Shown piece after piece: positions 1 to 64,000 of a DNA stretch of 64,000 nucleotides. The notes beneath the pieces were generated by a model that did no database searches, was not told where the DNA came from, and worked only from the letters and a program-made list of their open reading frames with translations. The position numbers were made by a program, and so were the translations under genes. Within the stretch, counting starts at the first letter, position 1. Each line of letters starts with the position of its first letter. This DNA comes from Roseovarius sp. Pro17 (GTDB lineage Bacteria > Pseudomonadota > Alphaproteobacteria > Rhodobacterales > Rhodobacteraceae), in the NCBI RefSeq assembly GCF_035599575.1, contig NZ_CP141179.1, positions 1,984,001 to 2,048,000 on the forward strand, in the 5' to 3' direction.

Positions 1-76
1 GAGTTATCACCGAGGATTTGCCGCGCAACTGAGCGTTGCGGATCCGCGTGAGCATATCGCCGATAGGATCATTCAT
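1..76 (-). CDS. rpsH: 30S ribosomal protein S8, N-terminal part
   Basis: The first 25 codons, starting at an ATG on the minus strand, read MNDPIGDMLTRIRNAQLRGK, which is the highly conserved start of bacterial S8. S8 binds the central domain of 16S rRNA. The gene runs off the left edge, so only the start is seen. It follows rpsN by 12 nt, the usual order in the spc operon. Confidence 0.9.
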   Translation of the reverse strand, partial: MNDPIGDMLTRIRNAQLRGKSSVIT

Positions 77-88
77 ATCAAATCTCCC

Positions 89-394
89 TTACCAGCTGGA
101 TTTCACGAGGCCGGGTGCCAGGCCGCTTTGGCCCAGTTCCCGCAACGCGATACGCGACACTTTGAGCTTGCGATAATACGCATGCGGACGGCCCGTAAGC
201 TGGCAGCGGTTGTGCAAACGGGTTGCACTGCTGTTGCGGGGCAGATCCGCCAGCTTCAGGGTCGCGCGAAAGCGCTCTTCCATCGGCTTGCTCTGGTCAT
301 TGATGATCTCCTTGAGCGCGGCACGTTTTGCAGCGAACTTGTCGACCAGTTTCTGGCGCTTCTTCTCGCGCTCGATCATTGCTTTCTTAGCCAT
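89..394 (-). CDS. rpsN: 30S ribosomal protein S14
   Basis: A 101-residue S14 of the long, zinc-free type: it begins [17 protein letters not shown], has the conserved NRCQLTGRP segment and ends in GLVKSSW. The CxxC pairs of the short zinc form are absent. S14 assembles into the head of the small subunit. It lies between rplE (20 nt upstream) and rpsH in the usual spc order, so it is probably co-transcribed. Confidence 0.96.
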
Positions 395-413
395 AACTCT
401 CTCTCCCGCTGCT

Positions 414-977
414 TCAGCTGTTGAAGGGCATGTTGAAATGCTTCAACAGCGCCTTGGCTTCAGCGTCGGTTTTCGCCGTGGTTGCGATGATGACATCCAT
501 GCCCCAAGCTTCGTCGATCTTGTCGTACTCGATCTCGGGGAAGACGATATGCTCCTTGATGCCGAAGGCGTAGTTGCCATTGCCATCAAAGGATTTGCCC
601 GAAACACCGCGAAAGTCGCGGATCCGGGGCATCGCGACCGTAACCAGACGGTCGAGGAAGTCGTACATGCGGTCGCCGCGCAGGGTAACCTTGGTTCCCA
701 GCGGCATGTCCTCGCGAACACGAAAGCCAGCGATCGAGTTCTTGGCTTTGGTCACGACGGCGTGCTGGCCTGCAATCGTGGTCAGGTCATCCTGAGCCGA
801 TTTGGCCTTTTTGCTGTCGCGAACGGCCTCGGACCCACAGCCAATGTTCAGGACAATCTTGTCCAGACGCGGGATCTGCATGTCGTTGGTATAGCCGAAC
901 TCTTCTTTCATAGCGGGCTTGATGGTCTCGCGGAACTGCGTGCGCAGGCGCGGGGTATAGTTTGCTGTATCAAGCAT
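414..977 (-). CDS. rplE: 50S ribosomal protein L5
   Basis: A 187-residue L5 with the family signatures [12 protein letters not shown] near residue 40 and the [10 protein letters not shown] segment in the second half. L5 binds 5S rRNA and contacts P-site tRNA. Its start codon overlaps the end of rplX by 8 nt, which indicates translational coupling. Length is normal. Confidence 0.96.
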
Positions 978-1281
978 CGATCACGTCCCCCGTGGTCTTA
1001 GCGACGCGCACTTTCTTGCCGTCCTTGACGTCAAAGCCGACGCGGGTCGGCTTACCCTTGGCATCCAGCAGCGCGATGTTGCTGAGGTCGATAGGCATTG
1101 CCTTGGGCAGACGGCCGCCTTGTGCGGTCTGGCTCTGGCGGGTGTGGCGGATGGCCATGTTCACGCCATCCACAACGGCCTTGCCGGCCGAGGGGTTGAC
1201 GGAAGCGATCGTGCCTTCCTTGCCCTTGTCCTTGCCTGCTATAACGACGATCTTGTCGCCTTTTTTCAGTTTGGCAGCCAT
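970..1281 (-). CDS. rplX: 50S ribosomal protein L24
   Basis: A 103-residue L24 with an N-terminal KOW motif ([18 protein letters not shown], residues 6-23). L24 starts assembly of the large subunit. It is 1 nt downstream of rplN and overlaps rplE by 8 nt, typical spc operon packing. Confidence 0.96.
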
Positions 1282-1282
1282 G

Positions 1283-1651
1283 TCACAGCACCTCCGGCGC
1301 GAGCGAGATGATTTTCATGAATTTCTTGGCGCGCAATTCGCGGACCACCGGGCCGAAGATACGCGTGCCAACCGGCTCACCCGCGTTGTTCAGGATCACG
1401 GCAGCGTTGCTGTCAAAACGGATTGCGGTGCCGTCTTCACGGCGCACTTCCTTGGCGGTGCGAACGACGACGGCCTTGCGCACGTCACCTTTTTTCACGC
1501 GACCGCGCGGGATGGCTTCCTTGACCGAGACGACAATGACGTCGCCAACGGATGCGTATCTACGCTTGGAACCACCCAGAACCTTAATGCACTGAACGCG
1601 GCGAGCGCCGCTGTTGTCAGCAACATCCAGGTTTGTCTGCATCTGGATCAT
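1283..1651 (-). CDS. rplN: 50S ribosomal protein L14
   Basis: A 122-residue L14 starting [20 protein letters not shown] and containing the FGPVVRELR segment near the end; both are hallmarks of the family. L14 sits at the subunit interface and is the binding site of the silencing factor RsfS. It is 78 nt downstream of rpsQ, a larger gap than its neighbours have. Confidence 0.97.
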
Positions 1652-1729
1652 TTGGTTTCTCCCGACCTACCGGGGGGCGATGCGGCCCTTGCCCCGGGGT
1701 TTCGATTGAGCTGAAAAGGTGCCAGTGGC

Positions 1730-1960
1730 TTACGCCTCCAGAACCTCCCAGCGTTTCGTCTTGGATCGCGGCGGGCATTCGATGATGCGCACCTTGTCAC
1801 CCACTTTGAACGTATTGTTCTCGTCGTGGGCGCGATATTTCTTGGACTTCCGGATCGTTTTTTGCAGAACCGGGTGCTTGAAGCGGCGCTCGACTGACAC
1901 GGAAATTGTCTGGGCGTTGGCGTCGCTCGTCACGGTGCCAGAGAGGATACGTTTGGGCAT
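1730..1960 (-). CDS. rpsQ: 30S ribosomal protein S17
   Basis: A 76-residue S17: it starts [18 protein letters not shown] and carries the conserved [20 protein letters not shown] segment. S17 binds the 5' domain of 16S rRNA early in assembly. It is 12 nt from rpmC, so both are in the same transcription unit. Confidence 0.96.
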
Positions 1961-1972
1961 CTTGCAGGCTCC

Positions 1973-2176
1973 TTATTCTGCCGCCGCGGCTGCGGCTTTC
2001 TCATTGAGGATGGTCAGCACGCGGGCGGCGCTGCGACGAGCAACGCGCATCTGCGATGCATTCTCCAGCTGGCCGGTGGCGGCCTGAAAGCGCAGGTTGA
2101 ACTGTGCTTTTTTCAGGTTCGCCAGCTCTTCGCGCAGCTGGTCTGGTGTCTTTTCACGTAGTTCCTTGGCGTCCAT
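1973..2176 (-). CDS. rpmC: 50S ribosomal protein L29
   Basis: A 67-residue L29 starting [18 protein letters not shown]. The open frame extends 15 codons further upstream, but homologues begin at this ATG. The C-terminus is alanine-rich. L29 lies near the peptide exit tunnel. It is the first gene of the spc segment here: the gene normally upstream, rplP, is absent, and a predicted promoter lies about 100 nt upstream. Confidence 0.95.
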
Positions 2177-2277
2177 CGCCCTATTCCTTTCAACATCACC
2201 GGAGAGCCCAACATGCATCACGTCGTTCGATACACTTGGTCACCCTGATTCCGGTGGAGATCATTGCAGATTGGGCG

Positions 2278-2306
2278 CGTATAGGGGTGTTGGCGCATGG
2301 GCGCAA
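2278..2306 (-). promoter_or_regulatory. Predicted promoter for the rpmC-rpsQ-rplN-rplX-rplE-rpsN-rpsH unit
   Basis: On the minus strand a TTGCGC -35-like hexamer is followed, after exactly 17 bp, by TATACG. The same TATACG -10 with 17-bp spacing appears in front of rpsL (11677-11705). This suggests the spc segment is started here rather than by read-through from rplW. Predicted by eye only. Confidence 0.5.
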
Positions 2307-2383
2307 CCCCTTTGGGCACTGGGCCAAGATATAGAGACGCCACCATGCTTACTAGTGGTGGTTTGCGCCAAATCACGACGCAT

Positions 2384-2839
2384 TCAGACCGCCATCGATC
2401 CCGATGTATCCGGAGTGGGATCGGGTCGGGGCAGATGTCCCGGCATGTTGCCCCACCAATCGACGAGAGCGCGCAACAGCGCATCGGAAAGCTCTGACAG
2501 GGCCCAGGCCGAAACCGCAATGTTGATCGCTGCCACCACCAGCACGGGCCCCCAGAGCCGCAGGTGTTGCCGCAATATCTGGCTGCGCCAGACCAAAAAC
2601 GTGAACATCGCAACTGCGCCGATTGGCAGGGGAATAACCAGTGGGACTAGCGCTAGAGTCATGGCGACCCTGTGCAACGGTGTGTGCCGCAACCATTCCC
2701 CCAAGCGTTGATCAAGCCAGACCGGCAAGTTCAGGCTCCGCGTATGAGACATTAGGCTTGTCCTTCCACAGGTCCTGCATCGCCCCTCATAAGACATGTG
2801 GATGCCGCCGCATTGCTGGCAGCCTCCATGCGCCGACAT
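2384..2839 (-). CDS. Small membrane protein with an N-terminal zinc-ribbon-like motif, unknown function
   Basis: A 151-residue protein. The N-terminus has two Cys pairs, CQQCG (residues 8-12) and CRTCG, separated by about 12 residues, resembling a zinc ribbon. Two hydrophobic stretches follow, around residues 60-85 and 95-115, and the tail is Pro-rich. Its ATG overlaps the stop codon of the upstream GYF/TM2 gene (TAATG arrangement), so the two are probably co-translated and work together at the membrane. The open frame continues upstream, but the coupled ATG is the best start. No function recognised. Confidence 0.6.
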   Translation of the reverse strand: MSAHGGCQQCGGIHMSYEGRCRTCGRTSLMSHTRSLNLPVWLDQRLGEWLRHTPLHRVAMTLALVPLVIPLPIGAVAMFTFLVWRSQILRQHLRLWGPVLVVAAINIAVSAWALSELSDALLRALVDWWGNMPGHLPRPDPTPDTSGSMAV

Positions 2840-3459
2840 TACAGCGCCCGGGCGTGCAATTGGTGCGCATTGTAGCGCGTTCGAAGTTCTTTGGCCCGCC
2901 CATAGGCGTCGAAAATCGACCACAGATTGATGATCCATCCCAGCAGGATAGCCCAGAGCAGGATACACATGAAGAACATCAGGATGCCTTTACCAACATC
3001 TCCGTTGTAGAGTTGGCCAAGTCCGCAGAACAGCAGAGATAGCACAAGTGCAACACCGGGTGATTTGTCCGCCCCCACGTCAAGCGGGACAGTCGCGGCA
3101 TGGACAGTATTGTGAACCTGGACGACGGTGCTGCGATCTCCGGTCGACACGCTCTCGGCGGCGTCCGCGCGCAAAGGCGGCCGTTCATCCGCCTTGAAAA
3201 ACCTGCCGAGCGTCACATCCTTGCGCGCCGGCATCCACGCAAAGCCACCGTCGCGCATGACCTCCGTGCCCATTTCGAGTCGGCCTTCGTCGGCGAATTC
3301 CTTCAGGTCGTGCCCAGTATAGGGACCATATTCCTGCCCATCGACACGCATCAGCCATGTGGCATCCATCGGATGCGGCGGACGCGACACCGGGGCCGCC
3401 ATGCGATTGGGCGCGATTTCGGGTACAGAGTCGGTGGGCAAATCAGAATTGTCAGACAT
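2839..3459 (-). CDS. GYF_2 and TM2 domain membrane protein
   Basis: A 206-residue protein. Residues about 36-85 form a GYF_2-type domain (GQEYGPYTGHDLKEF, ending WMPARKD). Residues about 134-190 form a TM2 domain with the signature GLGQLYNGDVGKG between two hydrophobic helices and a DAYGRAKE end. Such proteins are inner-membrane proteins of unclear role; GYF_2 probably binds peptides. It is divergent from the oxygenase-like gene at 3686 and coupled by a 1-nt stop/start overlap to the Cys-pair protein downstream. Its place between two halves of the ribosomal cluster is unusual. Confidence 0.75.
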   Translation of the reverse strand: MSDNSDLPTDSVPEIAPNRMAAPVSRPPHPMDATWLMRVDGQEYGPYTGHDLKEFADEGRLEMGTEVMRDGGFAWMPARKDVTLGRFFKADERPPLRADAAESVSTGDRSTVVQVHNTVHAATVPLDVGADKSPGVALVLSLLFCGLGQLYNGDVGKGILMFFMCILLWAILLGWIINLWSIFDAYGRAKELRTRYNAHQLHARAL

Positions 3460-3685
3460 GAAAAATCTCCGGCGAAAGGTGTCGGTCCATGCAAACAAAA
3501 ATAAGTGGAGGAAGTGTGAAATAAATGCAGCGATTCCAAGACTAATGCACGTCGCAGGCATGGTTTTGGGCAGCGTGCAGGTTGCGCCACCGTCCATGGC
3601 GCAGGCACTAGCCTACCATGTCGGGTGCCCTGCCCCACGCAAAACCGCCCTCGCCATGCCGTGTGCGCTGCGCTATCACCGGGTT

Positions 3686-4306
3686 ATGTCAGATATATCC
3701 TCACTCTTCGTCACTCGCCTTTATCGCGCGCAATTGCGCGAGTTGGGCAAGCCAATTGATATACCTGAATTTGAGGCATCCTGTTGGTCCATCGCTGAGG
3801 ACGACGAAGCTGGCCAGCAATGGTGCGAGGACAACAATTATCCTGGATACACCTCCTACGCGTCACTGGACGATCTGCCCTACCGCTTTCCGATCTTTCG
3901 CGATCTGGTAAAGGTTCTGGACAAACACGTCGCCGCCTTCGCGGTTGATCTGGACTTCGATCTGGGCGGCAAGAAACTGAAACTCGACAGCCTGTGGATC
4001 AACATCCTACCCGAAGGCGGCACGCATTCATCGCATATCCATCCGCATTCGGTGGTTTCGGGAACCACCTACGTGACGATGCCCGAAGGCACCAGCGCGA
4101 TCAAATTCGAAGACCCCCGCCTGCCAATGATGATGGCCGCCCCTGCCCGGCAAAAAGACGCGCGGGCAGAGCTGCGCACGTTCAGCTATGTCACACCCGA
4201 AGCTGGCGAAGTGCTGTTGTGGGAGAGCTGGCTGCGGCATGAGGTGCCGGTGAATATGTCGGAGGATGATCGAATAAGCGTGAGTTTTAACTACGCGTGG
4301 GGGTGA
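3686..4306 (+). CDS. TIGR02466-type putative 2OG-Fe(II) oxygenase
   Basis: A 206-residue protein with the layout of the TIGR02466/PF13759 putative 2-oxoglutarate Fe(II) oxygenases. A HIHPHS segment (residues about 117-122) in the double-stranded beta helix would supply metal ligands. A second histidine (WLRHEVPVN, about residue 185) and an Arg/Ser pair (RISVSFNYAW) near the end fit the remaining metal and 2OG ligands. The substrate is unknown. It lies inside the ribosomal cluster, where ribosome-modifying oxygenases are conceivable but unproven. The ATG at 3686 was chosen because the family begins there; the open frame upstream overlaps the promoter region of the divergent TM2 gene. Confidence 0.7.
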   Translation: MSDISSLFVTRLYRAQLRELGKPIDIPEFEASCWSIAEDDEAGQQWCEDNNYPGYTSYASLDDLPYRFPIFRDLVKVLDKHVAAFAVDLDFDLGGKKLKLDSLWINILPEGGTHSSHIHPHSVVSGTTYVTMPEGTSAIKFEDPRLPMMMAAPARQKDARAELRTFSYVTPEAGEVLLWESWLRHEVPVNMSEDDRISVSFNYAWG

Positions 4307-4901
4307 AATCGTTGCGCGCCAGATTTTAATAAGGAAACGAACGAGGCGGCATGGTCCGTTTCTCACTCACCTGCCTCAGCACAGCAGTATTAAGTCTGAA
4401 GTTGGGTTGAAAAATCGTCTTTTGATCCTTCTCCGATTCAGATGCTGGCTATGAAGTCTTGATCGAAGAACAGACTTGTATCGGTCCGGATTTTCGGGCC
4501 CGATCGGAATATCGCGAGACCGCTTTCCTAGATGGTGCACGCATCTGATGCGAGGTCTTGCGGGAAATGGCGGTTTTCTCGAAGCACATGATTGGCACAA
4601 AGCAATTTCGAATGAAGGGCGCAGAGGCCCCTTTGACGCGTGTCTGATTACCACTGTGACAGAACAGATCTCTCTTGCAACTGTCGGCTTCCAAGGCGAT
4701 TGGATCGATATTGACGGTCGAAAGGTAGACAAGCGGCATGATTGCCTCACCCTCAAACTCGGACGCTGCGAAGCGCGCCTATGACTCCGCATATGCCTAA
4801 CAACGGGTATGCGTCTCGTTCTATGCAACCGCTTGACCAGTCCATAAATCAACCCCACCGGATTTCAACAATCAGGCCATACAAACCATTTGTCCAAAAC
4901 G
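4307..4901 (+). other. Non-coding stretch, possibly holding a decayed gene
   Basis: No intact gene is recognised in these 595 bases. On the plus strand, protein-like stretches occur in two frames. One ends at a stop near 4550; the other runs about 4550-4784 and includes GFQGDWIDIDGRKVDKRHD. This could be a frameshifted remnant, but I cannot name a family. No trace of rplB, rpsS, rplV, rpsC or rplP is seen here, although this is where they would be expected. Confidence 0.35.
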
Positions 4902-4933
4902 AAAAAACCCCGGCCACTTTCGCAGCCGGGGTT
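4902..4933 (-). terminator. Rho-independent terminator after rplW
   Basis: AACCCCGGC (4906-4914) pairs with GCCGGGGTT (4925-4933) around a 10-nt loop. An A-run at 4902-4907 gives a U-run at the end of the minus-strand transcript. It lies 24 nt past the rplW stop codon, so the S10 transcript ends here. Confidence 0.85.
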
Positions 4934-4957
4934 CTTAATCTTCAAGCCAACTAAATC

Positions 4958-5269
4958 TCAGAGACCGGTGGTCACGTCGATCGTGTTGCCTTCTTCCAGC
5001 GTTACATACGCCTTCTTGACGTCGGCGCGCTTGCCTAGACGGCCGCGGAAACGCTTGGATTTGCCTTTGGTGATGGTCGTGTTGACGGCCTTCACCTTGA
5101 CGCCGAACAGCGCCTCGACGGCTTCTTTGATCTGCGGCTTGTTGCTGCCGATCGCGACTTCGAACACCACTGCGCCATTTTCGGACGCCATCGTGGCCTT
5201 CTCGGTCACAACAGGCTTACGGATCACATCGTAATGCTCTGTTTTCGCGCTCATTTCAGACTTGCTCAT
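4958..5269 (-). CDS. rplW: 50S ribosomal protein L23
   Basis: A 103-residue L23 with the conserved [13 protein letters not shown] opening, the [17 protein letters not shown] helix and the [18 protein letters not shown] tail loop. L23 lines the peptide exit and docks trigger factor and SRP. It overlaps the end of rplD by 4 nt. It is the last gene before a strong terminator, whereas rplB would normally follow. Confidence 0.96.
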
Positions 5270-5883
5270 TTCAGTCGAGCCTCCAGTGCTTCGACACCCG
5301 CCTTGGTGATCACGAGCGTATCACGCTTGAGGATGTCATAGACGTTTGCGCCCATCGTCGGCAGGACGTCCAGACCTTCGATGTTGCGCGCAGCCTTGGC
5401 GAAATCTGCATTGACCTCGGCGCCATCGATGATCAGCGCACGCTTCCAGCCCAGATCCTTGATCTGCTTGGCCAAGGCGGACGTTTTGCTGACGCTGCCG
5501 ATGTCCTCGATGATCACCAGCTCGCCTGCGCGCGCCTTGGCGCTCAGGGCATGCTTGAGACCAAGTGCGCGGACCTTTTTGGGCAGATCATGCGCATGGC
5601 TGCGCACGACCGGACCTTTGTAGATACCACCACCGCGAAAGATCGGAGCAGAGCGCGCGCCGTGGCGTGCGCCGCCGGTGCCTTTCTGGCGATAGATCTT
5701 CTTGGTCGAATACTTGACCTCGGAGCGGGTTTTCACCTTGTGAGTGCCAGCCTGCGCCTTGTTGCGCTGCCAACGGACGACGCGGTGCAAGATGTCGGCG
5801 CGAGGGTCCAGGTCGAAGATGTCTTCGCCCAGATCGACCGAGCCGGCCTTGCTGCCGTCCAGTTTGATCATGTCGAGTTTCAT
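5266..5883 (-). CDS. rplD: 50S ribosomal protein L4
   Basis: A 205-residue L4. The central extension is clear: [26 protein letters not shown] residues near position 65-85, preceded by [17 protein letters not shown]4 reaches into the exit tunnel and, in some bacteria, controls its own operon. It overlaps rplC and rplW by 4 nt on each side, so all three are translationally coupled. Confidence 0.97.
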
Positions 5884-6764
5884 GCTTCATCATCCTTCTT
5901 GGTCTCGTCCAGAGTCTCGCTCTGGTCGCCGGCCTCTGCCTTGTCAGCTGCGATTTCGGCCTCGGCCTCTTTCTCTGCTTCGGCTTCCTGTGCGGCTTGC
6001 GCCTCGGCGGCTGCCTTGGCTGCTTCGGCCTCTTCGGCTGCTGCTGCTGCGGCTGCCTCATCGGCGGCTTTGGCGGCGGCTTCTGCCTCGGATTTCAGCG
6101 CGGCGGGCAGAATGGCATGCTCGGGGAACGGCTTCTTGACCGCATCCTTGATCGTCACCCAACCACCCTTGGAACCGGGAACAGCACCCTTGACCATGAT
6201 CAGGCCACGGTCGGCGTCTGTCTTGATCACCTGCAGGTTCTGCGTGGTGATGCGTGCAGCACCCATGTGACCGGCCATCTTCTTGCCTTTAAAGACCTTG
6301 CCCGGATCCTGACACTGGCCCGTGGAGCCGTGCGAACGGTGCGAAATCGAAACACCGTGGGTCATTTCCAGACCCTTGAAGTTGTGACGCTTCATGGCAC
6401 CCTGGAAACCCTTACCGATCGAGGTGCCGCAGACGTCTACGAACTGACCCTCAAAGTAATGGTTAGCAGTGATTTCCTCACCGACGGCGATCAGGTTCTC
6501 AGGCGCGACACGGAATTCCGCGATCTTGCGCTTGGGTTCCACCTTGGCTGCGGCGAAGTGGCCGCGCATGGCTTGCGACGTCCGCTTGACCTTGGCGGTG
6601 CCAGCGCCTAGCTGAACCGCGGAATAGCCGTGGCTGTCGGCCGTGCGCTGCGCGACGACCTGAAGTTTGTCCAGTTGAAGAACGGTGACAGGAACCTGCC
6701 GTCCGTCTTCCATGAAAAGACGGGTCATGCCCATCTTCTTTGCGATAACGCCAGAGCGCAACAT
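5880..6764 (-). CDS. rplC: 50S ribosomal protein L3 with a long acidic C-terminal tail
   Basis: A 294-residue L3; most bacterial L3 are about 205-220. Residues 1 to about 215 are the normal protein, including [18 protein letters not shown], in which Gln150 matches the glutamine methylated by PrmB in E. coli. The remaining 80 residues are almost only Ala, Glu, Lys and Asp, predicted to be helical or disordered and strongly acidic. To my knowledge such tails occur in Rhodobacterales L3. L3 starts 50S assembly and reaches the peptidyl transferase centre. It sits 14 nt after rpsJ. Confidence 0.96.
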
Positions 6765-6778
6765 ACCTAGTGCCCTCC

Positions 6779-7087
6779 TTAGACCGAAATCTGCACGTCG
6801 ACGCCGGCAGCCAGGTCGAGCTTCATCAGCGCGTCCACAGTCTGCGGAGTCGGATCAACGATGTCCAGCAGGCGCTTGTGCGTGCGGATTTCCCATTGAT
6901 CGCGGGATTTCTTGTTCACGTGGGGGCCACGCAGAACGGTGAATTTTTCAATCTTGTTCGGCAGCGGAATCGGGCCACGGACGTCTGCGCCCGTGCGTTT
7001 CGCGGTGTTGACGATTTCCTGCGTGCTGGCATCCAGTACGCGGTAATCGAACGCCTTGAGCCGAATGCGAATGTTCTGGCTGGACAT
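6779..7087 (-). CDS. rpsJ: 30S ribosomal protein S10
   Basis: A 102-residue S10 starting [19 protein letters not shown] and containing [20 protein letters not shown]. The frame is open for 28 further codons, but homologues start at this ATG. S10 is part of the small-subunit head and also partners NusB in antitermination. It is the first gene of the S10 group, about 100 nt downstream of tuf, separated by two stable hairpins. Confidence 0.96.
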
Positions 7088-7120
7088 ATATTTAGCCTTT
7101 CGCGGCATTGGAGTTGATAG

Positions 7121-7182
7121 GAGGGAGGCCGGACCACCCGGCCTCCCTCTTCGAACCCTTGGGGCGGGCAATATGCCCGCCC
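7121..7182 (-). promoter_or_regulatory. Two stem-loops between tuf and rpsJ
   Basis: Just after the tuf stop, GGGCGGGCA (7162-7170) pairs with TGCCCGCCC (7174-7182) over a 3-nt loop. Next, GAGGGAGGCCGG (7121-7132) pairs with CCGGCCTCCCTC (7138-7149) over a 5-nt loop. Neither is followed by a U-run on the minus strand, so they look like attenuating or RNA-processing elements rather than full terminators. Confidence 0.5.
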
Positions 7183-7189
7183 AGAGTAA

Positions 7190-8365
<1,176 letters not shown>

Positions 8366-8452
8366 GATTTGGCTCCTCTTTTTGCAAGTCAGGTGGTGAG
8401 CTAATTGCCCACCCTACAGTTTGGGTAGGGCGGGGATGTCCCCGCCACCCGG

Positions 8453-10576
8453 TTAAGCGTATTTCGCCTGGATCTCTTCCGAGATGTTGCTCGGAACCGG
8501 CTCGTAATGCGAGAATTGCATCGTGAACTGGGCGCGGCCCGAAGACATGGACCGCAGCGTATTGATATAGCCGAACATATTTGCCAACGGCACGTTACAG
8601 TCGATCGCAATGGCGTTGCCGCGATTTTCCTGCCCCGAGATCTGACCGCGACGCGATGTCAAATCGCCGATGATGCCGCCCGTATAGTCCTCAGGTGTGA
8701 TCACCTCGACCTTCATGATCGGCTCAAGCAGCTTGGCACCGGCCTTGCGCAGACCTTCGCGCATGCCCATCCGGCCTGCGATTTCGAACGCCATGACGCT
8801 GGAGTCAACGTCGTGGAACTTGCCGTCGATCAGCGCGACCTTGAAGTCGATGACCGGGAAGCCAGCCAACGGGCCGCTATCCATGACCGAGCGGATGCCC
8901 TTTTCGACGCCGGGAATATATTCCTTGGGCACCGAACCACCAACAACGCGGCTCTCAAAGGAGAAGCCTTCGCCCGCCTCTGTCGGCGAGATGATCAGCT
9001 TGACCTCGGCGAACTGACCCGAACCACCCGACTGCTTCTTGTGGGTGTAGGTATGCTCGACCTCGTGGCCGATGGTCTCGCGGTAAGCAACCTGAGGCGC
9101 ACCGATATTGGCGTCGACCTTGAATTCGCGGCGCAGACGATCGATGAGAATGTCGAGGTGAAGCTCGCCCATGCCCTTCATGATCGTCTGACCGGATTCC
9201 TGATCGGTTTCGACGCGGAACGACGGATCTTCTGCTGCCAGACGTGCGAGGCCTGCCGACATTTTCTCTTGGTCGCCCTTGGTCTTGGGCTCGACCGCGA
9301 TCTCGATGACCGGATCTGGGAACGTCATCGTTTCCAGAACCACCTGCTCTTTGATATCGCTAAGCGTATCACCGGTGGTCGTGTCCTTGAGGCCAGCGAG
9401 CGCTACGATGTCACCAGCCCATGCCTCTTCGATCTCTTCGCGCTGGATCGAGTGCATCATCATCATCCGGCCGATGCGCTCTTTCTTGCCCTTGGTCGTG
9501 TTCTGGACAGTATCGCCCTTCTTGATCTTGCCCGAATAGATGCGGGTAAAGGTCAAGGAACCTACAAACGGGTCGTTCATGATCTTGAACGCCAGACCAG
9601 AGAACGGCATGTCGTCATCCGCGCGGCGCGGGATGTTACGCTCTTCGGTTTCGTCGTCGGGGCTAAAGCCCATGTAGTCAACGACGTCCTTGGGGCTGGG
9701 CAGGTAATCGACAACGGCGTTCAGCAGCGGCTGGACACCCTTGTTTTTAAAGGCCGAGCCGCAGAGGATCGGAACGAATGACAGCGACAGCGTGCCCTTG
9801 CGGATCAGCTTGCGCAGGGTGTCCTCATCAGGCTCCAAGCCTTCCAGGTAACCTTCCATCGCGTCGTCGTCCATTTCGACGGCAACTTCGATCAGGTTCG
9901 CGCGCCACTCGTCAGCCAGATCCTTGAGGCTCTCGCGGATCGGACCACGGGTCCAGTTCGCGCCCAGATCTTCGCCTGCCCAGACCCACTCTTCCATGGT
10001 GACGAGATCGACCAAGCCCTCAAGCTCGGTTTCCGAGCCGATGGGGATCTGGATCGGCGCAGGGATGGCCCCCGTGCGGTCCTTGATCATCTTGACACAG
10101 TTAAAGAAGTCGGCGCCGATCTTGTCCATCTTGTTGACGAACACGATCCGCGGCACCTTGTAACGGTCGGCCTGACGCCAGACCGTTTCGGTCTGGGGCT
10201 CGACACCGGCATTGGCATCCAGAACCGCAACGGCACCGTCGAGCACGGCCAGCGAACGCTCGACTTCGATGGTGAAGTCGACGTGACCGGGCGTATCGAT
10301 GATGTTCATCCGGTACTTGGTCTCGGATGTGCCGTCCTGGGTCGGATCGTTCTGACGCTGCCAGAACGTGGTGGTAGCAGCCGAAGTGATCGTGATGCCA
10401 CGCTCCTGCTCCTGCTCCATCCAATCCATGGTCGAAGCACCCTCATGGGTCTCGCCCATGTTGTGATTCTTACCTGTATAGAACAGGATCCGTTCGCTGC
10501 AGGTGGTCTTGCCTGCATCGATATGGGCCATGATGCCGAAGTTACGGTAGCGTTCTAGAGCGTAGTCGCGTGCCAT
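8453..10576 (-). CDS. fusA: Elongation factor G
   Basis: A 707-residue EF-G. The P-loop AHIDAGKT is at residues 17-24, followed by [19 protein letters not shown] and NKMDKIG. Domains II-V follow, with the [18 protein letters not shown] domain IV start and the final domain V. EF-G drives translocation and ribosome recycling. It is 26 nt from rpsG. The short stretch to tuf holds small inverted repeats (CCCTAC/GTAGGG near 8410). Confidence 0.98.
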
Positions 10577-10602
10577 GGGGCTGCTTCCTCAGAGTATCTG
10601 TT

Positions 10603-11076
<474 letters not shown>

Positions 11077-11085
11077 TTAATCCTC

Positions 11086-11457
11086 TTACTTCGGGCGCTT
11101 GGCGCCATATTTGGAACGGCGCTGCTTACGGTCTTTGACGCCCTGCGTATCCAGAACACCGCGCAGAATATGGTAGCGAACGCCGGGAAGGTCCTTGACG
11201 CGGCCGCCGCGGATCAGGACTACCGAGTGCTCCTGCAAGTTGTGGCTCTCACCGGGAATATAGCTGATGACCTCGAAGCCGTTCGTCAGGCGCACTTTGG
11301 CAACCTTACGCATGGCCGAGTTCGGCTTTTTCGGTGTCGTGGTATAGACGCGCGTGCAAACGCCCCGCTTTTGCGGGCACCCCTGAAGGTGCTGCGATTT
11401 CTGCGCTCTTACTTTTGGCTTCCGCGGCTTGCGGATCAACTGTTGGATCGTTGGCAT
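11086..11457 (-). CDS. rpsL: 30S ribosomal protein S12
   Basis: A 123-residue S12 from [15 protein letters not shown] to [11 protein letters not shown]. The open frame extends upstream, but this ATG is the family start. The decoding-centre loop [10 protein letters not shown] and the KDLPGVRYH loop carry the usual lysines, so no streptomycin-resistance change is seen. First gene of the str operon, with a good promoter about 220 nt upstream. Confidence 0.97.
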
Positions 11458-11676
11458 TCCGGTTCTTTCCCCGTCTCTCGACACATGTGTTTGCACGGGC
11501 TGCCCCATGCGGTTAATCCATGCCCACTGCGCGTCCGCAATAGGCAACAACCGCGATCGCAACCCTTATGGTGCGGACGCGGCGAGTTTCCAGAGGATCG
11601 GAACGCCAGGCGTCCGGATCTTGACCACTTCAGTTCTGATATCGGCAGACAGGGCGACCCCTAGCCGGATGTGGGG

Positions 11677-11705
11677 CGTATATGGGGAGTCGCGGGGGTT
11701 GTCAA
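11677..11705 (-). promoter_or_regulatory. Predicted promoter of the rpsL (str-S10) operon
   Basis: On the minus strand TTGACA (11700-11705) and TATACG (11677-11682) are separated by exactly 17 bp. The untranslated leader to the rpsL ATG would be about 210 nt. The 316-base gap 11458-11773 holds nothing else that I can identify. Confidence 0.65.
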
Positions 11706-11773
11706 CAGGCCCGCACAACGGTTTGCGCCCTACCCCGCATGATCATTTGCACGGCGGCGCGGCAAGGGGCGTG

Positions 11774-12115
11774 TCAACCCTCCGACTTGGTCCAGACCGC
11801 CATCATCGTGCCGCCGGGCGCGCGAAACTCGAACCGGCGTCCGCCGGGGAAATCAAAGATTTCGCGCGCAATCTCGGCGCCAGCCGCCTTGACCTGCGCC
11901 AATGCCGCGTCCAGATCGTCCGCCTTCAACACGATCAGCGGCGGTGCCTGTGGCGCGCGCGCAATCCCACCGCCGATACCCGCGCCCTGAATATCGCGGT
12001 AATCAGATCCATACTCGACAAAGTCCCAGCCGAAGGCCTTGGCGAAAAACGCCTGCTCCCTCTCCAGATCGGGGGCGTAGATTTCGACATAGTCCATTTC
12101 CAGCTTGTCAATCAT
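11774..12115 (-). CDS. VOC (glyoxalase/bleomycin-resistance fold) family protein
   Basis: A 113-residue protein with one vicinal-oxygen-chelate module: MDYVEIYAPDLEREQAFFAKAFGW at the start and FRAPGGTMMAVW at the end, with Glu/His-like metal positions. These proteins bind metals and small substrates; the specific reaction cannot be told. The ATG at 12115 (MIDKLEMDYVE) has a GAGG-like site upstream and fits better than one four codons earlier. It stands alone, upstream of and in the same direction as rpsL. Confidence 0.75.
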   Translation of the reverse strand: MIDKLEMDYVEIYAPDLEREQAFFAKAFGWDFVEYGSDYRDIQGAGIGGGIARAPQAPPLIVLKADDLDAALAQVKAAGAEIAREIFDFPGGRRFEFRAPGGTMMAVWTKSEG

Positions 12116-12257
12116 GGTGGCCCTCACTGTTCGTGCGGTGAATGATGCACCGGCTGCGTGAAAGTCACGCCTCTGCCTTGTCTCGGCTTGGCTGCGCTGC
12201 CATCAAGGGGCGCAGGCAACCAGCATACCGCTCTCTTGTGGCAGGATCGCATATCTT

Positions 12258-13076
12258 ATGGACACAGCCAAGATGCAGGTGATTGGCCTCTGCCGCTTCT
12301 CGTACCCCGCCCTCGGCGGTTTCCAGATTGAGCATGAAACACCCGAGGCGCGCGCCGCTTTCCTCTACGACCACGTGCGAATAGAGGAACGTTTCGCGAC
12401 GTTTGCGGCCCTCACCCTGCCCCCGCTCAAGGCGCAGACAGATCCTGATTTCACCTTCGCCATCGTGGTCGGCGAGGCAATGCCCGAGCCGCTGCTGGCC
12501 CGGCTGCTGGATCTGGTCGCAGATATGCCGCAGGCCATCATCATCCCCCGCGAGCCGGCCCGCCACCGTCAAGTCATGCAGGAGGTCATCAATCAGGTGC
12601 GCGGGGATCGCCCCCTGCCCTCGCTGCAATTTCGCATGGATGACGACGATGCGGTCGCTGTCACGTTCATCCAGCGCCTGCGCGAGGCAGCGGGTGATTT
12701 GGCACCGATGCTGGCCAAGCATCGTTACATCGGGATCGACTTCAATCAGGGTCATATTGCCCGCATCAGCGTCAAAGGTATCCACGCCAAGCCCACAGTC
12801 GAAACGCTCTGGACCCCCGCCCTTGGCATGGCCGTGGCGCCGGGGGCGTCGCGCGGCATCATGAATTTTAGCCACGCCAAGCTGAGCCGCGTCATGCCTG
12901 TCGTCACTCTGCCGGGCGAGGACATGTTCGTCCGCGGCCATAACCAGTTCAACGACTCGCGCCAAAAGAACGGGATCAAACCGGTCCGCCTGCCTCTTCT
13001 GGACGGCGCGGGCGAAGCCGCGTTCCGGCGCACATACAACATCGACGCGGACGATGTCCGCGCGCTTTATAGGTAG
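12258..13076 (+). CDS. Putative rhamnosyltransferase, first of a tandem pair
   Basis: A 272-residue protein of the family annotated as putative rhamnosyl transferases (PF11316). Signs are the CRFSYPALGGF opening, the QTDPDFTF strand and an acidic FRMDDDDAV motif (127-132) that would bind the nucleotide-sugar metal. Expected role: transfer of a deoxysugar in cell-surface polysaccharide. The next gene begins 8 nt later and is a clear paralogue. A second ATG at 12273 matches the paralogue's start and could be the true one. Confidence 0.75.
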   Translation: MDTAKMQVIGLCRFSYPALGGFQIEHETPEARAAFLYDHVRIEERFATFAALTLPPLKAQTDPDFTFAIVVGEAMPEPLLARLLDLVADMPQAIIIPREPARHRQVMQEVINQVRGDRPLPSLQFRMDDDDAVAVTFIQRLREAAGDLAPMLAKHRYIGIDFNQGHIARISVKGIHAKPTVETLWTPALGMAVAPGASRGIMNFSHAKLSRVMPVVTLPGEDMFVRGHNQFNDSRQKNGIKPVRLPLLDGAGEAAFRRTYNIDADDVRALYR

Positions 13077-13084
13077 GACAGCAC

Positions 13085-13909
13085 ATGCGCGTCATCGGAA
13101 TCTGCCGCTTTTCCTATCCGGCCCTCGGCGGTTTCAAACGGATGCACGACACCGTCGCCGATCGCGAGGCATACCTCTACGGCTCTGCCCGCATGGCCCT
13201 GCGCTTTGCCCATTTCGAGACGCTTACATTGCCCAGCGTGCGTGCGCAGACAGATCCCGATTTCACATTCCTCATCGTGATTGGCCAGAATATGCCAGAG
13301 CCGTGGCTGACCAAGCTGCGCACCCTCTGCGCGCCCGTCCCTCAGATCAAGATCGTTGAATGCGAGCCGCTGAAACACCGCCTCGCCCTGCAATTGGCCA
13401 TTCAGGACGAGCTAGGCGAGGGCCGCCCCGAAAGCCTGCAATTCCGCCTCGACGACGATGATGCGATGGGCGTGGACTTCGTCGAGCTGGCCCGCTCGGT
13501 CGCGCGCCGTACAGCGCGCCTGCGCCGCCGCCAGCCACGCACGGCGATCGAATTCAACACCGGCTACGCGGCTACGCTGTCCAGCGATGGCATCATCGCC
13601 AAGGACGTCATCAGCGCATTCTGGGCTTGCGGCCTCGCCGTGCATTTCGCCGATGGCGACAACAAGACGATCATGAATTTCGGCCATCACAAACTGCATC
13701 ATGTGATGCCGTCCATCATCCATCCGCACCCATCAATGTATATCCGCGCCAAACACACCGACAACGATAGCGAGGCCAAATTCCGCCCACGCAATATGAA
13801 GCCGCTCTCAGACACCCAATCCCAGATTTTCAAGGATCGCTTTAACGTGGACGAAGAACAGGCGCGGGCCGTTTTTGCCGCCCTAGACGCGCCTCGCGGT
13901 AGAGGGTGA
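13085..13909 (+). CDS. Putative rhamnosyltransferase, second of a tandem pair
   Basis: A 274-residue paralogue of the upstream gene: it shares CRFSYPALGGF (residues 7-17), AQTDPDFTF, FRLDDDDAM (120-128), an IMNF-(S/G)-H motif and the C-terminal F(N)VD arrangement. Same predicted role; the divergence suggests a different acceptor or linkage. Only 8 nt from the first copy, so co-transcribed. Its last 68 nt overlap, convergently, the end of the DMT transporter gene. Confidence 0.75.
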   Translation: MRVIGICRFSYPALGGFKRMHDTVADREAYLYGSARMALRFAHFETLTLPSVRAQTDPDFTFLIVIGQNMPEPWLTKLRTLCAPVPQIKIVECEPLKHRLALQLAIQDELGEGRPESLQFRLDDDDAMGVDFVELARSVARRTARLRRRQPRTAIEFNTGYAATLSSDGIIAKDVISAFWACGLAVHFADGDNKTIMNFGHHKLHHVMPSIIHPHPSMYIRAKHTDNDSEAKFRPRNMKPLSDTQSQIFKDRFNVDEEQARAVFAALDAPRGRG

Positions 13910-14744
13910 ATACCCCGCTCGCGACGACGATCCCGGCCCCCACCAGCACAATTGGCTGAGGCCAGTCGCCGAACACCAGCCATCCCAGCACCAGTGCCCA
14001 AAGGATCGCGGTGTAGCGGAACGGCGCGGTAAAGCTGATCTCGCCCACGCGCACCACCATGATCGACGTGAGATAACCCACCACGATCAGCGCCGCCGCC
14101 CCGAGGACGACGCCCCAATTTGCGCCACTCAGCGGCACCCACTCGCCCCCCAGACTGGCGAGGCCAAAAACCACCATCACCGAAACCGATGTCGCGAATG
14201 TAACCAGCATCGACGACGTTTCGCGGCTCAGCCTGCGCGTCGCCAAGTCCCGCACTGTGACGCAGACGACGGCGGCCAGACCGTACAGCGCATAGATGTT
14301 AAACCCTTCTGACCCCGGGCGCACGATCAACAATATCCCAACAAATCCAGCTAGAACCGCCCCCATGCGGCGCCACCCAACCCGCTCGCGCAGCACCAGC
14401 GCGGCGACCAGGGTGATCGCCAACGGCAGCGATTGCAGGATTGCAGTCACATTGGCCAACGGCATGTGATATAGCGCAGTCAAAAAAAAGTAGGTGCCGG
14501 TTATCTCGCCAAGGACGCGTAGACATATCGCCCCCGAATCCTGCCGCGACACCCGCTTGGAAAACGCGCCCATGCGCCACGCGATCACCGCGACCGCAAC
14601 ACTGGTCAGGCACCCGCGCAGAAAGATCACCTGAAAAAGCGGCAGCTCACCCGACAGGGACTTCATCAGCGTATCGTTCGCTGTGTAAGCCGCCATCGCG
14701 ACCATCATCAGCAATGCGCCAATCGTATTGTCGGAAAACTTCAT
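13842..14744 (-). CDS. DMT superfamily (EamA) transporter
   Basis: A 300-residue inner-membrane protein with about ten hydrophobic helices and two EamA repeats, roughly residues 8-140 and 150-285. The first has FLRGCLTSVAVAVIAW and the second RYTAILWALVLGWLVFGD, typical of this drug/metabolite exporter family. The substrate is unknown. The 3' end overlaps the convergent rhamnosyltransferase by 68 nt, so the last residues of both proteins share DNA. Confidence 0.82.
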   Translation of the reverse strand: MKFSDNTIGALLMMVAMAAYTANDTLMKSLSGELPLFQVIFLRGCLTSVAVAVIAWRMGAFSKRVSRQDSGAICLRVLGEITGTYFFLTALYHMPLANVTAILQSLPLAITLVAALVLRERVGWRRMGAVLAGFVGILLIVRPGSEGFNIYALYGLAAVVCVTVRDLATRRLSRETSSMLVTFATSVSVMVVFGLASLGGEWVPLSGANWGVVLGAAALIVVGYLTSIMVVRVGEISFTAPFRYTAILWALVLGWLVFGDWPQPIVLVGAGIVVASGVFTLYREARLGRQKRPAPVLRPR

Positions 14745-14915
14745 CCCGGCATTTGTGCAGCCAACGTCTTGTCACGCAAGCTCCGCTTTCACTTTTCCAA
14801 AAATACTCCTGCCGCAGGTGCAGGCTTGCTAAAAAACACCACCGCTGTCACCGCCGCCGATCCGCAAGAAAAGGTTCTGATTTTTCGTAGAAAGGTCTCT
14901 GCCCTCTAAAATGCG

Positions 14916-14942
14916 AAAAGGCCCCACATTGCTGCGGGGCCT
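14916..14942 (-). terminator. Rho-independent terminator after rpoC
   Basis: AGGCCCC (14919-14925) pairs with GGGGCCT (14936-14942), with a few further partly paired bases inside. The AAAA at 14916-14919 gives a short U-run on the minus-strand RNA. It lies 25 nt after the rpoC stop codon. Confidence 0.8.
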
Positions 14943-14966
14943 CATCGTCTCAACTTGCGGCGAACA

Positions 14967-17900
14967 TTACTCGCCCAAGGTCTCGGAAGCGACTGCCTCG
15001 CTGTCTGCTTCGTCGATGACCGGGGCAGCCAATGCGGCGGCCGCTTCGGCCTCCTCGCGGCGTGCTTCGATCACGACGTTATCGCGAGTCGCTGCGATCT
15101 TGCGCATCTCTTGGGTCGCGCCACCGGTGCCTGCCGGGATCAGGCGACCCACGATGACGTTCTCCTTGAGACCGACCAGCTTGTCCCGCTTGCCCTGAAC
15201 CGACGCTTCGGTCAGGACGCGCGTTGTCTCTTGGAAGGACGCCGCCGAGATAAAGCTGCGCGTTTGCAAGCTTGCCTTGGTGATGCCCAAGAGGATCGGT
15301 TCGCCCTGAGCAGGACGCACGCCCTTGGCCAGCGCCTTTTCGTTGGCGGCGTCGAACTCGGCCTTGTCCACATGCTCGCCTTTCAGCAGGGTTGTCTGAC
15401 CAGAGTCCTGGATCTCCCACTTTTGCAGCATCTGGCGCACGATGACTTCGATATGCTTGTCGTTGATCCGCACACCTTGCAGGCGATAGACGTCCTGCAC
15501 TTCGTCGATCATGTAATCGGCCAGCGCTTCGACACCCATGATGCTCAGGATGTCATGCGGCGCGGGATTGCCGTCCATGATGTAGTCGCCCTTCTGGACA
15601 AAATCACCTTCCGCGACCGGGATGTGCTTGCCCTTGGGCACCATGTATTCGACCTTGTGATCCGGATCCTCGGAGGACTCGATCGAAATACGGCGCTTGT
15701 TTTTGTAGTCCTTGCCGTAGCGGACATAGCCGTCGATTTCCGCAATAATGGCGTGATCCTTGGGGCGACGCGCCTCAAAGAGTTCGGCCACACGCGGCAG
15801 ACCACCGGTGATGTCCTTGGTCTTGGCGCCCTCGCGTGGAATACGCGCGACCACATCGCCCATCTTGACCTCGTCGCCTTCTTCGATGCTGAGGATTGCA
15901 TCCACCGACATCGCATACGTGACGGGGTTGCCAGCATCGTTGCGCATAGGCTCGCCATCCTCGCCGACGATAAAGATCTCTGGCTTCAGCTCGTTGCCCT
16001 TGGGGGCCGCGCGCCAGTCCATCACGATCTTTTGCGTCATGCCGGTGGCATCGTCCGTCTCGTCGCGCAGGGCAACGCCCGTCACGAGGTCGACAAACTT
16101 GGCCGTACCGGATTTTTCGGCGATGATTGGCAGGGTGTAGGGGTCCCACTCGAACAGCTTTTCGCCGCGCGCGACCGTGCTACCCGCCTTGACGTGCAGC
16201 TTGGTGCCATAGCCGACCTTGTGGCTGGCCAATTCGACGTCGCCCTCACCGATGATGAGCAACTTCATGTTACGGCCCATGACCAGCGTGTCGCCCGAGG
16301 AATTCTCGAGCGTTTGCTCGCCCTCGAACACGATCTTGCCGCTCTGGCTAGCCTCGAGGAAGGACTGCTGACCACCCTGCGCAACGCCGCCGATGTGGAA
16401 GGTCCGCATCGTCAGCTGCGTACCGGGCTCACCGATGGACTGCGCGGCGATGATGCCGACAGCCTCGCCCTGGTTCACCATTGTGCCGCGGGCAAGGTCA
16501 CGCCCATAGCACATGGCGCAGACGCCATCCTCGGCCTCGCAGGTCAGCGGGCTACGGATGCGCGCAGTCTGCACTGCCGCCGCCTCGACAGCGTCTGCTG
16601 TCAGTTCGTCGATCAGCTGGCCTTCGGCGACAAGCACCTCGTCGGTGCCGGGGCGCACGATGTCCTCGGCAGCAACACGACCCAACAGACGCTCGCCAAT
16701 GGACGAGACGACCTCACCATCATTGACAGCGGCCTCTGTGGTGATCGCACGGCTGGTGCCGCAATCGACCTCGCGCACGATACAGTCCTGCGCCACGTCC
16801 ACAAGGCGGCGGGTCAGGTAGCCCGAGTTCGCCGTCTTGAGCGCGGTATCAGACAGACCCTTACGGGCGCCGTGCGTCGAGTTGAAGTATTCAAGAACGG
16901 TCAGACCTTCCTTGAAGTTCGAGATGATCGGCGTCTCGATGATGTCGCCGTTCGGCTTGGCCATCAGGCCACGCATACCGCCCAGCTGTTTCATCTGCGT
17001 GACCGAGCCACGCGCACCCGAGTGGGCCATCATGTAGACCGAGTTCGGCTCCGCTTCGGCGCCATTCTTGTCGGTCTTGCTGGCCGAGATGGTGCTCATC
17101 ATCGCTTCGGTGACCTGATCGTTACATTTCGACCAAGCATCGACCACCTTGTTATACTTTTCGCCCTGAGTGATCAGGCCGTCCATATATTGCTGCTCAA
17201 AGCCTTTGACCAGATCGCGGGTCTCGCCAACCAGATCCCACTTGTTTTCGGGAACGACCATGTCGTCCTTGCCAAACGAAATGCCCGCCTTGAACGCCTC
17301 GCGGAAGCCCATCGTCATGATCTGATCGCAGAAGATGACCGATTCCTTCTGACCGCAATAGCGGTAGACGGTGTCGATGACCTGCTGCACTTCCTTCTTG
17401 CGCAGAAGGCGGTTGATCAGGCTGAAAGGAGCCTTGGCGTTCTTGGGCAGAAGCGCTCCGAGGCGCACACGGCCCGGCGTTGTTTCGACCCGCTCGAAGA
17501 CCTGATTGCCCTCGTCGTCGATCTGCGGAATGCGCGCGGTGATGCGCGCATGCAGATGTACATCGCCGCTGTCCAGCGCGTGCTGGACCTCGTCGATCGA
17601 CGAAAACTTCATGCCTTCGCCCTTCATACCCGCACGCTCCAGCGTGGTGTAGTAAAGGCCAAGGATCATGTCCTGCGACGGCACAATGATCGGCGCGCCG
17701 TTGGCGGGCGACAGAACGTTATTCGTCGACATCATCAGAACGCGGCATTCCAGCTGCGCCTCGAGTGACAACGGCACGTGAACCGCCATCTGGTCGCCGT
17801 CAAAGTCGGCATTGAAGGCCGAGCAGACCAGCGGGTGCAGCTGGATCGCCTTGCCCTCGATCAGGATCGGCTCGAACGCCTGAATGCCCAAGCGGTGCAG

Positions 17901-19193
17901 CGTCGGTGCCCGGTTCAGCATCACGGGATGCTCGCGGATCACCTCATCCAGAATGTCCCAGACCTCGGGACGCTCTTTTTCAACCAGCTTCTTGGCCTGC
18001 TTGACGGTGGAGCTAAGCCCCTTGGCCTCAAGCCGCGAGTAGATAAACGGCTTGAACAGCTCCAGCGCCATCTTCTTCGGCAGACCGCATTGATGCAGTT
18101 TCAGTTCCGGGCCAGTCACAATAACCGAGCGGCCCGAGAAATCGACGCGCTTGCCCAGAAGGTTCTGGCGGAAGCGGCCCTGCTTGCCTTTCAGCATGTC
18201 GCTGAGTGATTTCAGCGGACGCTTGTTGGCACCGGTGATGACGCGGCCACGGCGGCCGTTGTCGAACAGAGCATCAACGGATTCCTGCAACATCCGCTTT
18301 TCGTTACGCACGATGATATCAGGCGCGCGCAGTTCGATCAGACGCTTGAGGCGGTTGTTCCGGTTGATAACCCGGCGATAAAGATCGTTCAGGTCGGACG
18401 TCGCGAAACGTCCGCCGTCCAGCGGCACCAGCGGGCGCAGCTCAGGCGGGATGACCGGAATAACGGTCATAACCATCCACTCGGGACGGTTGCCGGATTC
18501 CAGGAACGACTCGACCACTTTCAGGCGCTTGATGATCTTCTTAGGCTTCAGCTCACCAGTCGCCTCGGCCAGATCGGCGCGCAGGTTCTCGGCCTCGGAC
18601 TCGAGGTCGATCTGGGCCAGCATGTCGCGGATCGCCTCGGCACCGATATTGGCGGTGAAGGCGTCGATGCCATAGGCATCCTGCGCGTCCATAAATTCCT
18701 CTTCGGACAGCATCTGGCCGTAAGTCAGGTCAGTCAGGCCCGGCTCGATCACGACGTAGTTTTCAAAATAGAGAACCCGCTCCAGATCGCGCAGCGTCAT
18801 GTCCAGCATAAGACCGATGCGCGACGGCAGCGATTTCAGGAACCAGATATGTGCGCAGGGCGCAGCCAGCTCGATATGGCCCATCCGCTCGCGGCGGACC
18901 TTTTGCAGCGTGACTTCAACGCCGCATTTCTCGCAGACGACGCCGCGATACTTCATGCGCTTGTATTTGCCGCACAGGCATTCGTAGTCTTTGATCGGGC
19001 CAAAGATGCGCGCGCAGAACAGGCCGTCCCGCTCGGGCTTGAACGTGCGGTAGTTGATGGTCTCGGGCTTCTTGATCTCGCCGTAGGACCACGACAGGAT
19101 ACGCTCCGGCGACGCCAGCGACACTCTGATTTCATCAAAGGTCTGCGTCGGCGCGACAGGGTTGAACGGATTGTTTGTCAGTTCCTGGTTCAT
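14967..19193 (-). CDS. rpoC: RNA polymerase subunit beta'
   Basis: A 1408-residue beta' subunit. It has the N-terminal zinc-binding Cys cluster ([11 protein letters not shown] onward), the catalytic NADFDGDQM motif that holds the active-site magnesium, the trigger-loop region ([16 protein letters not shown]) and the second Cys cluster ([16 protein letters not shown]). Length is normal for Alphaproteobacteria. It is 88 nt downstream of rpoB, with a strong stem-loop between, and ends at a terminator. Confidence 0.98.
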
Positions 19194-19234
19194 TTAGTTA
19201 CCTCGAATTTTGGGTAGGCCGGAAAAGGAAGGCG

Positions 19235-19258
19235 CCCGGTTTTTCGCAAAAAACCGGG
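19235..19258 (-). promoter_or_regulatory. Strong stem-loop between rpoB and rpoC
   Basis: CCCGGTTTTT (19235-19244) pairs perfectly with AAAAACCGGG (19249-19258) around a CGCA loop. No U-run follows on the minus strand. It may be an RNA-processing site or a partial attenuator that sets the rpoB to rpoC ratio; this role is inferred. Confidence 0.5.
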
Positions 19259-19281
19259 GCCAGAAAACTCTGGTGAATTTT

Positions 19282-22200
19282 CTATTCTTCCCCCTCCGAA
19301 TCCAGGAGTTCCATGTTGAGGCCCAGACCCCGGACCTCCTTGACCAGCACGTTGAACGACTCCGGCACACCGGCCTCGAAGCTGTCCTCGCCCTTGACGA
19401 TGCTCTCGTAGACCTTGGTGCGGCCTGCGACATCGTCCGACTTGACCGTCAGCATCTCTTGCAAGGTGTAGGCTGCGCCGTACGCTTCCAGCGCCCAGAC
19501 CTCCATCTCGCCGAAACGCTGTCCGCCGAACTGTGCCTTGCCGCCCAGCGGCTGCTGGGTAACGAGGCTGTATGGCCCGGTCGAGCGTGCGTGGATCTTG
19601 TCGTCGACAAGGTGATGCAGCTTCAGCAGGTACTTCATGCCGACCGTGACGGGACGTGCAAACTGCTCGCCCGTGCGGCCGTCAAACAGGATCGACTGGC
19701 CCGACGTGTCGAACCCTGCACGGCTAAGCGCGTCGTTCACGTCCTGCTCCTTGGCACCGTCAAAGACCGGCGTCGCGATCGGAACACCGCCCGTCACGTT
19801 GCCAGCAGCCTCGACCAGCTGCGCCTCGTCCATGCCCTTGATGCCTTCTTCAAAGACATCATCGCCATAGGCCAGATGCATTGCCTCGCGCACCGGGGTC
19901 AGATCGCCATTGCGGCGATAGCCCTGAAGCGCGTCGTCGATTTTGATGCCAAAGCCGCGTGCGGCCCAGCCCATATGCGTCTCAAGGATCTGACCGACGT
20001 TCATCCGGCTGGGAACGCCCAGCGGATTAAGGCAGAAATCGACTGGCGTGCCATCCGCGAGGAATGGCATATCCTCCATCGGGACCACCTTGGAAATCAC
20101 GCCTTTGTTGCCGTGACGACCGGCCATCTTGTCACCGGGCTGCAGCTTGCGCTTTACCGCGATGAAGACTTTGACCATCTTCATCACGCCGGGGGGCAGA
20201 TCGTCGCCGCGGCGAACCTTTTCGACCTTGTCCTCAAAGCGCGCATCGAGGGCATGTTTCTGCGCCTCGTATTGCGCGTTGAGCGCCTCCATGATCTGCG
20301 CGTCGGCCTCTTCCTTCAGCGCCAGCTGCCACCACTGACCTTTGGTCAGCGTGCTCAGCAGTTCCTCGTTGATCTCGGAGTTCGACTTGACACCCTTGGG
20401 ACCCTTGACAGCCGTTTTTCCAAGGATCATGTCGCCCAGACGGGAATAGATGTTGCGATCCAGGATCGCCAGCTCGTCGTCGCGGTCACGTGCAAGGCGC
20501 TCGACCTCTTCACGCTCGATCTGCAGCGCACGCTCGTCTTTTTCCACGCCGTGGCGGTTAAAGACGCGCACTTCGACAACCGTGCCGAAATCACCCGGCT
20601 TGACCCGCAAGGACGTGTCACGCACATCGCTGGCTTTTTCGCCAAAGATCGCGCGCAGCAGTTTTTCCTCAGGCGTCATGGGCGACTCGCCCTTGGGGGT
20701 GATCTTGCCCACAAGGATATCGCCCGGCTCCACGTCGGCGCCGATATAGACGATCCCGGCCTCGTCGAGGTTGCGAAGCGCCTCTTCTCCCACGTTGGGA
20801 ATATCGCGGGTGATTTCCTCTGGCCCCAGCTTGGTATCACGCGCGGCGACCTCGAATTCCTCGATATGGATCGAGGTAAAGACGTCATCGCGGCTGATCC
20901 GCTCGGAAATCAGGATCGAGTCCTCATAGTTGTAGCCATTCCACGGCATGAAGGCGACGATGACATTCCGGCCAACGGCCAGTTCGCCCATGTCGGTCGC
21001 GGGGCCATCGGCGATGACCTCATGCTTGCCGACGGTGTCGCCCACCTTGACCAGCGGACGCTGGTTGATGCAGCTGTTCTGGTTCGAACGCTGGAACTTG
21101 CGCAGGCGGTAGATATCAACGCCGGGATCGCCCGGTTCCATATCCGCCGTGGCGCGCACAACGATACGCTGGGCGTCGACCTGGTCGATGATGCCAGCCC
21201 GTTTCGCCATGATAGCAGCACCAGAATCGCGGGCGACGACGCCCTCAATACCGGTGCCGACCAGCGGCGCCTCGGCCTTGATCAGCGGCAGAGCCTGACG
21301 CATCATGTTCGAGCCCATCAGAGCACGGTTCGCGTCATCGTTTTCAAGGAACGGAATGAGCGATGCGGCGACCGAGACCAACTGCTTGGGCGACACGTCG
21401 ATCAGATCGACCTGCTCGTTCGGGGCCAGCATGTAGTCGCCGGACTGGCGCGTGCTGACCAGATCGTTCACGAAACGGCCCTTCTCATCCAGATTCGCGT
21501 TCGCCTGAGCGATGGTATGACGCTGCTCTTCGGTCGCGGACATGTATTGCACGTCATCGGTGACCTGTCCATCGACGACCTTGCGATAGGGCGTTTCGAT
21601 AAAGCCGTATTTATTCACCCGCGCAAAAGTCGCGAGGCTGTTGATCAGACCAATGTTCGGCCCTTCGGGCGTTTCAATTGGACACATGCGACCATAGTGA
21701 GTGGGGTGCACGTCGCGCACCTCAAAGCCTGCACGCTCGCGTGTCAAACCGCCCGGTCCAAGCGCCGAGAGGCGACGCTTGTGCGTCACTTCGGACAGTG
21801 GGTTGGTCTGGTCCATGAACTGCGACAGTTGGCTGGAGCCAAAGAATTCGCGCACGGCAGCAGCGGCAGGTTTCGCGTTGATCAAATCCTGTGGCATTAC
21901 GGTGTCGATCTCGACACTGCTCATCCGCTCTTTGATCGCACGCTCCATACGCAGCAGGCCAACACGATACTGGTTTTCCATCAGTTCACCAACCGAGCGA
22001 ACGCGCCGGTTGCCGAGATGGTCGATATCGTCGATATCGCCCTTGCCATCACGCAATTCGACCAGCGCCTTGATGCAGGCGACGATATCTTCGCGGCGCA
22101 GCGTACGCTGGCTGTCGTCGGCATCGAGGTCCAGACGCATGTTCATCTTGACCCGGCCAACGGCGCTGAGGTCATATCGCTCGCTGTCAAAGAACAGCGT

Positions 22201-23430
22201 GTCGAACAGGGCCGATGCGGCCTCTTCGGTGGGCGGCTCGCCGGGGCGCATGACGCGGTAGATGTCCATCAGCGCGGTTTCGCGGCTGCGGTTCTTGTCC
22301 GCAGCCATCGTGTTGCGGATGTAGGGGCCTACATTGATGTTGTCGATGTCCAGAACCGGGATGTCGGTGACGCCCGCATCCAGCAGATCCTGAAGCGTGC
22401 CGCCGGTAATTTCACCCGCCTTGTCATACTCAAGCGTCAGTTCGTCGCCCGCTTCGACATAGATCGCGCCGGTTTCTTCGTTAATGATATCCTTGGCAGC
22501 GAATTTGCCGACGATATGTTCGAACGGGACCAGCAGATTGGTCACGTTGCCCTCGTCGATCAGCTGTTTGACGGCGCGAGGCGTCACCTTCTTGCCAGCC
22601 TCGGCGATGACTTCGCCAGTCTTGGCGTCGACCAGATCATAGGTCGGACGGGTGCCACGCACACGCTCGGGGAAGAACTTGGTGACCCAGCCCTTACCCT
22701 TCTTCAGCTTGAACTGGATGGTATCATAATAGGCATCCATGATGCCTTCCTGGTCCAGCCCCATGGAATAAAGAAGGGTGGTCACAGGCAGCTTGCGGCG
22801 ACGGTCGATGCGCGCGAACACGATGTCCTTGGCGTCGAATTCAAAGTCCAACCACGAGCCACGATAAGGGATGATGCGGCAGGCGAACAGCAGCTTGCCC
22901 GAGCTGTGCGTCTTGCCCTTGTCATGATCAAAAAACACGCCGGGGCTACGGTGCATCTGGGAAACGATGACCCGCTCCGTGCCGTTGACGACGAATGTGC
23001 CGTTGGGCGTCATCAAAGGCATGTCGCCCATGAATACGTCCTGTTCCTTGATATCCTTGACCGATTTCGCGCCGGTATCCTCGTCGATATCAAACACGAT
23101 CAGGCGCAAGGTGACCTTCAGCGGGGCGCTGTAGGTCATGTCACGCTGCATGCATTCTTCGACGTCGTATTTCGGCTTTTCCAGATCGTAGCTAACGAAC
23201 TCGATGACGGAGGTCTCGTTAAAGTCCGAGATCGGGAAAACCGACTGGAACACGCCTTTGATCCCCTCGCCATCCGTCGGAACGGATTGCTCGCCGGAGC
23301 GCAGGAACAGGTCATACGAGGATTTCTGAACCTCGATGAGGTTCGGCATTTCGAGGACTTCGCGGATTTTACCGAAGTATTTGCGCAAACGCTTCTGGCC
23401 AAGGTAGGATTGAGCCATGTGTCTGGTCAC
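19282..23430 (-). CDS. rpoB: RNA polymerase subunit beta
   Basis: A 1382-residue beta subunit. The rifampicin region reads [20 protein letters not shown] then [10 protein letters not shown], the sensitive form with the usual Asp, His and Ser. The C-terminal part holds [14 protein letters not shown] and the final [20 protein letters not shown] clamp-contacting segment. With beta' it forms the active centre. It is about 300 nt downstream of rplL. Confidence 0.98.
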
Positions 23431-23732
23431 CTTTCATTTTCTCAACGGTCGCGCGTGCTGTCGGGCCCCAGCCGCACGGCCATCAGAGAGAGCGGGGGTG
23501 CGATCCATTCATGGCCATCGTCCCAAAGACGGCCTCCCGATCACACGAACCTCGCCTGAGATAAGCCCCCTGCCCTGCGCCGCAACTGCACATGCCGGCA
23601 TCGTGACCGGCGCGGCATATGGCGCATGAGGGCCTGTCCAAGACAGGTTCGGCTGGACCCGGAAACTCCGGATCCAGCCACATCTGAGGGGGTTAAGACA
23701 GAGGCAAAGCGCCCCGGCCCATGCCCCTGAAA
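23431..23732 (-). promoter_or_regulatory. rplL-rpoB intergenic region with a long stem-loop
   Basis: No gene is seen in these 302 bases. At 23651-23679, GGCTGGACCCGG pairs with CCGGATCCAGCC (one G-U wobble in the minus-strand RNA) over a 5-nt loop. In E. coli the equivalent spacer holds an attenuator and an RNase III site that adjust rpoB output relative to rplL. A similar role here is inferred from position and structure. Confidence 0.5.
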
Positions 23733-24110
23733 TTACTTGACTTCGACTTCGGCGCCAGCTGCTTCCAGCTTGGCTTTGACTTCGTCGGCTTCGTCCTTCG
23801 AGACTTGCTCTTTGACGGCTTTGCCGCCCGCTTCGACCAGCTCTTTGGCTTCTTTCAGGCCAAGACCGGTGATCGCGCGGACTTCCTTGATCACGTTGAT
23901 CTTGGAGGCGCCAGCCGACTTCAGGATGACGTCGAATTCGGTCTGCTCTTCTGCAGCCTCGCCGCCGCCGCCTGCGGGACCGGCCATCATCACTGCGCCG
24001 CCTGCTGCGGGCTCGATGCCGTACTCGTCCTTCAGGATGGTTTTCAGTTCTTGTGCTTCGAGCAGCGTCAGACCAACGATCGACTCTGCCATTTTTTTCA
24101 GATCAGCCAT
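23733..24110 (-). CDS. rplL: 50S ribosomal protein L7/L12
   Basis: A 125-residue L7/L12. It has an N-terminal dimerisation helix pair, an Ala/Gly/Glu-rich hinge (residues about 38-55) and the conserved C-terminal domain ([20 protein letters not shown]). Several dimers form the ribosomal stalk that recruits translation GTPases. It is 71 nt after rplJ, its stalk partner. Confidence 0.97.
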
Positions 24111-24181
24111 TTTCTCGTGCTTTCCGTTTTAGATGTGTTCCAACGACAGGGCGGTATGCCCATGCCGGAATTTCAGTTGCG

Positions 24182-24700
24182 TCAGGCCGCTTCGGCCTTT
24201 TCCTCGATAGTCGTAAGGATGCTCGCGATGTTCGAAGCAGGTGCGCCAATTGCACCGGCAATATTCGAGGCTGGTGCGCCGATGCAGCTTGCGATCTGAG
24301 CGATAAGCTCGTCGCGCGAGGGCATCTTCGACACGGCTTCGACGCCGGCACGGTCCAGAGCATTCTCACCCATTGCGCCGCCGAGGATCTCAAACTTCTT
24401 GTTATCCTTGGCGAAACCCTCGGCTACCTTGGCGGCTGCCACGGGATCCTCGGAATAGGTCAGAACAGTCATGCCCGTCAGGAAGCCTGCAATAGATGCG
24501 CAGGGCTTGCCGTCGAGGGCGATCTTGGCGAGCTTGTTCTTGGCAACGCGCACGGATGCATCGGCCGCACGTGCGCGCGCCCTCAGATCCTGCATTTCCG
24601 CAACTGTCAGACCGGCGTAGTGGGCTACCACGACGACGCCAGAGCTTTCGAAGATCTGGCCGAGTTCGTCGACCACTTTCTCTTTCTGGGCTCTATCCAC
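24182..24700 (-). CDS. rplJ: 50S ribosomal protein L10
   Basis: A 172-residue L10 starting at GTG with [20 protein letters not shown] and containing [18 protein letters not shown]. The C-terminal helix binds L7/L12 dimers. An odd short repeat, [20 protein letters not shown], lies near residue 145, a duplicated 9-10 residue block. L10 with L12 is known to repress its own leader RNA in E. coli; a long leader is present here too. Confidence 0.96.
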
Positions 24701-25048
24701 AGTTTCACTCCAATATTCGGGGAAAGTGTCCCCGGCTCAGTTCAGCCAGGCAGGGATGCCCGGCATTTGGTCCTGTAAACGGGGCATCGATAAAGCACCC
24801 AAGCACGCGCTCGGCTGATAATGTCAATTCCCGCCTCGAGCAGGATATTAAGGGCCAAGGCCCACCCACCGTCTTGGACGAAACGCGAAAAAGGCAGGGG
24901 ACGCGAATCCCGTGCCCATCTCGCAGAGCAGCCTTTAAAGGGTTCCGGCGCGAATGCCAACCCCTACGAGGACAGTTGGCGCATCACCGGCGCTGATTCT
25001 TGCGAATTGCACAGCAAAATCCGGGCGGACGGCCACAACATCAGAACG
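24701..25048 (-). promoter_or_regulatory. rplJ leader region
   Basis: No gene is seen in this stretch. It lies between the terminator after rplA and rplJ, so it should hold the rplJL-rpoBC promoter and the L10 autoregulatory leader. A TTGACA hexamer is present on the minus strand at 24822-24827, but I find no convincing -10 at the right spacing. The leader structure was not modelled. Confidence 0.35.
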
Positions 25049-25075
25049 AAAAAGAGCGAGCCGACCGGCCCGCTC
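25049..25075 (-). terminator. Terminator or attenuator after rplA
   Basis: GAGCGAGCC (25054-25062) pairs with GGCCCGCTC (25067-25075) with one mismatch over a 4-nt loop. The preceding A-run (25049-25053) gives a U-run on the minus-strand RNA. It is about 30 nt after the rplA stop, so it separates the rplKA and rplJL-rpoBC transcripts at least in part. Confidence 0.75.
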
Positions 25076-25103
25076 CCTTTTATCATGTCGATCGCTCGTC
25101 CGA

Positions 25104-25802
25104 TTACTCGGTCGCGCCATCAGCCACGGCGATCGTCACGCCCGGACCCATGGTCGAGGTCAGCGAGATGCGCTTCATGTAAGAGCCTTTGGCACCAGCC
25201 GGCTTGGCCTTCTGCACGGCATTGATAAAGGCGCGCACGTTCTCGACCAGCTTTTCCTGATCGAACGACGCCTTGCCGACACCTGCATGGACCACACCGG
25301 CCTTTTCGGCCTTGAACTGGACCTGACCACCCTTGGCGTCCTTGACGGCCTGAGCGACGTCCATCGTCACCGTGCCAATCTTGGGGTTCGGCATCAGGTT
25401 GCGCGGGCCCAGCACCTTGCCCAGACGTCCCACGACGGGCATCATGTCGGGCGTGGCAATGCAGCGATCAAAGTCGATCTTGCCGCCCTGAACGATCTCC
25501 ATCAGGTCCTCGGCACCAACGATGTCGGCCCCAGCGGCCTCGGCCTCTTCGGCTTTGGCGCCGCGGGCAAATACAGCGACGCGAACCGTCTTGCCGGTGC
25601 CGTTGGGCAGGCCGACGACGCCGCGGACCATCTGGTCAGCGTGACGCGGATCGACGCCAAGATTGACGGCGATCTCGATGGTCTCATCGAATTTCGCCTT
25701 GGCGTTGCCCTTGACCAGAGCGACGGCGTCTTCGACGCTCAGATCTCTCTTGCCCTCAAAAGCTTCACGGGCGGCGCGGGTGCGTTTTCCAAGTTTTGCC
25801 AT
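25104..25802 (-). CDS. rplA: 50S ribosomal protein L1
   Basis: A 232-residue L1 with the conserved [19 protein letters not shown] opening of domain I and the [17 protein letters not shown] signature in domain II. L1 forms the mobile stalk at the E site and represses its own mRNA in many bacteria. It follows rplK after 1 nt. Confidence 0.97.
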
Positions 25803-25803
25803 C

Positions 25804-26229
25804 TTACTTCACCTCGATGCCCATGGAGCGTGCGCTGCCGACGATGATCTTCATCGCGGCCTCGACGTCGTTTGCGTTCAGGTCTTTCCATTTGGCTTCC
25901 GCGATTTCGCGGACCTGCTTGACCGAGACAGAGCCAACCGTTTCGCGGCCCGGCGTCTTGCCGCCCGACTTCAGCTTGGCCGCCTTGATGAGATAGTAGG
26001 ACGCCGGGGGCGTCTTGATTTCCATCTCAAAGGACTTGTCCTGATAATACGTGATCACAGTCGGGCAAGGTGCGCCCGGCTCAAGGTCCTGCGTCTTGGC
26101 GTTGAATGCCTTGCAGAATTCCATGATGTTGATGCCGCGTTGACCCAGTGCGGGGCCGACGGGCGGGCTGGGATTGGCTTGCCCGGCTTTCACCTGCAGC
26201 TTCATCTTTCCGGCTAGTTTTTTGGCCAT
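25804..26229 (-). CDS. rplK: 50S ribosomal protein L11
   Basis: A 141-residue L11: it has [20 protein letters not shown] near the N-terminus and the RNA-binding domain with [19 protein letters not shown]11 binds the GTPase-associated centre and is needed for the RelA response. It is separated from nusG by 159 nt, which holds a small GCCCGG/CCGGGC hairpin (26334-26350). Confidence 0.97.
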
Positions 26230-26388
26230 GTGGCCTCTCCTTCATTTTCAACAGACCTCGGGGCGCGCCCTTCGGCCTTCTTCGTTGCCGTGGTCCGGTC
26301 TGGGCGCCGCGGCCCCCTCGCCTTCCACATGATGCCCGGATTTACCGGGCCGCACCGCACAACGTGCAGCACGTTTCAGCAGGTCACC

Positions 26389-26919
26389 CTATTGCTTGGA
26401 AACCTGCGTGAATTCCAGCTCGACCGGGGTTTCCCGGCCAAAGATCGACACCGACACCTTGAGGCGCTGGTGATCCTCGTCGACATTTTCGACCGATCCG
26501 TCGAAGCCCTCGAACGGGCCGTCGTTGACCTTGACCTTCTCGCCGATCTCGAAATGGATCAGGGTGCGCGGGCTTTCCTCGCCTTCCTGAACGCGGCCAA
26601 GGATGGCCTGCACTTCGGCATCGCGCATTGGCATCGGGCGCCCCTGCGGGCCCAGAAAACCAGTGACGCGGTTAATCGAGTTGATCATGTGATATCCCTT
26701 GTCGGACATCTCCATGCGCACAAGAACGTAACCAGGCATAAAGCGGCGCTCGGCCGTCACCTTCTTGCCGCGGCGCACCTCGATGACCTCTTCGGTCGGG
26801 ACCAATACCTCGTCGATATCATCTTCGAGGCCATTCTCGACGACCGAGGTTCTGATCTGCTCGGCGATCTTCTTCTCGAAATTCGACAGAACGCTCACCG
26901 AATACCACCGCTTTGCCAT
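26389..26919 (-). CDS. nusG: Transcription termination/antitermination factor NusG
   Basis: A 176-residue NusG. The NGN domain runs from MAKRWYSVSVLSNFEKK through RRFMPGYVLVRMEM; the C-terminal KOW domain has KVKVNDGPFEGFDGSVE. It binds the RNA polymerase clamp and links it to Rho or S10. The frame is open for 43 more codons upstream, but the family starts at this ATG. It is downstream of secE, the usual order. Confidence 0.97.
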   Translation of the reverse strand: MAKRWYSVSVLSNFEKKIAEQIRTSVVENGLEDDIDEVLVPTEEVIEVRRGKKVTAERRFMPGYVLVRMEMSDKGYHMINSINRVTGFLGPQGRPMPMRDAEVQAILGRVQEGEESPRTLIHFEIGEKVKVNDGPFEGFDGSVENVDEDHQRLKVSVSIFGRETPVELEFTQVSKQ

Positions 26920-27147
26920 GCTGAGCTTGTCTCCGTCTCGTCCGGCGCGATGGCCGGAATTACCTTGTGTGCCCGGACATAACGCGGATCGCGCAGCCGG
27001 ACGTTTGCAAAACAAAATCGGCGCGGGGCTCGAATCGCCGCGCGCCACATTGCAGAATTATCGTGGCAACTACCCGGCATCGCCTATGGAATCAAGGGGC
27101 TGTGACCAGATTGCGCGACACAGGCGCCAAGCGACTGATCCGCACCG

Positions 27148-27345
27148 TCAGCCGACGAGGGTGAAAACGCCCTGCAACCCGCTGCGAATGCCCAGATCGA
27201 CCAGCGCAAAGAACACGGCGGTCAGCGCGGCCATGATAAAGACCATGATCGTGGTCAGCAGCACCTCGCGGCGGGTCGGCCAGACGACCTTGCTGATTTC
27301 CGAGCGGACCTGCTGAACGAACTGAAGCGGATTGGTGCGTGCCAT
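27148..27345 (-). CDS. secE: Preprotein translocase subunit SecE
   Basis: A 65-residue SecE of the short single-helix type: MARTNPLQFVQQVRSEISKV, then the conserved VVWPTRREVL amphipathic segment and one membrane helix. It clamps the SecY channel. It precedes nusG by 228 nt. No tRNA-Trp, which often sits nearby in other bacteria, is visible. Confidence 0.95.
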   Translation of the reverse strand: MARTNPLQFVQQVRSEISKVVWPTRREVLLTTIMVFIMAALTAVFFALVDLGIRSGLQGVFTLVG

Positions 27346-27478
27346 GCGCTGCCTTCTTTACTGACCTCGGCCCCAGCGATTGAGAGCCTTTGAGCCGCGA
27401 CATACGCGGCAAGCCGGGCAAATTCAAGGGTGCAAAGCCCGTCGCCGCCAAGGCCGGCGTCCCTGCGCGGCCGCAAGC

Positions 27479-28213
27479 CTAGACGCCGCGCGCCTCGGCG
27501 CGAAGCCGCTCGAACGGATCGGGCGCGCCGGCATCCTCGTGCGGCAACAGGGCCTCGCGGCTGAAATCGGGCATATAGAGGCCGATCGTCCAACGTTCAG
27601 GCAGGCGATCGAGAACGCCGTCCATGCGCGTCGCAAAGCGGTCCATGCGCCTGCGCAGCCTCTCCGCACGGTCAGGCCAGCGCGCATTCGTCCAGTGAAA
27701 GGCGCGGGTCAGTGCGTTTGCCACGCCGTCGCTGCCCAGCGCAATCACGCAGCCAAGAGGTAGCACGATAGCAGCTACCAGCGCGGCAGGCAGCAGCCAG
27801 GGCCACGCCCACATCGCGCCCAGCGCCGCAAACGGGAGCGTTCGACGACACAGCCATAGCACGCGTTGCGCGGTTATACGCGGATTCCGGCCCGTGAGAT
27901 CCTCGACCTGAGGCGGCGGAGGGTTGTGCTGCGCCGCCACGGCATCAAGGCGCGCGGCTGCAGCGCTGTCCTCAAGAGCCGAGCGGCGGGCATTGCGGCC
28001 CGAATGACCCGACAACTCCTCTTGGCTCGCGATAGCCGGAAGCGCCGCGCGCGCGACGACCTGGCGCTCCTCAAACAGGGTTCTTGCGATAACCTTGTCT
28101 ACTTCGGCCTCGGTCAGTACGACCTTCTGCGATCGCAGCGGAGTCAGACGCATACCCGACCTAAGCGCATGCGAATACAAGCACGTCGTCGTCAATTCAT
28201 CAGAAAATGCCAT
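27479..28213 (-). CDS. Unknown membrane protein upstream of secE
   Basis: A 244-residue protein of no recognised family. Residues 1-110 are soluble and charged (TEAEVDKVIARTLFEERQVV, a Pro-rich linker and LTGRNPRITAQRVLWLCRR). Residues about 122-160 form two hydrophobic helices, and the rest is Arg-rich and presumably cytoplasmic. The start has an AAAGGGG sequence about 11 nt upstream. It lies 133 nt before secE on the same strand and could share its transcript. Confidence 0.6.
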   Translation of the reverse strand: MAFSDELTTTCLYSHALRSGMRLTPLRSQKVVLTEAEVDKVIARTLFEERQVVARAALPAIASQEELSGHSGRNARRSALEDSAAAARLDAVAAQHNPPPPQVEDLTGRNPRITAQRVLWLCRRTLPFAALGAMWAWPWLLPAALVAAIVLPLGCVIALGSDGVANALTRAFHWTNARWPDRAERLRRRMDRFATRMDGVLDRLPERWTIGLYMPDFSREALLPHEDAGAPDPFERLRAEARGV

Positions 28214-28630
28214 ACCAACATCACCCCTTTACCGCGCCCCCACGCGAATCCGACTCCTCGCCACAGGGGGCGCAAGCCGAATGGGTGTGGGATACGGCGC
28301 GAATCGGGCGAAAATGTGGCAAACGTGGCGAATTAATGTTGAAATCACCGAAATGAGGTGAGGATGGGGCGCCGGAAAAAAAGAAGTTTGCTTTCGGCGA
28401 GGATATTTACCGCCACAAGTCGCAATTAAGGCGCGGAAAGACGACAGCACCAAAGGGGGCGGCCGGCGCGCCATACATCGATGCCGAATGGCCATATGCT
28501 TGCGCACCTGACTGGTTCGGCGCGACAGCCACCCAATATAACTATGTAATATTATATTCTTAAGAGCATACCTCTCTCAATTGCCACCATAAGCATGCAC
28601 ACGGGAAGCATATGCATACACACCCGTGCC
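28214..28630. other. Non-coding junction between the ribosomal core and the accessory region
   Basis: No gene is supported. The stretch 28520-28600 is clearly AT-rich compared with its surroundings, which may mark the promoter of the leftward genes or an insertion boundary. The region ends at a terminator-like hairpin. Confidence 0.4.
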
Positions 28631-28659
28631 AAAAGAAAAGGCCCGCCAAATGGCGGGCC
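28631..28659 (-). terminator. Rho-independent terminator
   Basis: GGCCCGCCA (28640-28648) and TGGCGGGCC (28651-28659) form a perfect 9-bp stem. The A-rich run at 28631-28639 becomes a U-run on the minus strand. It is 40 nt past the end of the TniB-like remnant. Confidence 0.75.
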
Positions 28660-28700
28660 CATATAATCGGCCTTGCAGTCTGTTTACGCCCCCGTTTACG

Positions 28701-29275
28701 TCATGAAATCGAGGATCTTGGTGGCACCGAAAACCTCACCAAATCCGGTGCCGTGAACGGAGAGAACTTTTGGGGCATCCCAGTTTCCGAGGCAAATTCT
28801 TCGACGAAATCATCCACGGCAATCTGCGCCCTGCCCGTCACCCGACACCTGATCAGCGCGTCGATCACGAGTTCGATGACAAGGCCCCATCGATGGGCAC
28901 AGGTGTGATCAAGCCGCGTCAGAAAATCTGGCGTTGAAAGCTCGTCGATATCGACATTGTCTTCGTCCGCGAAAGCAAACCGGGGGCTGTTAAGCAGCTG
29001 CACGTCCCGCTTGAAATTGATCTCCTCAAAATGCACCGGACGCGGAAGGTTCGAAAGCTGCTCCTAGGGCTGAACAAACTTTGTCAAATCTGGCACACTG
29101 GAAAGAAACAGCATCAGGCGCCAGCGGGGATGTTTCATCATGGATTTAAGGTTGTCGAGAAAATATCGGTTCGACTTGGCGGCTTCCACGAATACGTGTT
29201 GGCCTTCATCATAATGAACTCCGATGGCCCCCTTTCCGAAAGCTCCTTCACGCCAGTATAAAGGTCGCGGCCAAT
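28701..29275 (-). pseudogene. Remnant of a TniB-like transposition ATPase
   Basis: The translation resembles the second half of TniB/AAA ATPases of Tn5053-like transposons. There is a Walker B region (HYDEGQHVF), then LKSMMKHPRWRLMLFLSSVP, and a helical C-terminal lid (AHRWGLVIELVIDALIR, then FVEEFASETGMP). A TAG stop at 29064-29066 interrupts it in frame, directly after FVQP; the sequence continues in the same frame beyond it. The N-terminal half with the P-loop is missing, replaced by an IS5-like fragment. It is therefore a dead relic; the family call is from memory. Confidence 0.55.
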
Positions 29276-29566
29276 GAGCTTTGACGGTCAACTGTCGATG
29301 ACAGATCAGCGCGTCATCGCATGCAGTCGCAAGAGCCTTAATGATATCGCGCCAGACCCCGCGCTGACCCCCATCGGACATAACTGTTGTAGACGGTCGT
29401 ATGACGGTCGTAGCACTCCGGCAGGTTCCACCATGGCGCAGCGGTACGCTGAATGTAGAAAATGCCATTCGGATTGGTTCGGTCGTCGCGCCGGGCCACG
29501 CTCTTGTTTCGGCAGATGGCGCTCGATCGCTGCCCATTCCGCGTCACTCAGATCAAATCTCGCCAT
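29276..29566 (-). pseudogene. IS5-family transposase fragment, frameshifted
   Basis: The start MARFDLSDAEWAAIERHLPK is typical of IS5 (IS427-group) transposases. The next parts, NGIFYIQRTAAPWWNLPECY and GVWRDIIKALATACDDALI, continue the same family but in two other frames, so there are at least two frameshifts. The catalytic DDE part is absent; the sequence merges into the ATPase relic near 29275. Confidence 0.65.
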
Positions 29567-29636
29567 GTCACATCTGTGTTCAACAGGTGAATCACGCCAA
29601 AGCCATCTCAGCAAAAGCAGGAATTGGATTTAGGCC

Positions 29637-31733
29637 CTAGATGGGTCCGGGTCGGCATGCGCCGCCCGCCACCTGTAGATCGCATTCGTAGTTGCCAGGA
29701 TAACCGACGCTTTGGCAGGTGACGTCCTCATTTGGGTCTTCGAGATTGGCGCCCGGACCACACTCCGCTCGGCAAGACGCTGACAATGGTGAATCGTCGG
29801 GTGCAAAGCGGCAGACCGGGCCAAATGTTGGCTGGTTATCTATGCCCTCCAACTCGCCATCCACCCAGCATTGAGTTGCCATCGGGGCATTGCATACGTT
29901 GGGCAGACACAAGGCTGTCCCGGAGGGATGGTCATTGTAGCAGAACGCGTTGTCGTCGTTCAAAAGCGTCCGACAGTCGGCAAGACAGGCCCAATGAGGG
30001 GGATCATCGGGTTGGCACGTGCCAGTGCCGGACCCGGATTGGGTTTCTTCGCCGAAACAGGTCAGGTCCGCACCGCAATCATCATCTGACGTACAGGAGC
30101 AACCGACATGAAGATCGCCGATGGCTCCGCAGGTGCGGCACAGGCCGAATGATCCCTGTGATACGCATGTGCGCTCGATATCGCCCTCATCAGGGCAGAA
30201 TTCGTTGATGGAATGATCGCCATCGGGATGTGCCTCTTCGTTGCCAAATTGGCCGAATGTGACCTGGCAAACGCAATCCTCTTCACCGGGGTCGCAATCC
30301 TGTGGCGGTTGGGGTTCCCCTTCCGGCGGCTCGAGGGGCGGGGCGTCACATGTTTTGCGGATCTCAGCCAGATCGCAAACCCCGTCGCTGGCGGGCAGGT
30401 TCAGAGACTGACACTGGGACGCATTCGGCGCAAGAATATTCACGAAAAAGCCGGTCAACGTAAAATTGTCATCTTCGAGAATACCACCGGCGGCAACTGT
30501 TCCGTTTCCCTCAAGATGTTCGTGGCAGATATCGACCCCGTGCCACAGCCGGTATTCGCCTTCAGGCGCGCAGTCGGGATCGGTGCTGAGCGTCAGCCGC
30601 TGCACCCCGGTCGCATTCAGGCTGCCCGTGCTGTCAAACTCGATCTCGTTTTCGAGGATGGCCCCGGCCAGTGGTGGAATGCCGGGGAATTGTGATGTGG
30701 GATCGAAGGGCATATCTGTCCCGTCGGTCAGATAAAAACCGATGCTGTGGGTCTTGCTGGTATCCGCATCGTTGGCGCGGTTGGCAACCGTGAAGGGCAC
30801 GTCAAAGCTGTCACCGGGGCACAGATTCTGCGCCCGCGGCTCATCCCCCGCCACGTCATAGAAACTGCCCTCGCAGGTAGGATCGAAAATGCCAAATGCG
30901 GCGCATTCAAGAATGTCCGGGTTGAACGCTCGCCGCGTACCCGCCAACCCGTAATTGACCAGCCGCTGATTGTTCGCGTTCGGGTTAATGATATTGGCTT
31001 GCTCGAGTATCGTATAGCGGTCTCGATAAAGCACCGGCAGTTCACGGAATAGATATTGGGATATCGCGATCAGGTTCACCTCGTCGCCGTTACCGCCATA
31101 TTGCTGCCGGGCGCCCTGCTGATCGTCGGGCAGAACCATGTAACCGGGATCGGCGCTCCGCACGCGGGGCGCATCCTGACATGTCGGTTGCATCATCGCC
31201 ATCCGGGTGGATTCATGACCTAGGCCGATCGCATGACCCAACTCATGAACCACAACACCTTGGGCCGTACAGAGGGTGAACTGATCGGTGGCCGGGTTGT
31301 TATTGACGACGATATTGGGGGCGTCACCTGCAATCCCGATGTCGGATTCCACGATCCTTCGGCAGCCTGCGCAATTATGTGTGGTGAACTCGCGGCCTGC
31401 GGCCCCGTCGATCTCGGACATGGGGGTATAGAGTATCTCGCTTTTGCCGTCGCCTTCTTCCATCACGTTATCCGTTTCGGCAGCACCACCAGACAGGGTG
31501 AAAAGCAATCGCAAACCGCCGGTCCGGTTCCACGCATCGATGGCTTGGGTGATCGCGGTTCTCCGGTCGCTTCCGCCTGGGGTGTTGCCGGAATCAAGGC
31601 GCCATTCGATTGGCAGATCTTCGTCTTCCCACCGGACCTGATTGCCCACCCAGTTTTCCTGAACATTGAAGGCCAGACCGGCCCGAGAGAGCATCAACAG
31701 AAGAAATCCGGTAAGGGTTATGAAGCGCGTCAT
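29637..31733 (-). CDS. Secreted matrixin-like zinc metalloprotease with Cys-rich tail
   Basis: A 698-residue protein. A signal peptide covers residues 1 to about 22 (MTRFITLTGFLLLMLSRAGL). The catalytic domain carries HELGHAIGLGHE (163-174), the HExxHxxGxxH zinc signature of M10 metzincins, with a MAMM Met-turn (178-181). Residues about 300-460 look like a beta-sandwich. From about 470 the sequence is rich in Cys, Pro and acidic residues, with the CTSDDDCGADLTC pattern otherwise familiar from myxobacterial secreted proteins, which suggests transfer. The start overlaps the end of the upstream gene by 4 nt. Likely exported; substrate unknown. Confidence 0.78.
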   Translation of the reverse strand: MTRFITLTGFLLLMLSRAGLAFNVQENWVGNQVRWEDEDLPIEWRLDSGNTPGGSDRRTAITQAIDAWNRTGGLRLLFTLSGGAAETDNVMEEGDGKSEILYTPMSEIDGAAGREFTTHNCAGCRRIVESDIGIAGDAPNIVVNNNPATDQFTLCTAQGVVVHELGHAIGLGHESTRMAMMQPTCQDAPRVRSADPGYMVLPDDQQGARQQYGGNGDEVNLIAISQYLFRELPVLYRDRYTILEQANIINPNANNQRLVNYGLAGTRRAFNPDILECAAFGIFDPTCEGSFYDVAGDEPRAQNLCPGDSFDVPFTVANRANDADTSKTHSIGFYLTDGTDMPFDPTSQFPGIPPLAGAILENEIEFDSTGSLNATGVQRLTLSTDPDCAPEGEYRLWHGVDICHEHLEGNGTVAAGGILEDDNFTLTGFFVNILAPNASQCQSLNLPASDGVCDLAEIRKTCDAPPLEPPEGEPQPPQDCDPGEEDCVCQVTFGQFGNEEAHPDGDHSINEFCPDEGDIERTCVSQGSFGLCRTCGAIGDLHVGCSCTSDDDCGADLTCFGEETQSGSGTGTCQPDDPPHWACLADCRTLLNDDNAFCYNDHPSGTALCLPNVCNAPMATQCWVDGELEGIDNQPTFGPVCRFAPDDSPLSASCRAECGPGANLEDPNEDVTCQSVGYPGNYECDLQVAGGACRPGPI

Positions 31734-32869
31734 TCTACCCCCCTTATCGTTGGTGGCACCAGTGGATAAGCCGTATATGGGCCACTCAGAACAGGACCCG
31801 CGCAATCCTCGGACTCCGCAACAAAATCATCGGACGACATTGCGTTCTCCGGTGCCGGCGTGCCGGTTAACTGCGGTGTGCGAAACAGGAATTCGGGGGT
31901 GCTGACGGGGTCGTCGGAGCGCCCGCCCTCAACATCAGTCACGGCAAACCCGTGCTGATCCACTAAAATGTCGCGATCATCGACGGTTTCGATCCGAAAC
32001 ACATCATCCAACGAAATCGGCTCATGCACCCAACCATGATTGGGCAGGATCAACAGATAGCGCGCGCCGACCGTCAAGACCGGCATTTCCGATGTGTCAA
32101 GAAACCGCCCGTCGGGAAAGAAGCCGCGGCGCAGCCGAATGTCCACCGGCCCGGCAACCACGCCACCTGCACCCGCCAGGATGGAAACATCCTCAATACG
32201 CGAAACCTCGCGCGGCCCTTCATCCTCTGCTTCGTCGAACGTATAGCTCTGGGCGCCAACCACACCGTTCAGTATCACGCTGCTACGGCGCAATCGGTCG
32301 CAAAAGCTTACGTCGCTGCCCACGCTGCCCCAATTGGGATTAGCAGGGGGCACCTCGACCGCTCTGGCCGGTACGTGGTCAACATCAAGGCTTGTCAGCC
32401 GCAGATGGTGCTTGGCCTCCGGTGCTGCGGTTGTCCAGACACCCGACACGACCAAGGGTTGAAGCGCGTCAATGCTCAGGAAACCTTCGACAAAGGGTTT
32501 GGGAAACCCATAGGGAAATGTTAGCGCCCGCAGGCTACGGCAATCGACGGCGGTGGCCTTTTGTGCCGGCAAGTCCATCGGCTCCAGCGCGACGATCTTG
32601 CCGCCGGTCAATTGCCCTGGCGGGTTTGCAAGCTTGAGCTCAAACGTCACTTTCAGCGGCGCGGGGTGCGGATTGAACAGGTTGATGACCGTCCCGTAAT
32701 GTCCGCCCGCCAGTGGCCCCGGATGGTGCGATTTTATTCGGCCACAGATGATTTTTGCCTCATGCAGATATCGGAACACCGGCTGCGAGGGCTTGCGTTC
32801 CTGTGCCGTGCCATGCGTCGTCGCCGACGCAAGCAGACAGATCACGACGAATGCGATGCGCGTGATCAT
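31730..32869 (-). CDS. Secreted protein, paralogous to the next gene, unknown function
   Basis: A 379-residue protein with a signal peptide (MITRIAFVVICLLASATTHG). Residues about 38-165 form a domain shared with the gene at 32866-33798: KIICG, a (Y)GTVINLFNPH strand, AVDC, then a FPYGFP...VEGFL segment and VSGVWTTA. The pattern looks like an immunoglobulin-like sandwich. The C-terminal half is not recognised. It overlaps both neighbours by 4 nt, so all three genes form one operon with the metalloprotease. A carrier, inhibitor or structural partner role is possible. Confidence 0.65.
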   Translation of the reverse strand: MITRIAFVVICLLASATTHGTAQERKPSQPVFRYLHEAKIICGRIKSHHPGPLAGGHYGTVINLFNPHPAPLKVTFELKLANPPGQLTGGKIVALEPMDLPAQKATAVDCRSLRALTFPYGFPKPFVEGFLSIDALQPLVVSGVWTTAAPEAKHHLRLTSLDVDHVPARAVEVPPANPNWGSVGSDVSFCDRLRRSSVILNGVVGAQSYTFDEAEDEGPREVSRIEDVSILAGAGGVVAGPVDIRLRRGFFPDGRFLDTSEMPVLTVGARYLLILPNHGWVHEPISLDDVFRIETVDDRDILVDQHGFAVTDVEGGRSDDPVSTPEFLFRTPQLTGTPAPENAMSSDDFVAESEDCAGPVLSGPYTAYPLVPPTIRGVE

Positions 32870-33798
32870 TGCTGCTCACCCGATGTTGAGCGCAGGCAAT
32901 GCCCCCTGCGAATGTTGTTGGTCTCGAGGGTTTCGTCGATCGTCAGTCCGGCATCCGCAATCACATCAAACGGGCAGGTTCCGGACCGGCCCGACCCGAA
33001 GCAGTCACGCGGAATATCCGACCCGACCTCGTGCTTTTCGCCCGGACCGAGCGCGGGCACCGGCGTCTGGCTTTGCCCGAAAACACCGAAATCGAACCGG
33101 GCGACGGACGCAGCCGCCTCTACCGCGCCCTGATTGATGATCAATGCGACCGCATCCGGCGGAGAGCCGTCCGATGGCATCTGAGTACAAAAACCGGTGC
33201 CGGGTGCGCCCAGCGGGTCGGTTTCCAATGTGGGCGAATCCGGCAGCAGATCGGGCTTTTGTGTCGAGCCCGCCGTTGCGGGAACGGCATCAATCCGCTC
33301 AACATCAATGCTGGCCACCGGTCCGGGCCAGCTTTTGCAGCACGATTCCTTGAGGAGAGGCGCGGCGGTATAGACCGCCTGAACCGAAACTGGCCGACTG
33401 ACCTGAACCACCAGAAACCCGTCAATGTACTTGTCCGGCAGGCCAAACGGAAAAGCCAGAACCTGAATGTCTTCACAATCGACGGCAGCGGCCTGCCCCG
33501 CGTCCAGCGTCAGCGGCCCAAGGTCGAAAACCTCACCCGGTGCAGGAAGAGTTGGAGGGTGTGCCAACGCTAACCGCAACGCGATTTCCTGACGTTCCGC
33601 GCCGGTGTTGAAGATATTAATAACGGTAGTGTAAAAGCCTTGAACCAATTGCAAATTTGTTGGGTCAGGTTGCTTGCCGCATATTATTTTTGCGGCATAA
33701 ACCTGTGTCCGATCCGACGCTTCCTGAGATTTGACCAAACCTGCCGTGGCTAAGAATAAGCCGATGCATGAAGCAAAAATTCCGCACTTGCCTAGCAT
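32866..33798 (-). CDS. Secreted protein with the shared domain plus a CARDB-like end, first gene of the operon
   Basis: A 310-residue protein with a signal peptide (MLGKCGIFASCIGLFLATAG). The shared domain follows: AKIICG (36-41), FYTTVINIFNTG, AAAVDC, AFPFGLPDKYIDGFLVV and VYTAAP. The end (IADAGLTIDETLETNN) resembles CARDB-type adhesion modules. It is translated before the second paralogue and the metalloprotease, with 4-nt overlaps. A methionine at 33798 begins the signal peptide; upstream codons are open but do not fit. Confidence 0.65.
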   Translation of the reverse strand: MLGKCGIFASCIGLFLATAGLVKSQEASDRTQVYAAKIICGKQPDPTNLQLVQGFYTTVINIFNTGAERQEIALRLALAHPPTLPAPGEVFDLGPLTLDAGQAAAVDCEDIQVLAFPFGLPDKYIDGFLVVQVSRPVSVQAVYTAAPLLKESCCKSWPGPVASIDVERIDAVPATAGSTQKPDLLPDSPTLETDPLGAPGTGFCTQMPSDGSPPDAVALIINQGAVEAAASVARFDFGVFGQSQTPVPALGPGEKHEVGSDIPRDCFGSGRSGTCPFDVIADAGLTIDETLETNNIRRGHCLRSTSGEQQ

Positions 33799-34696
33799 GA
33801 TGCCCTCCGGTCTCAAATGACTCAGAATTTCAGACAACGTCACGCAGGCGAAGCGTTCGATTTCGGCCGAAGAAAAACATTCGATATCGCGTCAACCCGT
33901 CTGCGTGACGGGAAATCAGTTCAAAATTAATTTGCGCATTCTACCATAGGTATAGCGTTTCACCAAATATCGCATGCCGAGCGCCATTGTCGGTAAGAGA
34001 GGTCAGCCCGCCAGCAACGATCAGGGCTGATCTGGTGGTGCATGCGTCAGGCCTAAAGCGACCTGTGCGGCATGAGCCACTAAGGCCAACTGCGTCCGCT
34101 TGTCCAAGTTCATGCGAGGCACAGCAAAGGTCAGCTGCCATAAGGTCAGCTGCCATAAGGTCAGCTGCCATAAAGTGTTTCACAATTGGTCTTCACGACG
34201 AGCAAATATGCACGCTCGATCCAGTAGGCCTAAAGTGGCGGTTCGCAATAACAACGTGCGCTACGTCATCGAGGACATGCGAACCCAAGGCTAACGCACT
34301 CAGCAATGCAAAATTCGCTGCCGTCGTTCACATCGCCTGCACAAATCTTGCAAGTCAGGACTGACAATGATGCGTCATGCGAGGCCCAAAGATGATAGGG
34401 CAGAAACACTCCATTCGGTTTGAAAAAGAACAATACAGCAAAGAAAACGTTCGGAAATCGAAGACCTCTGGCGTGGCAAAGTGCAGCAATGATACGCGGT
34501 CTCGGATTTCATCACATGAGGAATACTAAAACACAAAGCCGACATTCGATTGCTGTAAACTTATGGCCGTGTCGCCGACATTCACGAGGTTGCTCTGTTA
34601 GCGCAAATTTGACGCCCGCCCACGCGGAATCTGTGGTATAATCACAGTTATTTCCAAGAATTATTTCTAAATCGGCATTTAACACAGGAGTTTAAA
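33799..34696. other. Divergent intergenic region, 0.9 kb
   Basis: This lies between the secreted-protein operon (leftward) and the subtilase gene (rightward). No gene is supported; the only open frames are low-complexity or unfamiliar. It contains a three-copy 15-bp tandem repeat at 34127-34171. The stretch 34380-34690 is lower in GC. A CAGGAG ribosome-binding site precedes the subtilase start at 34697. Confidence 0.5.
34127..34171. repeat. Three perfect tandem copies of a 15-bp unit
   Basis: The unit AAGGTCAGCTGCCAT occurs at 34127-34141, 34142-34156 and 34157-34171 without a mismatch. Each copy contains the palindrome CAGCTG. Because 15 is a multiple of three, copy-number change would keep any reading frame. 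It may be a slippage product or a repeated binding site. Confidence 0.9.
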
Positions 34697-37600
34697 ATGA
34701 CTTGCGTGTCTCGACTTTTAATTCAGGTTGTGGATTACGAAGGCAGCCCGCTTCAGGAGGCAAAGGTGAGCCTCAAGCCCGGGTCAGGGCGGGGAAAATC
34801 CATTCACTCCAATTATTTCCAAGCGGCGGGCGGCTACGTTTTCGAGGGGCTCGCCCCGGGACGCTACCACATTGAGGTCGCCTCACGTGGGCTTGAGTCG
34901 CAGACCCGCGACGTGGAAGTGACAAAAGAGGAGGAGCGCGCGCAATTCCATCTCGGCAAGAAGGGGATGCTGTACTATTTCCGCGGCCAAGTGCGCATCC
35001 CGGTCGATCCGCCCGAGGGCCTCGTCGCGGCGAGCGTGCGGCCGGACATTGACGACAAGGGCGAAGAGGCACTCTATAAGCTCGCTGCGGAACTCGGGCT
35101 CACGGTCGTGGAGATCGGCGCGGCTATCCGCGGCGAGTTCGTCCGCGTCTTCCAAGCACCGAAAGCGCTTCTGAGCGAACAAGGGCCAGAGATCCTCGCC
35201 CGGCTTTCGGCCCATGAACTCGTGCGCCGGGCGGGATTTGTCCTCAGACTGACAGAAGAAAGCGTTACTTTCCTTACCGACGAGATATCTGTCCAGTTTG
35301 CCGAGGAGAGCGCGAAAAAGACAACCGAAGCCAACGCAAAGGACGATGGATACGAGGTCCTCCGCTGGCTGCCTTATTCGCCACGCACGGCAGTCCTCCG
35401 CGTCGTGGGTGTGGCTGATTTCGGAGTTCTTGAGACCTGCGAGCGCTTCCTGACCCGCGACGACGTGGTTTTCGCCGAGCCCAACCTCGTAACCACTGTC
35501 GTTCCAGATGTCACACCGGATGATTTCCTGTTCGCCAACCAGCCGAACCACGGGATTATTCAGACGGAAGAAGCTTGGGATGTAACGCTCGGCGCCGAGG
35601 ACATCATCATCGCGGTGGTCGATACTGGCTGCGATGTGGATCACCCTGATTTCGTCACGCCGGATTTCACCAAAATCTACCAGCCGTTCGACTTCACCGG
35701 CGTCGACACAGACGTCTTCAACAATGGTAGCAGCCACGGCACGCAGAGTTGCGGCATCGCCTCGGCTGTCGCGGACAATGCTGAGGGCGTTGCAGGTGTC
35801 GCGCCGGGCTGTCAGCTTATGCCAATCCGCTGGCCCTCGGGTGGGACGGATACCGATTTCGCCGACATGTATGTCTGGATCGCCGGTCTTGATCCGGCGA
35901 GCGTGACGCCGGGTTTTCCGGCTGTCATCAGCCCCGGCGCCGATGTCATCAGCAACAGCTTCGGTCTTGGCGAAGCCGCAATCTCGGGAACGATGTCAAA
36001 CGCCCTGGACGCGATCACCGATGATGGCCGAGGCGGTCTTGGCTGCGTGGTGGTTTTCTCGGTGGGCAACAACAACGTGGATTTCACCGTTGGAAACGGG
36101 CGACGCTGGGCGGAATACGACCGCACGATAGCCGTCGCCTCCTCGCGCAACAGCCCACCCGACGCTGCTGAAGTCAAGGTCAGCACCAGCAGTTTCGGCC
36201 CTGCGGTTGACGTCTGCGCGCCGGGCGGTGGGCCTGGCGGCGGGACAGAAACTCGGGTGATGAGCACGGTGAACGTGGGTACCGGCAACACCGCCGGTTC
36301 CGGGACCGCAGCCAGCAACGATTACCGGACTTTCGGTCAGACGTCCTGCGCCTGTCCGCAGGTTTCAGGCGTCGCCGCGCTGGTCCTGTCGGTTCGCCCG
36401 GACCTGGCATGGGACGAAGTGCGTGACATCATCCGTGAAACTGCCGACCGGATTGATGTCGACAACGTCGATCCCGTGGGCCAGTGGGTCGACAACGACG
36501 GGGACAGCTTCCCTGAATTCAGCCAATGGTATGGTTTCGGCCGCATCAATGCCGCGGCGGCGGTGCTCGAAGCGAGGCGGTCGCTACCGATCATCGCCGT
36601 AAACCTCGAACAGGGAATGGAATTCGGCCTTGTGTGCGACGGACCGGCGCATCTGACCCTGCAAGTTTTCAATGTGGGCCTGGACGATCTTGTCATCTAC
36701 GACGTTTCAATCCTCGGTGGTGGCACGGTCTTCGAGGTCGATCCCCTTCCGGATACACCGCTGGTCATTGATCCGGGCAGCGAGGTGGATTTCACCGTGC
36801 GCTACACGCCTTCGGCGCAAGGTGCATCGGACAGTGCCGTCCTGCGAATAGAGAGTAACGATCCGATAACACCGGAGCTTGACCTTGACGTATCGGGTGA
36901 GGGCGGCATCGCGACCGCAGCGCTTGCCGTCGCGGATTCAGGTGATTTCGGCACGGTCTGTGACGGCGAATTCGTCGACCGGGATCTGCTCGTCAATAAT
37001 TCCGGCACGTGCCCGCTGATCGTGACGGCGATCACGTCGACCGACCCAGCATTCGTCGTACCCATGGTCATCGATTTCCCGCTGGTGATTGCTGCGGGCG
37101 ACACAATGAACCTGCCTCTTCGGTTCCAGCCGATAGCGCCCGGCTTGGCCGCGTCCACGATCCGCGTTGTCAGCAACGATCCCGACAGCCCGGTAGAGAT
37201 CGAAATTTTCGGCACGCGCGGAGAGCCACGGCTCGTCCTTTCCTTTGCCAATGACGGTGATTTCGGGGCGACATGCGTAGAAGATATCACTGACAAGCCG
37301 CTGCTGCTTTCGAACAGCGGTGATTGCGATCTGCGGATCGACAGCATCGTCTCTTCGGATGCGGAGTTTGTTGTACCGGCAGTCATTGCCTTTCCGATGG
37401 TCATCGGTGCTGGTGCCTCGGCCAGCGTATCGCTGCGATTCCAGCCCGCTTCCTTCGGCGCGAAATCAGCAACGATCACGATCACCTCGAACGATCCGGC
37501 GAGCCCTGCTGTGCTCGATGTGAGCGGTACCGCGCCAAGCGGCAAGCTGACGCTCACTGGCACGACGCAATTCTGCGAGGTTGAGCTTGGGGACTGCGCG

Positions 37601-38038
37601 CGCGAAACTCTTTCGATCTGTAACACGGGAGACTGCGATCTTCACGTCAAGCGTGTCGCGTTCAAAGAGCCGGATCCCTGCGCGGCCTTCATGTATGGCA
37701 ATTGCGATTGCGGCGGCGGCTGTTCTTGCGGCTGCGACGAACCCGAAAAACCGAAGAAGCGACCCGTTTGCGATCAGAAATGTCTGGATTTCAAAATCCT
37801 CGGAAATCCGTTCCCGGCGGTCGTGAAACCCGGGTCCTGCCTTGGTGTGACGATCCAGTACCGGCCCAATTGCGACGGTGCCTCGTGCTGCCAGTTGGTG
37901 ATTAAAAGTGATGATCCGGACATACCGAAGAAGACCGTATTCGTGACCGGCCGGATCAAGCGCACGCTTTATTCGGCACTCAAATGCTGGGCCGGGCAGG
38001 AACTCGCTGATGCATTGAGCGGCAAGCATAAGTGTTGA
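34697..38038 (+). CDS. Large subtilisin-like (S8) serine protease with Ig-like repeats and Cys-rich tail
   Basis: A 1113-residue protein. Residues 1-95 look like a carboxypeptidase-regulatory/Cna-B sandwich; about 230-275 resemble an I9-type propeptide. The S8 domain has the catalytic triad Asp309 (VVDTGCDVDHPDF), His347 (SSHGTQSCGIA) and Ser550 (QTSCACPQVSGVAAL), where the usual GTSMAxPH box is altered to TSCACPQ. From about 640 there are three to four repeats of an ASH/choice-of-anchor-D-like domain, each with NSGxC, LRFQP and SNDPxSP. Near residue 1000 is a Cys/Gly-rich stretch (CDCGGGCSCGCD). No classical signal peptide is seen, so export may be unusual. Confidence 0.8.
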   Translation: MTCVSRLLIQVVDYEGSPLQEAKVSLKPGSGRGKSIHSNYFQAAGGYVFEGLAPGRYHIEVASRGLESQTRDVEVTKEEERAQFHLGKKGMLYYFRGQVRIPVDPPEGLVAASVRPDIDDKGEEALYKLAAELGLTVVEIGAAIRGEFVRVFQAPKALLSEQGPEILARLSAHELVRRAGFVLRLTEESVTFLTDEISVQFAEESAKKTTEANAKDDGYEVLRWLPYSPRTAVLRVVGVADFGVLETCERFLTRDDVVFAEPNLVTTVVPDVTPDDFLFANQPNHGIIQTEEAWDVTLGAEDIIIAVVDTGCDVDHPDFVTPDFTKIYQPFDFTGVDTDVFNNGSSHGTQSCGIASAVADNAEGVAGVAPGCQLMPIRWPSGGTDTDFADMYVWIAGLDPASVTPGFPAVISPGADVISNSFGLGEAAISGTMSNALDAITDDGRGGLGCVVVFSVGNNNVDFTVGNGRRWAEYDRTIAVASSRNSPPDAAEVKVSTSSFGPAVDVCAPGGGPGGGTETRVMSTVNVGTGNTAGSGTAASNDYRTFGQTSCACPQVSGVAALVLSVRPDLAWDEVRDIIRETADRIDVDNVDPVGQWVDNDGDSFPEFSQWYGFGRINAAAAVLEARRSLPIIAVNLEQGMEFGLVCDGPAHLTLQVFNVGLDDLVIYDVSILGGGTVFEVDPLPDTPLVIDPGSEVDFTVRYTPSAQGASDSAVLRIESNDPITPELDLDVSGEGGIATAALAVADSGDFGTVCDGEFVDRDLLVNNSGTCPLIVTAITSTDPAFVVPMVIDFPLVIAAGDTMNLPLRFQPIAPGLAASTIRVVSNDPDSPVEIEIFGTRGEPRLVLSFANDGDFGATCVEDITDKPLLLSNSGDCDLRIDSIVSSDAEFVVPAVIAFPMVIGAGASASVSLRFQPASFGAKSATITITSNDPASPAVLDVSGTAPSGKLTLTGTTQFCEVELGDCARETLSICNTGDCDLHVKRVAFKEPDPCAAFMYGNCDCGGGCSCGCDEPEKPKKRPVCDQKCLDFKILGNPFPAVVKPGSCLGVTIQYRPNCDGASCCQLVIKSDDPDIPKKTVFVTGRIKRTLYSALKCWAGQELADALSGKHKC

Positions 38039-38245
38039 GGGGTGCTGATGCGTCTTTGGACCTATGGATCTCCTACTTGGGATCTTCATCAACCGGCGCG
38101 CCGGCTCGTCTTAGCCGTTCACTACAGATGACGCGTAGGACGGATTGCAGACAATCGCTGCGATCTGCACCGAGGTCCGGTATGCGGGACTCTCGTACCA
38201 TTCGCTGCCGGTGCGCCAATGGCCGTTCTTGATTGCCTCAGCCCT

Positions 38246-39268
38246 CTAAACTACCCACTCAAATATATACCCCGCTGCCAACGAGCCCAGAACCGCTAGG
38301 GCGAGATACAGCAAAAAGGGCTTCAATTTAAGAATCGGCGCAATGGCCATCGCTCCCCAAATGCTGACCACGCCACCCGAGACCAGAAAGGCCATGGCAG
38401 CGCCCTCGGACATGCCGTTGTCAATCAGCCCGCGCGTAAGTGGGAGCGCGGCATAACCGTCGATATAAGCCGGTGCGCCGACAAAGACGGCGGCGGGTAT
38501 GGCCCACCATTGATCTTCGCCAACATATGCTGCAAGCGCCCCAGGGGTCAGAGCAGCGTTCAAAGCATATTCGGCAGCGAATGCGGGAATCAAGCAAATC
38601 AGGATGAGCCGCGCCGTTGCCCAAAATTGGGTGCCAAATGACCGCCGACGAGACTTGGTCCTCCAGACCCATGGGTCGAAGGTCAGGGCCGCTCCACAAC
38701 GCGCGGCGCTCAGTTGGCGTACCAAACCGTTGTCGCGCAGCGCGTTCAGCGCCCACGGCGTCTTGGCGAACAGTCCGGTGACCGCACCACCGAACAGGCC
38801 CAATCCGAACGCCGCGAGCGTTTTGCCAATCGCAAAGCTCAGACCAAGAGTCGCGGCTGTTGTCGCGAGCATCGCTGGATCTGTGATCGGAGATGACAAC
38901 CAGAAAGCCATGATCGGAGCCAGCGGCAAGCCCGCAGCCAACAGCCCAGCCATCAATGGCAACACGGTGACGCCGCAGACCGGTGTAATGGCCCCAATTA
39001 GCGATGCAACCAATACCGTTCGCAGCGTCCTACCCTCGAACGCGGCAGCAATGTGCGTATCCGCTCCACTGGCGATGATCCATGCCGCAAGAAGAATGCC
39101 CGGAATAACGATAGGGGCGACGGCAACCAGGCCCCACACGACGAACATGGCGGCATTTGCAGCGTGTACTGGCCAAGCCAGAACAATGCCTACCAACAGG
39201 AAAAGGCATAGGCCCCACACGATAGTTTTCTTGTTTGCTTGTCGGCGGGCAACTGTTTGATCGGACAT
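38246..39268 (-). CDS. Permease of the DUF318/ArsP type (PF03773)
   Basis: A 340-residue inner-membrane protein with about eight to ten helices and two related halves. It has the TPVCGVTVLPLMAGL segment and SPITDPAML in the first half and GAPAYIDGYAALPL in the second, as in DUF318 permeases linked to metal or metalloid efflux. The ATG at 39268 is the family-like start. It is divergent from a LysR regulator 85 nt away, which probably controls it. Confidence 0.72.
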   Translation of the reverse strand: MSDQTVARRQANKKTIVWGLCLFLLVGIVLAWPVHAANAAMFVVWGLVAVAPIVIPGILLAAWIIASGADTHIAAAFEGRTLRTVLVASLIGAITPVCGVTVLPLMAGLLAAGLPLAPIMAFWLSSPITDPAMLATTAATLGLSFAIGKTLAAFGLGLFGGAVTGLFAKTPWALNALRDNGLVRQLSAARCGAALTFDPWVWRTKSRRRSFGTQFWATARLILICLIPAFAAEYALNAALTPGALAAYVGEDQWWAIPAAVFVGAPAYIDGYAALPLTRGLIDNGMSEGAAMAFLVSGGVVSIWGAMAIAPILKLKPFLLYLALAVLGSLAAGYIFEWVV

Positions 39269-39353
39269 CGGATACTCCTCTGACCTTGAAAAATAGCTGA
39301 CCGTGAAGCATATGTGAAACAAATATCTTAAATTTCTGGTATTGGAAAAACAA

Positions 39354-40211
39354 ATGGATAGTCTTGACAGCGATTTGCTGCGCACGTTTGTCGCCGTGGC
39401 TGAAGCGGGGAGCGTCACAGACGGGGCGGTGCGCATCTACCGGTCCCAATCCGCTACCAGTCTTCAGATCAAGCGTCTTGAAGCCATCCTTGGTCGACCC
39501 GTTTTCGAACGGCACGGTCGCGGTGTCATCTTGAGCGACACCGGACGTCGGCTGCTCCCAGTTGCACAAGACGTGACCGCACGCCTCGACGCCGTCCTGC
39601 GCGATATTTCTCGAGATGCTGTGACGGGCAAGCTTCGCTTGGGTGTTCCTGATGATCACGGACGTGCGAAGCTCGCGGGGATCATCGCGGCTTTCACCCG
39701 TCACCATCCGAAGGTCGAATTGGATGTGACCTGCGCTTTGAGCGCGTGCTTCCCAGATGCGTTGGACAAGGGATTACTCGATCTCGCGATCTACGAGGTG
39801 GAACGTCCGTCGCGACATGAAGAAGTGCTGTTCGAGGACCCAACGTGTTGGATGTCATCGGCGCATCGAGATTTCTCAGCCGACGAAACCCTGCCAGTGG
39901 CCTTGTTCGATCATGCCTGTTGGTGGCGCGACGCGGCTATTGCGTCTCTTGAGGCGCGAGGAAAACCATATCGCATCGCCTACTCCAGCCAAAGTGTGTC
40001 AGGCGTAATCGCAGCGGTTGAAGCAGGGATCGCAATCGGTCTGCTGGGCCGCTCGTCATTGCATTCTGGCCTGTCGGTTGCGGGAAAGAATCTTGGCTTC
40101 GGAAATACGCCTGCCTCGAAGCTGGTGATGGGGGCAAGTGGGTCCCAGAAGGCTGGACCGCAGGACGCGATGAAAGAGGCTATCCGTGCCGCGTTTTTGG
40201 TCAAGGTCTAG
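39354..40211 (+). CDS. LysR-family transcriptional regulator
   Basis: A 285-residue LysR regulator: winged helix at residues 1-60 (DLLRTFVAVAEAGSVT, then SQSATSLQIKRLE) and a substrate-binding domain from about 90. An in-frame TTG four codons earlier is possible, but the ATG at 39354 has a GGA site in front. Divergent to the DUF318 permease, the typical place for its regulator. Confidence 0.88.
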   Translation: MDSLDSDLLRTFVAVAEAGSVTDGAVRIYRSQSATSLQIKRLEAILGRPVFERHGRGVILSDTGRRLLPVAQDVTARLDAVLRDISRDAVTGKLRLGVPDDHGRAKLAGIIAAFTRHHPKVELDVTCALSACFPDALDKGLLDLAIYEVERPSRHEEVLFEDPTCWMSSAHRDFSADETLPVALFDHACWWRDAAIASLEARGKPYRIAYSSQSVSGVIAAVEAGIAIGLLGRSSLHSGLSVAGKNLGFGNTPASKLVMGASGSQKAGPQDAMKEAIRAAFLVKV

Positions 40212-40620
40212 AAAACCGGCCATTCGTGCTCCGCGCAGCAATCGATCAGTTGGGATGATTGTATTGAAAAACTCCCTGGGGCACACTGGACGATCCAAAA
40301 TGCAGAATTTTATTCCGCTCGATTTGCCATTGATCGAAAATCGAAGAAATACCTCATCTCTTCAGAATACCTTCCCTCCAAACTGGCTCATCCGACACGG
40401 TTGAATAGTTTTTCAACAAAATAGGTCGGAATGAACCTTCACTGCGCCGTACACCAAGGTCTGCAATGCGGACAAATAAGGCTTTCGCTGCGGTTGCTCA
40501 AATGGCAGCTTCCGGTATTGTGTAGAAAGCGGTCGTTTCAGGGTGACCTATCGGCAACTCGCGCGGAAGTCTCCGTCATGGAGGCTTGAAAATACAGCAC
40601 CGACTAAATAGTCAATCTGA
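40212..40620. other. Non-coding, 0.4 kb
   Basis: No gene is seen. The stretch is noticeably richer in AT than the ribosomal section. It contains TAGTTTTTCAACAAAATA near 40406, which resembles a GAGTTTTTCAACAGAATA sequence at 43508 beside the IS1182 relic. The two could be remains of the same element ends. Confidence 0.4.
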
Positions 40621-41313
40621 ATGCGCTTTGCACTCTCAAATGAACAACGGATCGAGGCAACCCCCGGTGCCATGGGCATCTGTCCAGGCTGCAGTGCCGA
40701 AATGTTGGCCCGTTGCGGAACCAAGAAGGTTTGGCATTGGGCGCACAAAGGCAGACGCCATTGCGACCATTGGTGGGAAAACGAGACTGAATGGCACCGT
40801 GTTTGGAAAAATCGGTTTCAGAGCGACTGGCAAGAGGTGCCAGCTCGTGATGAGGCTGGCGAACTGCATATTGCCGACATTAAGACACCCTATGGCCTTG
40901 TGATTGAGTTCCAGCACTCTGCTATCAAGCCGGACGAAGTAGTAAAGCGCACAAATTTCTATGGCCAAGTGATCTGGATCGTTGATGGAAACCGCCGTCC
41001 GACTGATCGGACTCAATATGAACGGATGCTTTCAGAAAATTACCCGCAGCGATTCGATGGTGTGGATATCTACACTGTCTATCATGAAGAAACTCGGCTT
41101 CTCAAAGAGTGGGGGTCACTGGGCAGGATTGTTGGTTTTGACTTTGGAGGTGAAAGTCTGTGCTTCCTCACAGCCGCACAAGGCATGAGCCGGTATCTAT
41201 TTGACTTTCCCAAGGCGGAATTTGCTGAGCTGATCGCCGAAGGAAAGCCATTGCCGGTGGTCCAATTCGGAAAGCCTGCCCCTCGTGGCTATCGTCGCCG
41301 TAGAAGAAGTTAA
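40621..41313 (+). CDS. CoiA-like nuclease-domain protein
   Basis: A 230-residue protein like the competence protein CoiA family. It has an N-terminal zinc pair CPGC (21-24), HWAH (39-42) and ETEWHRVWK (54-62). The restriction-endonuclease-like core is Asp86 (HIADIKTP) and Glu96-x-Gln98 (VIEFQHS). Predicted role: DNA or RNA cleavage; relatives occur in competence and in accessory or defence loci. No competence genes are beside it. It stands alone in a low-GC stretch, at the left edge of the island-like region. The tail is Arg-rich (RGYRRRRRS). Confidence 0.75.
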   Translation: MRFALSNEQRIEATPGAMGICPGCSAEMLARCGTKKVWHWAHKGRRHCDHWWENETEWHRVWKNRFQSDWQEVPARDEAGELHIADIKTPYGLVIEFQHSAIKPDEVVKRTNFYGQVIWIVDGNRRPTDRTQYERMLSENYPQRFDGVDIYTVYHEETRLLKEWGSLGRIVGFDFGGESLCFLTAAQGMSRYLFDFPKAEFAELIAEGKPLPVVQFGKPAPRGYRRRRRS

Positions 41314-41378
41314 GAATCTCCCTGCCTAAAACGCTCGCTTTTGGAACATGCTGCCTGTAACGCTGACAAAACAGTTTG

Positions 41379-41555
41379 TCAGTAGGCGTCCCATGGAATG
41401 ACACATTCTGTGGGTTTTCCCGGTCCATCAATCGCTCGCACATATCCTCCCAGTTGGTGACAATCTGAATGTTTCCATAAACCAAGCGGAAATATTGATC
41501 CGAACACCCAGCCCAAAATAACGGCAATCACAATCACGAAATTTTTTTTCAGCAT
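41379..41555 (-). CDS. Small putative membrane protein
   Basis: A 58-residue open frame: MLKKNFVIVIAVILGWVFGS gives one hydrophobic helix, then a short domain with two Cys (DCHQLGGYV and TECVIPW), similar in layout to small exported Cys-paired proteins. The frame is open 18 codons further upstream. No family recognised. It converges on the CoiA-like gene. Weak support. The following 320 bases hold no gene. Confidence 0.35.
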   Translation of the reverse strand: MLKKNFVIVIAVILGWVFGSIFPLGLWKHSDCHQLGGYVRAIDGPGKPTECVIPWDAY

Positions 41556-41878
41556 AGAAGACAGGGTTTCACTTTCTCGGGGCGTCTGCAACGGGTTCGA
41601 ACTTGCCATTCAAAACATTCGCAAAACTCACCAAAAACGCTCGTTTTTGGCACATGCGCAAACCACCCAGATTGACGCTGCCACAAACCCCGTTCAAAAC
41701 CCATCCCGTTGCTGAAGGTTTTTGCCTCTCTCGTGATAGCAGACATTAGCTGCATAGCAGAAATTCGGAAAAGAGGGCTCGAAGCGGACCTCGGATGCGG
41801 CGCAGCATCTCATGATAGAGTGCCTCGTCAACGTCGGGTTGTCGATGTGGGAGGGCTTGGTGGATTGGAGGAGCTGTC

Positions 41879-42025
41879 ATGCCAACACCAAACTTACCGG
41901 CCATCCGGGCGCTTCGCCCCGCTTGGAATAAGGGTCGGATCGTTGGTCAGAAACGACCGTTGATGCCAAAGCACGTCTGGGCAATTCGCGTGCGTCTCGA
42001 ACTCGCGGAGAACCATCGCGACCTT
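41879..42025 (+). pseudogene. N-terminal fragment of a site-specific integrase
   Basis: The first 49 codons, behind a GGAGGAG ribosome-binding site, read MPTPNLPAIRALRPAWNKGR and continue VGQKRPLMPKHVWAIRVRLE, the start of a tyrosine-recombinase type widespread in Proteobacteria. After AENHRDL the match stops near 42025, the frame changes into unrelated sequence, and the catalytic domain is missing. The breakpoint is just before the Abi_C gene, so this looks like an integration or deletion scar. Confidence 0.7.
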
Positions 42026-42080
42026 GTCCGCCGCGCGTGTGGAACGGGGTGCTACCATCGCGTAGAACGTGTTCAGTCTG

Positions 42081-42914
42081 ATGATTCAAGGTGTCTGCCC
42101 CGTGTTCAAGAAGCCATACGAACAGCTCATTCCTCGCCTCGAACGGGACGCCATAGAGAAGGCTCTCGAGATGGAGAGCGGCTACGTCCTTGATTTCAGC
42201 GACAGGACCTTCGACGATTTTTTCTTCGAGACAGTTAACATCGACGCATCCGCGCAGTCACACCTTTTCAGTGGTCGCGGCACTTCAAAAGCGAAGCGCC
42301 TCCGTTCGTTCATAGAGAATGCACAGCCGTACCTCGTGGTGAAAGTTCTCCGAGAACTCTGGGAGCACCGGGAAGCACGTGTCGCGGGCTATACATCCGA
42401 CGTTCCTGACATCAACGAAAAGACGCAGGGGCTTTATTTCTCGGCCATAGCCGGCTTTGAGGGGCGGGCTGACCAGATCGACACGACGGCGATTGAGGCC
42501 TTTGGACCAAATGAAACTCTCGAGGAACTGGTCGCGTCCATTCGCCGGGATCTCGACGCGAAGAAGCCCCACGCCGCCATCGACCGCCTGCACACATATT
42601 GCATGAAGAGGTTCGCTGCCCTCATCCGGAAACACGGCGGTCCCGACTGCGGCAAGGATGACCCGCTTCATTCCCGTGCCGGAAAATACGTCAAGATTTT
42701 GCAGCAGACACACAACCTGACGCCTGTCTCCGACCGCATCGTGAAGACGCACATCGCGGTTTTTCAGGAGATGAACCCCATCCAGAATGACCAGTCCTTC
42801 GCACACGACAACGAGACGCTCGTGACGATGGACGAGGCGCGGTTCATTTTCGACAGCGTGACCGCGTTCCTGCGGTTCTCGAAAGCGATTGACGGACGCC
42901 TGTTCGAAGACTGA
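42081..42914 (+). CDS. Abortive-infection family protein (Abi_C-like)
   Basis: A 277-residue protein. The N-terminal part (LERDAIEKALEMESGYVLDF then SDRTFDDFF) and the C-terminal part (AIDRLHTYCMKRFAALIRKH, ending QNDQSFAHDNETLVTMDEAR) fit the Abi_C (PF14355) proteins linked to abortive infection. The NDxSFAHDN motif near the end is the best-conserved part of that family. It is expected to act on infected cells, mechanism unknown. Of several possible starts, the ATG at 42081 is used; a GTG at 42069 is also open. It follows directly after the truncated integrase. Confidence 0.65.
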   Translation: MIQGVCPVFKKPYEQLIPRLERDAIEKALEMESGYVLDFSDRTFDDFFFETVNIDASAQSHLFSGRGTSKAKRLRSFIENAQPYLVVKVLRELWEHREARVAGYTSDVPDINEKTQGLYFSAIAGFEGRADQIDTTAIEAFGPNETLEELVASIRRDLDAKKPHAAIDRLHTYCMKRFAALIRKHGGPDCGKDDPLHSRAGKYVKILQQTHNLTPVSDRIVKTHIAVFQEMNPIQNDQSFAHDNETLVTMDEARFIFDSVTAFLRFSKAIDGRLFED

Positions 42915-43196
42915 CACGAAAGCCGGGGCGATCACGCCGAACCCCTGCTCATCCTGCGCAATAGCCCCCTGAACAGCGGATTTCAGGGTGGTAGCAGATG
43001 GGCATTTTCAGCGTATTCGAACGAAAGAAGGCGGCGCTTTTCAGCGGGACGAGCGCTTTGGGGTCGTTCTGTCGCCTCTCGCACGGCCGCGCGGGCGGAC
43101 CCGTCACAGGCTCGCTGTCTAATGAAGCCGTTGCGTGTGATGCCGAAAAGCGCGCCGAGTCGGCGTGACACCATGCCCTTTGGGTCAATCTCGTTC

Positions 43197-43451
43197 AGAT
43201 GCACTTCCTCGCAAAGCCGCCGCTCGGACCGAATGCCCAGGCAGTAGCCCACCAGCAGCATGCGGATCAGCAGCTCGGGATCGATCGAATGGCGGCCGGT
43301 GTTGCTGTAGCAACGGGGCCAGATGCTGACGGATGTCTGACAGGTCTACGAAGCGGTCAATGGAGCGCAGCAGGTGATCCTGCGGGACGTGATCCTCAAT
43401 CGAGAACTCGTAAAACAACGCGCCTTGCGCCTCTTGCTTCGGTCCCAACAT
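43197..43451 (-). pseudogene. IS1182-family transposase remnant
   Basis: The start QGALFYEFSIEDHVPQDHLL plus RSIDRFVDLSDIRQHLAP is typical of IS1182 transposases. A frameshift follows, and MLLVGYCLGIRSERRLCEEV continues in another frame. The match ends at EEVHLN near 43197; the catalytic part is missing. The segment 42915-43196 downstream holds only unrecognised open frames. Confidence 0.7.
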
Positions 43452-43848
43452 CGCAGATCCCCCCGCATCATCGGGGATAATTAAATCAGCGCCAGCGCCC
43501 CAAATCATCAAGAGTTTTTCAACAGAATACGCCCTATGTGACCATCGCAACTTCCGGCCCTTTGCGGACCTTCAACCACAACTAAAGATGCCGCACTGTG
43601 GCGCTTCAAACCCGACATTCGCTGCGAGTGCTCAATGTGCGCAGTCATAGGAGGCCCCTGTGCGGGATTTGCCCGCCGTTCCTAAGGAGTGTCCAAATGA
43701 GTAACCTGGATAGACAGCACTTATCGCACAGGCAGGTATTGCGGATATTATAGAACTCAAGAACAACTAAAATGTCCCCAGAATCCCACGTCTTTGCGCT
43801 GCCCACATCGACCATTTCTTCAAGCAACACTTTTGCAAGGAGAGCGCA
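43452..43848. other. Upstream region of the viperin operon
   Basis: About 400 bases without a recognised gene except an 18-codon open frame at 43697. A GAGTTTTTCAACAGAATA sequence near 43508 marks the old IS end. The viperin promoter must lie here, but I find no convincing -35/-10 pair by eye. Confidence 0.4.
43697..43753 (+). CDS. Possible 18-residue leader peptide upstream of viperin
   Basis: MSNLDRQHLSHRQVLRIL, ended by TAG, preceded by TAAGGAGTG with good spacing to the ATG. It lies about 95 nt before the viperin start. The ribosome-binding site is as good as any in the region, but so short a frame can arise by chance. A leader peptide or the truncated start of a lost gene are both possible. 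Confidence 0.25.
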   Translation: MSNLDRQHLSHRQVLRIL

Positions 43849-44736
43849 GTGGAACTTCAACCTCAACTCGTCGCGAATTGGCATGTTACAGAAGCCTGCA
43901 ATTATCGTTGCAAGTTTTGCTACGCGCATTGGTCCAAACCAAAGGCTTCGGAACTTTGGCGCAATAATGCCTCGTGTAAATTTCTGATATCGGAGCTGGG
44001 CCGATTTCTGTCACCTGACAACCCGCTTTGGGAACAACGTTTTGTCCGTCGGCCGCGACTTAACATTGCCGGAGGTGAGCCAACGCTTTGGGCCGGTGAG
44101 CTCAGTCACGTGGTGGATCACGCCGTTGCAGCCGGATTTGACGTGAGTTTGATAACCAATGGCAGCCGTCCCGAGACGCTGCGTAATATTGCATCAAGAA
44201 TTTCAATGCTCGGTCTCAGTGTGGATTCCACTCGTTGCGACGGGAATTTGCGGATCGGACGGGTGGATAGAAAGGGCGCGCAAATCGGCTCGGACGATCT
44301 TATCGACTTGGTCCGCGAATTGCGCACCGCCAACCCTACACTGCAGATCAAGCTGAACACGGTCGTGAATGCGGTTAATGCCGAAGAGGATTTCTCGGCA
44401 CTCATTTCCCATATCGCGCCAGACCGTTGGAAGGCCCTACGAATGCTACCGTCCTACAATGACGAACTGACCGTGGATGAAGCGAAATTCGAAAGGTTTG
44501 TCAGCCGCCACGCCGCTTTCCGGCGCATCCTTTCCGTCGAGGATAACCCCTCGATGGTCCAGTCCTATCTTATGATCGATCCGCATGGCCGCTTCTTCCA
44601 GAACAAGCTGGACAGTAAAGGATATTACTACAGCGAACCCATCCTCGACATCGGGGTCGAGCGCGCGTTCGCGCAAATCCCATTCTCCATCGACAGGTTT
44701 CTTGCGCGATACCAGCCTCTGGAGAGCACGTCATGA
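43849..44736 (+). CDS. Prokaryotic viperin (radical SAM antiviral nucleotide dehydratase)
   Basis: A 295-residue radical SAM protein. The cluster-binding CxxxCxxC is Cys17, Cys21, Cys24 (TEACNYRCKFCYAHW); a GGEPT SAM-binding motif is at 75-79. The viperin-specific features are the asparagine-rich start (VANWHVTEACNYRC), SLITNGS (100-106), LSVDS (123-127), KLNTVVN (168-174) and SYLMIDPHGRFFQN (239-252). Known prokaryotic viperins convert a nucleoside triphosphate to its 3'-deoxy-3',4'-didehydro form, which stops viral RNA polymerases. Length matches the family. The start is GTG, set by AAGGAG six nt upstream. It overlaps the next gene by 4 nt. The usual nucleotide kinase neighbour is absent, so the base used is unknown. 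Confidence 0.87.
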   Translation: MELQPQLVANWHVTEACNYRCKFCYAHWSKPKASELWRNNASCKFLISELGRFLSPDNPLWEQRFVRRPRLNIAGGEPTLWAGELSHVVDHAVAAGFDVSLITNGSRPETLRNIASRISMLGLSVDSTRCDGNLRIGRVDRKGAQIGSDDLIDLVRELRTANPTLQIKLNTVVNAVNAEEDFSALISHIAPDRWKALRMLPSYNDELTVDEAKFERFVSRHAAFRRILSVEDNPSMVQSYLMIDPHGRFFQNKLDSKGYYYSEPILDIGVERAFAQIPFSIDRFLARYQPLESTS

Positions 44737-44951
44737 AATACTCAACCTGCAAAGAGATCGAGAAAGAGGTGCAATCGCGCGTACGAGAGGGCTGGCAGTA
44801 TTTCCGAAAACGCAAACATGGGAGGCTGGTGTCACCGACCGGTGGCTTTGTAACCGTGCCATGCACCCCCAGCGATTGCCGGGCTCTTCGCAACTTCCGG
44901 CGCGATGTGGAGCGGGTGTTGAATGGGCAGACAAAACGTCACGCAGGCTGA
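44733..44951 (+). CDS. HicA-like small protein coupled to viperin
   Basis: A 72-residue basic protein whose ATG overlaps the viperin stop (ATGA), so it is translated with viperin. Its order, EGWQYFRKRKHGRLVSPTGG, then FVTVPCTPSD and FRRDVERVL, resembles the double-stranded-RNA-binding-like fold of HicA toxins, with His29 at the position of the HicA active histidine. No HicB-like antitoxin follows. It may be an RNA-binding or RNase partner of the viperin system, or an unrelated small basic protein. Its last 13 nt overlap the convergent gene at 44939. Confidence 0.55.
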   Translation: MKYSTCKEIEKEVQSRVREGWQYFRKRKHGRLVSPTGGFVTVPCTPSDCRALRNFRRDVERVLNGQTKRHAG

Positions 44952-45970
44952 CTTGCCTGGCTCCAGCCCTCCTCCACCTCGGCCGCGGCGAGCAGAAAAG
45001 GCTTCCGCGCCTTGGTGACATTCTGCTTTTGCAGATACGTGTAGGAGCGCGCGACAAAGGCACAATAGCAAAGCCCCAAATCGAGCCAGTCGTGGAGGTC
45101 GGAGTTGGCTTTGCAGGCGTTCGAGGTTTCGCTGACGCGCTTAAGATCAGTTCGCAGCCTGTCCAATGGTGGCACGTCTCTTCCACTTGCAACCTTTGAC
45201 CATTCGATGCGTGCGCTTTCAGGATCCAAATGCGGAGAGAGCGCAGCGTAGAAGTTGGTCTTCGTTTTGTAGCCAAGTTCGCGTTGGGCCGTGTCCAGCC
45301 ATCTTGCTAACGCCAGACGCGGCCCTCTGCGGATGGCATCCCCACACGCAAGTTTCCGGAGCGACAGAACGCTCTCGGTCCTGTCTGGCCCGGTTTCGAT
45401 TAGTAAATTAAAGACAAAGACACTCGCCATGAAAATATGTATCGGCGCCATGATAACCCGCAAATCGGCGCGGTTGGTTGTTTCAAGCGTGCTGGCACAG
45501 TCGTGGAAAAGCGGAGCAACGCGGGATTTCGGCATCCGGCGTAGTTCAGAAGCGAGCGCTTGCGTCCCACCCAAGGTCAAGACCTCCTGCAAGTGATCCG
45601 AGGCAAGGACTGCGCGCTGAACGGCCTCAAGCGTATGCGCGCCTCTTTTGCGCAGACCGGGTTCCGCGATGGACCAGGCACCAAGCGGGATCACTTCGGG
45701 AGGCACATCTTGCGGGGATAGAAAAGACGGCCGGTGTTTAGCTTCAAGATGTCTGATGAACTTTGCAACCGCGGCTTTGGTAGTGTTGCCAGTCTTACGC
45801 GCTCTCGTCCAGAACCTGTGCTGAGCTTCGTTGCCACCAACGCCCCCAACACGCGGCCCGAGCATGAAGTTCTTCAAAGACACCCCAACGATGTCACAGT
45901 AGTCTTCCGGGTCGAGCAAAATTCTTGCAAGCCGCATATCGTCATTGGAGGGAATCTGGGCTTTAGTCAT
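44939..45970 (-). CDS. Unknown protein convergent with the viperin operon
   Basis: A 343-residue protein of no recognised family. It begins MTKAQIPSNDDMRLARILLD. The sequence is mostly helical and basic, with blocks such as DCASTLETTNRADLRVIMAP, a hydrophobic stretch IHIFMASVFVFNLLIET (middle) and LGLCYCAFVARSYTYLQKQN near the end. An upstream ATG at 46012 adds 14 residues. Its 3' end overlaps that of the HicA-like gene by 13 nt. GC is lower than in the core. Its position makes a role in the same island likely, but this is inference only. Confidence 0.6.
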   Translation of the reverse strand: MTKAQIPSNDDMRLARILLDPEDYCDIVGVSLKNFMLGPRVGGVGGNEAQHRFWTRARKTGNTTKAAVAKFIRHLEAKHRPSFLSPQDVPPEVIPLGAWSIAEPGLRKRGAHTLEAVQRAVLASDHLQEVLTLGGTQALASELRRMPKSRVAPLFHDCASTLETTNRADLRVIMAPIHIFMASVFVFNLLIETGPDRTESVLSLRKLACGDAIRRGPRLALARWLDTAQRELGYKTKTNFYAALSPHLDPESARIEWSKVASGRDVPPLDRLRTDLKRVSETSNACKANSDLHDWLDLGLCYCAFVARSYTYLQKQNVTKARKPFLLAAAEVEEGWSQASQPA

Positions 45971-46217
45971 CTGTTGTCTGCGTTGCCTCGGGCTTTTATC
46001 GTTTATCACCATAGGCAAATTACCTACATGCCAAATGTTGGATCTTCGTAAGCGTTCGCCGTCGGAGCTGCGGTCTTGGCACAGGCCTGAAACATCGTCA
46101 TGGGCGATTACACGAACGGCCCAAAAACTGACATTCATTAGGACGAACTTGCTGCAGTGCAGCTTCCCAAAAGCGGCCGTGGCATGAAGCGTAGCAATCA
46201 TGCGACGCCAATGTGAT

Positions 46218-46394
46218 TTAACTCGGCTTCGCGGGGCTCTCCTTTTCCCGATAGCAAGCAGAGCGTTGTCCATCCATATCAAAATATCGGAGTTCTAAGA
46301 TCGGTACCTCATGCACAACCTGCCGCCAACTGTGACATCCATACTTAGCAGGCAATTGCTCAGGGTACCGCTCGGCAATCCATTTGCCAGCGTC
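46218..46394 (-). pseudogene. 3' part of a LOTUS-domain gene, cut off by an IS
   Basis: Codons for the last 58 residues of a protein whose first part lies at 47914-48606. The segment WIAERYPEQLPAKYGCHSWR and then LELRYFDMDGQRSACYREK fits the second half of an OST-HTH/LOTUS domain, which binds RNA. Joining the two parts at the shared 9-bp sequence gives one continuous frame of 289 codons. A spurious start inside the IS (46466 or 46478) leaves an 82-86 residue frame, but this is probably a by-product. Confidence 0.7.
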
Positions 46395-46402
46395 ATCAAC
46401 AG
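46394..46402. repeat. Target-site duplication, left copy
   Basis: CATCAACAG directly before the left IS end; the same nine bases follow the right IS end at 47913-47921. Confidence 0.8.
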
Positions 46403-46487
46403 TGTCTGACGTCAGCGCCTGTGGGACAGATTTGAGGAATTGAACAACGGAGGATTTCTGGTTCATCGTAACCTTCATGGAGTGAAG

Positions 46488-46862
46488 ATGAACAAGAAAT
46501 CCGGAACGTCTAAGGACGCAGCTGACAAGCTGGTCAAGAACATCCGCCGCAAGACCCGTCAGACCTATTCGGCTGAGGAGAAGATCCGCATCGTCTTGGC
46601 GGGTCTGCGAGGCGAAGAGAGCATTTCGGTGCTCTGTCGCCGTGAAGGCATCGCCGAAAGCCTATATTACAGCTGGTCGAAGGAATTCCTTGAGGCTGGC
46701 AAGCGGCGATTGTCCGGCGACACGGCCCGGCAGGCAACGTCGCCAGAAGTCAAAGATCTGCGCTCGGAGTCACTTGCCCTGAAGGAATGCGTGGCAGACC
46801 TGACCCTTGAGAACCGTCTGCTCAAAAAAAGCATGACAGGGGCTGGGGAGGCAGAGAAATGA
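46488..46862 (+). CDS. IS transposase OrfA
   Basis: A 124-residue DNA-binding protein: a helix-turn-helix (TYSAEEKIRIVLAGLRGEES, then CRREGIAESLYYSWSKEFLE) and a C-terminal leucine-rich coiled coil (LTLENRLLKK). This is the IS3-type OrfA layout. The ATG at 46488 has GGAG in front; an open frame starts earlier at 46440. Its end overlaps OrfB by 4 nt. Confidence 0.85.
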   Translation: MNKKSGTSKDAADKLVKNIRRKTRQTYSAEEKIRIVLAGLRGEESISVLCRREGIAESLYYSWSKEFLEAGKRRLSGDTARQATSPEVKDLRSESLALKECVADLTLENRLLKKSMTGAGEAEK

Positions 46863-47839
46863 GGTATCCCGCGTCCGAGAAGCTGGAAATCATCCGAACG
46901 GTTGAAGGCTCACATCTACCGGCCAGGCAGACCCTCGACATGCTGGGCATCCCGCGCGCGACCTTCTACCGTTGGTATGATCGTTATGTCGACGGCGGCC
47001 TTGATGCCCTGGCGGACCACGCACCCCGTCCAGGTTCTGTCTGGAACCGTATTCCACAGGATCGGCGCGATGATTTGATCGAGTTCGCGCTGGAATTTGA
47101 GGCCCTGACGACACGGGAGCTGGCGGTGAAATACACCGACGAGAAGCGGTATTTTATATCTGAATCATCAGCATATCGTATTCTGAAGGAAGCTGACCTG
47201 ATCACGGCGCCCGCGCATGTGGTGATCAAGGCGGCCGACGAGTTTAAAGACAAAACCACGGCAATCAACCAGATGTGGCAGACCGATTTCACCTACTTCA
47301 AGATCATCGGGTGGGGCTGGTATTACCTCAGCACGATCCTGGACGATTACAGCCGCTACATCATTGCGTGGAAGCTCTGCAGCACCATGCGTGCTGCCGA
47401 TGTGACCGACACTATCGAGTTGGCTCTGGCGGAATCGGGTTGCGACCAGGCGGTCGTGCGCCACAAGCCGCGGCTGCTCAGCGACAACGGCTCATGCTAT
47501 ATCTCTGGCGATCTGGCCGATTGGCTGGAGGATCACAAAATGACGCACGTCCGCGGGGCGCCATTCCACCCACAGACACAAGGCAAGATCGAACGCTGGC
47601 ACCAAACTATGAAGAACCGGGTTCTGCTGGAGAATTACTACCTGCCCGGCGATCTCGAGCAGCAGATCGGGGCCTTCGTCGAATATTACAATAACCAACG
47701 ATACCACGAGAGTCTGAACAACGTCACACCCGCCGACGTCTACTTCGGCCGCGATAAAGCCATTCTCAGGGAAAGGGAGAAGATCAAGAAACAGACAATC
47801 CGACAGCGCCGCTTGCAACACCAGAAACAAGCCGCATAA
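46859..47839 (+). CDS. IS transposase OrfB (DDE integrase)
   Basis: A 326-residue integrase. A helix-turn-helix is at the start (LGIPRATFYRWYDRYVDGGL). The rve core has the catalytic triad Asp (MWQTDFTYF), Asp (LLSDNGSCY) and Glu (GKIERWHQT), with 35 residues between the second Asp and the Glu, the classic D35E. No stop or frameshift. It overlaps OrfA by 4 nt (ATGA), so both proteins are made together. Confidence 0.9.
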   Translation: MRYPASEKLEIIRTVEGSHLPARQTLDMLGIPRATFYRWYDRYVDGGLDALADHAPRPGSVWNRIPQDRRDDLIEFALEFEALTTRELAVKYTDEKRYFISESSAYRILKEADLITAPAHVVIKAADEFKDKTTAINQMWQTDFTYFKIIGWGWYYLSTILDDYSRYIIAWKLCSTMRAADVTDTIELALAESGCDQAVVRHKPRLLSDNGSCYISGDLADWLEDHKMTHVRGAPFHPQTQGKIERWHQTMKNRVLLENYYLPGDLEQQIGAFVEYYNNQRYHESLNNVTPADVYFGRDKAILREREKIKKQTIRQRRLQHQKQAA

Positions 47840-47912
47840 TCAATCACACGAACGAGCCAGAGCCTCCAATGCTCAAGCCGCTCTGATGTCCCATTTTATT
47901 TGACGACGGACA

Positions 47913-47921
47913 CATCAACAG
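47913..47921. repeat. Target-site duplication, right copy
   Basis: CATCAACAG directly after the right IS end, identical to 46394-46402. Confidence 0.8.
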
Positions 47922-48606
47922 GTGCCCACCTATCGACAGCCAACGCACCGAATGCTTCTCGTAAGGCGCTCACTATGCCCGAGGCACACCAATCTACTGT
48001 GCCATCGGGAGCAATTCCGTTGACAACCAAGTCTTTGAACATCTCCGACTGACAGACCTCTGAGAGCGCCCGCCGCGTTTTCTCCATGTCGTCAGCCCAT
48101 TCCCGAAGTTGTCCGAGGTGTTGTTCGATGCGGCTGTATGCGGTGACCAAGGTTTCTTGCGCGCCACGGCATCCATCCGAGCTCCCGAGGTCGTGCTGGT
48201 CGATGAAGTGGTGAACCAGGTTGTTCCGCAGCAGTACCAATTCTCTGAGTTCATTCTCTGCCCGGACGAAATCTGCGCCCGACAGGCCAAGTGTCATCTC
48301 CATGGTGAACCAATTGACGTTCTCAGGAGAGTTGGCCGTCGCCTCTTCGGGAGGATTCATCTCATCGACAACAACATACGATCCAAGGAGATCGCTAACC
48401 AAGATGCCGAGCGTCTTACGCGCCGTGCCGTCAATCTGCGCGGCCCGGGCCCTCTCCAAGTCATGAATTGGCCCTGAGAGCCTATGATGCGCTAACATGG
48501 CCTTGATCAGCCGCTCATACTGTTGCAACCGCAACAGGCATCGACCCAACAATCGCTGAACTTCATGCTGAAGCGTCTGCAGGTCTTCGTCATTTAACGT
48601 CGCCAT
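47914..48606 (-). pseudogene. 5' part of the IS-disrupted LOTUS-domain gene
   Basis: The first 231 codons of the interrupted gene, starting MATLNDEDLQTLQHEVQRLL. The protein is helical: a coiled N-terminus, the segment ENELRELVLLRNNLVHHFID with an RNxxxH pattern seen in HEPN-like helices, and MFKDLVVNGIAPDGTVDWCA, which starts the LOTUS winged helix. After DRWAPVD the IS begins; read-through into the IS adds five foreign residues and a stop at 47896. An RNA-binding or RNA-cutting defence-type protein is possible. Confidence 0.7.
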
Positions 48607-48859
48607 GGCGCAATCCGGTTCCTGTCTCGCTCACACCAATCATACTGCGACCCGAGACGCGATGCTGCTTATTATTCTGCCGACCCCGAAATCATTCCGA
48701 AGCTCCAGCTTCACACGGCCCAGATCCGACCTCCGAGACTTTTCAAGATGCTGCGGCACAGCCCGTCATTGCCGCCAATCGCGCAACGCGCAGCATTTTA
48801 GAGGTTCTGACCTCGGCCAGCAGACAATACTGCCGTTTGTTGATTGACCGCTACCCGAC

Positions 48860-48886
48860 TTGACACACATATATTGCATCGATACT
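48860..48886 (+). promoter_or_regulatory. Predicted promoter of the ars operon
   Basis: TTGACA (48860-48865) and GATACT (48881-48886) are 15 bp apart, ten nt before the arsR start. The short AT-rich stretch between them is a plausible ArsR operator. The 289-base gap 48607-48895 holds nothing else seen. Confidence 0.45.
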
Positions 48887-48895
48887 TCATGATTC

Positions 48896-49225
48896 ATGGA
48901 TACGAAAGACGCTCTCAAAGCCTTCGCCGCCCTTAGTCAGCCTACGCGGCTCGATGTGTTCCGCTTGCTCATCAAAGCGGGAGAAGCAGGCATGTCAGCC
49001 GGGGACATCAGCGATGCGCTCGATGTGCGCCAGAACACGATGTCGGCAAACCTTTCGATACTCGCCCAGTCGGGTCTGATCCGGAATGAGAGGGAAGGTC
49101 GCAGCATCCGCTATTTCGCCGATATGGACGGAATGCGCGCGTTGCTGGGCTTTCTGATGGAAGACTGCTGCGGTGGTTGTCCAGAACTGTGCCAGCCCGT
49201 CATTGATGAACTCATATGTTGCTAA
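48896..49225 (+). CDS. arsR: ArsR-family arsenic-responsive repressor
   Basis: A 109-residue winged-helix repressor: LSQPTRLDVFRLLIKAG, DISDALDVRQNTMSANLSIL and REGRSIRYFAD. The C-terminal Cys cluster DCCGGCPELC and the final CC would bind As(III), a site placed as in ArsR proteins with C-terminal metalloid ligands. It heads the acr3-arsC operon and should repress it. Confidence 0.9.
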   Translation: MDTKDALKAFAALSQPTRLDVFRLLIKAGEAGMSAGDISDALDVRQNTMSANLSILAQSGLIRNEREGRSIRYFADMDGMRALLGFLMEDCCGGCPELCQPVIDELICC

Positions 49226-49267
49226 GCGCCACGGGAGCTTGCTGAACTCAACCTGCGAAAGACCAAT

Positions 49268-50335
49268 ATGATCGATATACCCCACTCCACTGCAGCGGGC
49301 CTTGGGACCTTTGAACGCTGGCTGTCCGTCTGGGTGGCGCTCGCCATCGGCGCGGGGCTTCTTCTTGGCAACATCTTTCCGGGTGTCTTCTCGGCTTTGG
49401 CATCGCTCGAGATCGCTTCGGTCAATCTGCCGGTGGCGGTGCTGATCTGGGCGATGGTCTATCCTATGATGGTCGGCGTGGATTTCGGCGCGTTGCGGCA
49501 GGTGGGCGACAAGCCAAAAGGTCTGGTCGTAACGCTGGTGGTGAACTGGCTGATCAAGCCCTTCACGATGGCGGCCCTTGGCGTGCTGTTCTTCAACTAC
49601 GTCTTTGCTGGCCTGATCCCGCCGGACGACGCGCAGGCTTATCTCGCGGGCGTCATCCTGCTGGGGGCCGCACCCTGCACCGCGATGGTGTTTGTCTGGT
49701 CGAACCTCACGCGCGGCGATGCAACCTATACGCTGGTGCAGGTTAGTGTGAACGACGTGATCATGGTCTTTGCCTTCGCGCCCATCGTGGCCTTCCTGCT
49801 GGGCGTGACTGACATCGTGGTGCCGTGGGACACGTTGCTGCTGTCGGTCGGCCTCTACGTCCTGCTACCGCTTATTGCCGGCTATGTGACGCGTCAAAAC
49901 CTTGTCGCCAAGGGCGGCGAAGCGGCGGTTGACGCGTTCAAGGCCCGGGTGCAACCATTCTCGATCTTCGGGCTGCTGGTGACGGTGGTGCTGCTGTTTG
50001 GCTTTCAGGGCGAGGTCATCTTTGAGCGCCCGCTCGTCATCCTGCTGATCGCGGTGCCGCTGCTGATCCAGTCCTACGGCATCTTCTTTGTGGCTTACGG
50101 TGCGGCGCGGGCGTGGCGCATCCCTTTCAACGTGGCCGCGCCTTGCGCCATGATCGGCACGTCCAACTTCTTCGAACTGGCCGTCGCCGTCGCGATCAGC
50201 CTGTTCGGTCTGGGGTCAGGAGCGGCACTTGCCACCGTCGTCGGCGTCCTCGTCGAGGTGCCGGTGATGCTGTCGCTCGTTGCCTTCGCCAACCGCACGC
50301 AGCACTGGTTTCCAAAGGAAGGAGGTCCGTCTTGA
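49268..50335 (+). CDS. acr3: Arsenite efflux transporter Acr3
   Basis: A 355-residue transporter of the ACR3/BASS type with ten predicted helices. The conserved Cys segment [19 protein letters not shown] and the later SFGI-type motif ([20 protein letters not shown]) are present. It exports arsenite from the cytoplasm. It is 42 nt after arsR, and its stop codon overlaps the arsC start. Confidence 0.92.
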
Positions 50336-50754
50336 GCATCGTCATTCATCACAACCCGGACTGCGGCACGTCTCGTAACGTGCTGGCGATCATCGAAGCG
50401 TCTGGCGAGACGCCAATTATTATTGAATACCTCGAAACCGGCTGGACGCGCTCGCAGCTTCTGGCGCTATTTGCCGCGGCCGACCTGACGCCCCGCACCG
50501 CATTGCGGACAACAAAATCCCCGGCGGAGGAACTGGGACTGCTCGATCCTTCCGTGGACGACGAGACGCTGCTCACGGCGATGCTGGACCACCCCGTTCT
50601 GGTCAACCGCCCCATCGTTTGCTCGCCCAAGGGGGTGCGGCTTTGCCGTCCGAGCGAGGCCGTTCTGGATCTTCTTGGCCGCCTGCCACCCGTCCCCATA
50701 GCCAAAGAGGAAGGCACGCCGATGATCGATTGGAAAGGAGACCGCATTGTTTGA
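50332..50754 (+). CDS. arsC: Arsenate reductase (glutaredoxin type)
   Basis: A 140-residue ArsC with [11 protein letters not shown], whose Cys11 is the catalytic residue, and the conserved arginines (VNRPIV). It reduces arsenate to arsenite using glutaredoxin and glutathione. The start is TTG at 50332, overlapping the acr3 stop (TTGA), with an AGGAGG ribosome-binding site at proper distance. No earlier ATG in frame fits. Confidence 0.9.
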
Positions 50755-50934
50755 TACCCAAAAGTCAAAGACCGTCATTTTAACCCGATCGACACGGAAC
50801 GCCTGTTGTCACCTGATCGGGCGACACATGCCCCGCGCATCTTGTTGCTCTACGGCTCGCTCAGAGAGCGCTCGTTCAGCAGGCTGATGACCGAAGAAGC
50901 GGCGTGTTTAGGGCGGTACGCCGAATACCTATAG
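50747..50934 (+). pseudogene. arsH: arsH remnant, frameshifted and truncated
   Basis: A frame starting at TTG (50747) with GGAG upstream goes out of frame near 50776, where the ArsH N-terminus continues: DRATHAPRILLLYGSLRERS and FSRLMTEEAA. It then leaves the family at ACLGRYAEYL and hits a stop at 50934. ArsH is an FMN oxidoreductase for organoarsenicals; this copy cannot work. Confidence 0.75.
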
Positions 50935-50935
50935 A

Positions 50936-51274
50936 GCTTGGCGCTTGGAGCCAGCGCCGATGATAGTACCAACGGATCGGGTGACTCTACTATATCCTTT
51001 CATCATTGTTCGCGTCGGATGCAGGGGGTAGTCAACATGATCCATTGCTGCAAAAGGCGCTCCCGAAGGACACGGAGCCGACTTACAGTGGCTACGAATC
51101 TTGGACCCCCATTCGTCTGATCGACCCAAACGGCCCAGAGCGCCCTTTACGCCATCTGCCAACGCTGCAGTGCGGCTCCCGCGTTTCTGCCTTTCATGAA
51201 CAGTGCAGCATTCGGGGCTGCTAACGAGGGTCTGCAGGGCGACAACTGCCGTTCTAAAACGGCGACCAATACAG
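50936..51274. other. Non-coding, 0.34 kb
   Basis: No gene, repeat or RNA is recognised here. It follows the break in arsH and probably came with the event that truncated it. Confidence 0.4.
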
Positions 51275-51526
51275 TCAGTGCAGCCGGGCGTGGACCAGAT
51301 ACCCTTCGACTTTGTCTTCGCCGAGGGCGCGGAGTGCTTCTAAACGGTGATAGCCTTCGATAAGAACATAGCCGCCAGTTTTACCGATGCGCAGACGGAT
51401 AGGGGTGGTTTGGCCATTTTCCAGCATATCCTGGGCGATATCATCAACTTTTCCGGGATCCAGGGTCTTTTTGCGTTTGACCGGGATGCGGACGTCGGCG
51501 ATGGCGAATATTTCTTTAACCGGCAT
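51275..51526 (-). CDS. Stand-alone ParB/sulfiredoxin-like domain protein
   Basis: An 83-residue protein with the ParB N-terminal fold: ADVRIPVKRKKTLDPGKVDD and the conserved ENGQTTPIRLR and EGYHRLEALRALGE motifs, the last matching the CTP-binding GERRxxA box of ParB. It has no DNA-binding part. Short proteins of this type occur in Alphaproteobacteria; their role is not known. The start at 51526 is the family-like one; the open frame extends upstream into unrelated sequence. Confidence 0.75.
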   Translation of the reverse strand: MPVKEIFAIADVRIPVKRKKTLDPGKVDDIAQDMLENGQTTPIRLRIGKTGGYVLIEGYHRLEALRALGEDKVEGYLVHARLH

Positions 51527-51716
51527 GAGATCAATTTGCACCGGAGCAGAGCATTTATGCAAGCCGTTGTTTCTATGGCAGAGGGGCACCACCGGCCCCA
51601 TAGCTGACGTCGAAGCGGGTTTCAGTGAATGGCGGCTCCTTGGCGCGCACCGGACGTGGTCAGAGTAAATATGACAATTCCCGAATTTTGAGGTCACGAA
51701 AAATGTGCCTGCCACG

Positions 51717-53345
51717 CTATTGCAACTGTAGGGCCAAGGCGTGGTTTCGTGAGCCGGTCATTTCCATCAGGCATAGCGCGAGGTTCCAACGGATGAAATC
51801 GTCATCCAGATCGACGCGCTCAGGGCGACAGACCCGGTTGCGCGCGCGGACCCATGCGCGCTGTTCCTCTAATACGACATCGCCCAGCTTCGCCCGCGCA
51901 GCGCTGTAGAGCGCGCCAAGGCGGCCGTCGGAATCTGCCAGAGCGGGAAACGCGCAGATCACGTCCGCGGCTGGATCGAGATCACCGCCGCAATCGAAGC
52001 TGGGGCCCTTTATCTCACTTGTCCAGTCAGGCAGCCACTCGGGAAATGCGATATGCAGTTGTGGCGCCGCGGACCAACCGCCTTCTGCGCCAAGCAAAAG
52101 ATACCGGTTGATCGGGTAGCCTTGTTCGAAATCGAGCAGGCGAACCTCGATCAGGTCGGCACCCCGGCCACGAACGTAGGTTCCGTCTCCGCCGGGAAAG
52201 TGGATATTCTCGTTGAACGTGCGTGCATACCAGCGCCCGTCGTCACCGCGGTAAGCGCTACACTGGAGTCGGCCGAGACCTGTCAGAAGTTCAGTGAAAA
52301 ACGCATCTGGATCATTGCCGGGCACCAGGCGCCAGGCGGTAGTGACGCTGGTTATCTCTTCCGAGATGACTTCCGGGAACCGGCCTTGCGCGATTTTCGT
52401 GGAGGCGACGGTCCAGGATCCGTCCGCAGAATGATCAGGATTGCCAAGTGATTCCACAGACCAAACAAGGCCGACCTGCATAGAACGCCCGGTATTCGCC
52501 CGAACCAAAAAGCTGCATGCGGCACCCGCTCCGGCCCCCGTAATCTCTGTCGGGTATTCCAGGGCAGATGTCAGGACGCTGGCTTTGATCTGTGTCGCCG
52601 CGACGTAACTATCCACCAGAATAAACCGGTCCTCTATTGGCCGCGTGTCACCTACATAGCTGCCTTTCGTCAGCATCCCGAACACGAAATCGGGTGAGAT
52701 TTGCCAGTCCGAAATCCGACCCGCGATCTCGGAAATCGCGGCCTGCGCCTGCCCGTAGAAGCTTTGCGCCATGTCCTGGGTAAGGTCATCTGTCAAAGGC
52801 GTGCTGGCCGGAATCTGAATCCCCGTGGGAATCTCGGAAAACGGGGCATGGAACCCAAGCACGCCGTCCACGTGAATGTAACGGCTTGGCCAACTGGGGA
52901 TCCCGCGCAAGACGATGGCGCTGCCACCCAGGAACGCGATCCCGCAGGACGACAGGCAACGGTCGCCCGGCCCCACGAACGTGCTTACCGCGAGCCCCGA
53001 TATCGCGTCTGCAATCGCAAGACCTTCGTAGAAATCACCGCCATCACTGTTGAACGACACGACAATTTCCTTGAACATGTCGACGTTCCAGTTGGGCTTT
53101 GCTTCCCTTAACATTGCCCCGAGTTTCTCCGCGTCTCCCTTCTCGATCGACCCTTCGACGCGCAAATGCGGCATCGCGGCAAAGGATTTGACATCGCCTG
53201 CCGCCGTGGGATCGCCGATGGTCTCGGCCGGATAGACGTGTTCGAAGTGGGCCTCTATCGGGTCCGCCCAGTAAATATCGGCCGCCAGAACGGGCGTAGC
53301 GTTCAGTACGCAGGCCATGAGGGCGGGGATCAGCCTTGAAGCCAT
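51717..53345 (-). CDS. Exported ClpP-fold protease-like protein with LprI-like C-terminus
   Basis: A 542-residue exported protein (signal peptide MASRLIPALMACVLNATPVLA). Residues about 60-170 have the ClpP/crotonase-like fold: SFNSDGGDFYEGLAIADAIS, the nucleophile segment CLSSCGIAFLGG and GFHAPF with the likely catalytic His. The last 90 residues resemble the LprI/DUF1311 module (PSFDCGGDLDPAADVICAFP and EEQRAWVRARNRVC). A fusion of both is uncommon. It overlaps the end of the gene before it by 16 nt. A GTG nine nt upstream is an alternative start. Confidence 0.7.
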   Translation of the reverse strand: MASRLIPALMACVLNATPVLAADIYWADPIEAHFEHVYPAETIGDPTAAGDVKSFAAMPHLRVEGSIEKGDAEKLGAMLREAKPNWNVDMFKEIVVSFNSDGGDFYEGLAIADAISGLAVSTFVGPGDRCLSSCGIAFLGGSAIVLRGIPSWPSRYIHVDGVLGFHAPFSEIPTGIQIPASTPLTDDLTQDMAQSFYGQAQAAISEIAGRISDWQISPDFVFGMLTKGSYVGDTRPIEDRFILVDSYVAATQIKASVLTSALEYPTEITGAGAGAACSFLVRANTGRSMQVGLVWSVESLGNPDHSADGSWTVASTKIAQGRFPEVISEEITSVTTAWRLVPGNDPDAFFTELLTGLGRLQCSAYRGDDGRWYARTFNENIHFPGGDGTYVRGRGADLIEVRLLDFEQGYPINRYLLLGAEGGWSAAPQLHIAFPEWLPDWTSEIKGPSFDCGGDLDPAADVICAFPALADSDGRLGALYSAARAKLGDVVLEEQRAWVRARNRVCRPERVDLDDDFIRWNLALCLMEMTGSRNHALALQLQ

Positions 53346-53965
53346 CGGAAACACGTTCCTTCCTTCACATATTCCTCGAGCGCGATCCCGAGGCCTCCGT
53401 TGCCCAATGTGTTGCGCGTTTCATCTATGAGCGGGCCGTAGAGTTCATGAAAGCTCGTGGCGTATTCGCAGATCGACTGATTGGTGGTTTCCGGATCGCA
53501 CTGGGCAAACATGTTGAAGATGCCCAAATTGAACGGGGGCTCCGCGCAGATCGCCAAGCGGTCGAGACTATCGGTTATTTCGGCGATCGCGAGCCGAGCC
53601 TCTTTTTGGCCGGTCGGGTCCAACTCGCCGATGATCGTGTTCTCGATAAACGCCTGTATGGGAGCGCTGGCCGCGCCATAGCCGGCTTCCTGCAAAAGGC
53701 GCACGTCGTCCCAATAGGAATACCATCGGTCGTTGAGAAAGCGGCGGTTTTCGCCTAGCTGGCCTTGGCTGAACTCTTGCACCAGCGACATCGCGGTATC
53801 GACGTGTCGGTCGGTCCGAGTGAGCGAGAGCTCGAACACGGCGTAGGTACCTGCGAGGATCAGTGCGATGAATTGAGCCGTCTCAATGTTAGCGAGGCGC
53901 TTGAGCGAGCGCCGGAAGGTCGATCCCCGCTGGGTCTGCTCCGACTTCTCATCGTCCACATTCAT
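53330..53965 (-). CDS. Membrane-anchored protein, unknown function
   Basis: A 211-residue protein with one membrane helix (ETAQFIALILAGTYAVFELS, residues 28-47) and a helical domain after it (DTAMSLVQEFSQGQLGENRR, FLNDRWYSYWDDVRLLQEAG) that resembles DUF4760-like proteins only loosely. It overlaps the upstream gene by 17 nt and the downstream protease-like gene by 16 nt, so the three are one operon. Confidence 0.55.
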   Translation of the reverse strand: MNVDDEKSEQTQRGSTFRRSLKRLANIETAQFIALILAGTYAVFELSLTRTDRHVDTAMSLVQEFSQGQLGENRRFLNDRWYSYWDDVRLLQEAGYGAASAPIQAFIENTIIGELDPTGQKEARLAIAEITDSLDRLAICAEPPFNLGIFNMFAQCDPETTNQSICEYATSFHELYGPLIDETRNTLGNGGLGIALEEYVKEGTCFRWLQG

Positions 53966-54473
53966 TCAACCTGAGCTCCGCCACCTTGTCCTCCACGTCA
54001 CCTGAAGCCCCCTTCCTGGTGAAGCTGGTGCTTTCTTTGGCGTCCACCACATCGTTGAACCTGTCGCGAATGCAAGCGAGCTGGTCGCGTGACAGAACGA
54101 CGACCACGGCCTTCATATTCGCCGGGAGGTTGCCGAGCCCCGGCAACTCCCGCATCTGCTTTTCGGTGAAACGGATGACGCTGTCTTGCAGTGAATTCAA
54201 GGTACTGCCGGAACTGATCTGTCCTGGAGCGGGCTTGACGACGTTTTCATCGCAGAAGCCGACAAAAATCAGGCTCGGCCCGTTACCAATCGCATCGAGA
54301 TACATGTCTGCTTTCGCGCTCAGACACTCTGCTTGACTGAGGTAAAGTAGTGGACCGTGGGCTTCAGGTCCAACGGCAGCATCCTGAGCGGCAATGGGCC
54401 CGGACACAACCCCGCCAAGAAGAAACGCCGAAATGAATGCGCTGAAATGGAATGAACAATCCCGCATAGTCAA
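53949..54473 (-). CDS. Exported protein, unknown function, first in the ClpP-like operon
   Basis: A 174-residue protein with a signal peptide (FSAFISAFLLGGVVSGPIAA) and a domain of about 130 residues with four Cys (QAECLSA, VGFCDEN, QLACIRD, LNECGR), probably two disulfides. It resembles small periplasmic Cys-paired proteins, no named family. It begins a three-gene operon with the membrane protein and the protease-like protein. The gap to 54733 contains nothing recognised. Confidence 0.5.
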   Translation of the reverse strand: MTMRDCSFHFSAFISAFLLGGVVSGPIAAQDAAVGPEAHGPLLYLSQAECLSAKADMYLDAIGNGPSLIFVGFCDENVVKPAPGQISSGSTLNSLQDSVIRFTEKQMRELPGLGNLPANMKAVVVVLSRDQLACIRDRFNDVVDAKESTSFTRKGASGDVEDKVAELRLNECGR

Positions 54474-54732
54474 AGCATACCAAACAGAACGAGAATCTCA
54501 AAACCCAAAGTTGCTGCGACTCACGTAGTACGGACCTTCGCGAGCATTGCAGAGAACGTCCACTTTCCGCCCTTGGTGCCGAGCGTCAAACACGGCCCAG
54601 ATCTGCCGCTCATCCAAGTTGCCTACGCCACAGTGCAGCTTCCCGAGAGCAGGCATTGGTTGGTGCAGCATCTGCCAGTTGAGCAGTAGTAGCCTCAGCT
54701 CCGATCCTTAGACCCCTGAGGCACAATACTGC

Positions 54733-55998
54733 TTACGTCCGGCCCTTCCATGGCACCAGCCAATCCTCTGCCTTGCGCATCAGGATGTCGATGCTGAAGC
54801 CGATCACGCCGATCAGGATGATCCCCATGAGAACGATATCGGTCAGCTGGAAACGACTGGCGACCATGATCATCATGCCCGCCCCCTTCTCAGCGGCGAC
54901 CAATTCAGCCGCGACCACCGTTCCCCAGCAGACCCCCATGGCGACCCGCGCGCCTGTGAAAATTTCCGGCAGGGAGTTCGGCACGATCACGTGTCGCAGA
55001 ACCTGCCAGCGGCTCGCGCCCAAAGAATAGGCTGCGTGTACCTTGGCGATCGCCACGCCCGACACGCCCGCGCGCGCCGAGATCGCCATGATCCACAGGG
55101 CCGCCAGAAACAGCAGGATGATCTTGCCGCTTTCTCCGATTCCCGCCCAGATGATGACCAGCGGGATCAACGCCAGCGGAGGGACCGGGCGCATGAATTC
55201 CACGATCGGATCGAACCAGCCGCGGAACCAGTCGCTCAGGCCCATGGCATAACCAAGTGGGATGCCGACGAGCGCGCCGAGGATAAAGCCGACGATCACG
55301 CGGAACAGCGACCAGAAGAGATGCTCCCACAGGGTGAAGTTCTGGTAGCCTTGGGTCGAGATTTCCTTGATCCGCGCGACCACCGCCTCTGGCGCAGGAA
55401 GCCAGATCGGCTCCATCTGCATGCCTGAGTAGGGCACGAAGTTCAGCGATCCCTTGGACGTGACCGCCACGGTCCCGTGGGCCACCTCTACCCGGCTTCC
55501 CGGCGACACAGGCTGGCCGTCAATCTCGACGACCTTTGCGCCGTCCTTGCGGGTGATCTCGTCATTCTTGTCGACCAGCACGAGGCCCGAACGCCAGACT
55601 GCAAGGGCGATTGAGTCGTTCTTCGCAAAACCTGCGCCCGGCTCCGCCTCCTGCGGACTGCCCGTCTCTTCGGCGGGATAGACGCGGGCGTGGACGGTGG
55701 CATCGTCACGTGCGCCATCGGGTGCTTCCACCGTATAAGTGAATTGCGTATCACCAATGAAGGGCCCCGGCGCGTGAAATGGCACCCAATTCGAGCCGGT
55801 GAATGCCCCCCAGAGCAAAAACAGCGTGAGCACCGACAGGATACTGGCCCACCTGTCGGGCCTCACCGCGCTCTCGTCGCCGAAGGTCACCGTTTTAAGC
55901 GAGGTGAAATCGCGGCGCACCATGAACTTGCGCATCCCTAGACGCACAACGATGAACGCCGCGCAGAAGATGGCGATATAGATTGTGAGAACGATCAT
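54733..55998 (-). CDS. ABC transporter permease, taurine/nitrate type, with an extra soluble domain
   Basis: A 421-residue permease; typical TauC/SsuC proteins have about 260-280. Residues 1 to about 25 and 52-70 are membrane helices. Residues about 75-195 form a soluble insert (VHARVYPAEETG, KVVEIDGQPVSPGS), probably periplasmic. From about 220 the normal permease follows with the EAA loop (YSLGASRWQVLRHVIVPNSL). It overlaps the ATPase gene by 4 nt. Confidence 0.85.
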   Translation of the reverse strand: MIVLTIYIAIFCAAFIVVRLGMRKFMVRRDFTSLKTVTFGDESAVRPDRWASILSVLTLFLLWGAFTGSNWVPFHAPGPFIGDTQFTYTVEAPDGARDDATVHARVYPAEETGSPQEAEPGAGFAKNDSIALAVWRSGLVLVDKNDEITRKDGAKVVEIDGQPVSPGSRVEVAHGTVAVTSKGSLNFVPYSGMQMEPIWLPAPEAVVARIKEISTQGYQNFTLWEHLFWSLFRVIVGFILGALVGIPLGYAMGLSDWFRGWFDPIVEFMRPVPPLALIPLVIIWAGIGESGKIILLFLAALWIMAISARAGVSGVAIAKVHAAYSLGASRWQVLRHVIVPNSLPEIFTGARVAMGVCWGTVVAAELVAAEKGAGMMIMVASRFQLTDIVLMGIILIGVIGFSIDILMRKAEDWLVPWKGRT

Positions 55999-56804
55999 GC
56001 CGCGGCCTCTTCGGTGCGGCCCATGATCTCTTCTTCCATGTCCCAGATCATAGATAGGATTTCCTCGCGTTTCTCGCCGAATTCAAGATCGCGCTTGACC
56101 ATCCGCAAGTCCTTTCCCACACCCGCCCCTGCAAAAGGAAGGCGGTATTCCTTGTGGATGCGTCCCGGCCGCGGCGCCATCACCAAAAGGCGCTCGCCCA
56201 ACAGCAGGGCTTCCTCGACCGAATGGGTGATCAGGATGATCGTCTTGCCGGTCTCTTTCCACAGGCGCAGGACCAGCCCTTGCATCTTTTCGCGGGTCAG
56301 CGCGTCCAGCGCGCCCAGCGGTTCGTCCATCAGGATGACGTCCGGCTCGTTCGCAAGGCATCGCGCCAGGGCGACGCGCTGCTGCATACCGCCCGAAAGC
56401 TCGTACACCGCCTTGTCCTTGAAATCTTGCAGGCCCACCACGTCGAGCAGGTGGTTCACATTCTCGATGTAGTCTTTCTTCTTTCGGCCGGCCATGCGGG
56501 GTCCGAAGCTTACATTGTCCCGCACGCTCATCCACTCGAATAGCGCGCCTTGCTGGAACACCATTCCGCGCTCGGCGCCTGGGCCGGTCACCGCGTGATC
56601 GTTCAGTGTCACATTGCCTTCGGTCGGGGCGAGGAAACCGGCAAGGATGTTGAGCAATGTCGTCTTACCGCAGCCCGAGGGGCCCAGAACGCTCATCAGC
56701 TCACCGCTTTTTATCTCCAGTGAGATATCCTGAAGCGCCTGCACATGGCTTCCGTTGGGAAGATCGAACCGCATGGAGAGATTACTAATCGAAAGTGTCG
56801 ACAT
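55995..56804 (-). CDS. ABC transporter ATP-binding protein, taurine/nitrate type
   Basis: A 269-residue ATPase with Walker A (GPSGCGKTT), the signature ELSGGMQQRVALARCL, Walker B (VILMDEPLGALD) and the H-loop (LITHSVEEAL). It powers the neighbouring permease. The start MSTLSISNLSMRFDLPNG at 56804 fits the family; the open frame upstream does not. It overlaps the permease gene by 4 nt. Confidence 0.93.
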   Translation of the reverse strand: MSTLSISNLSMRFDLPNGSHVQALQDISLEIKSGELMSVLGPSGCGKTTLLNILAGFLAPTEGNVTLNDHAVTGPGAERGMVFQQGALFEWMSVRDNVSFGPRMAGRKKKDYIENVNHLLDVVGLQDFKDKAVYELSGGMQQRVALARCLANEPDVILMDEPLGALDALTREKMQGLVLRLWKETGKTIILITHSVEEALLLGERLLVMAPRPGRIHKEYRLPFAGAGVGKDLRMVKRDLEFGEKREEILSMIWDMEEEIMGRTEEAAA

Positions 56805-56894
56805 ACTGCACCACACATCCTTGAATTGATCTATGATCGAAAAGATCGAAAAAGCGCGGGCCCGCAATTTCGCGCGCCCGCGCAAATCACCGGA

Positions 56895-57896
56895 TTACAT
56901 GCTGCCAGCCTGCTCCAGCGGGGCGGCGTTGACGTTCTCCGAGTAGTCATCCTTGGCCGCGTCGATGCTGCCGGCCTCCACGAAGACGTCGGCCACGCCC
57001 TTCATGAACTCCTGCGCACCGCCGCCAAGCCACTTCTGGCCAAGCTGCTCTTCGACGCTGGGGAAGGTGAACGTGGCAATGGTGGCGCCAGCCTCGTCTT
57101 CGTCCATGCCTGCATCCTTGGCAATGACGGGCAGCATCTTGTCGGTGTTTTCACCGCTGTTCCACATCTCGTTCGCCTCGGCTGTCACGCTGAGGAACGC
57201 CGACACGAGATCCGCGTTTTCAGCAATGAAATCGGTCGGGCCGGAGGTTACGTCGAATATCAGGATGCCCAGCTCTTCCTTTTCCGCACCGGTCAGCAGG
57301 CTGTTTCCATGCTCCAGCATCCGCCGCAGGCTACCGCCCCAGCCGCAGGCCATGTCCACCGAACCCTGCGCGATGGCGGCGGCCCCTTCGGGCGGGGCCA
57401 TGTTGACGACCTGCATCGATCCGATGTCGACGCCGAAGTGGTTCATCTGCTTGATGAAGCTGTAATGTGCGGCAGTGCCCAGCGGCACGGCGACCTTCTT
57501 GCCGGCCAGTTCGGCCGCGCTGTCCTTGTCGATCTCAAGCGCTTCGCGCACCACACAATTATCGTTATCGGCATAGCTTACGGCCACGTCGACAATCTGC
57601 AGGTCCTGGCCCGCGCTTGTTGCCACCACGAAGGGCGGCACACCCTGGCTGACGACAAGCTGCACGTCACCCGACGCCATTGCCGCGCTCATCGCTGTGC
57701 CGGTATCGAAGGCGCGCCACTGGACTTCCATGCCCATCGCCTCGTCATACATGCCTTCAACCTTGGCGTATTGGAACGGCATCGGCCATTCTTGGAAATA
57801 GCCGACCGTGATCTGCTCTTGTGCGGCAGCGCCCTGCGCCGCAAGAGTGGCGATGACGCTCGCCAGAATTGACATCCGTTTGGTTCCGCTTTTCAC
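56895..57896 (-). CDS. ABC transporter substrate-binding protein, TauA-like
   Basis: A 333-residue periplasmic protein. The signal peptide (MSILASVIATLAAQGAAAQ) is followed by ITVGYFQEWPMPFQYAK and the two-lobed fold with MASGDVQLVVSQGVPPFVVA, as in taurine/nitrate-type binding proteins. The start is GTG at 57896, set by AAGGAGG nine nt upstream. The ligand could be taurine, another sulfonate or a small amine; the nearby amine-catabolic genes leave this open. Confidence 0.87.
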   Translation of the reverse strand: MKSGTKRMSILASVIATLAAQGAAAQEQITVGYFQEWPMPFQYAKVEGMYDEAMGMEVQWRAFDTGTAMSAAMASGDVQLVVSQGVPPFVVATSAGQDLQIVDVAVSYADNDNCVVREALEIDKDSAAELAGKKVAVPLGTAAHYSFIKQMNHFGVDIGSMQVVNMAPPEGAAAIAQGSVDMACGWGGSLRRMLEHGNSLLTGAEKEELGILIFDVTSGPTDFIAENADLVSAFLSVTAEANEMWNSGENTDKMLPVIAKDAGMDEDEAGATIATFTFPSVEEQLGQKWLGGGAQEFMKGVADVFVEAGSIDAAKDDYSENVNAAPLEQAGSM

Positions 57897-58223
57897 TGTT
57901 GGGTTCCTCCTTGTTTGATGTTGTTGGTGAGTTTGATCATTGCGGCAGCAGGTGGCCACCCTACGCCTCACGTACGTAACGATCAGTTCCTATGGCAGAT
58001 GAACTGCACCAGGTCTGATCGACAGGTGAATACAAAGCTCAGTCGTCTTTTTTCATTGCTCGTCTATCGGGCGCCATCCAATCGGCAGACACCCGTCGCA
58101 CACGAGGCTTCCACGGATTTTCGCGGTGACCGACGAAAAACAGATAGGTGAAATAAATTGAAAGTTATACTTCGTTAATTTAGAAACAATCCATCTTCGT
58201 AAATCGGTTCAGGGGATCGTCCG
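57897..58223. promoter_or_regulatory. Divergent region between the ABC operon and its LysR gene
   Basis: A 327-base region without a gene. It must carry both promoters and the LysR binding site. The stretch 58130-58200 is AT-rich, just before the lysR start. No clear LysR T-N11-A palindrome was chosen with confidence. Confidence 0.4.
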
Positions 58224-59198
58224 ATGGCGCGTCGTTCTAAATCCAAGGATCTCAACCTCAAATGGCTGGAGCTGTTTCAGATCTGCGCGCAGAAGGGATC
58301 GCTTCAGGCGGCGGCAGAAGAATCCGGGCTGACGATCAGCACCGTCTCGTATCATCTTCGCAGTCTGGAGGACAATCTGGGCGTCGAACTTTTCAACCAT
58401 GCAAGACGGCCCATGGTGCTTACGCCCAAGGGTATCGCGTTTCTGCGCAACATAGATCAGGCGCTACATTCCATCCGAAAGGCCAAGGCAGAGGCCTCGG
58501 CCGGGACCATCTCGGAGGCCAGCTTCCTGAGGATCGGCACGATCGAGGATTTCGACAGTGATATCACTCCCGAACTGGCTGTATTTCTGTCAGCGAAAAT
58601 GCCGGTCTGCGATTTCATGTATCATACCGATTCCAGCCATTCGGTCATCAGGATGTTGCGCGACCGCCAGCTGGATCTGGGCGTCACGACCACGCCAAAC
58701 GAAAGCGTTCGTGACCTTCAGGACCGTCCCTTGCTACGCGATCCGTTTGTCGTGGTCCTCCCCCTTGTTGACGAACGATCCCTGACGGAGATCGTTGAGG
58801 GGCGCACGAAACTGCCGTTCCTGCGCTTTTCCAGCAATCTGATGATCGCGCAGCAGATTGAATCGCAACTGCGCCGCATTGGAGTCTCGGCACCTCAGAG
58901 ATTCGAATGCAGCAGCAACCAGACACTCTTGGCGATGGTGGCCGCCGGCGCCGGGTGGACGATTACCACTCCACTACATTTCTCGCGGGCAAAGCGATTT
59001 CATTCAAAGCTTCGGATGCACCGCTTTCCCGGAAAAACCTTTTCCCGCACGTTAGCGATCGTCAGCACACCGGATTGCTCGCGCTCGCTGATTGACCTTG
59101 CCGACAGCAAGCTGCGCAGCCTGATCCACGAGCACGCCATCGCGCCGCTTCATCAAAGCAACCCATGGCTGGCGGACAGCTTCATGCTGGTCTCCTGA
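58224..59198 (+). CDS. LysR-family transcriptional regulator
   Basis: A 324-residue LysR protein: winged helix at about residues 8-65 (LFQICAQKGSLQAAAEESG, TISTVSYHLRSLEDNLGVEL) and an inducer-binding domain from about 95. An AGGGGA ribosome-binding site precedes the ATG. Divergent from the ABC transporter, so probably its regulator; it converges on the MttB-like gene with 14 nt between. Confidence 0.88.
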   Translation: MARRSKSKDLNLKWLELFQICAQKGSLQAAAEESGLTISTVSYHLRSLEDNLGVELFNHARRPMVLTPKGIAFLRNIDQALHSIRKAKAEASAGTISEASFLRIGTIEDFDSDITPELAVFLSAKMPVCDFMYHTDSSHSVIRMLRDRQLDLGVTTTPNESVRDLQDRPLLRDPFVVVLPLVDERSLTEIVEGRTKLPFLRFSSNLMIAQQIESQLRRIGVSAPQRFECSSNQTLLAMVAAGAGWTITTPLHFSRAKRFHSKLRMHRFPGKTFSRTLAIVSTPDCSRSLIDLADSKLRSLIHEHAIAPLHQSNPWLADSFMLVS

Positions 59199-59212
59199 CA
59201 GCCCGCAGTGGA

Positions 59213-60727
59213 TCAGAGTATCTTGAACTGCGCTCGGATCTCGCGGTCCTGCTGCGGCGTGAGATATGCGGGCCGGTGATCGCGTAGAATCTCCTGTGCC
59301 CGGTTCCGCGCCCTGCTCCACGCATCCTGAGCGCCGTTCTCGGCCCATGTGCGCGGCTCGTCGCGATCCGCAAGCGATGGGTAGAAATAGTCGCGCTCCA
59401 TCGCAGCATATGTGTGCTGGTTGCCCAGAAAGTGTCCTGCGCCAAGGACCGCCTCGCAGATTGCGTCAAAGCCGAGGTTCTCGTCGGTCACTTCGATGCC
59501 CCGTAGCACACGATAGGTGTTCGAGTGCATCTCATCATCCAGCACGAAGGCCTCGAAGCTGGCGCCCAGCAAGGATGCGGTCATGCCCGAGCTTTCATAG
59601 ATCAGGTTGGCCCCGGCGAGGGCTGCCGCCATCGAGGTGATGCCTTTTTCCATCCCGTATTGCGCGTCTATCGCCTTGGCGTCGGTCATCGAGCAGGCCA
59701 CGCCCGAGGGTAGGCCCAGCCAGTTCGACAGTTGCGCCGATGCGGCGTTCAGGACGGCGGTCTCGCCGCTGCCTCCTGAAAACGAGCCGGTGCGCAGGTC
59801 CACCACCAGTGGCCAGTTGGAGAACACCATGGGAAAGCCGGGCTGTATCGCATGCACCATCACGAGGCTGGCCAGCGTCTCGGCCAGCGATTGCGCCAGA
59901 AAGCCGGCGAGCGTCGCGGGTGCCGTGGCCCCGGCCTGTGCGGCAGTGATACAGGACAAGGGGATATTGTGTTTGATGCACTCATACACCACCTCAACCG
60001 CATCCTCGCCGTAGCGCATGGGCGAGATAACGGGGCTGATATGTGCCTTCATGAAAGGACGCTTTGAAAACTTGCCCGCGCCCCCGGCACCGATATCGAG
60101 CATCCTCACGATCGGCTCCACATGCTCGGCCAAGGTGAATGCGGTCGCCGTCGGTTTGGTCGTGTTCTTAAGCAGCGCGTAGACGGTATTCACGTCCAGA
60201 TCGAAGTTATCCGGAACGTCAGTGGCAATGCAGCAGCGCGTGAACCAGCTAACGTTGGACAGCGTGTCCTGAAGCCGGGTGAAGTCGTGAAGATCGACCA
60301 GCGTTGCGGGCCGGTAAAGACCGCTTGTCATGTCGAGGGTTTGCACCGCCGCCCCGCCGGTGCCGAAATAGACCCGGTTGCCGCCGACCTCGATCGACCG
60401 GTCCGGGTCGCGTCCATGCAGCACGAAGGTCTTGGCCGCCTGATCGATGGCGGTCTCGACCAGCGTAGGAGGAAAGAGGACGCGTCCCGCGCCGTTATCC
60501 GTCGCTCCTGCCGCCAGCAGATCCTCGCGCAGACGCGGCGGCACCTCGCCCATGCCCAGCTTCTCCAGCAGATCGAGCGCGGTGTCGTGGATGCGGCGCA
60601 GCTCGAATTCGGTCAGAGGTTTGTAGCTGCCGCCAATCTGGCCCGGCGGGCAAGGATCCAGTACGGGTCGGGCGGCGCGCAGGGCCATACGCTCCTGACG
60701 TCCTGTCCGTCTTCCGTGCGCCGTCAT
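59213..60727 (-). CDS. MttB-family (non-pyrrolysine) methyltransferase
   Basis: A 504-residue protein of the trimethylamine methyltransferase family. It has GGAAVQTLDMTSGLYRPAT near residue 125, a central TIM barrel (MKAHISPVISPMRYGEDAVE) and LGAGHFLGNQHTYAAMERDY near the end. No in-frame TAG occurs, so the pyrrolysine of true MttB is absent. Non-Pyl members are known to demethylate glycine betaine, proline betaine or related compounds onto a corrinoid protein. The corrinoid protein is not next to it. A second ATG at 60688 is possible. Divergent from the oxidase at 60907. Confidence 0.85.
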   Translation of the reverse strand: MTAHGRRTGRQERMALRAARPVLDPCPPGQIGGSYKPLTEFELRRIHDTALDLLEKLGMGEVPPRLREDLLAAGATDNGAGRVLFPPTLVETAIDQAAKTFVLHGRDPDRSIEVGGNRVYFGTGGAAVQTLDMTSGLYRPATLVDLHDFTRLQDTLSNVSWFTRCCIATDVPDNFDLDVNTVYALLKNTTKPTATAFTLAEHVEPIVRMLDIGAGGAGKFSKRPFMKAHISPVISPMRYGEDAVEVVYECIKHNIPLSCITAAQAGATAPATLAGFLAQSLAETLASLVMVHAIQPGFPMVFSNWPLVVDLRTGSFSGGSGETAVLNAASAQLSNWLGLPSGVACSMTDAKAIDAQYGMEKGITSMAAALAGANLIYESSGMTASLLGASFEAFVLDDEMHSNTYRVLRGIEVTDENLGFDAICEAVLGAGHFLGNQHTYAAMERDYFYPSLADRDEPRTWAENGAQDAWSRARNRAQEILRDHRPAYLTPQQDREIRAQFKIL

Positions 60728-60906
60728 TGTGAGCCCCGCTATTATTCCGCCCGAGTCAGTAAGTTTTGGCGATCCTCTGCAAATCTTTCCAAGTTACTTT
60801 CACAATATCACAAGAATACTTTGATGTTTTGACAAAGAAGAAGCCGGACATTGCGGCGCCGCAGTCTTGCCTCCCTTACTTTACCAAGTTGCATCGGAGG
60901 CGCCTC

Positions 60907-63342
60907 ATGAAGTCGCGAACCAAAGTAGTTGTCATCGGCGGCGGCATCGCCGGTTGCTCGACGCTCTATCATCTTACCCAAGAGGGCTGGAGCGACGTTG
61001 TTCTGATCGAGCGCGACGAGCTGACCTCCGGCACGACTTGGCATTCCGCCGCCCAGGTGACGAACTTTGGCGCGACCCAGACGATGGTGGGTCTCAAGAG
61101 CCACTCCATCGCGCTTTACAAGAAGCTGCGCGACGATCCGGAGTATCCGGTAGGCTATCATCACGGCGATGGCGGCATCCGGCTGGCCAATACCGAAGCA
61201 CAGATGCAGGGCTATCGTCATTTCGCGTCGATGGCGCGCGGCATGGGCGTGACCTACGAGGTCATCGACGCCGAGGAATGCGCGCGCCGCCATCCCCTGA
61301 TCTCGACCGATAACCTGCTCGGCGGCCTCTGGGACGGCGAGGACGGCGATATCGACCCCGCGCAGCTTTGCCAGGCGCTGGCCTTCCATGCACGCAAGGC
61401 GGGGGCGGAAGTGTATCGCCAGACCAACGTCACCGGGTTGATGCAAAAAGCAGACGATACTTGGACCGTGCAAACCGACAAAGGCACAATCGACGCCGAT
61501 ATTGTCGTGAACGCCTGCGGCTACCGCGTGAACGAGGTGGGCGCGATGATGGGCGTGCATCATCCCGTAGCCTCGATGGAGCACCAGTATTTCGTGACCG
61601 AAGACATTCCGGCCATCGCAGAGGCGGGCCACCGGATGCCGCTGCTGCGCTGCCCGATCTCGGACTACTATTCGCGGCAGGAAAAGAACGGCCTGCTGGT
61701 GGGTTTTTACGAGCAGGATTGCCGGACCTGGGGAATGGACGGGATCAGCCCGAACTTCTCCAACGATCTGTGCCCCGACGATCTGGACCGCGTGATGGAC
61801 GTGCTGGAAGGCGCGTTCGAGCGGATGCCCGTGCTGGCCGAGGCCGGCATTAAGCGCGTGGTCAACGGACCGATCACCTACACGATCGACGGCGCGCCGC
61901 TGGTCGGCCCGATCCCCGGTAAGCGCAACGCCTATTGCATCATCGGCCTGCGCGCGGGCCTTGGCGAAGGCGGCGGGCATGGCTGGCTTCTGGCGCAGCA
62001 GATCGTGCATGGTGAGGCTTGCTATGACACCTGGGTCATCGACCCGCGCCGTTTTACCGGCCACACGAATGTCGAACTGACCGCGCTTAAATCGATCGAA
62101 GATTACCAGAACGAATTCCGCTTCCATTTCCCGCACGAACATCGCCCGGCAGGCCGTCCGGCCAAGACCACGCCGCTGACGCCGATCCTTGCCGCCGAAG
62201 GCGCGGAGTTCACCGTGGTGAACGGATGGGAGCGCATCGATTACATCAAGCCCACCCCTGATTTCCACCCCACGCTCAGCTTCAATTTCGACGAGGCCTT
62301 CGATGTGGTCGCCGCCGAAATCAGGAACGTGCAGCAGAATGTCGGCCTGTGCGAAGTCAACGGCTTCAACCGGTTCGAGATCACCGGCGCGGACCGGCAC
62401 AGCTTCCTCGACCGCATGTTCTGCGGCGCGGTGACCAAGCGCGCGGGCCGCGTCGGGCTGGGCTACCTGCTGAACCATCACGGCATGGTCAAGGGCGAGG
62501 CGACGATTGCCAACCTGCCCGCCAGCGACCGGGGGCCTGAGCGCGTCTGGTACGGCTCGGCGGCAGCCAGTGAATTCCATGACATGGACTGGCTGCAGGC
62601 GCATTTGGCGGCCGGCGAAGACGTCACGATCCGCAGCCTTACCAATGACCAGACGATCCTCGTGCTGGCAGGCCCCAAGGCGCGTGACGTCCTGTCGGCA
62701 TGCTCGCGCGGCGACTGGTCGCGCGAGGCCTTCCCCTGGCTCAGCGTACGCGAATGTTTCATCGGATTTGCCCCGGCCACTGTCCTCGGCGTCAGTTTCT
62801 CTGGCGAACTGGCCTATGAAATCCACGTGCCCAACGCGTCGCTTTATGCTGCCTATCTGGCGCTGCGCAAGGCGGGCGAGGCGCATGGGCTGAAGCTGTT
62901 CGGCGCGCGCGCGGTCGACTCGATGCGGTTGGAGAAGGGGTTCCTGCACTGGAAAGCCGACCTTCTGACCGAATTCGATCCGTTCGAGACGTCGCTCGAC
63001 CGCTTCGTGAAGCCGGAGAAGGGTGATTTCATCGGCAAGGACCCGCTGCTGAAGCGCAAGGCCGAGGGCCCGCGCAAGAAGCTCGTGACGCTGAAGGTGG
63101 ACGCGACCCATGCCCCCGCGCATGGCGGCGCCTCAGTGATGCTGGATGGCAAGGTCGTCGGCACCGTGACCTCCGGCGATTGGGGTCACCGGGTGGGCAT
63201 GAACCTGGCCTATGCGTTTGTCGAGCCGGATCTGGCCGCCGAGGGCAGCACCATGCAGATCGACCTCTACGGCGATCTCGTCGGTGCTGAGGTCATCGCG
63301 CCCTCGCCCTACGATCCCGACTACGCCCTGATGCGAGGATAG
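60907..63342 (+). CDS. FAD/GcvT-domain oxidase, dimethylglycine/sarcosine dehydrogenase type
   Basis: An 811-residue protein. Residues 5 to about 370 are a DAO-type flavin domain: KVVVIGGGIAGCSTLYHL (dinucleotide fold) and SGTTWHSAAQ, whose His would hold FAD covalently. The GcvT folate-binding half follows (about 430-700, with RFEITGADRHSFLDRMFCG) and the C-terminal beta-barrel (VTSGDWGHRVGMNLAYAFV). Such enzymes oxidise N-methyl groups and pass them to tetrahydrofolate. Substrate likely dimethylglycine, sarcosine or a related N-methyl compound. The ATG at 60907 has GGAGG upstream. Confidence 0.9.
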   Translation: MKSRTKVVVIGGGIAGCSTLYHLTQEGWSDVVLIERDELTSGTTWHSAAQVTNFGATQTMVGLKSHSIALYKKLRDDPEYPVGYHHGDGGIRLANTEAQMQGYRHFASMARGMGVTYEVIDAEECARRHPLISTDNLLGGLWDGEDGDIDPAQLCQALAFHARKAGAEVYRQTNVTGLMQKADDTWTVQTDKGTIDADIVVNACGYRVNEVGAMMGVHHPVASMEHQYFVTEDIPAIAEAGHRMPLLRCPISDYYSRQEKNGLLVGFYEQDCRTWGMDGISPNFSNDLCPDDLDRVMDVLEGAFERMPVLAEAGIKRVVNGPITYTIDGAPLVGPIPGKRNAYCIIGLRAGLGEGGGHGWLLAQQIVHGEACYDTWVIDPRRFTGHTNVELTALKSIEDYQNEFRFHFPHEHRPAGRPAKTTPLTPILAAEGAEFTVVNGWERIDYIKPTPDFHPTLSFNFDEAFDVVAAEIRNVQQNVGLCEVNGFNRFEITGADRHSFLDRMFCGAVTKRAGRVGLGYLLNHHGMVKGEATIANLPASDRGPERVWYGSAAASEFHDMDWLQAHLAAGEDVTIRSLTNDQTILVLAGPKARDVLSACSRGDWSREAFPWLSVRECFIGFAPATVLGVSFSGELAYEIHVPNASLYAAYLALRKAGEAHGLKLFGARAVDSMRLEKGFLHWKADLLTEFDPFETSLDRFVKPEKGDFIGKDPLLKRKAEGPRKKLVTLKVDATHAPAHGGASVMLDGKVVGTVTSGDWGHRVGMNLAYAFVEPDLAAEGSTMQIDLYGDLVGAEVIAPSPYDPDYALMRG

Positions 63343-63348
63343 CGCATC

Positions 63349-64000
63349 ATGGCACATATTCAGGTCACCATTCTGGTCGAACAAGGCTTTGCGCCGACCG
63401 AGCTAGCGCTGGTGCAGGATGTGCTTCGCATCGCCGGGCGACTCGGTCAGGGCATCTGTTTCGACACCCGCCTCTGCACCACCGCCGGGACCGATTTGGT
63501 CGAGGGGATGGGCGGCATCTTCGTGCGTGCCGCACCGTTTGCGCTGGATGTAGCGATCCGGCCCGATCATCTGGTAGTTCTCGGCGGTGCTGGCATCGCC
63601 GCCCGGTTCGAGCAGCTGCGCGCCCGGCTGCGCTGGAGCGAACGCATGGGCCAGAGCATCATCCTGATGTCCGACGCGGCCTCGGAATGGCAGCTGCGCA
63701 ACCCCGAGACTGTGCAGATAACCAGCCATTGGGAGGATCATCAGGTCTGGTCCACGGCCCTTTGCGATCAGAGCTGCGGCCTGCCGATCTTCACTACAAG
63801 CGGGCGCATTACCACGGCCGCGGGCATGGTGTCCGCGGCCGATGTCATCCCTATTCGGATCGTCGCGCCGCGCTCGTCCTGGCTGGCTCTGGCGGTGGGC
63901 AATGTTCTGTTGATGGACCGAATCCGCGATGGCGCGGCCCAGCAGCCGCGTAGCGAAAACGACGTCAATGCCCTGCCCCTCGTCAAACTGGAGACGACAA
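63349..64000 (+). CDS. GATase1-like AraC-family regulator, N-terminal part
   Basis: The frame opens at ATG 63349, 6 nt after the oxidase stop, and stays open to the window end (217 codons). It reads MAHIQVTILVEQGFAPTELA, then VVLGGAGIAARFEQLR and the DQSCGLPIFTTSGRITTAAG region, the DJ-1/PfpI-like domain of GlxA-type AraC regulators. The helix-turn-helix part lies beyond the edge. GbdR, which controls betaine and dimethylglycine catabolism in Pseudomonas, has this layout, so it probably controls this cluster. Confidence 0.75.
   Translation, partial: MAHIQVTILVEQGFAPTELALVQDVLRIAGRLGQGICFDTRLCTTAGTDLVEGMGGIFVRAAPFALDVAIRPDHLVVLGGAGIAARFEQLRARLRWSERMGQSIILMSDAASEWQLRNPETVQITSHWEDHQVWSTALCDQSCGLPIFTTSGRITTAAGMVSAADVIPIRIVAPRSSWLALAVGNVLLMDRIRDGAAQQPRSENDVNALPLVKLETT

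Follow-up and report, generated by a model that had tools for sequence, protein, structure and literature searches.

A prokaryotic viperin gene overlapping a HicA-like gene within a shared three-gene DNA block of Roseovarius sp. Pro17

Gene content of the locus

The window, a stretch of 64,000 nucleotides from Roseovarius sp. Pro17 (contig NZ_CP141179.1, positions 1,984,001 to 2,048,000), harbours a viperin gene followed directly by a HicA-like gene, with a third gene converging on the pair. The following features were annotated, with positions counted within the window.

43849..44736, plus strand: viperin (pVip) gene, 295 aa, GTG start, from matches to NF038283 and the PADLOC pVip models
43837..43842, plus strand: AAGGAG, likely to bind the ribosome for viperin translation, 6 nt 5′ of the GTG
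43897..43920, plus strand: codons of the radical SAM cluster motif CNYRCKFC (C17, C21, C24), invariant in 13 aligned viperins
44733..44951, plus strand: HicA-like gene, 72 aa, ATG start, sharing the 4 nt ATGA with the end of the viperin gene
44817..44819, plus strand: codon of His29, which corresponds to the histidine of HicA and does not vary in two alignments (22 of 22 and 19 of 19 rows)
44868..44876, plus strand: codons of the P-S-D motif, a mark of the HicA-like subfamily, with P46 and S47 invariant and D48 nearly so
44939..45970, minus strand: convergent third gene, 343 aa, start picked by comparison with homologues
44939..44951, no strand: tail-to-tail overlap of the HicA-like and 343-aa genes, 13 nt, from ORF coordinates
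43663..46122, no strand: three-gene cassette, a block of DNA homology with differing flanks, from blastn

The initial annotation had described a two-gene operon with a 4-nt overlap. The overlap was borne out, as the genes at 43849-44736 and 44733-44951 share ATGA, yet the description was incomplete in that the convergent third gene lies within the same conserved block.

Upstream of the viperin gene are a CoiA-like gene (40621-41313, plus strand) and an Abi_C (abortive infection C-terminus) gene (42069-42914, plus strand), both without a PADLOC match, and a gene at 34697-38038 (plus strand) for a subtilase of 1113 aa, which has domains of HYDIN/ASH type and scored 46.9 bits as a PADLOC subtilase. 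On the other side, an insertion element that contains transposase ORFs (46440-47839) separates two minus-strand pieces (46218-46478 and 47896-48606) of a LOTUS-domain gene, which is intact in the related locus L003 (8370-9239).

The viperin and HicA-like proteins

The 295-aa protein scored 316.2 bits against NF038283 (‘viperin family antiviral radical SAM protein'; cut-off 180), with other radical SAM models far below (NrdG2 at 39.7 bits; MoaA at 33.1 and 30.8 bits). A second viperin model that is separate from the prokaryotic one, TIGR04278, gave 80.3 bits and thus fell below its cut-off of 450. Both PADLOC pVip models matched, the kinase-free one (PDLC02903) at 300 bits and the kinase-associated one at 279 bits. 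The closest solved chain was 9dfu_A (E 5.9e-25), with viperins among the next rows, so that the nearest structures are of radical SAM proteins and viperins. In the alignment of 13 viperins, 23 columns besides C17, C21 and C24 were invariant. Judged by family and motifs, the protein is therefore a genuine prokaryotic viperin and not a MoaA, as had been proposed from the sequence, where all the motifs quoted for this gene are indeed present. A pattern search did not find a P-loop kinase in the window.

The 72-aa protein is basic, as had been noted, with 17 K/R against 7 D/E. It was matched by the PADLOC model PDLC02910 (‘HicA-like') at 83 bits (E 2.5e-24; the library prints no cut-off), and its PHROG matches were weak and to families of unknown function. 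NCBIfam and Pfam, including HicA_toxin (PF07927), gave zero matches to it up to E 1, and the proteins of its own genome were without a match to PF07927 at E 0.001. The protein has the HicA-type topology; 5yrz and 1whz are taken here to be HicA structures. Its His29 aligned to the histidine that is invariant in 10 canonical HicA (hhalign probabilities of 94.1% and 92.5%), the catalytic residue of HicA. Topology and profile comparison (94.1%) thus uphold the HicA-like nature assigned to the gene earlier. The PSD motif was not found in the canonical HicA alignment.

The HicA-like alignments leave out L038, along with L040-L042 and L045, which are fused or long. In L040, L041 and L042, the HicA-like domain forms the C-terminus of a longer ORF (213-484 aa), an arrangement that may be related to the fused HicA classes. 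Certain HicA-like genes without a viperin are followed by genes of 298-380 aa that lack a Pfam domain, with a 4-nt overlap in L037 and L039 and a 12-nt gap in L043 and L046.

These features bear on a reading in which the HicA-like protein binds RNA without cutting it, as an accessory that would guide viperin or its product to transcripts, or would sense chain-terminated or double-stranded phage RNA and so tune viperin. Its small size, basic composition and topology of dsRNA-binding type are consistent with such a role, as are the PSD motif that sets it apart from canonical HicA and the gene overlap, which suggests fixed proportions; however, the HicA histidine is invariant, for which a pure binder would have no obvious need. 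We regard this reading as doubtful.

The convergent third gene

The 343-aa gene adjoins viperin and HicA-like genes in L002, L003, L004, L047 and L063. The 13-nt tail-to-tail overlap is identical in the first four of these, and a 41-nt gap is found instead in L063. No Pfam or PADLOC match was obtained for the L002 homologue of the protein and no Pfam match for the L063 homologue. Its structure model, a weak one (pLDDT 64.7), is all-helical; the fold alignment leaves out P0145, P0146 and P0150 (fragments or chimera) and P0134 (the own protein with a longer start). Twenty-one homologues, the own one included, were among the matches listed from 7,999 candidates scored. As far as tested, the family is confined to the viperin/HicA-like pair, by an indirect co-occurrence check into which 12 of 120 viperin rows and 10 of 10 HicA-like rows were entered.

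No HicB domain was found next to the HicA-like gene (Pfam, 16 window ORFs scanned between 40621 and 48606), nor did Pfam find one in the homologues of the 343-aa gene from L002 and L063. Since HicB is not found among the scanned neighbour ORFs, the HicA-like protein would either be harmless before infection or be restrained by viperin or the 343-aa protein.

One possible arrangement is a toxin-antitoxin unit of new make, in which the HicA-like protein would be the toxin and the 343-aa protein or viperin the antitoxin, with release on infection. The lack of HicB among the scanned ORFs, the tail-to-tail overlap and the occurrence of the 343-aa family with the pair, as far as tested, point this way. 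Against it, the HicA-like gene is paired with viperin in L064, L117, L120 and L122, where the 343-aa gene was not found in the available DNA, and the 343-aa model is all-helical, though of low confidence. Toxin-antitoxin pairs are, moreover, rarely convergent. A toxin-antitoxin unit is thus considered unlikely. The favoured reading of the 343-aa protein is that of a branch-specific regulator or sensor rather than a general antitoxin, because the viperin/HicA-like pair exists elsewhere without the gene.

A shared DNA block in differing contexts

By blastn, the window matched L002 at 43663-46122 (93.6%), L004 at 43663-46123 (89.2%), L047, a Sulfitobacter plasmid typed as conjugative, at 43663-46111 (89.2%), and L003 at 43686-46395 (90.3%); the match to L003 is longer because the LOTUS gene is also common to the window and L003. 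The edges of the block lie 186 nt 5′ of the viperin start and, on the minus strand, about 150 nt 5′ of the start of the 343-aa gene. The flanks of L004 and L047 are alike at 98.8% and 99.9%, and these two loci were therefore counted as a single context, which places the three-gene block in four contexts: the window (chromosome), L002, L003 and L004/L047. About 110 nt of extra homology on the left side is shared among L002, L004 and L047. No end repeats of the block were found.

All three cassette genes are under purifying selection, with dN/dS from 0.16 to 0.26 for viperin, from 0.21 to 0.39 for the HicA-like gene, whose 72 codons hold few changes, and from 0.32 to 0.44 for the 343-aa gene, each from four pairs; L063, the partner in a fifth pair, is too far diverged to yield dS.

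Two side observations concern further loci. In L005 (Roseovarius sp. 217; 6001-6099), homology covers the region upstream of viperin but stops after viperin residue 33, and neither the HicA-like nor the 343-aa gene was detected there. The ORFs that flank viperin in the viral contigs L063 and L065 look alike by eye, and one of the two contigs carries the whole three-gene cassette.

Recurrence of the pair

A total of 29 viperin loci were compared, consisting of the window, three of four near relatives, 12 of 14 plasmid records (H3 and H5 left out), six viral-contig loci and seven other genomes in which a viperin exceeded the cut-off (among 394, 398 and 385 genomes searched, in overlapping sets). 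The six viral loci are those taken as viperins from at least 54, with the distant rows L065-L068 counted on the A1 profile alone (242-268 bits). By the A1 profile, the other 48, among them L104, a short fragment at 103 bits, do not qualify as viperins.

A HicA-like gene lies directly 3′ of viperin at nine of the 29 loci (the window, L002, L003, L004, L047, L063, L064, L117 and L122), the first five of which are near-identical relatives. No HicA-like gene was detected in the available DNA of the other 20, which for L123 comprises just 252 nt downstream. The paired viperins of L063 and L064 are only 59% and 44% identical to that of the window, and the pair was also found in genomes related at the phylum level (G462, L117) and at the class level (G1080, L122); the gene pair is thus conserved in other genomes, as the initial annotation had asked. 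The 4-nt overlap recurs in L002, L003, L004, L047, L063 and L120, and the overlap is 1 nt in L064 and 14 nt in L117, with a gap of 4 nt in L122 (the starts in L063, L064 and L117 were picked by eye). On the contig of L117 (G462), some 11 kb away from the intact pair, L120 represents another viperin copy, which is broken but has a HicA-like gene of its own. The kinase pattern was present at 6 of the 20 viperin loci without the HicA-like gene and at none of the nine with it, in rows that are related and have uneven flanks.

The HicA-like gene follows viperin more often than by chance, because PDLC02910 is rare (of 394 family genomes, 12 had a match at E 1e-3, five of these below 1e-10) yet such a gene follows viperin at 9 of 29 loci. 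The reverse link is weak: of the 12 family genomes that gave a HicA-like match, a single one encodes a viperin above the cut-off, and seven of those 12 matches are themselves weak (E 1e-5 to 2.4e-4). For plasmid records with a HicA-like match, the proportion with a viperin is one in eight.

On the viperin tree, the HicA-like label needs four changes (shuffled mean 7.8), and none of 200 bootstrap trees had just one. The pairing may nevertheless have a single origin, since the strongly supported branches, taken alone, force just one change. The tree leaves out L120 (degraded second copy), L124 (below the cut-off), L005 (33-residue remnant) and the 48 non-viperin viral loci.

That the HicA-like gene is a mere passenger, adjacent to viperin only because defence genes gather in islands, is very improbable. 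A transposase gene is nearby, Abi_C and CoiA-like genes lie upstream and HicA-like genes also occur away from viperins, all of which would suit a passenger; against this, order, strand and near-zero spacing are kept beside viperins of several branches, the shared DNA is restricted to three genes in most comparisons, and the dN/dS of the HicA-like gene is 0.21-0.39.

Discussion

The initial annotation had regarded the link between a viperin and a HicA-like gene as undescribed, which does not hold. In the part of the text available, Gerdes 2024 (mBio, PMC10865869) defines 14 classes of HicA domains, with hicA upstream of pVip in Class 9 and downstream in Class 10, remarks ‘As also noted by others' with a citation of Bernheim 2021 for hicA beside pVip, and proposes synergy of hicA with pVip, also with RelE. 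The proximity of hicA to pVip is repeated in three later papers, as far as their available text goes. In PADLOC-DB 2.0.0, PDLC02910 is numbered beside VakA (PDLC02911), whose model matches the kinase that precedes a Pseudoalteromonas viperin. Among the titles and abstract openings listed in literature searches, none announced an experimental test of the pair. The pairing, being already published, is thus ordinary in kind; some interest attaches to the third gene, to how widely the link is distributed and to the spread of the DNA as a block.

Other viperins have toxin-type partners as well. P0061 (389 aa, source name Moritella yayanosii) consists of viperin and a C-terminal ParE_like domain (27 bits; Pfam cut-off 24.4), and in P0044 and P0046 (389 aa) the C-terminal ParE_like scores of 22.9 and 24.2 bits are just below the same cut-off. 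In L119, a ParE_like gene (1106-1453; 36.7 bits, cut-off 24.4) is located directly ahead of viperin. A viperin-ParE_like fusion was not found mentioned in the available portions of the published text on pVip partners. The reading of the HicA-like protein as a second effector is strengthened by these ParE_like partners.

The preferred reading, to which a probability of about one half is assigned, is that the genes form a mobile cassette against phages: viperin would poison phage RNA synthesis, with the HicA-like protein as a second, RNA-directed effector. A joint action of this kind has also been proposed in Gerdes 2024 (PMC10865869). By analogy with known families, viperin would convert a nucleotide triphosphate into its 3′-deoxy-3′,4′-didehydro form, on which phage RNA synthesis would stop. 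The HicA-like protein, probably produced by coupled translation, would bind and cut RNA, for example messengers that escape chain termination, and its action would slow translation in infected cells. The 343-aa gene, which reads towards the pair, would encode a branch-specific protein that regulates, senses or neutralises, because HicA-like genes follow other viperins without it. A more specific version, in which viperin, a HicA-fold RNase and a 343-aa sensor or restrainer form a three-gene immune cassette that moves as a 2.46-kb unit between chromosomes and conjugative plasmids, is offered tentatively.

If this more specific version is true, viperin immunity would consist of two steps, phage RNA chain termination and RNA cutting. 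If the 343-aa gene controls the HicA-like protein, the safe keeping of a toxin without HicB would be explained. The available text of Gerdes 2024 (PMC10865869) poses as an open question whether viperins work by themselves or together with RNA-directed partners. The viperin-ParE_like fusion in the Moritella protein points towards RNA-directed partners too, and the locus, where two overlapping genes with dN/dS far under 1 are joined by a third that is confined to them as far as tested, offers a compact natural test piece.

Compared with known systems, the window shares with canonical HicAB (6g26 and 6hpb, by title) the toxin-subunit topology and a histidine that opens the second strand, whereas it differs in that HicB was not found among the scanned neighbour ORFs, no GS precedes the histidine and the HicA-like protein is below Pfam detection; it has, in addition, the PSD motif ahead of the last helix. 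Its viperin fits the model of kinase-free prokaryotic viperins (PDLC02903) better than the kinase-associated one (300 vs 279 bits), but differs from that group by carrying a HicA-like partner. The window pair, with a HicA-fold gene directly 3′ of a pVip gene, belongs to Class 10 of Gerdes, with which it has in common the gene order, the adjacency, the HicA-type topology (helix, three strands, helix) and a true pVip; to this the window block adds the 343-aa third gene, which the available Class 10 text does not mention.
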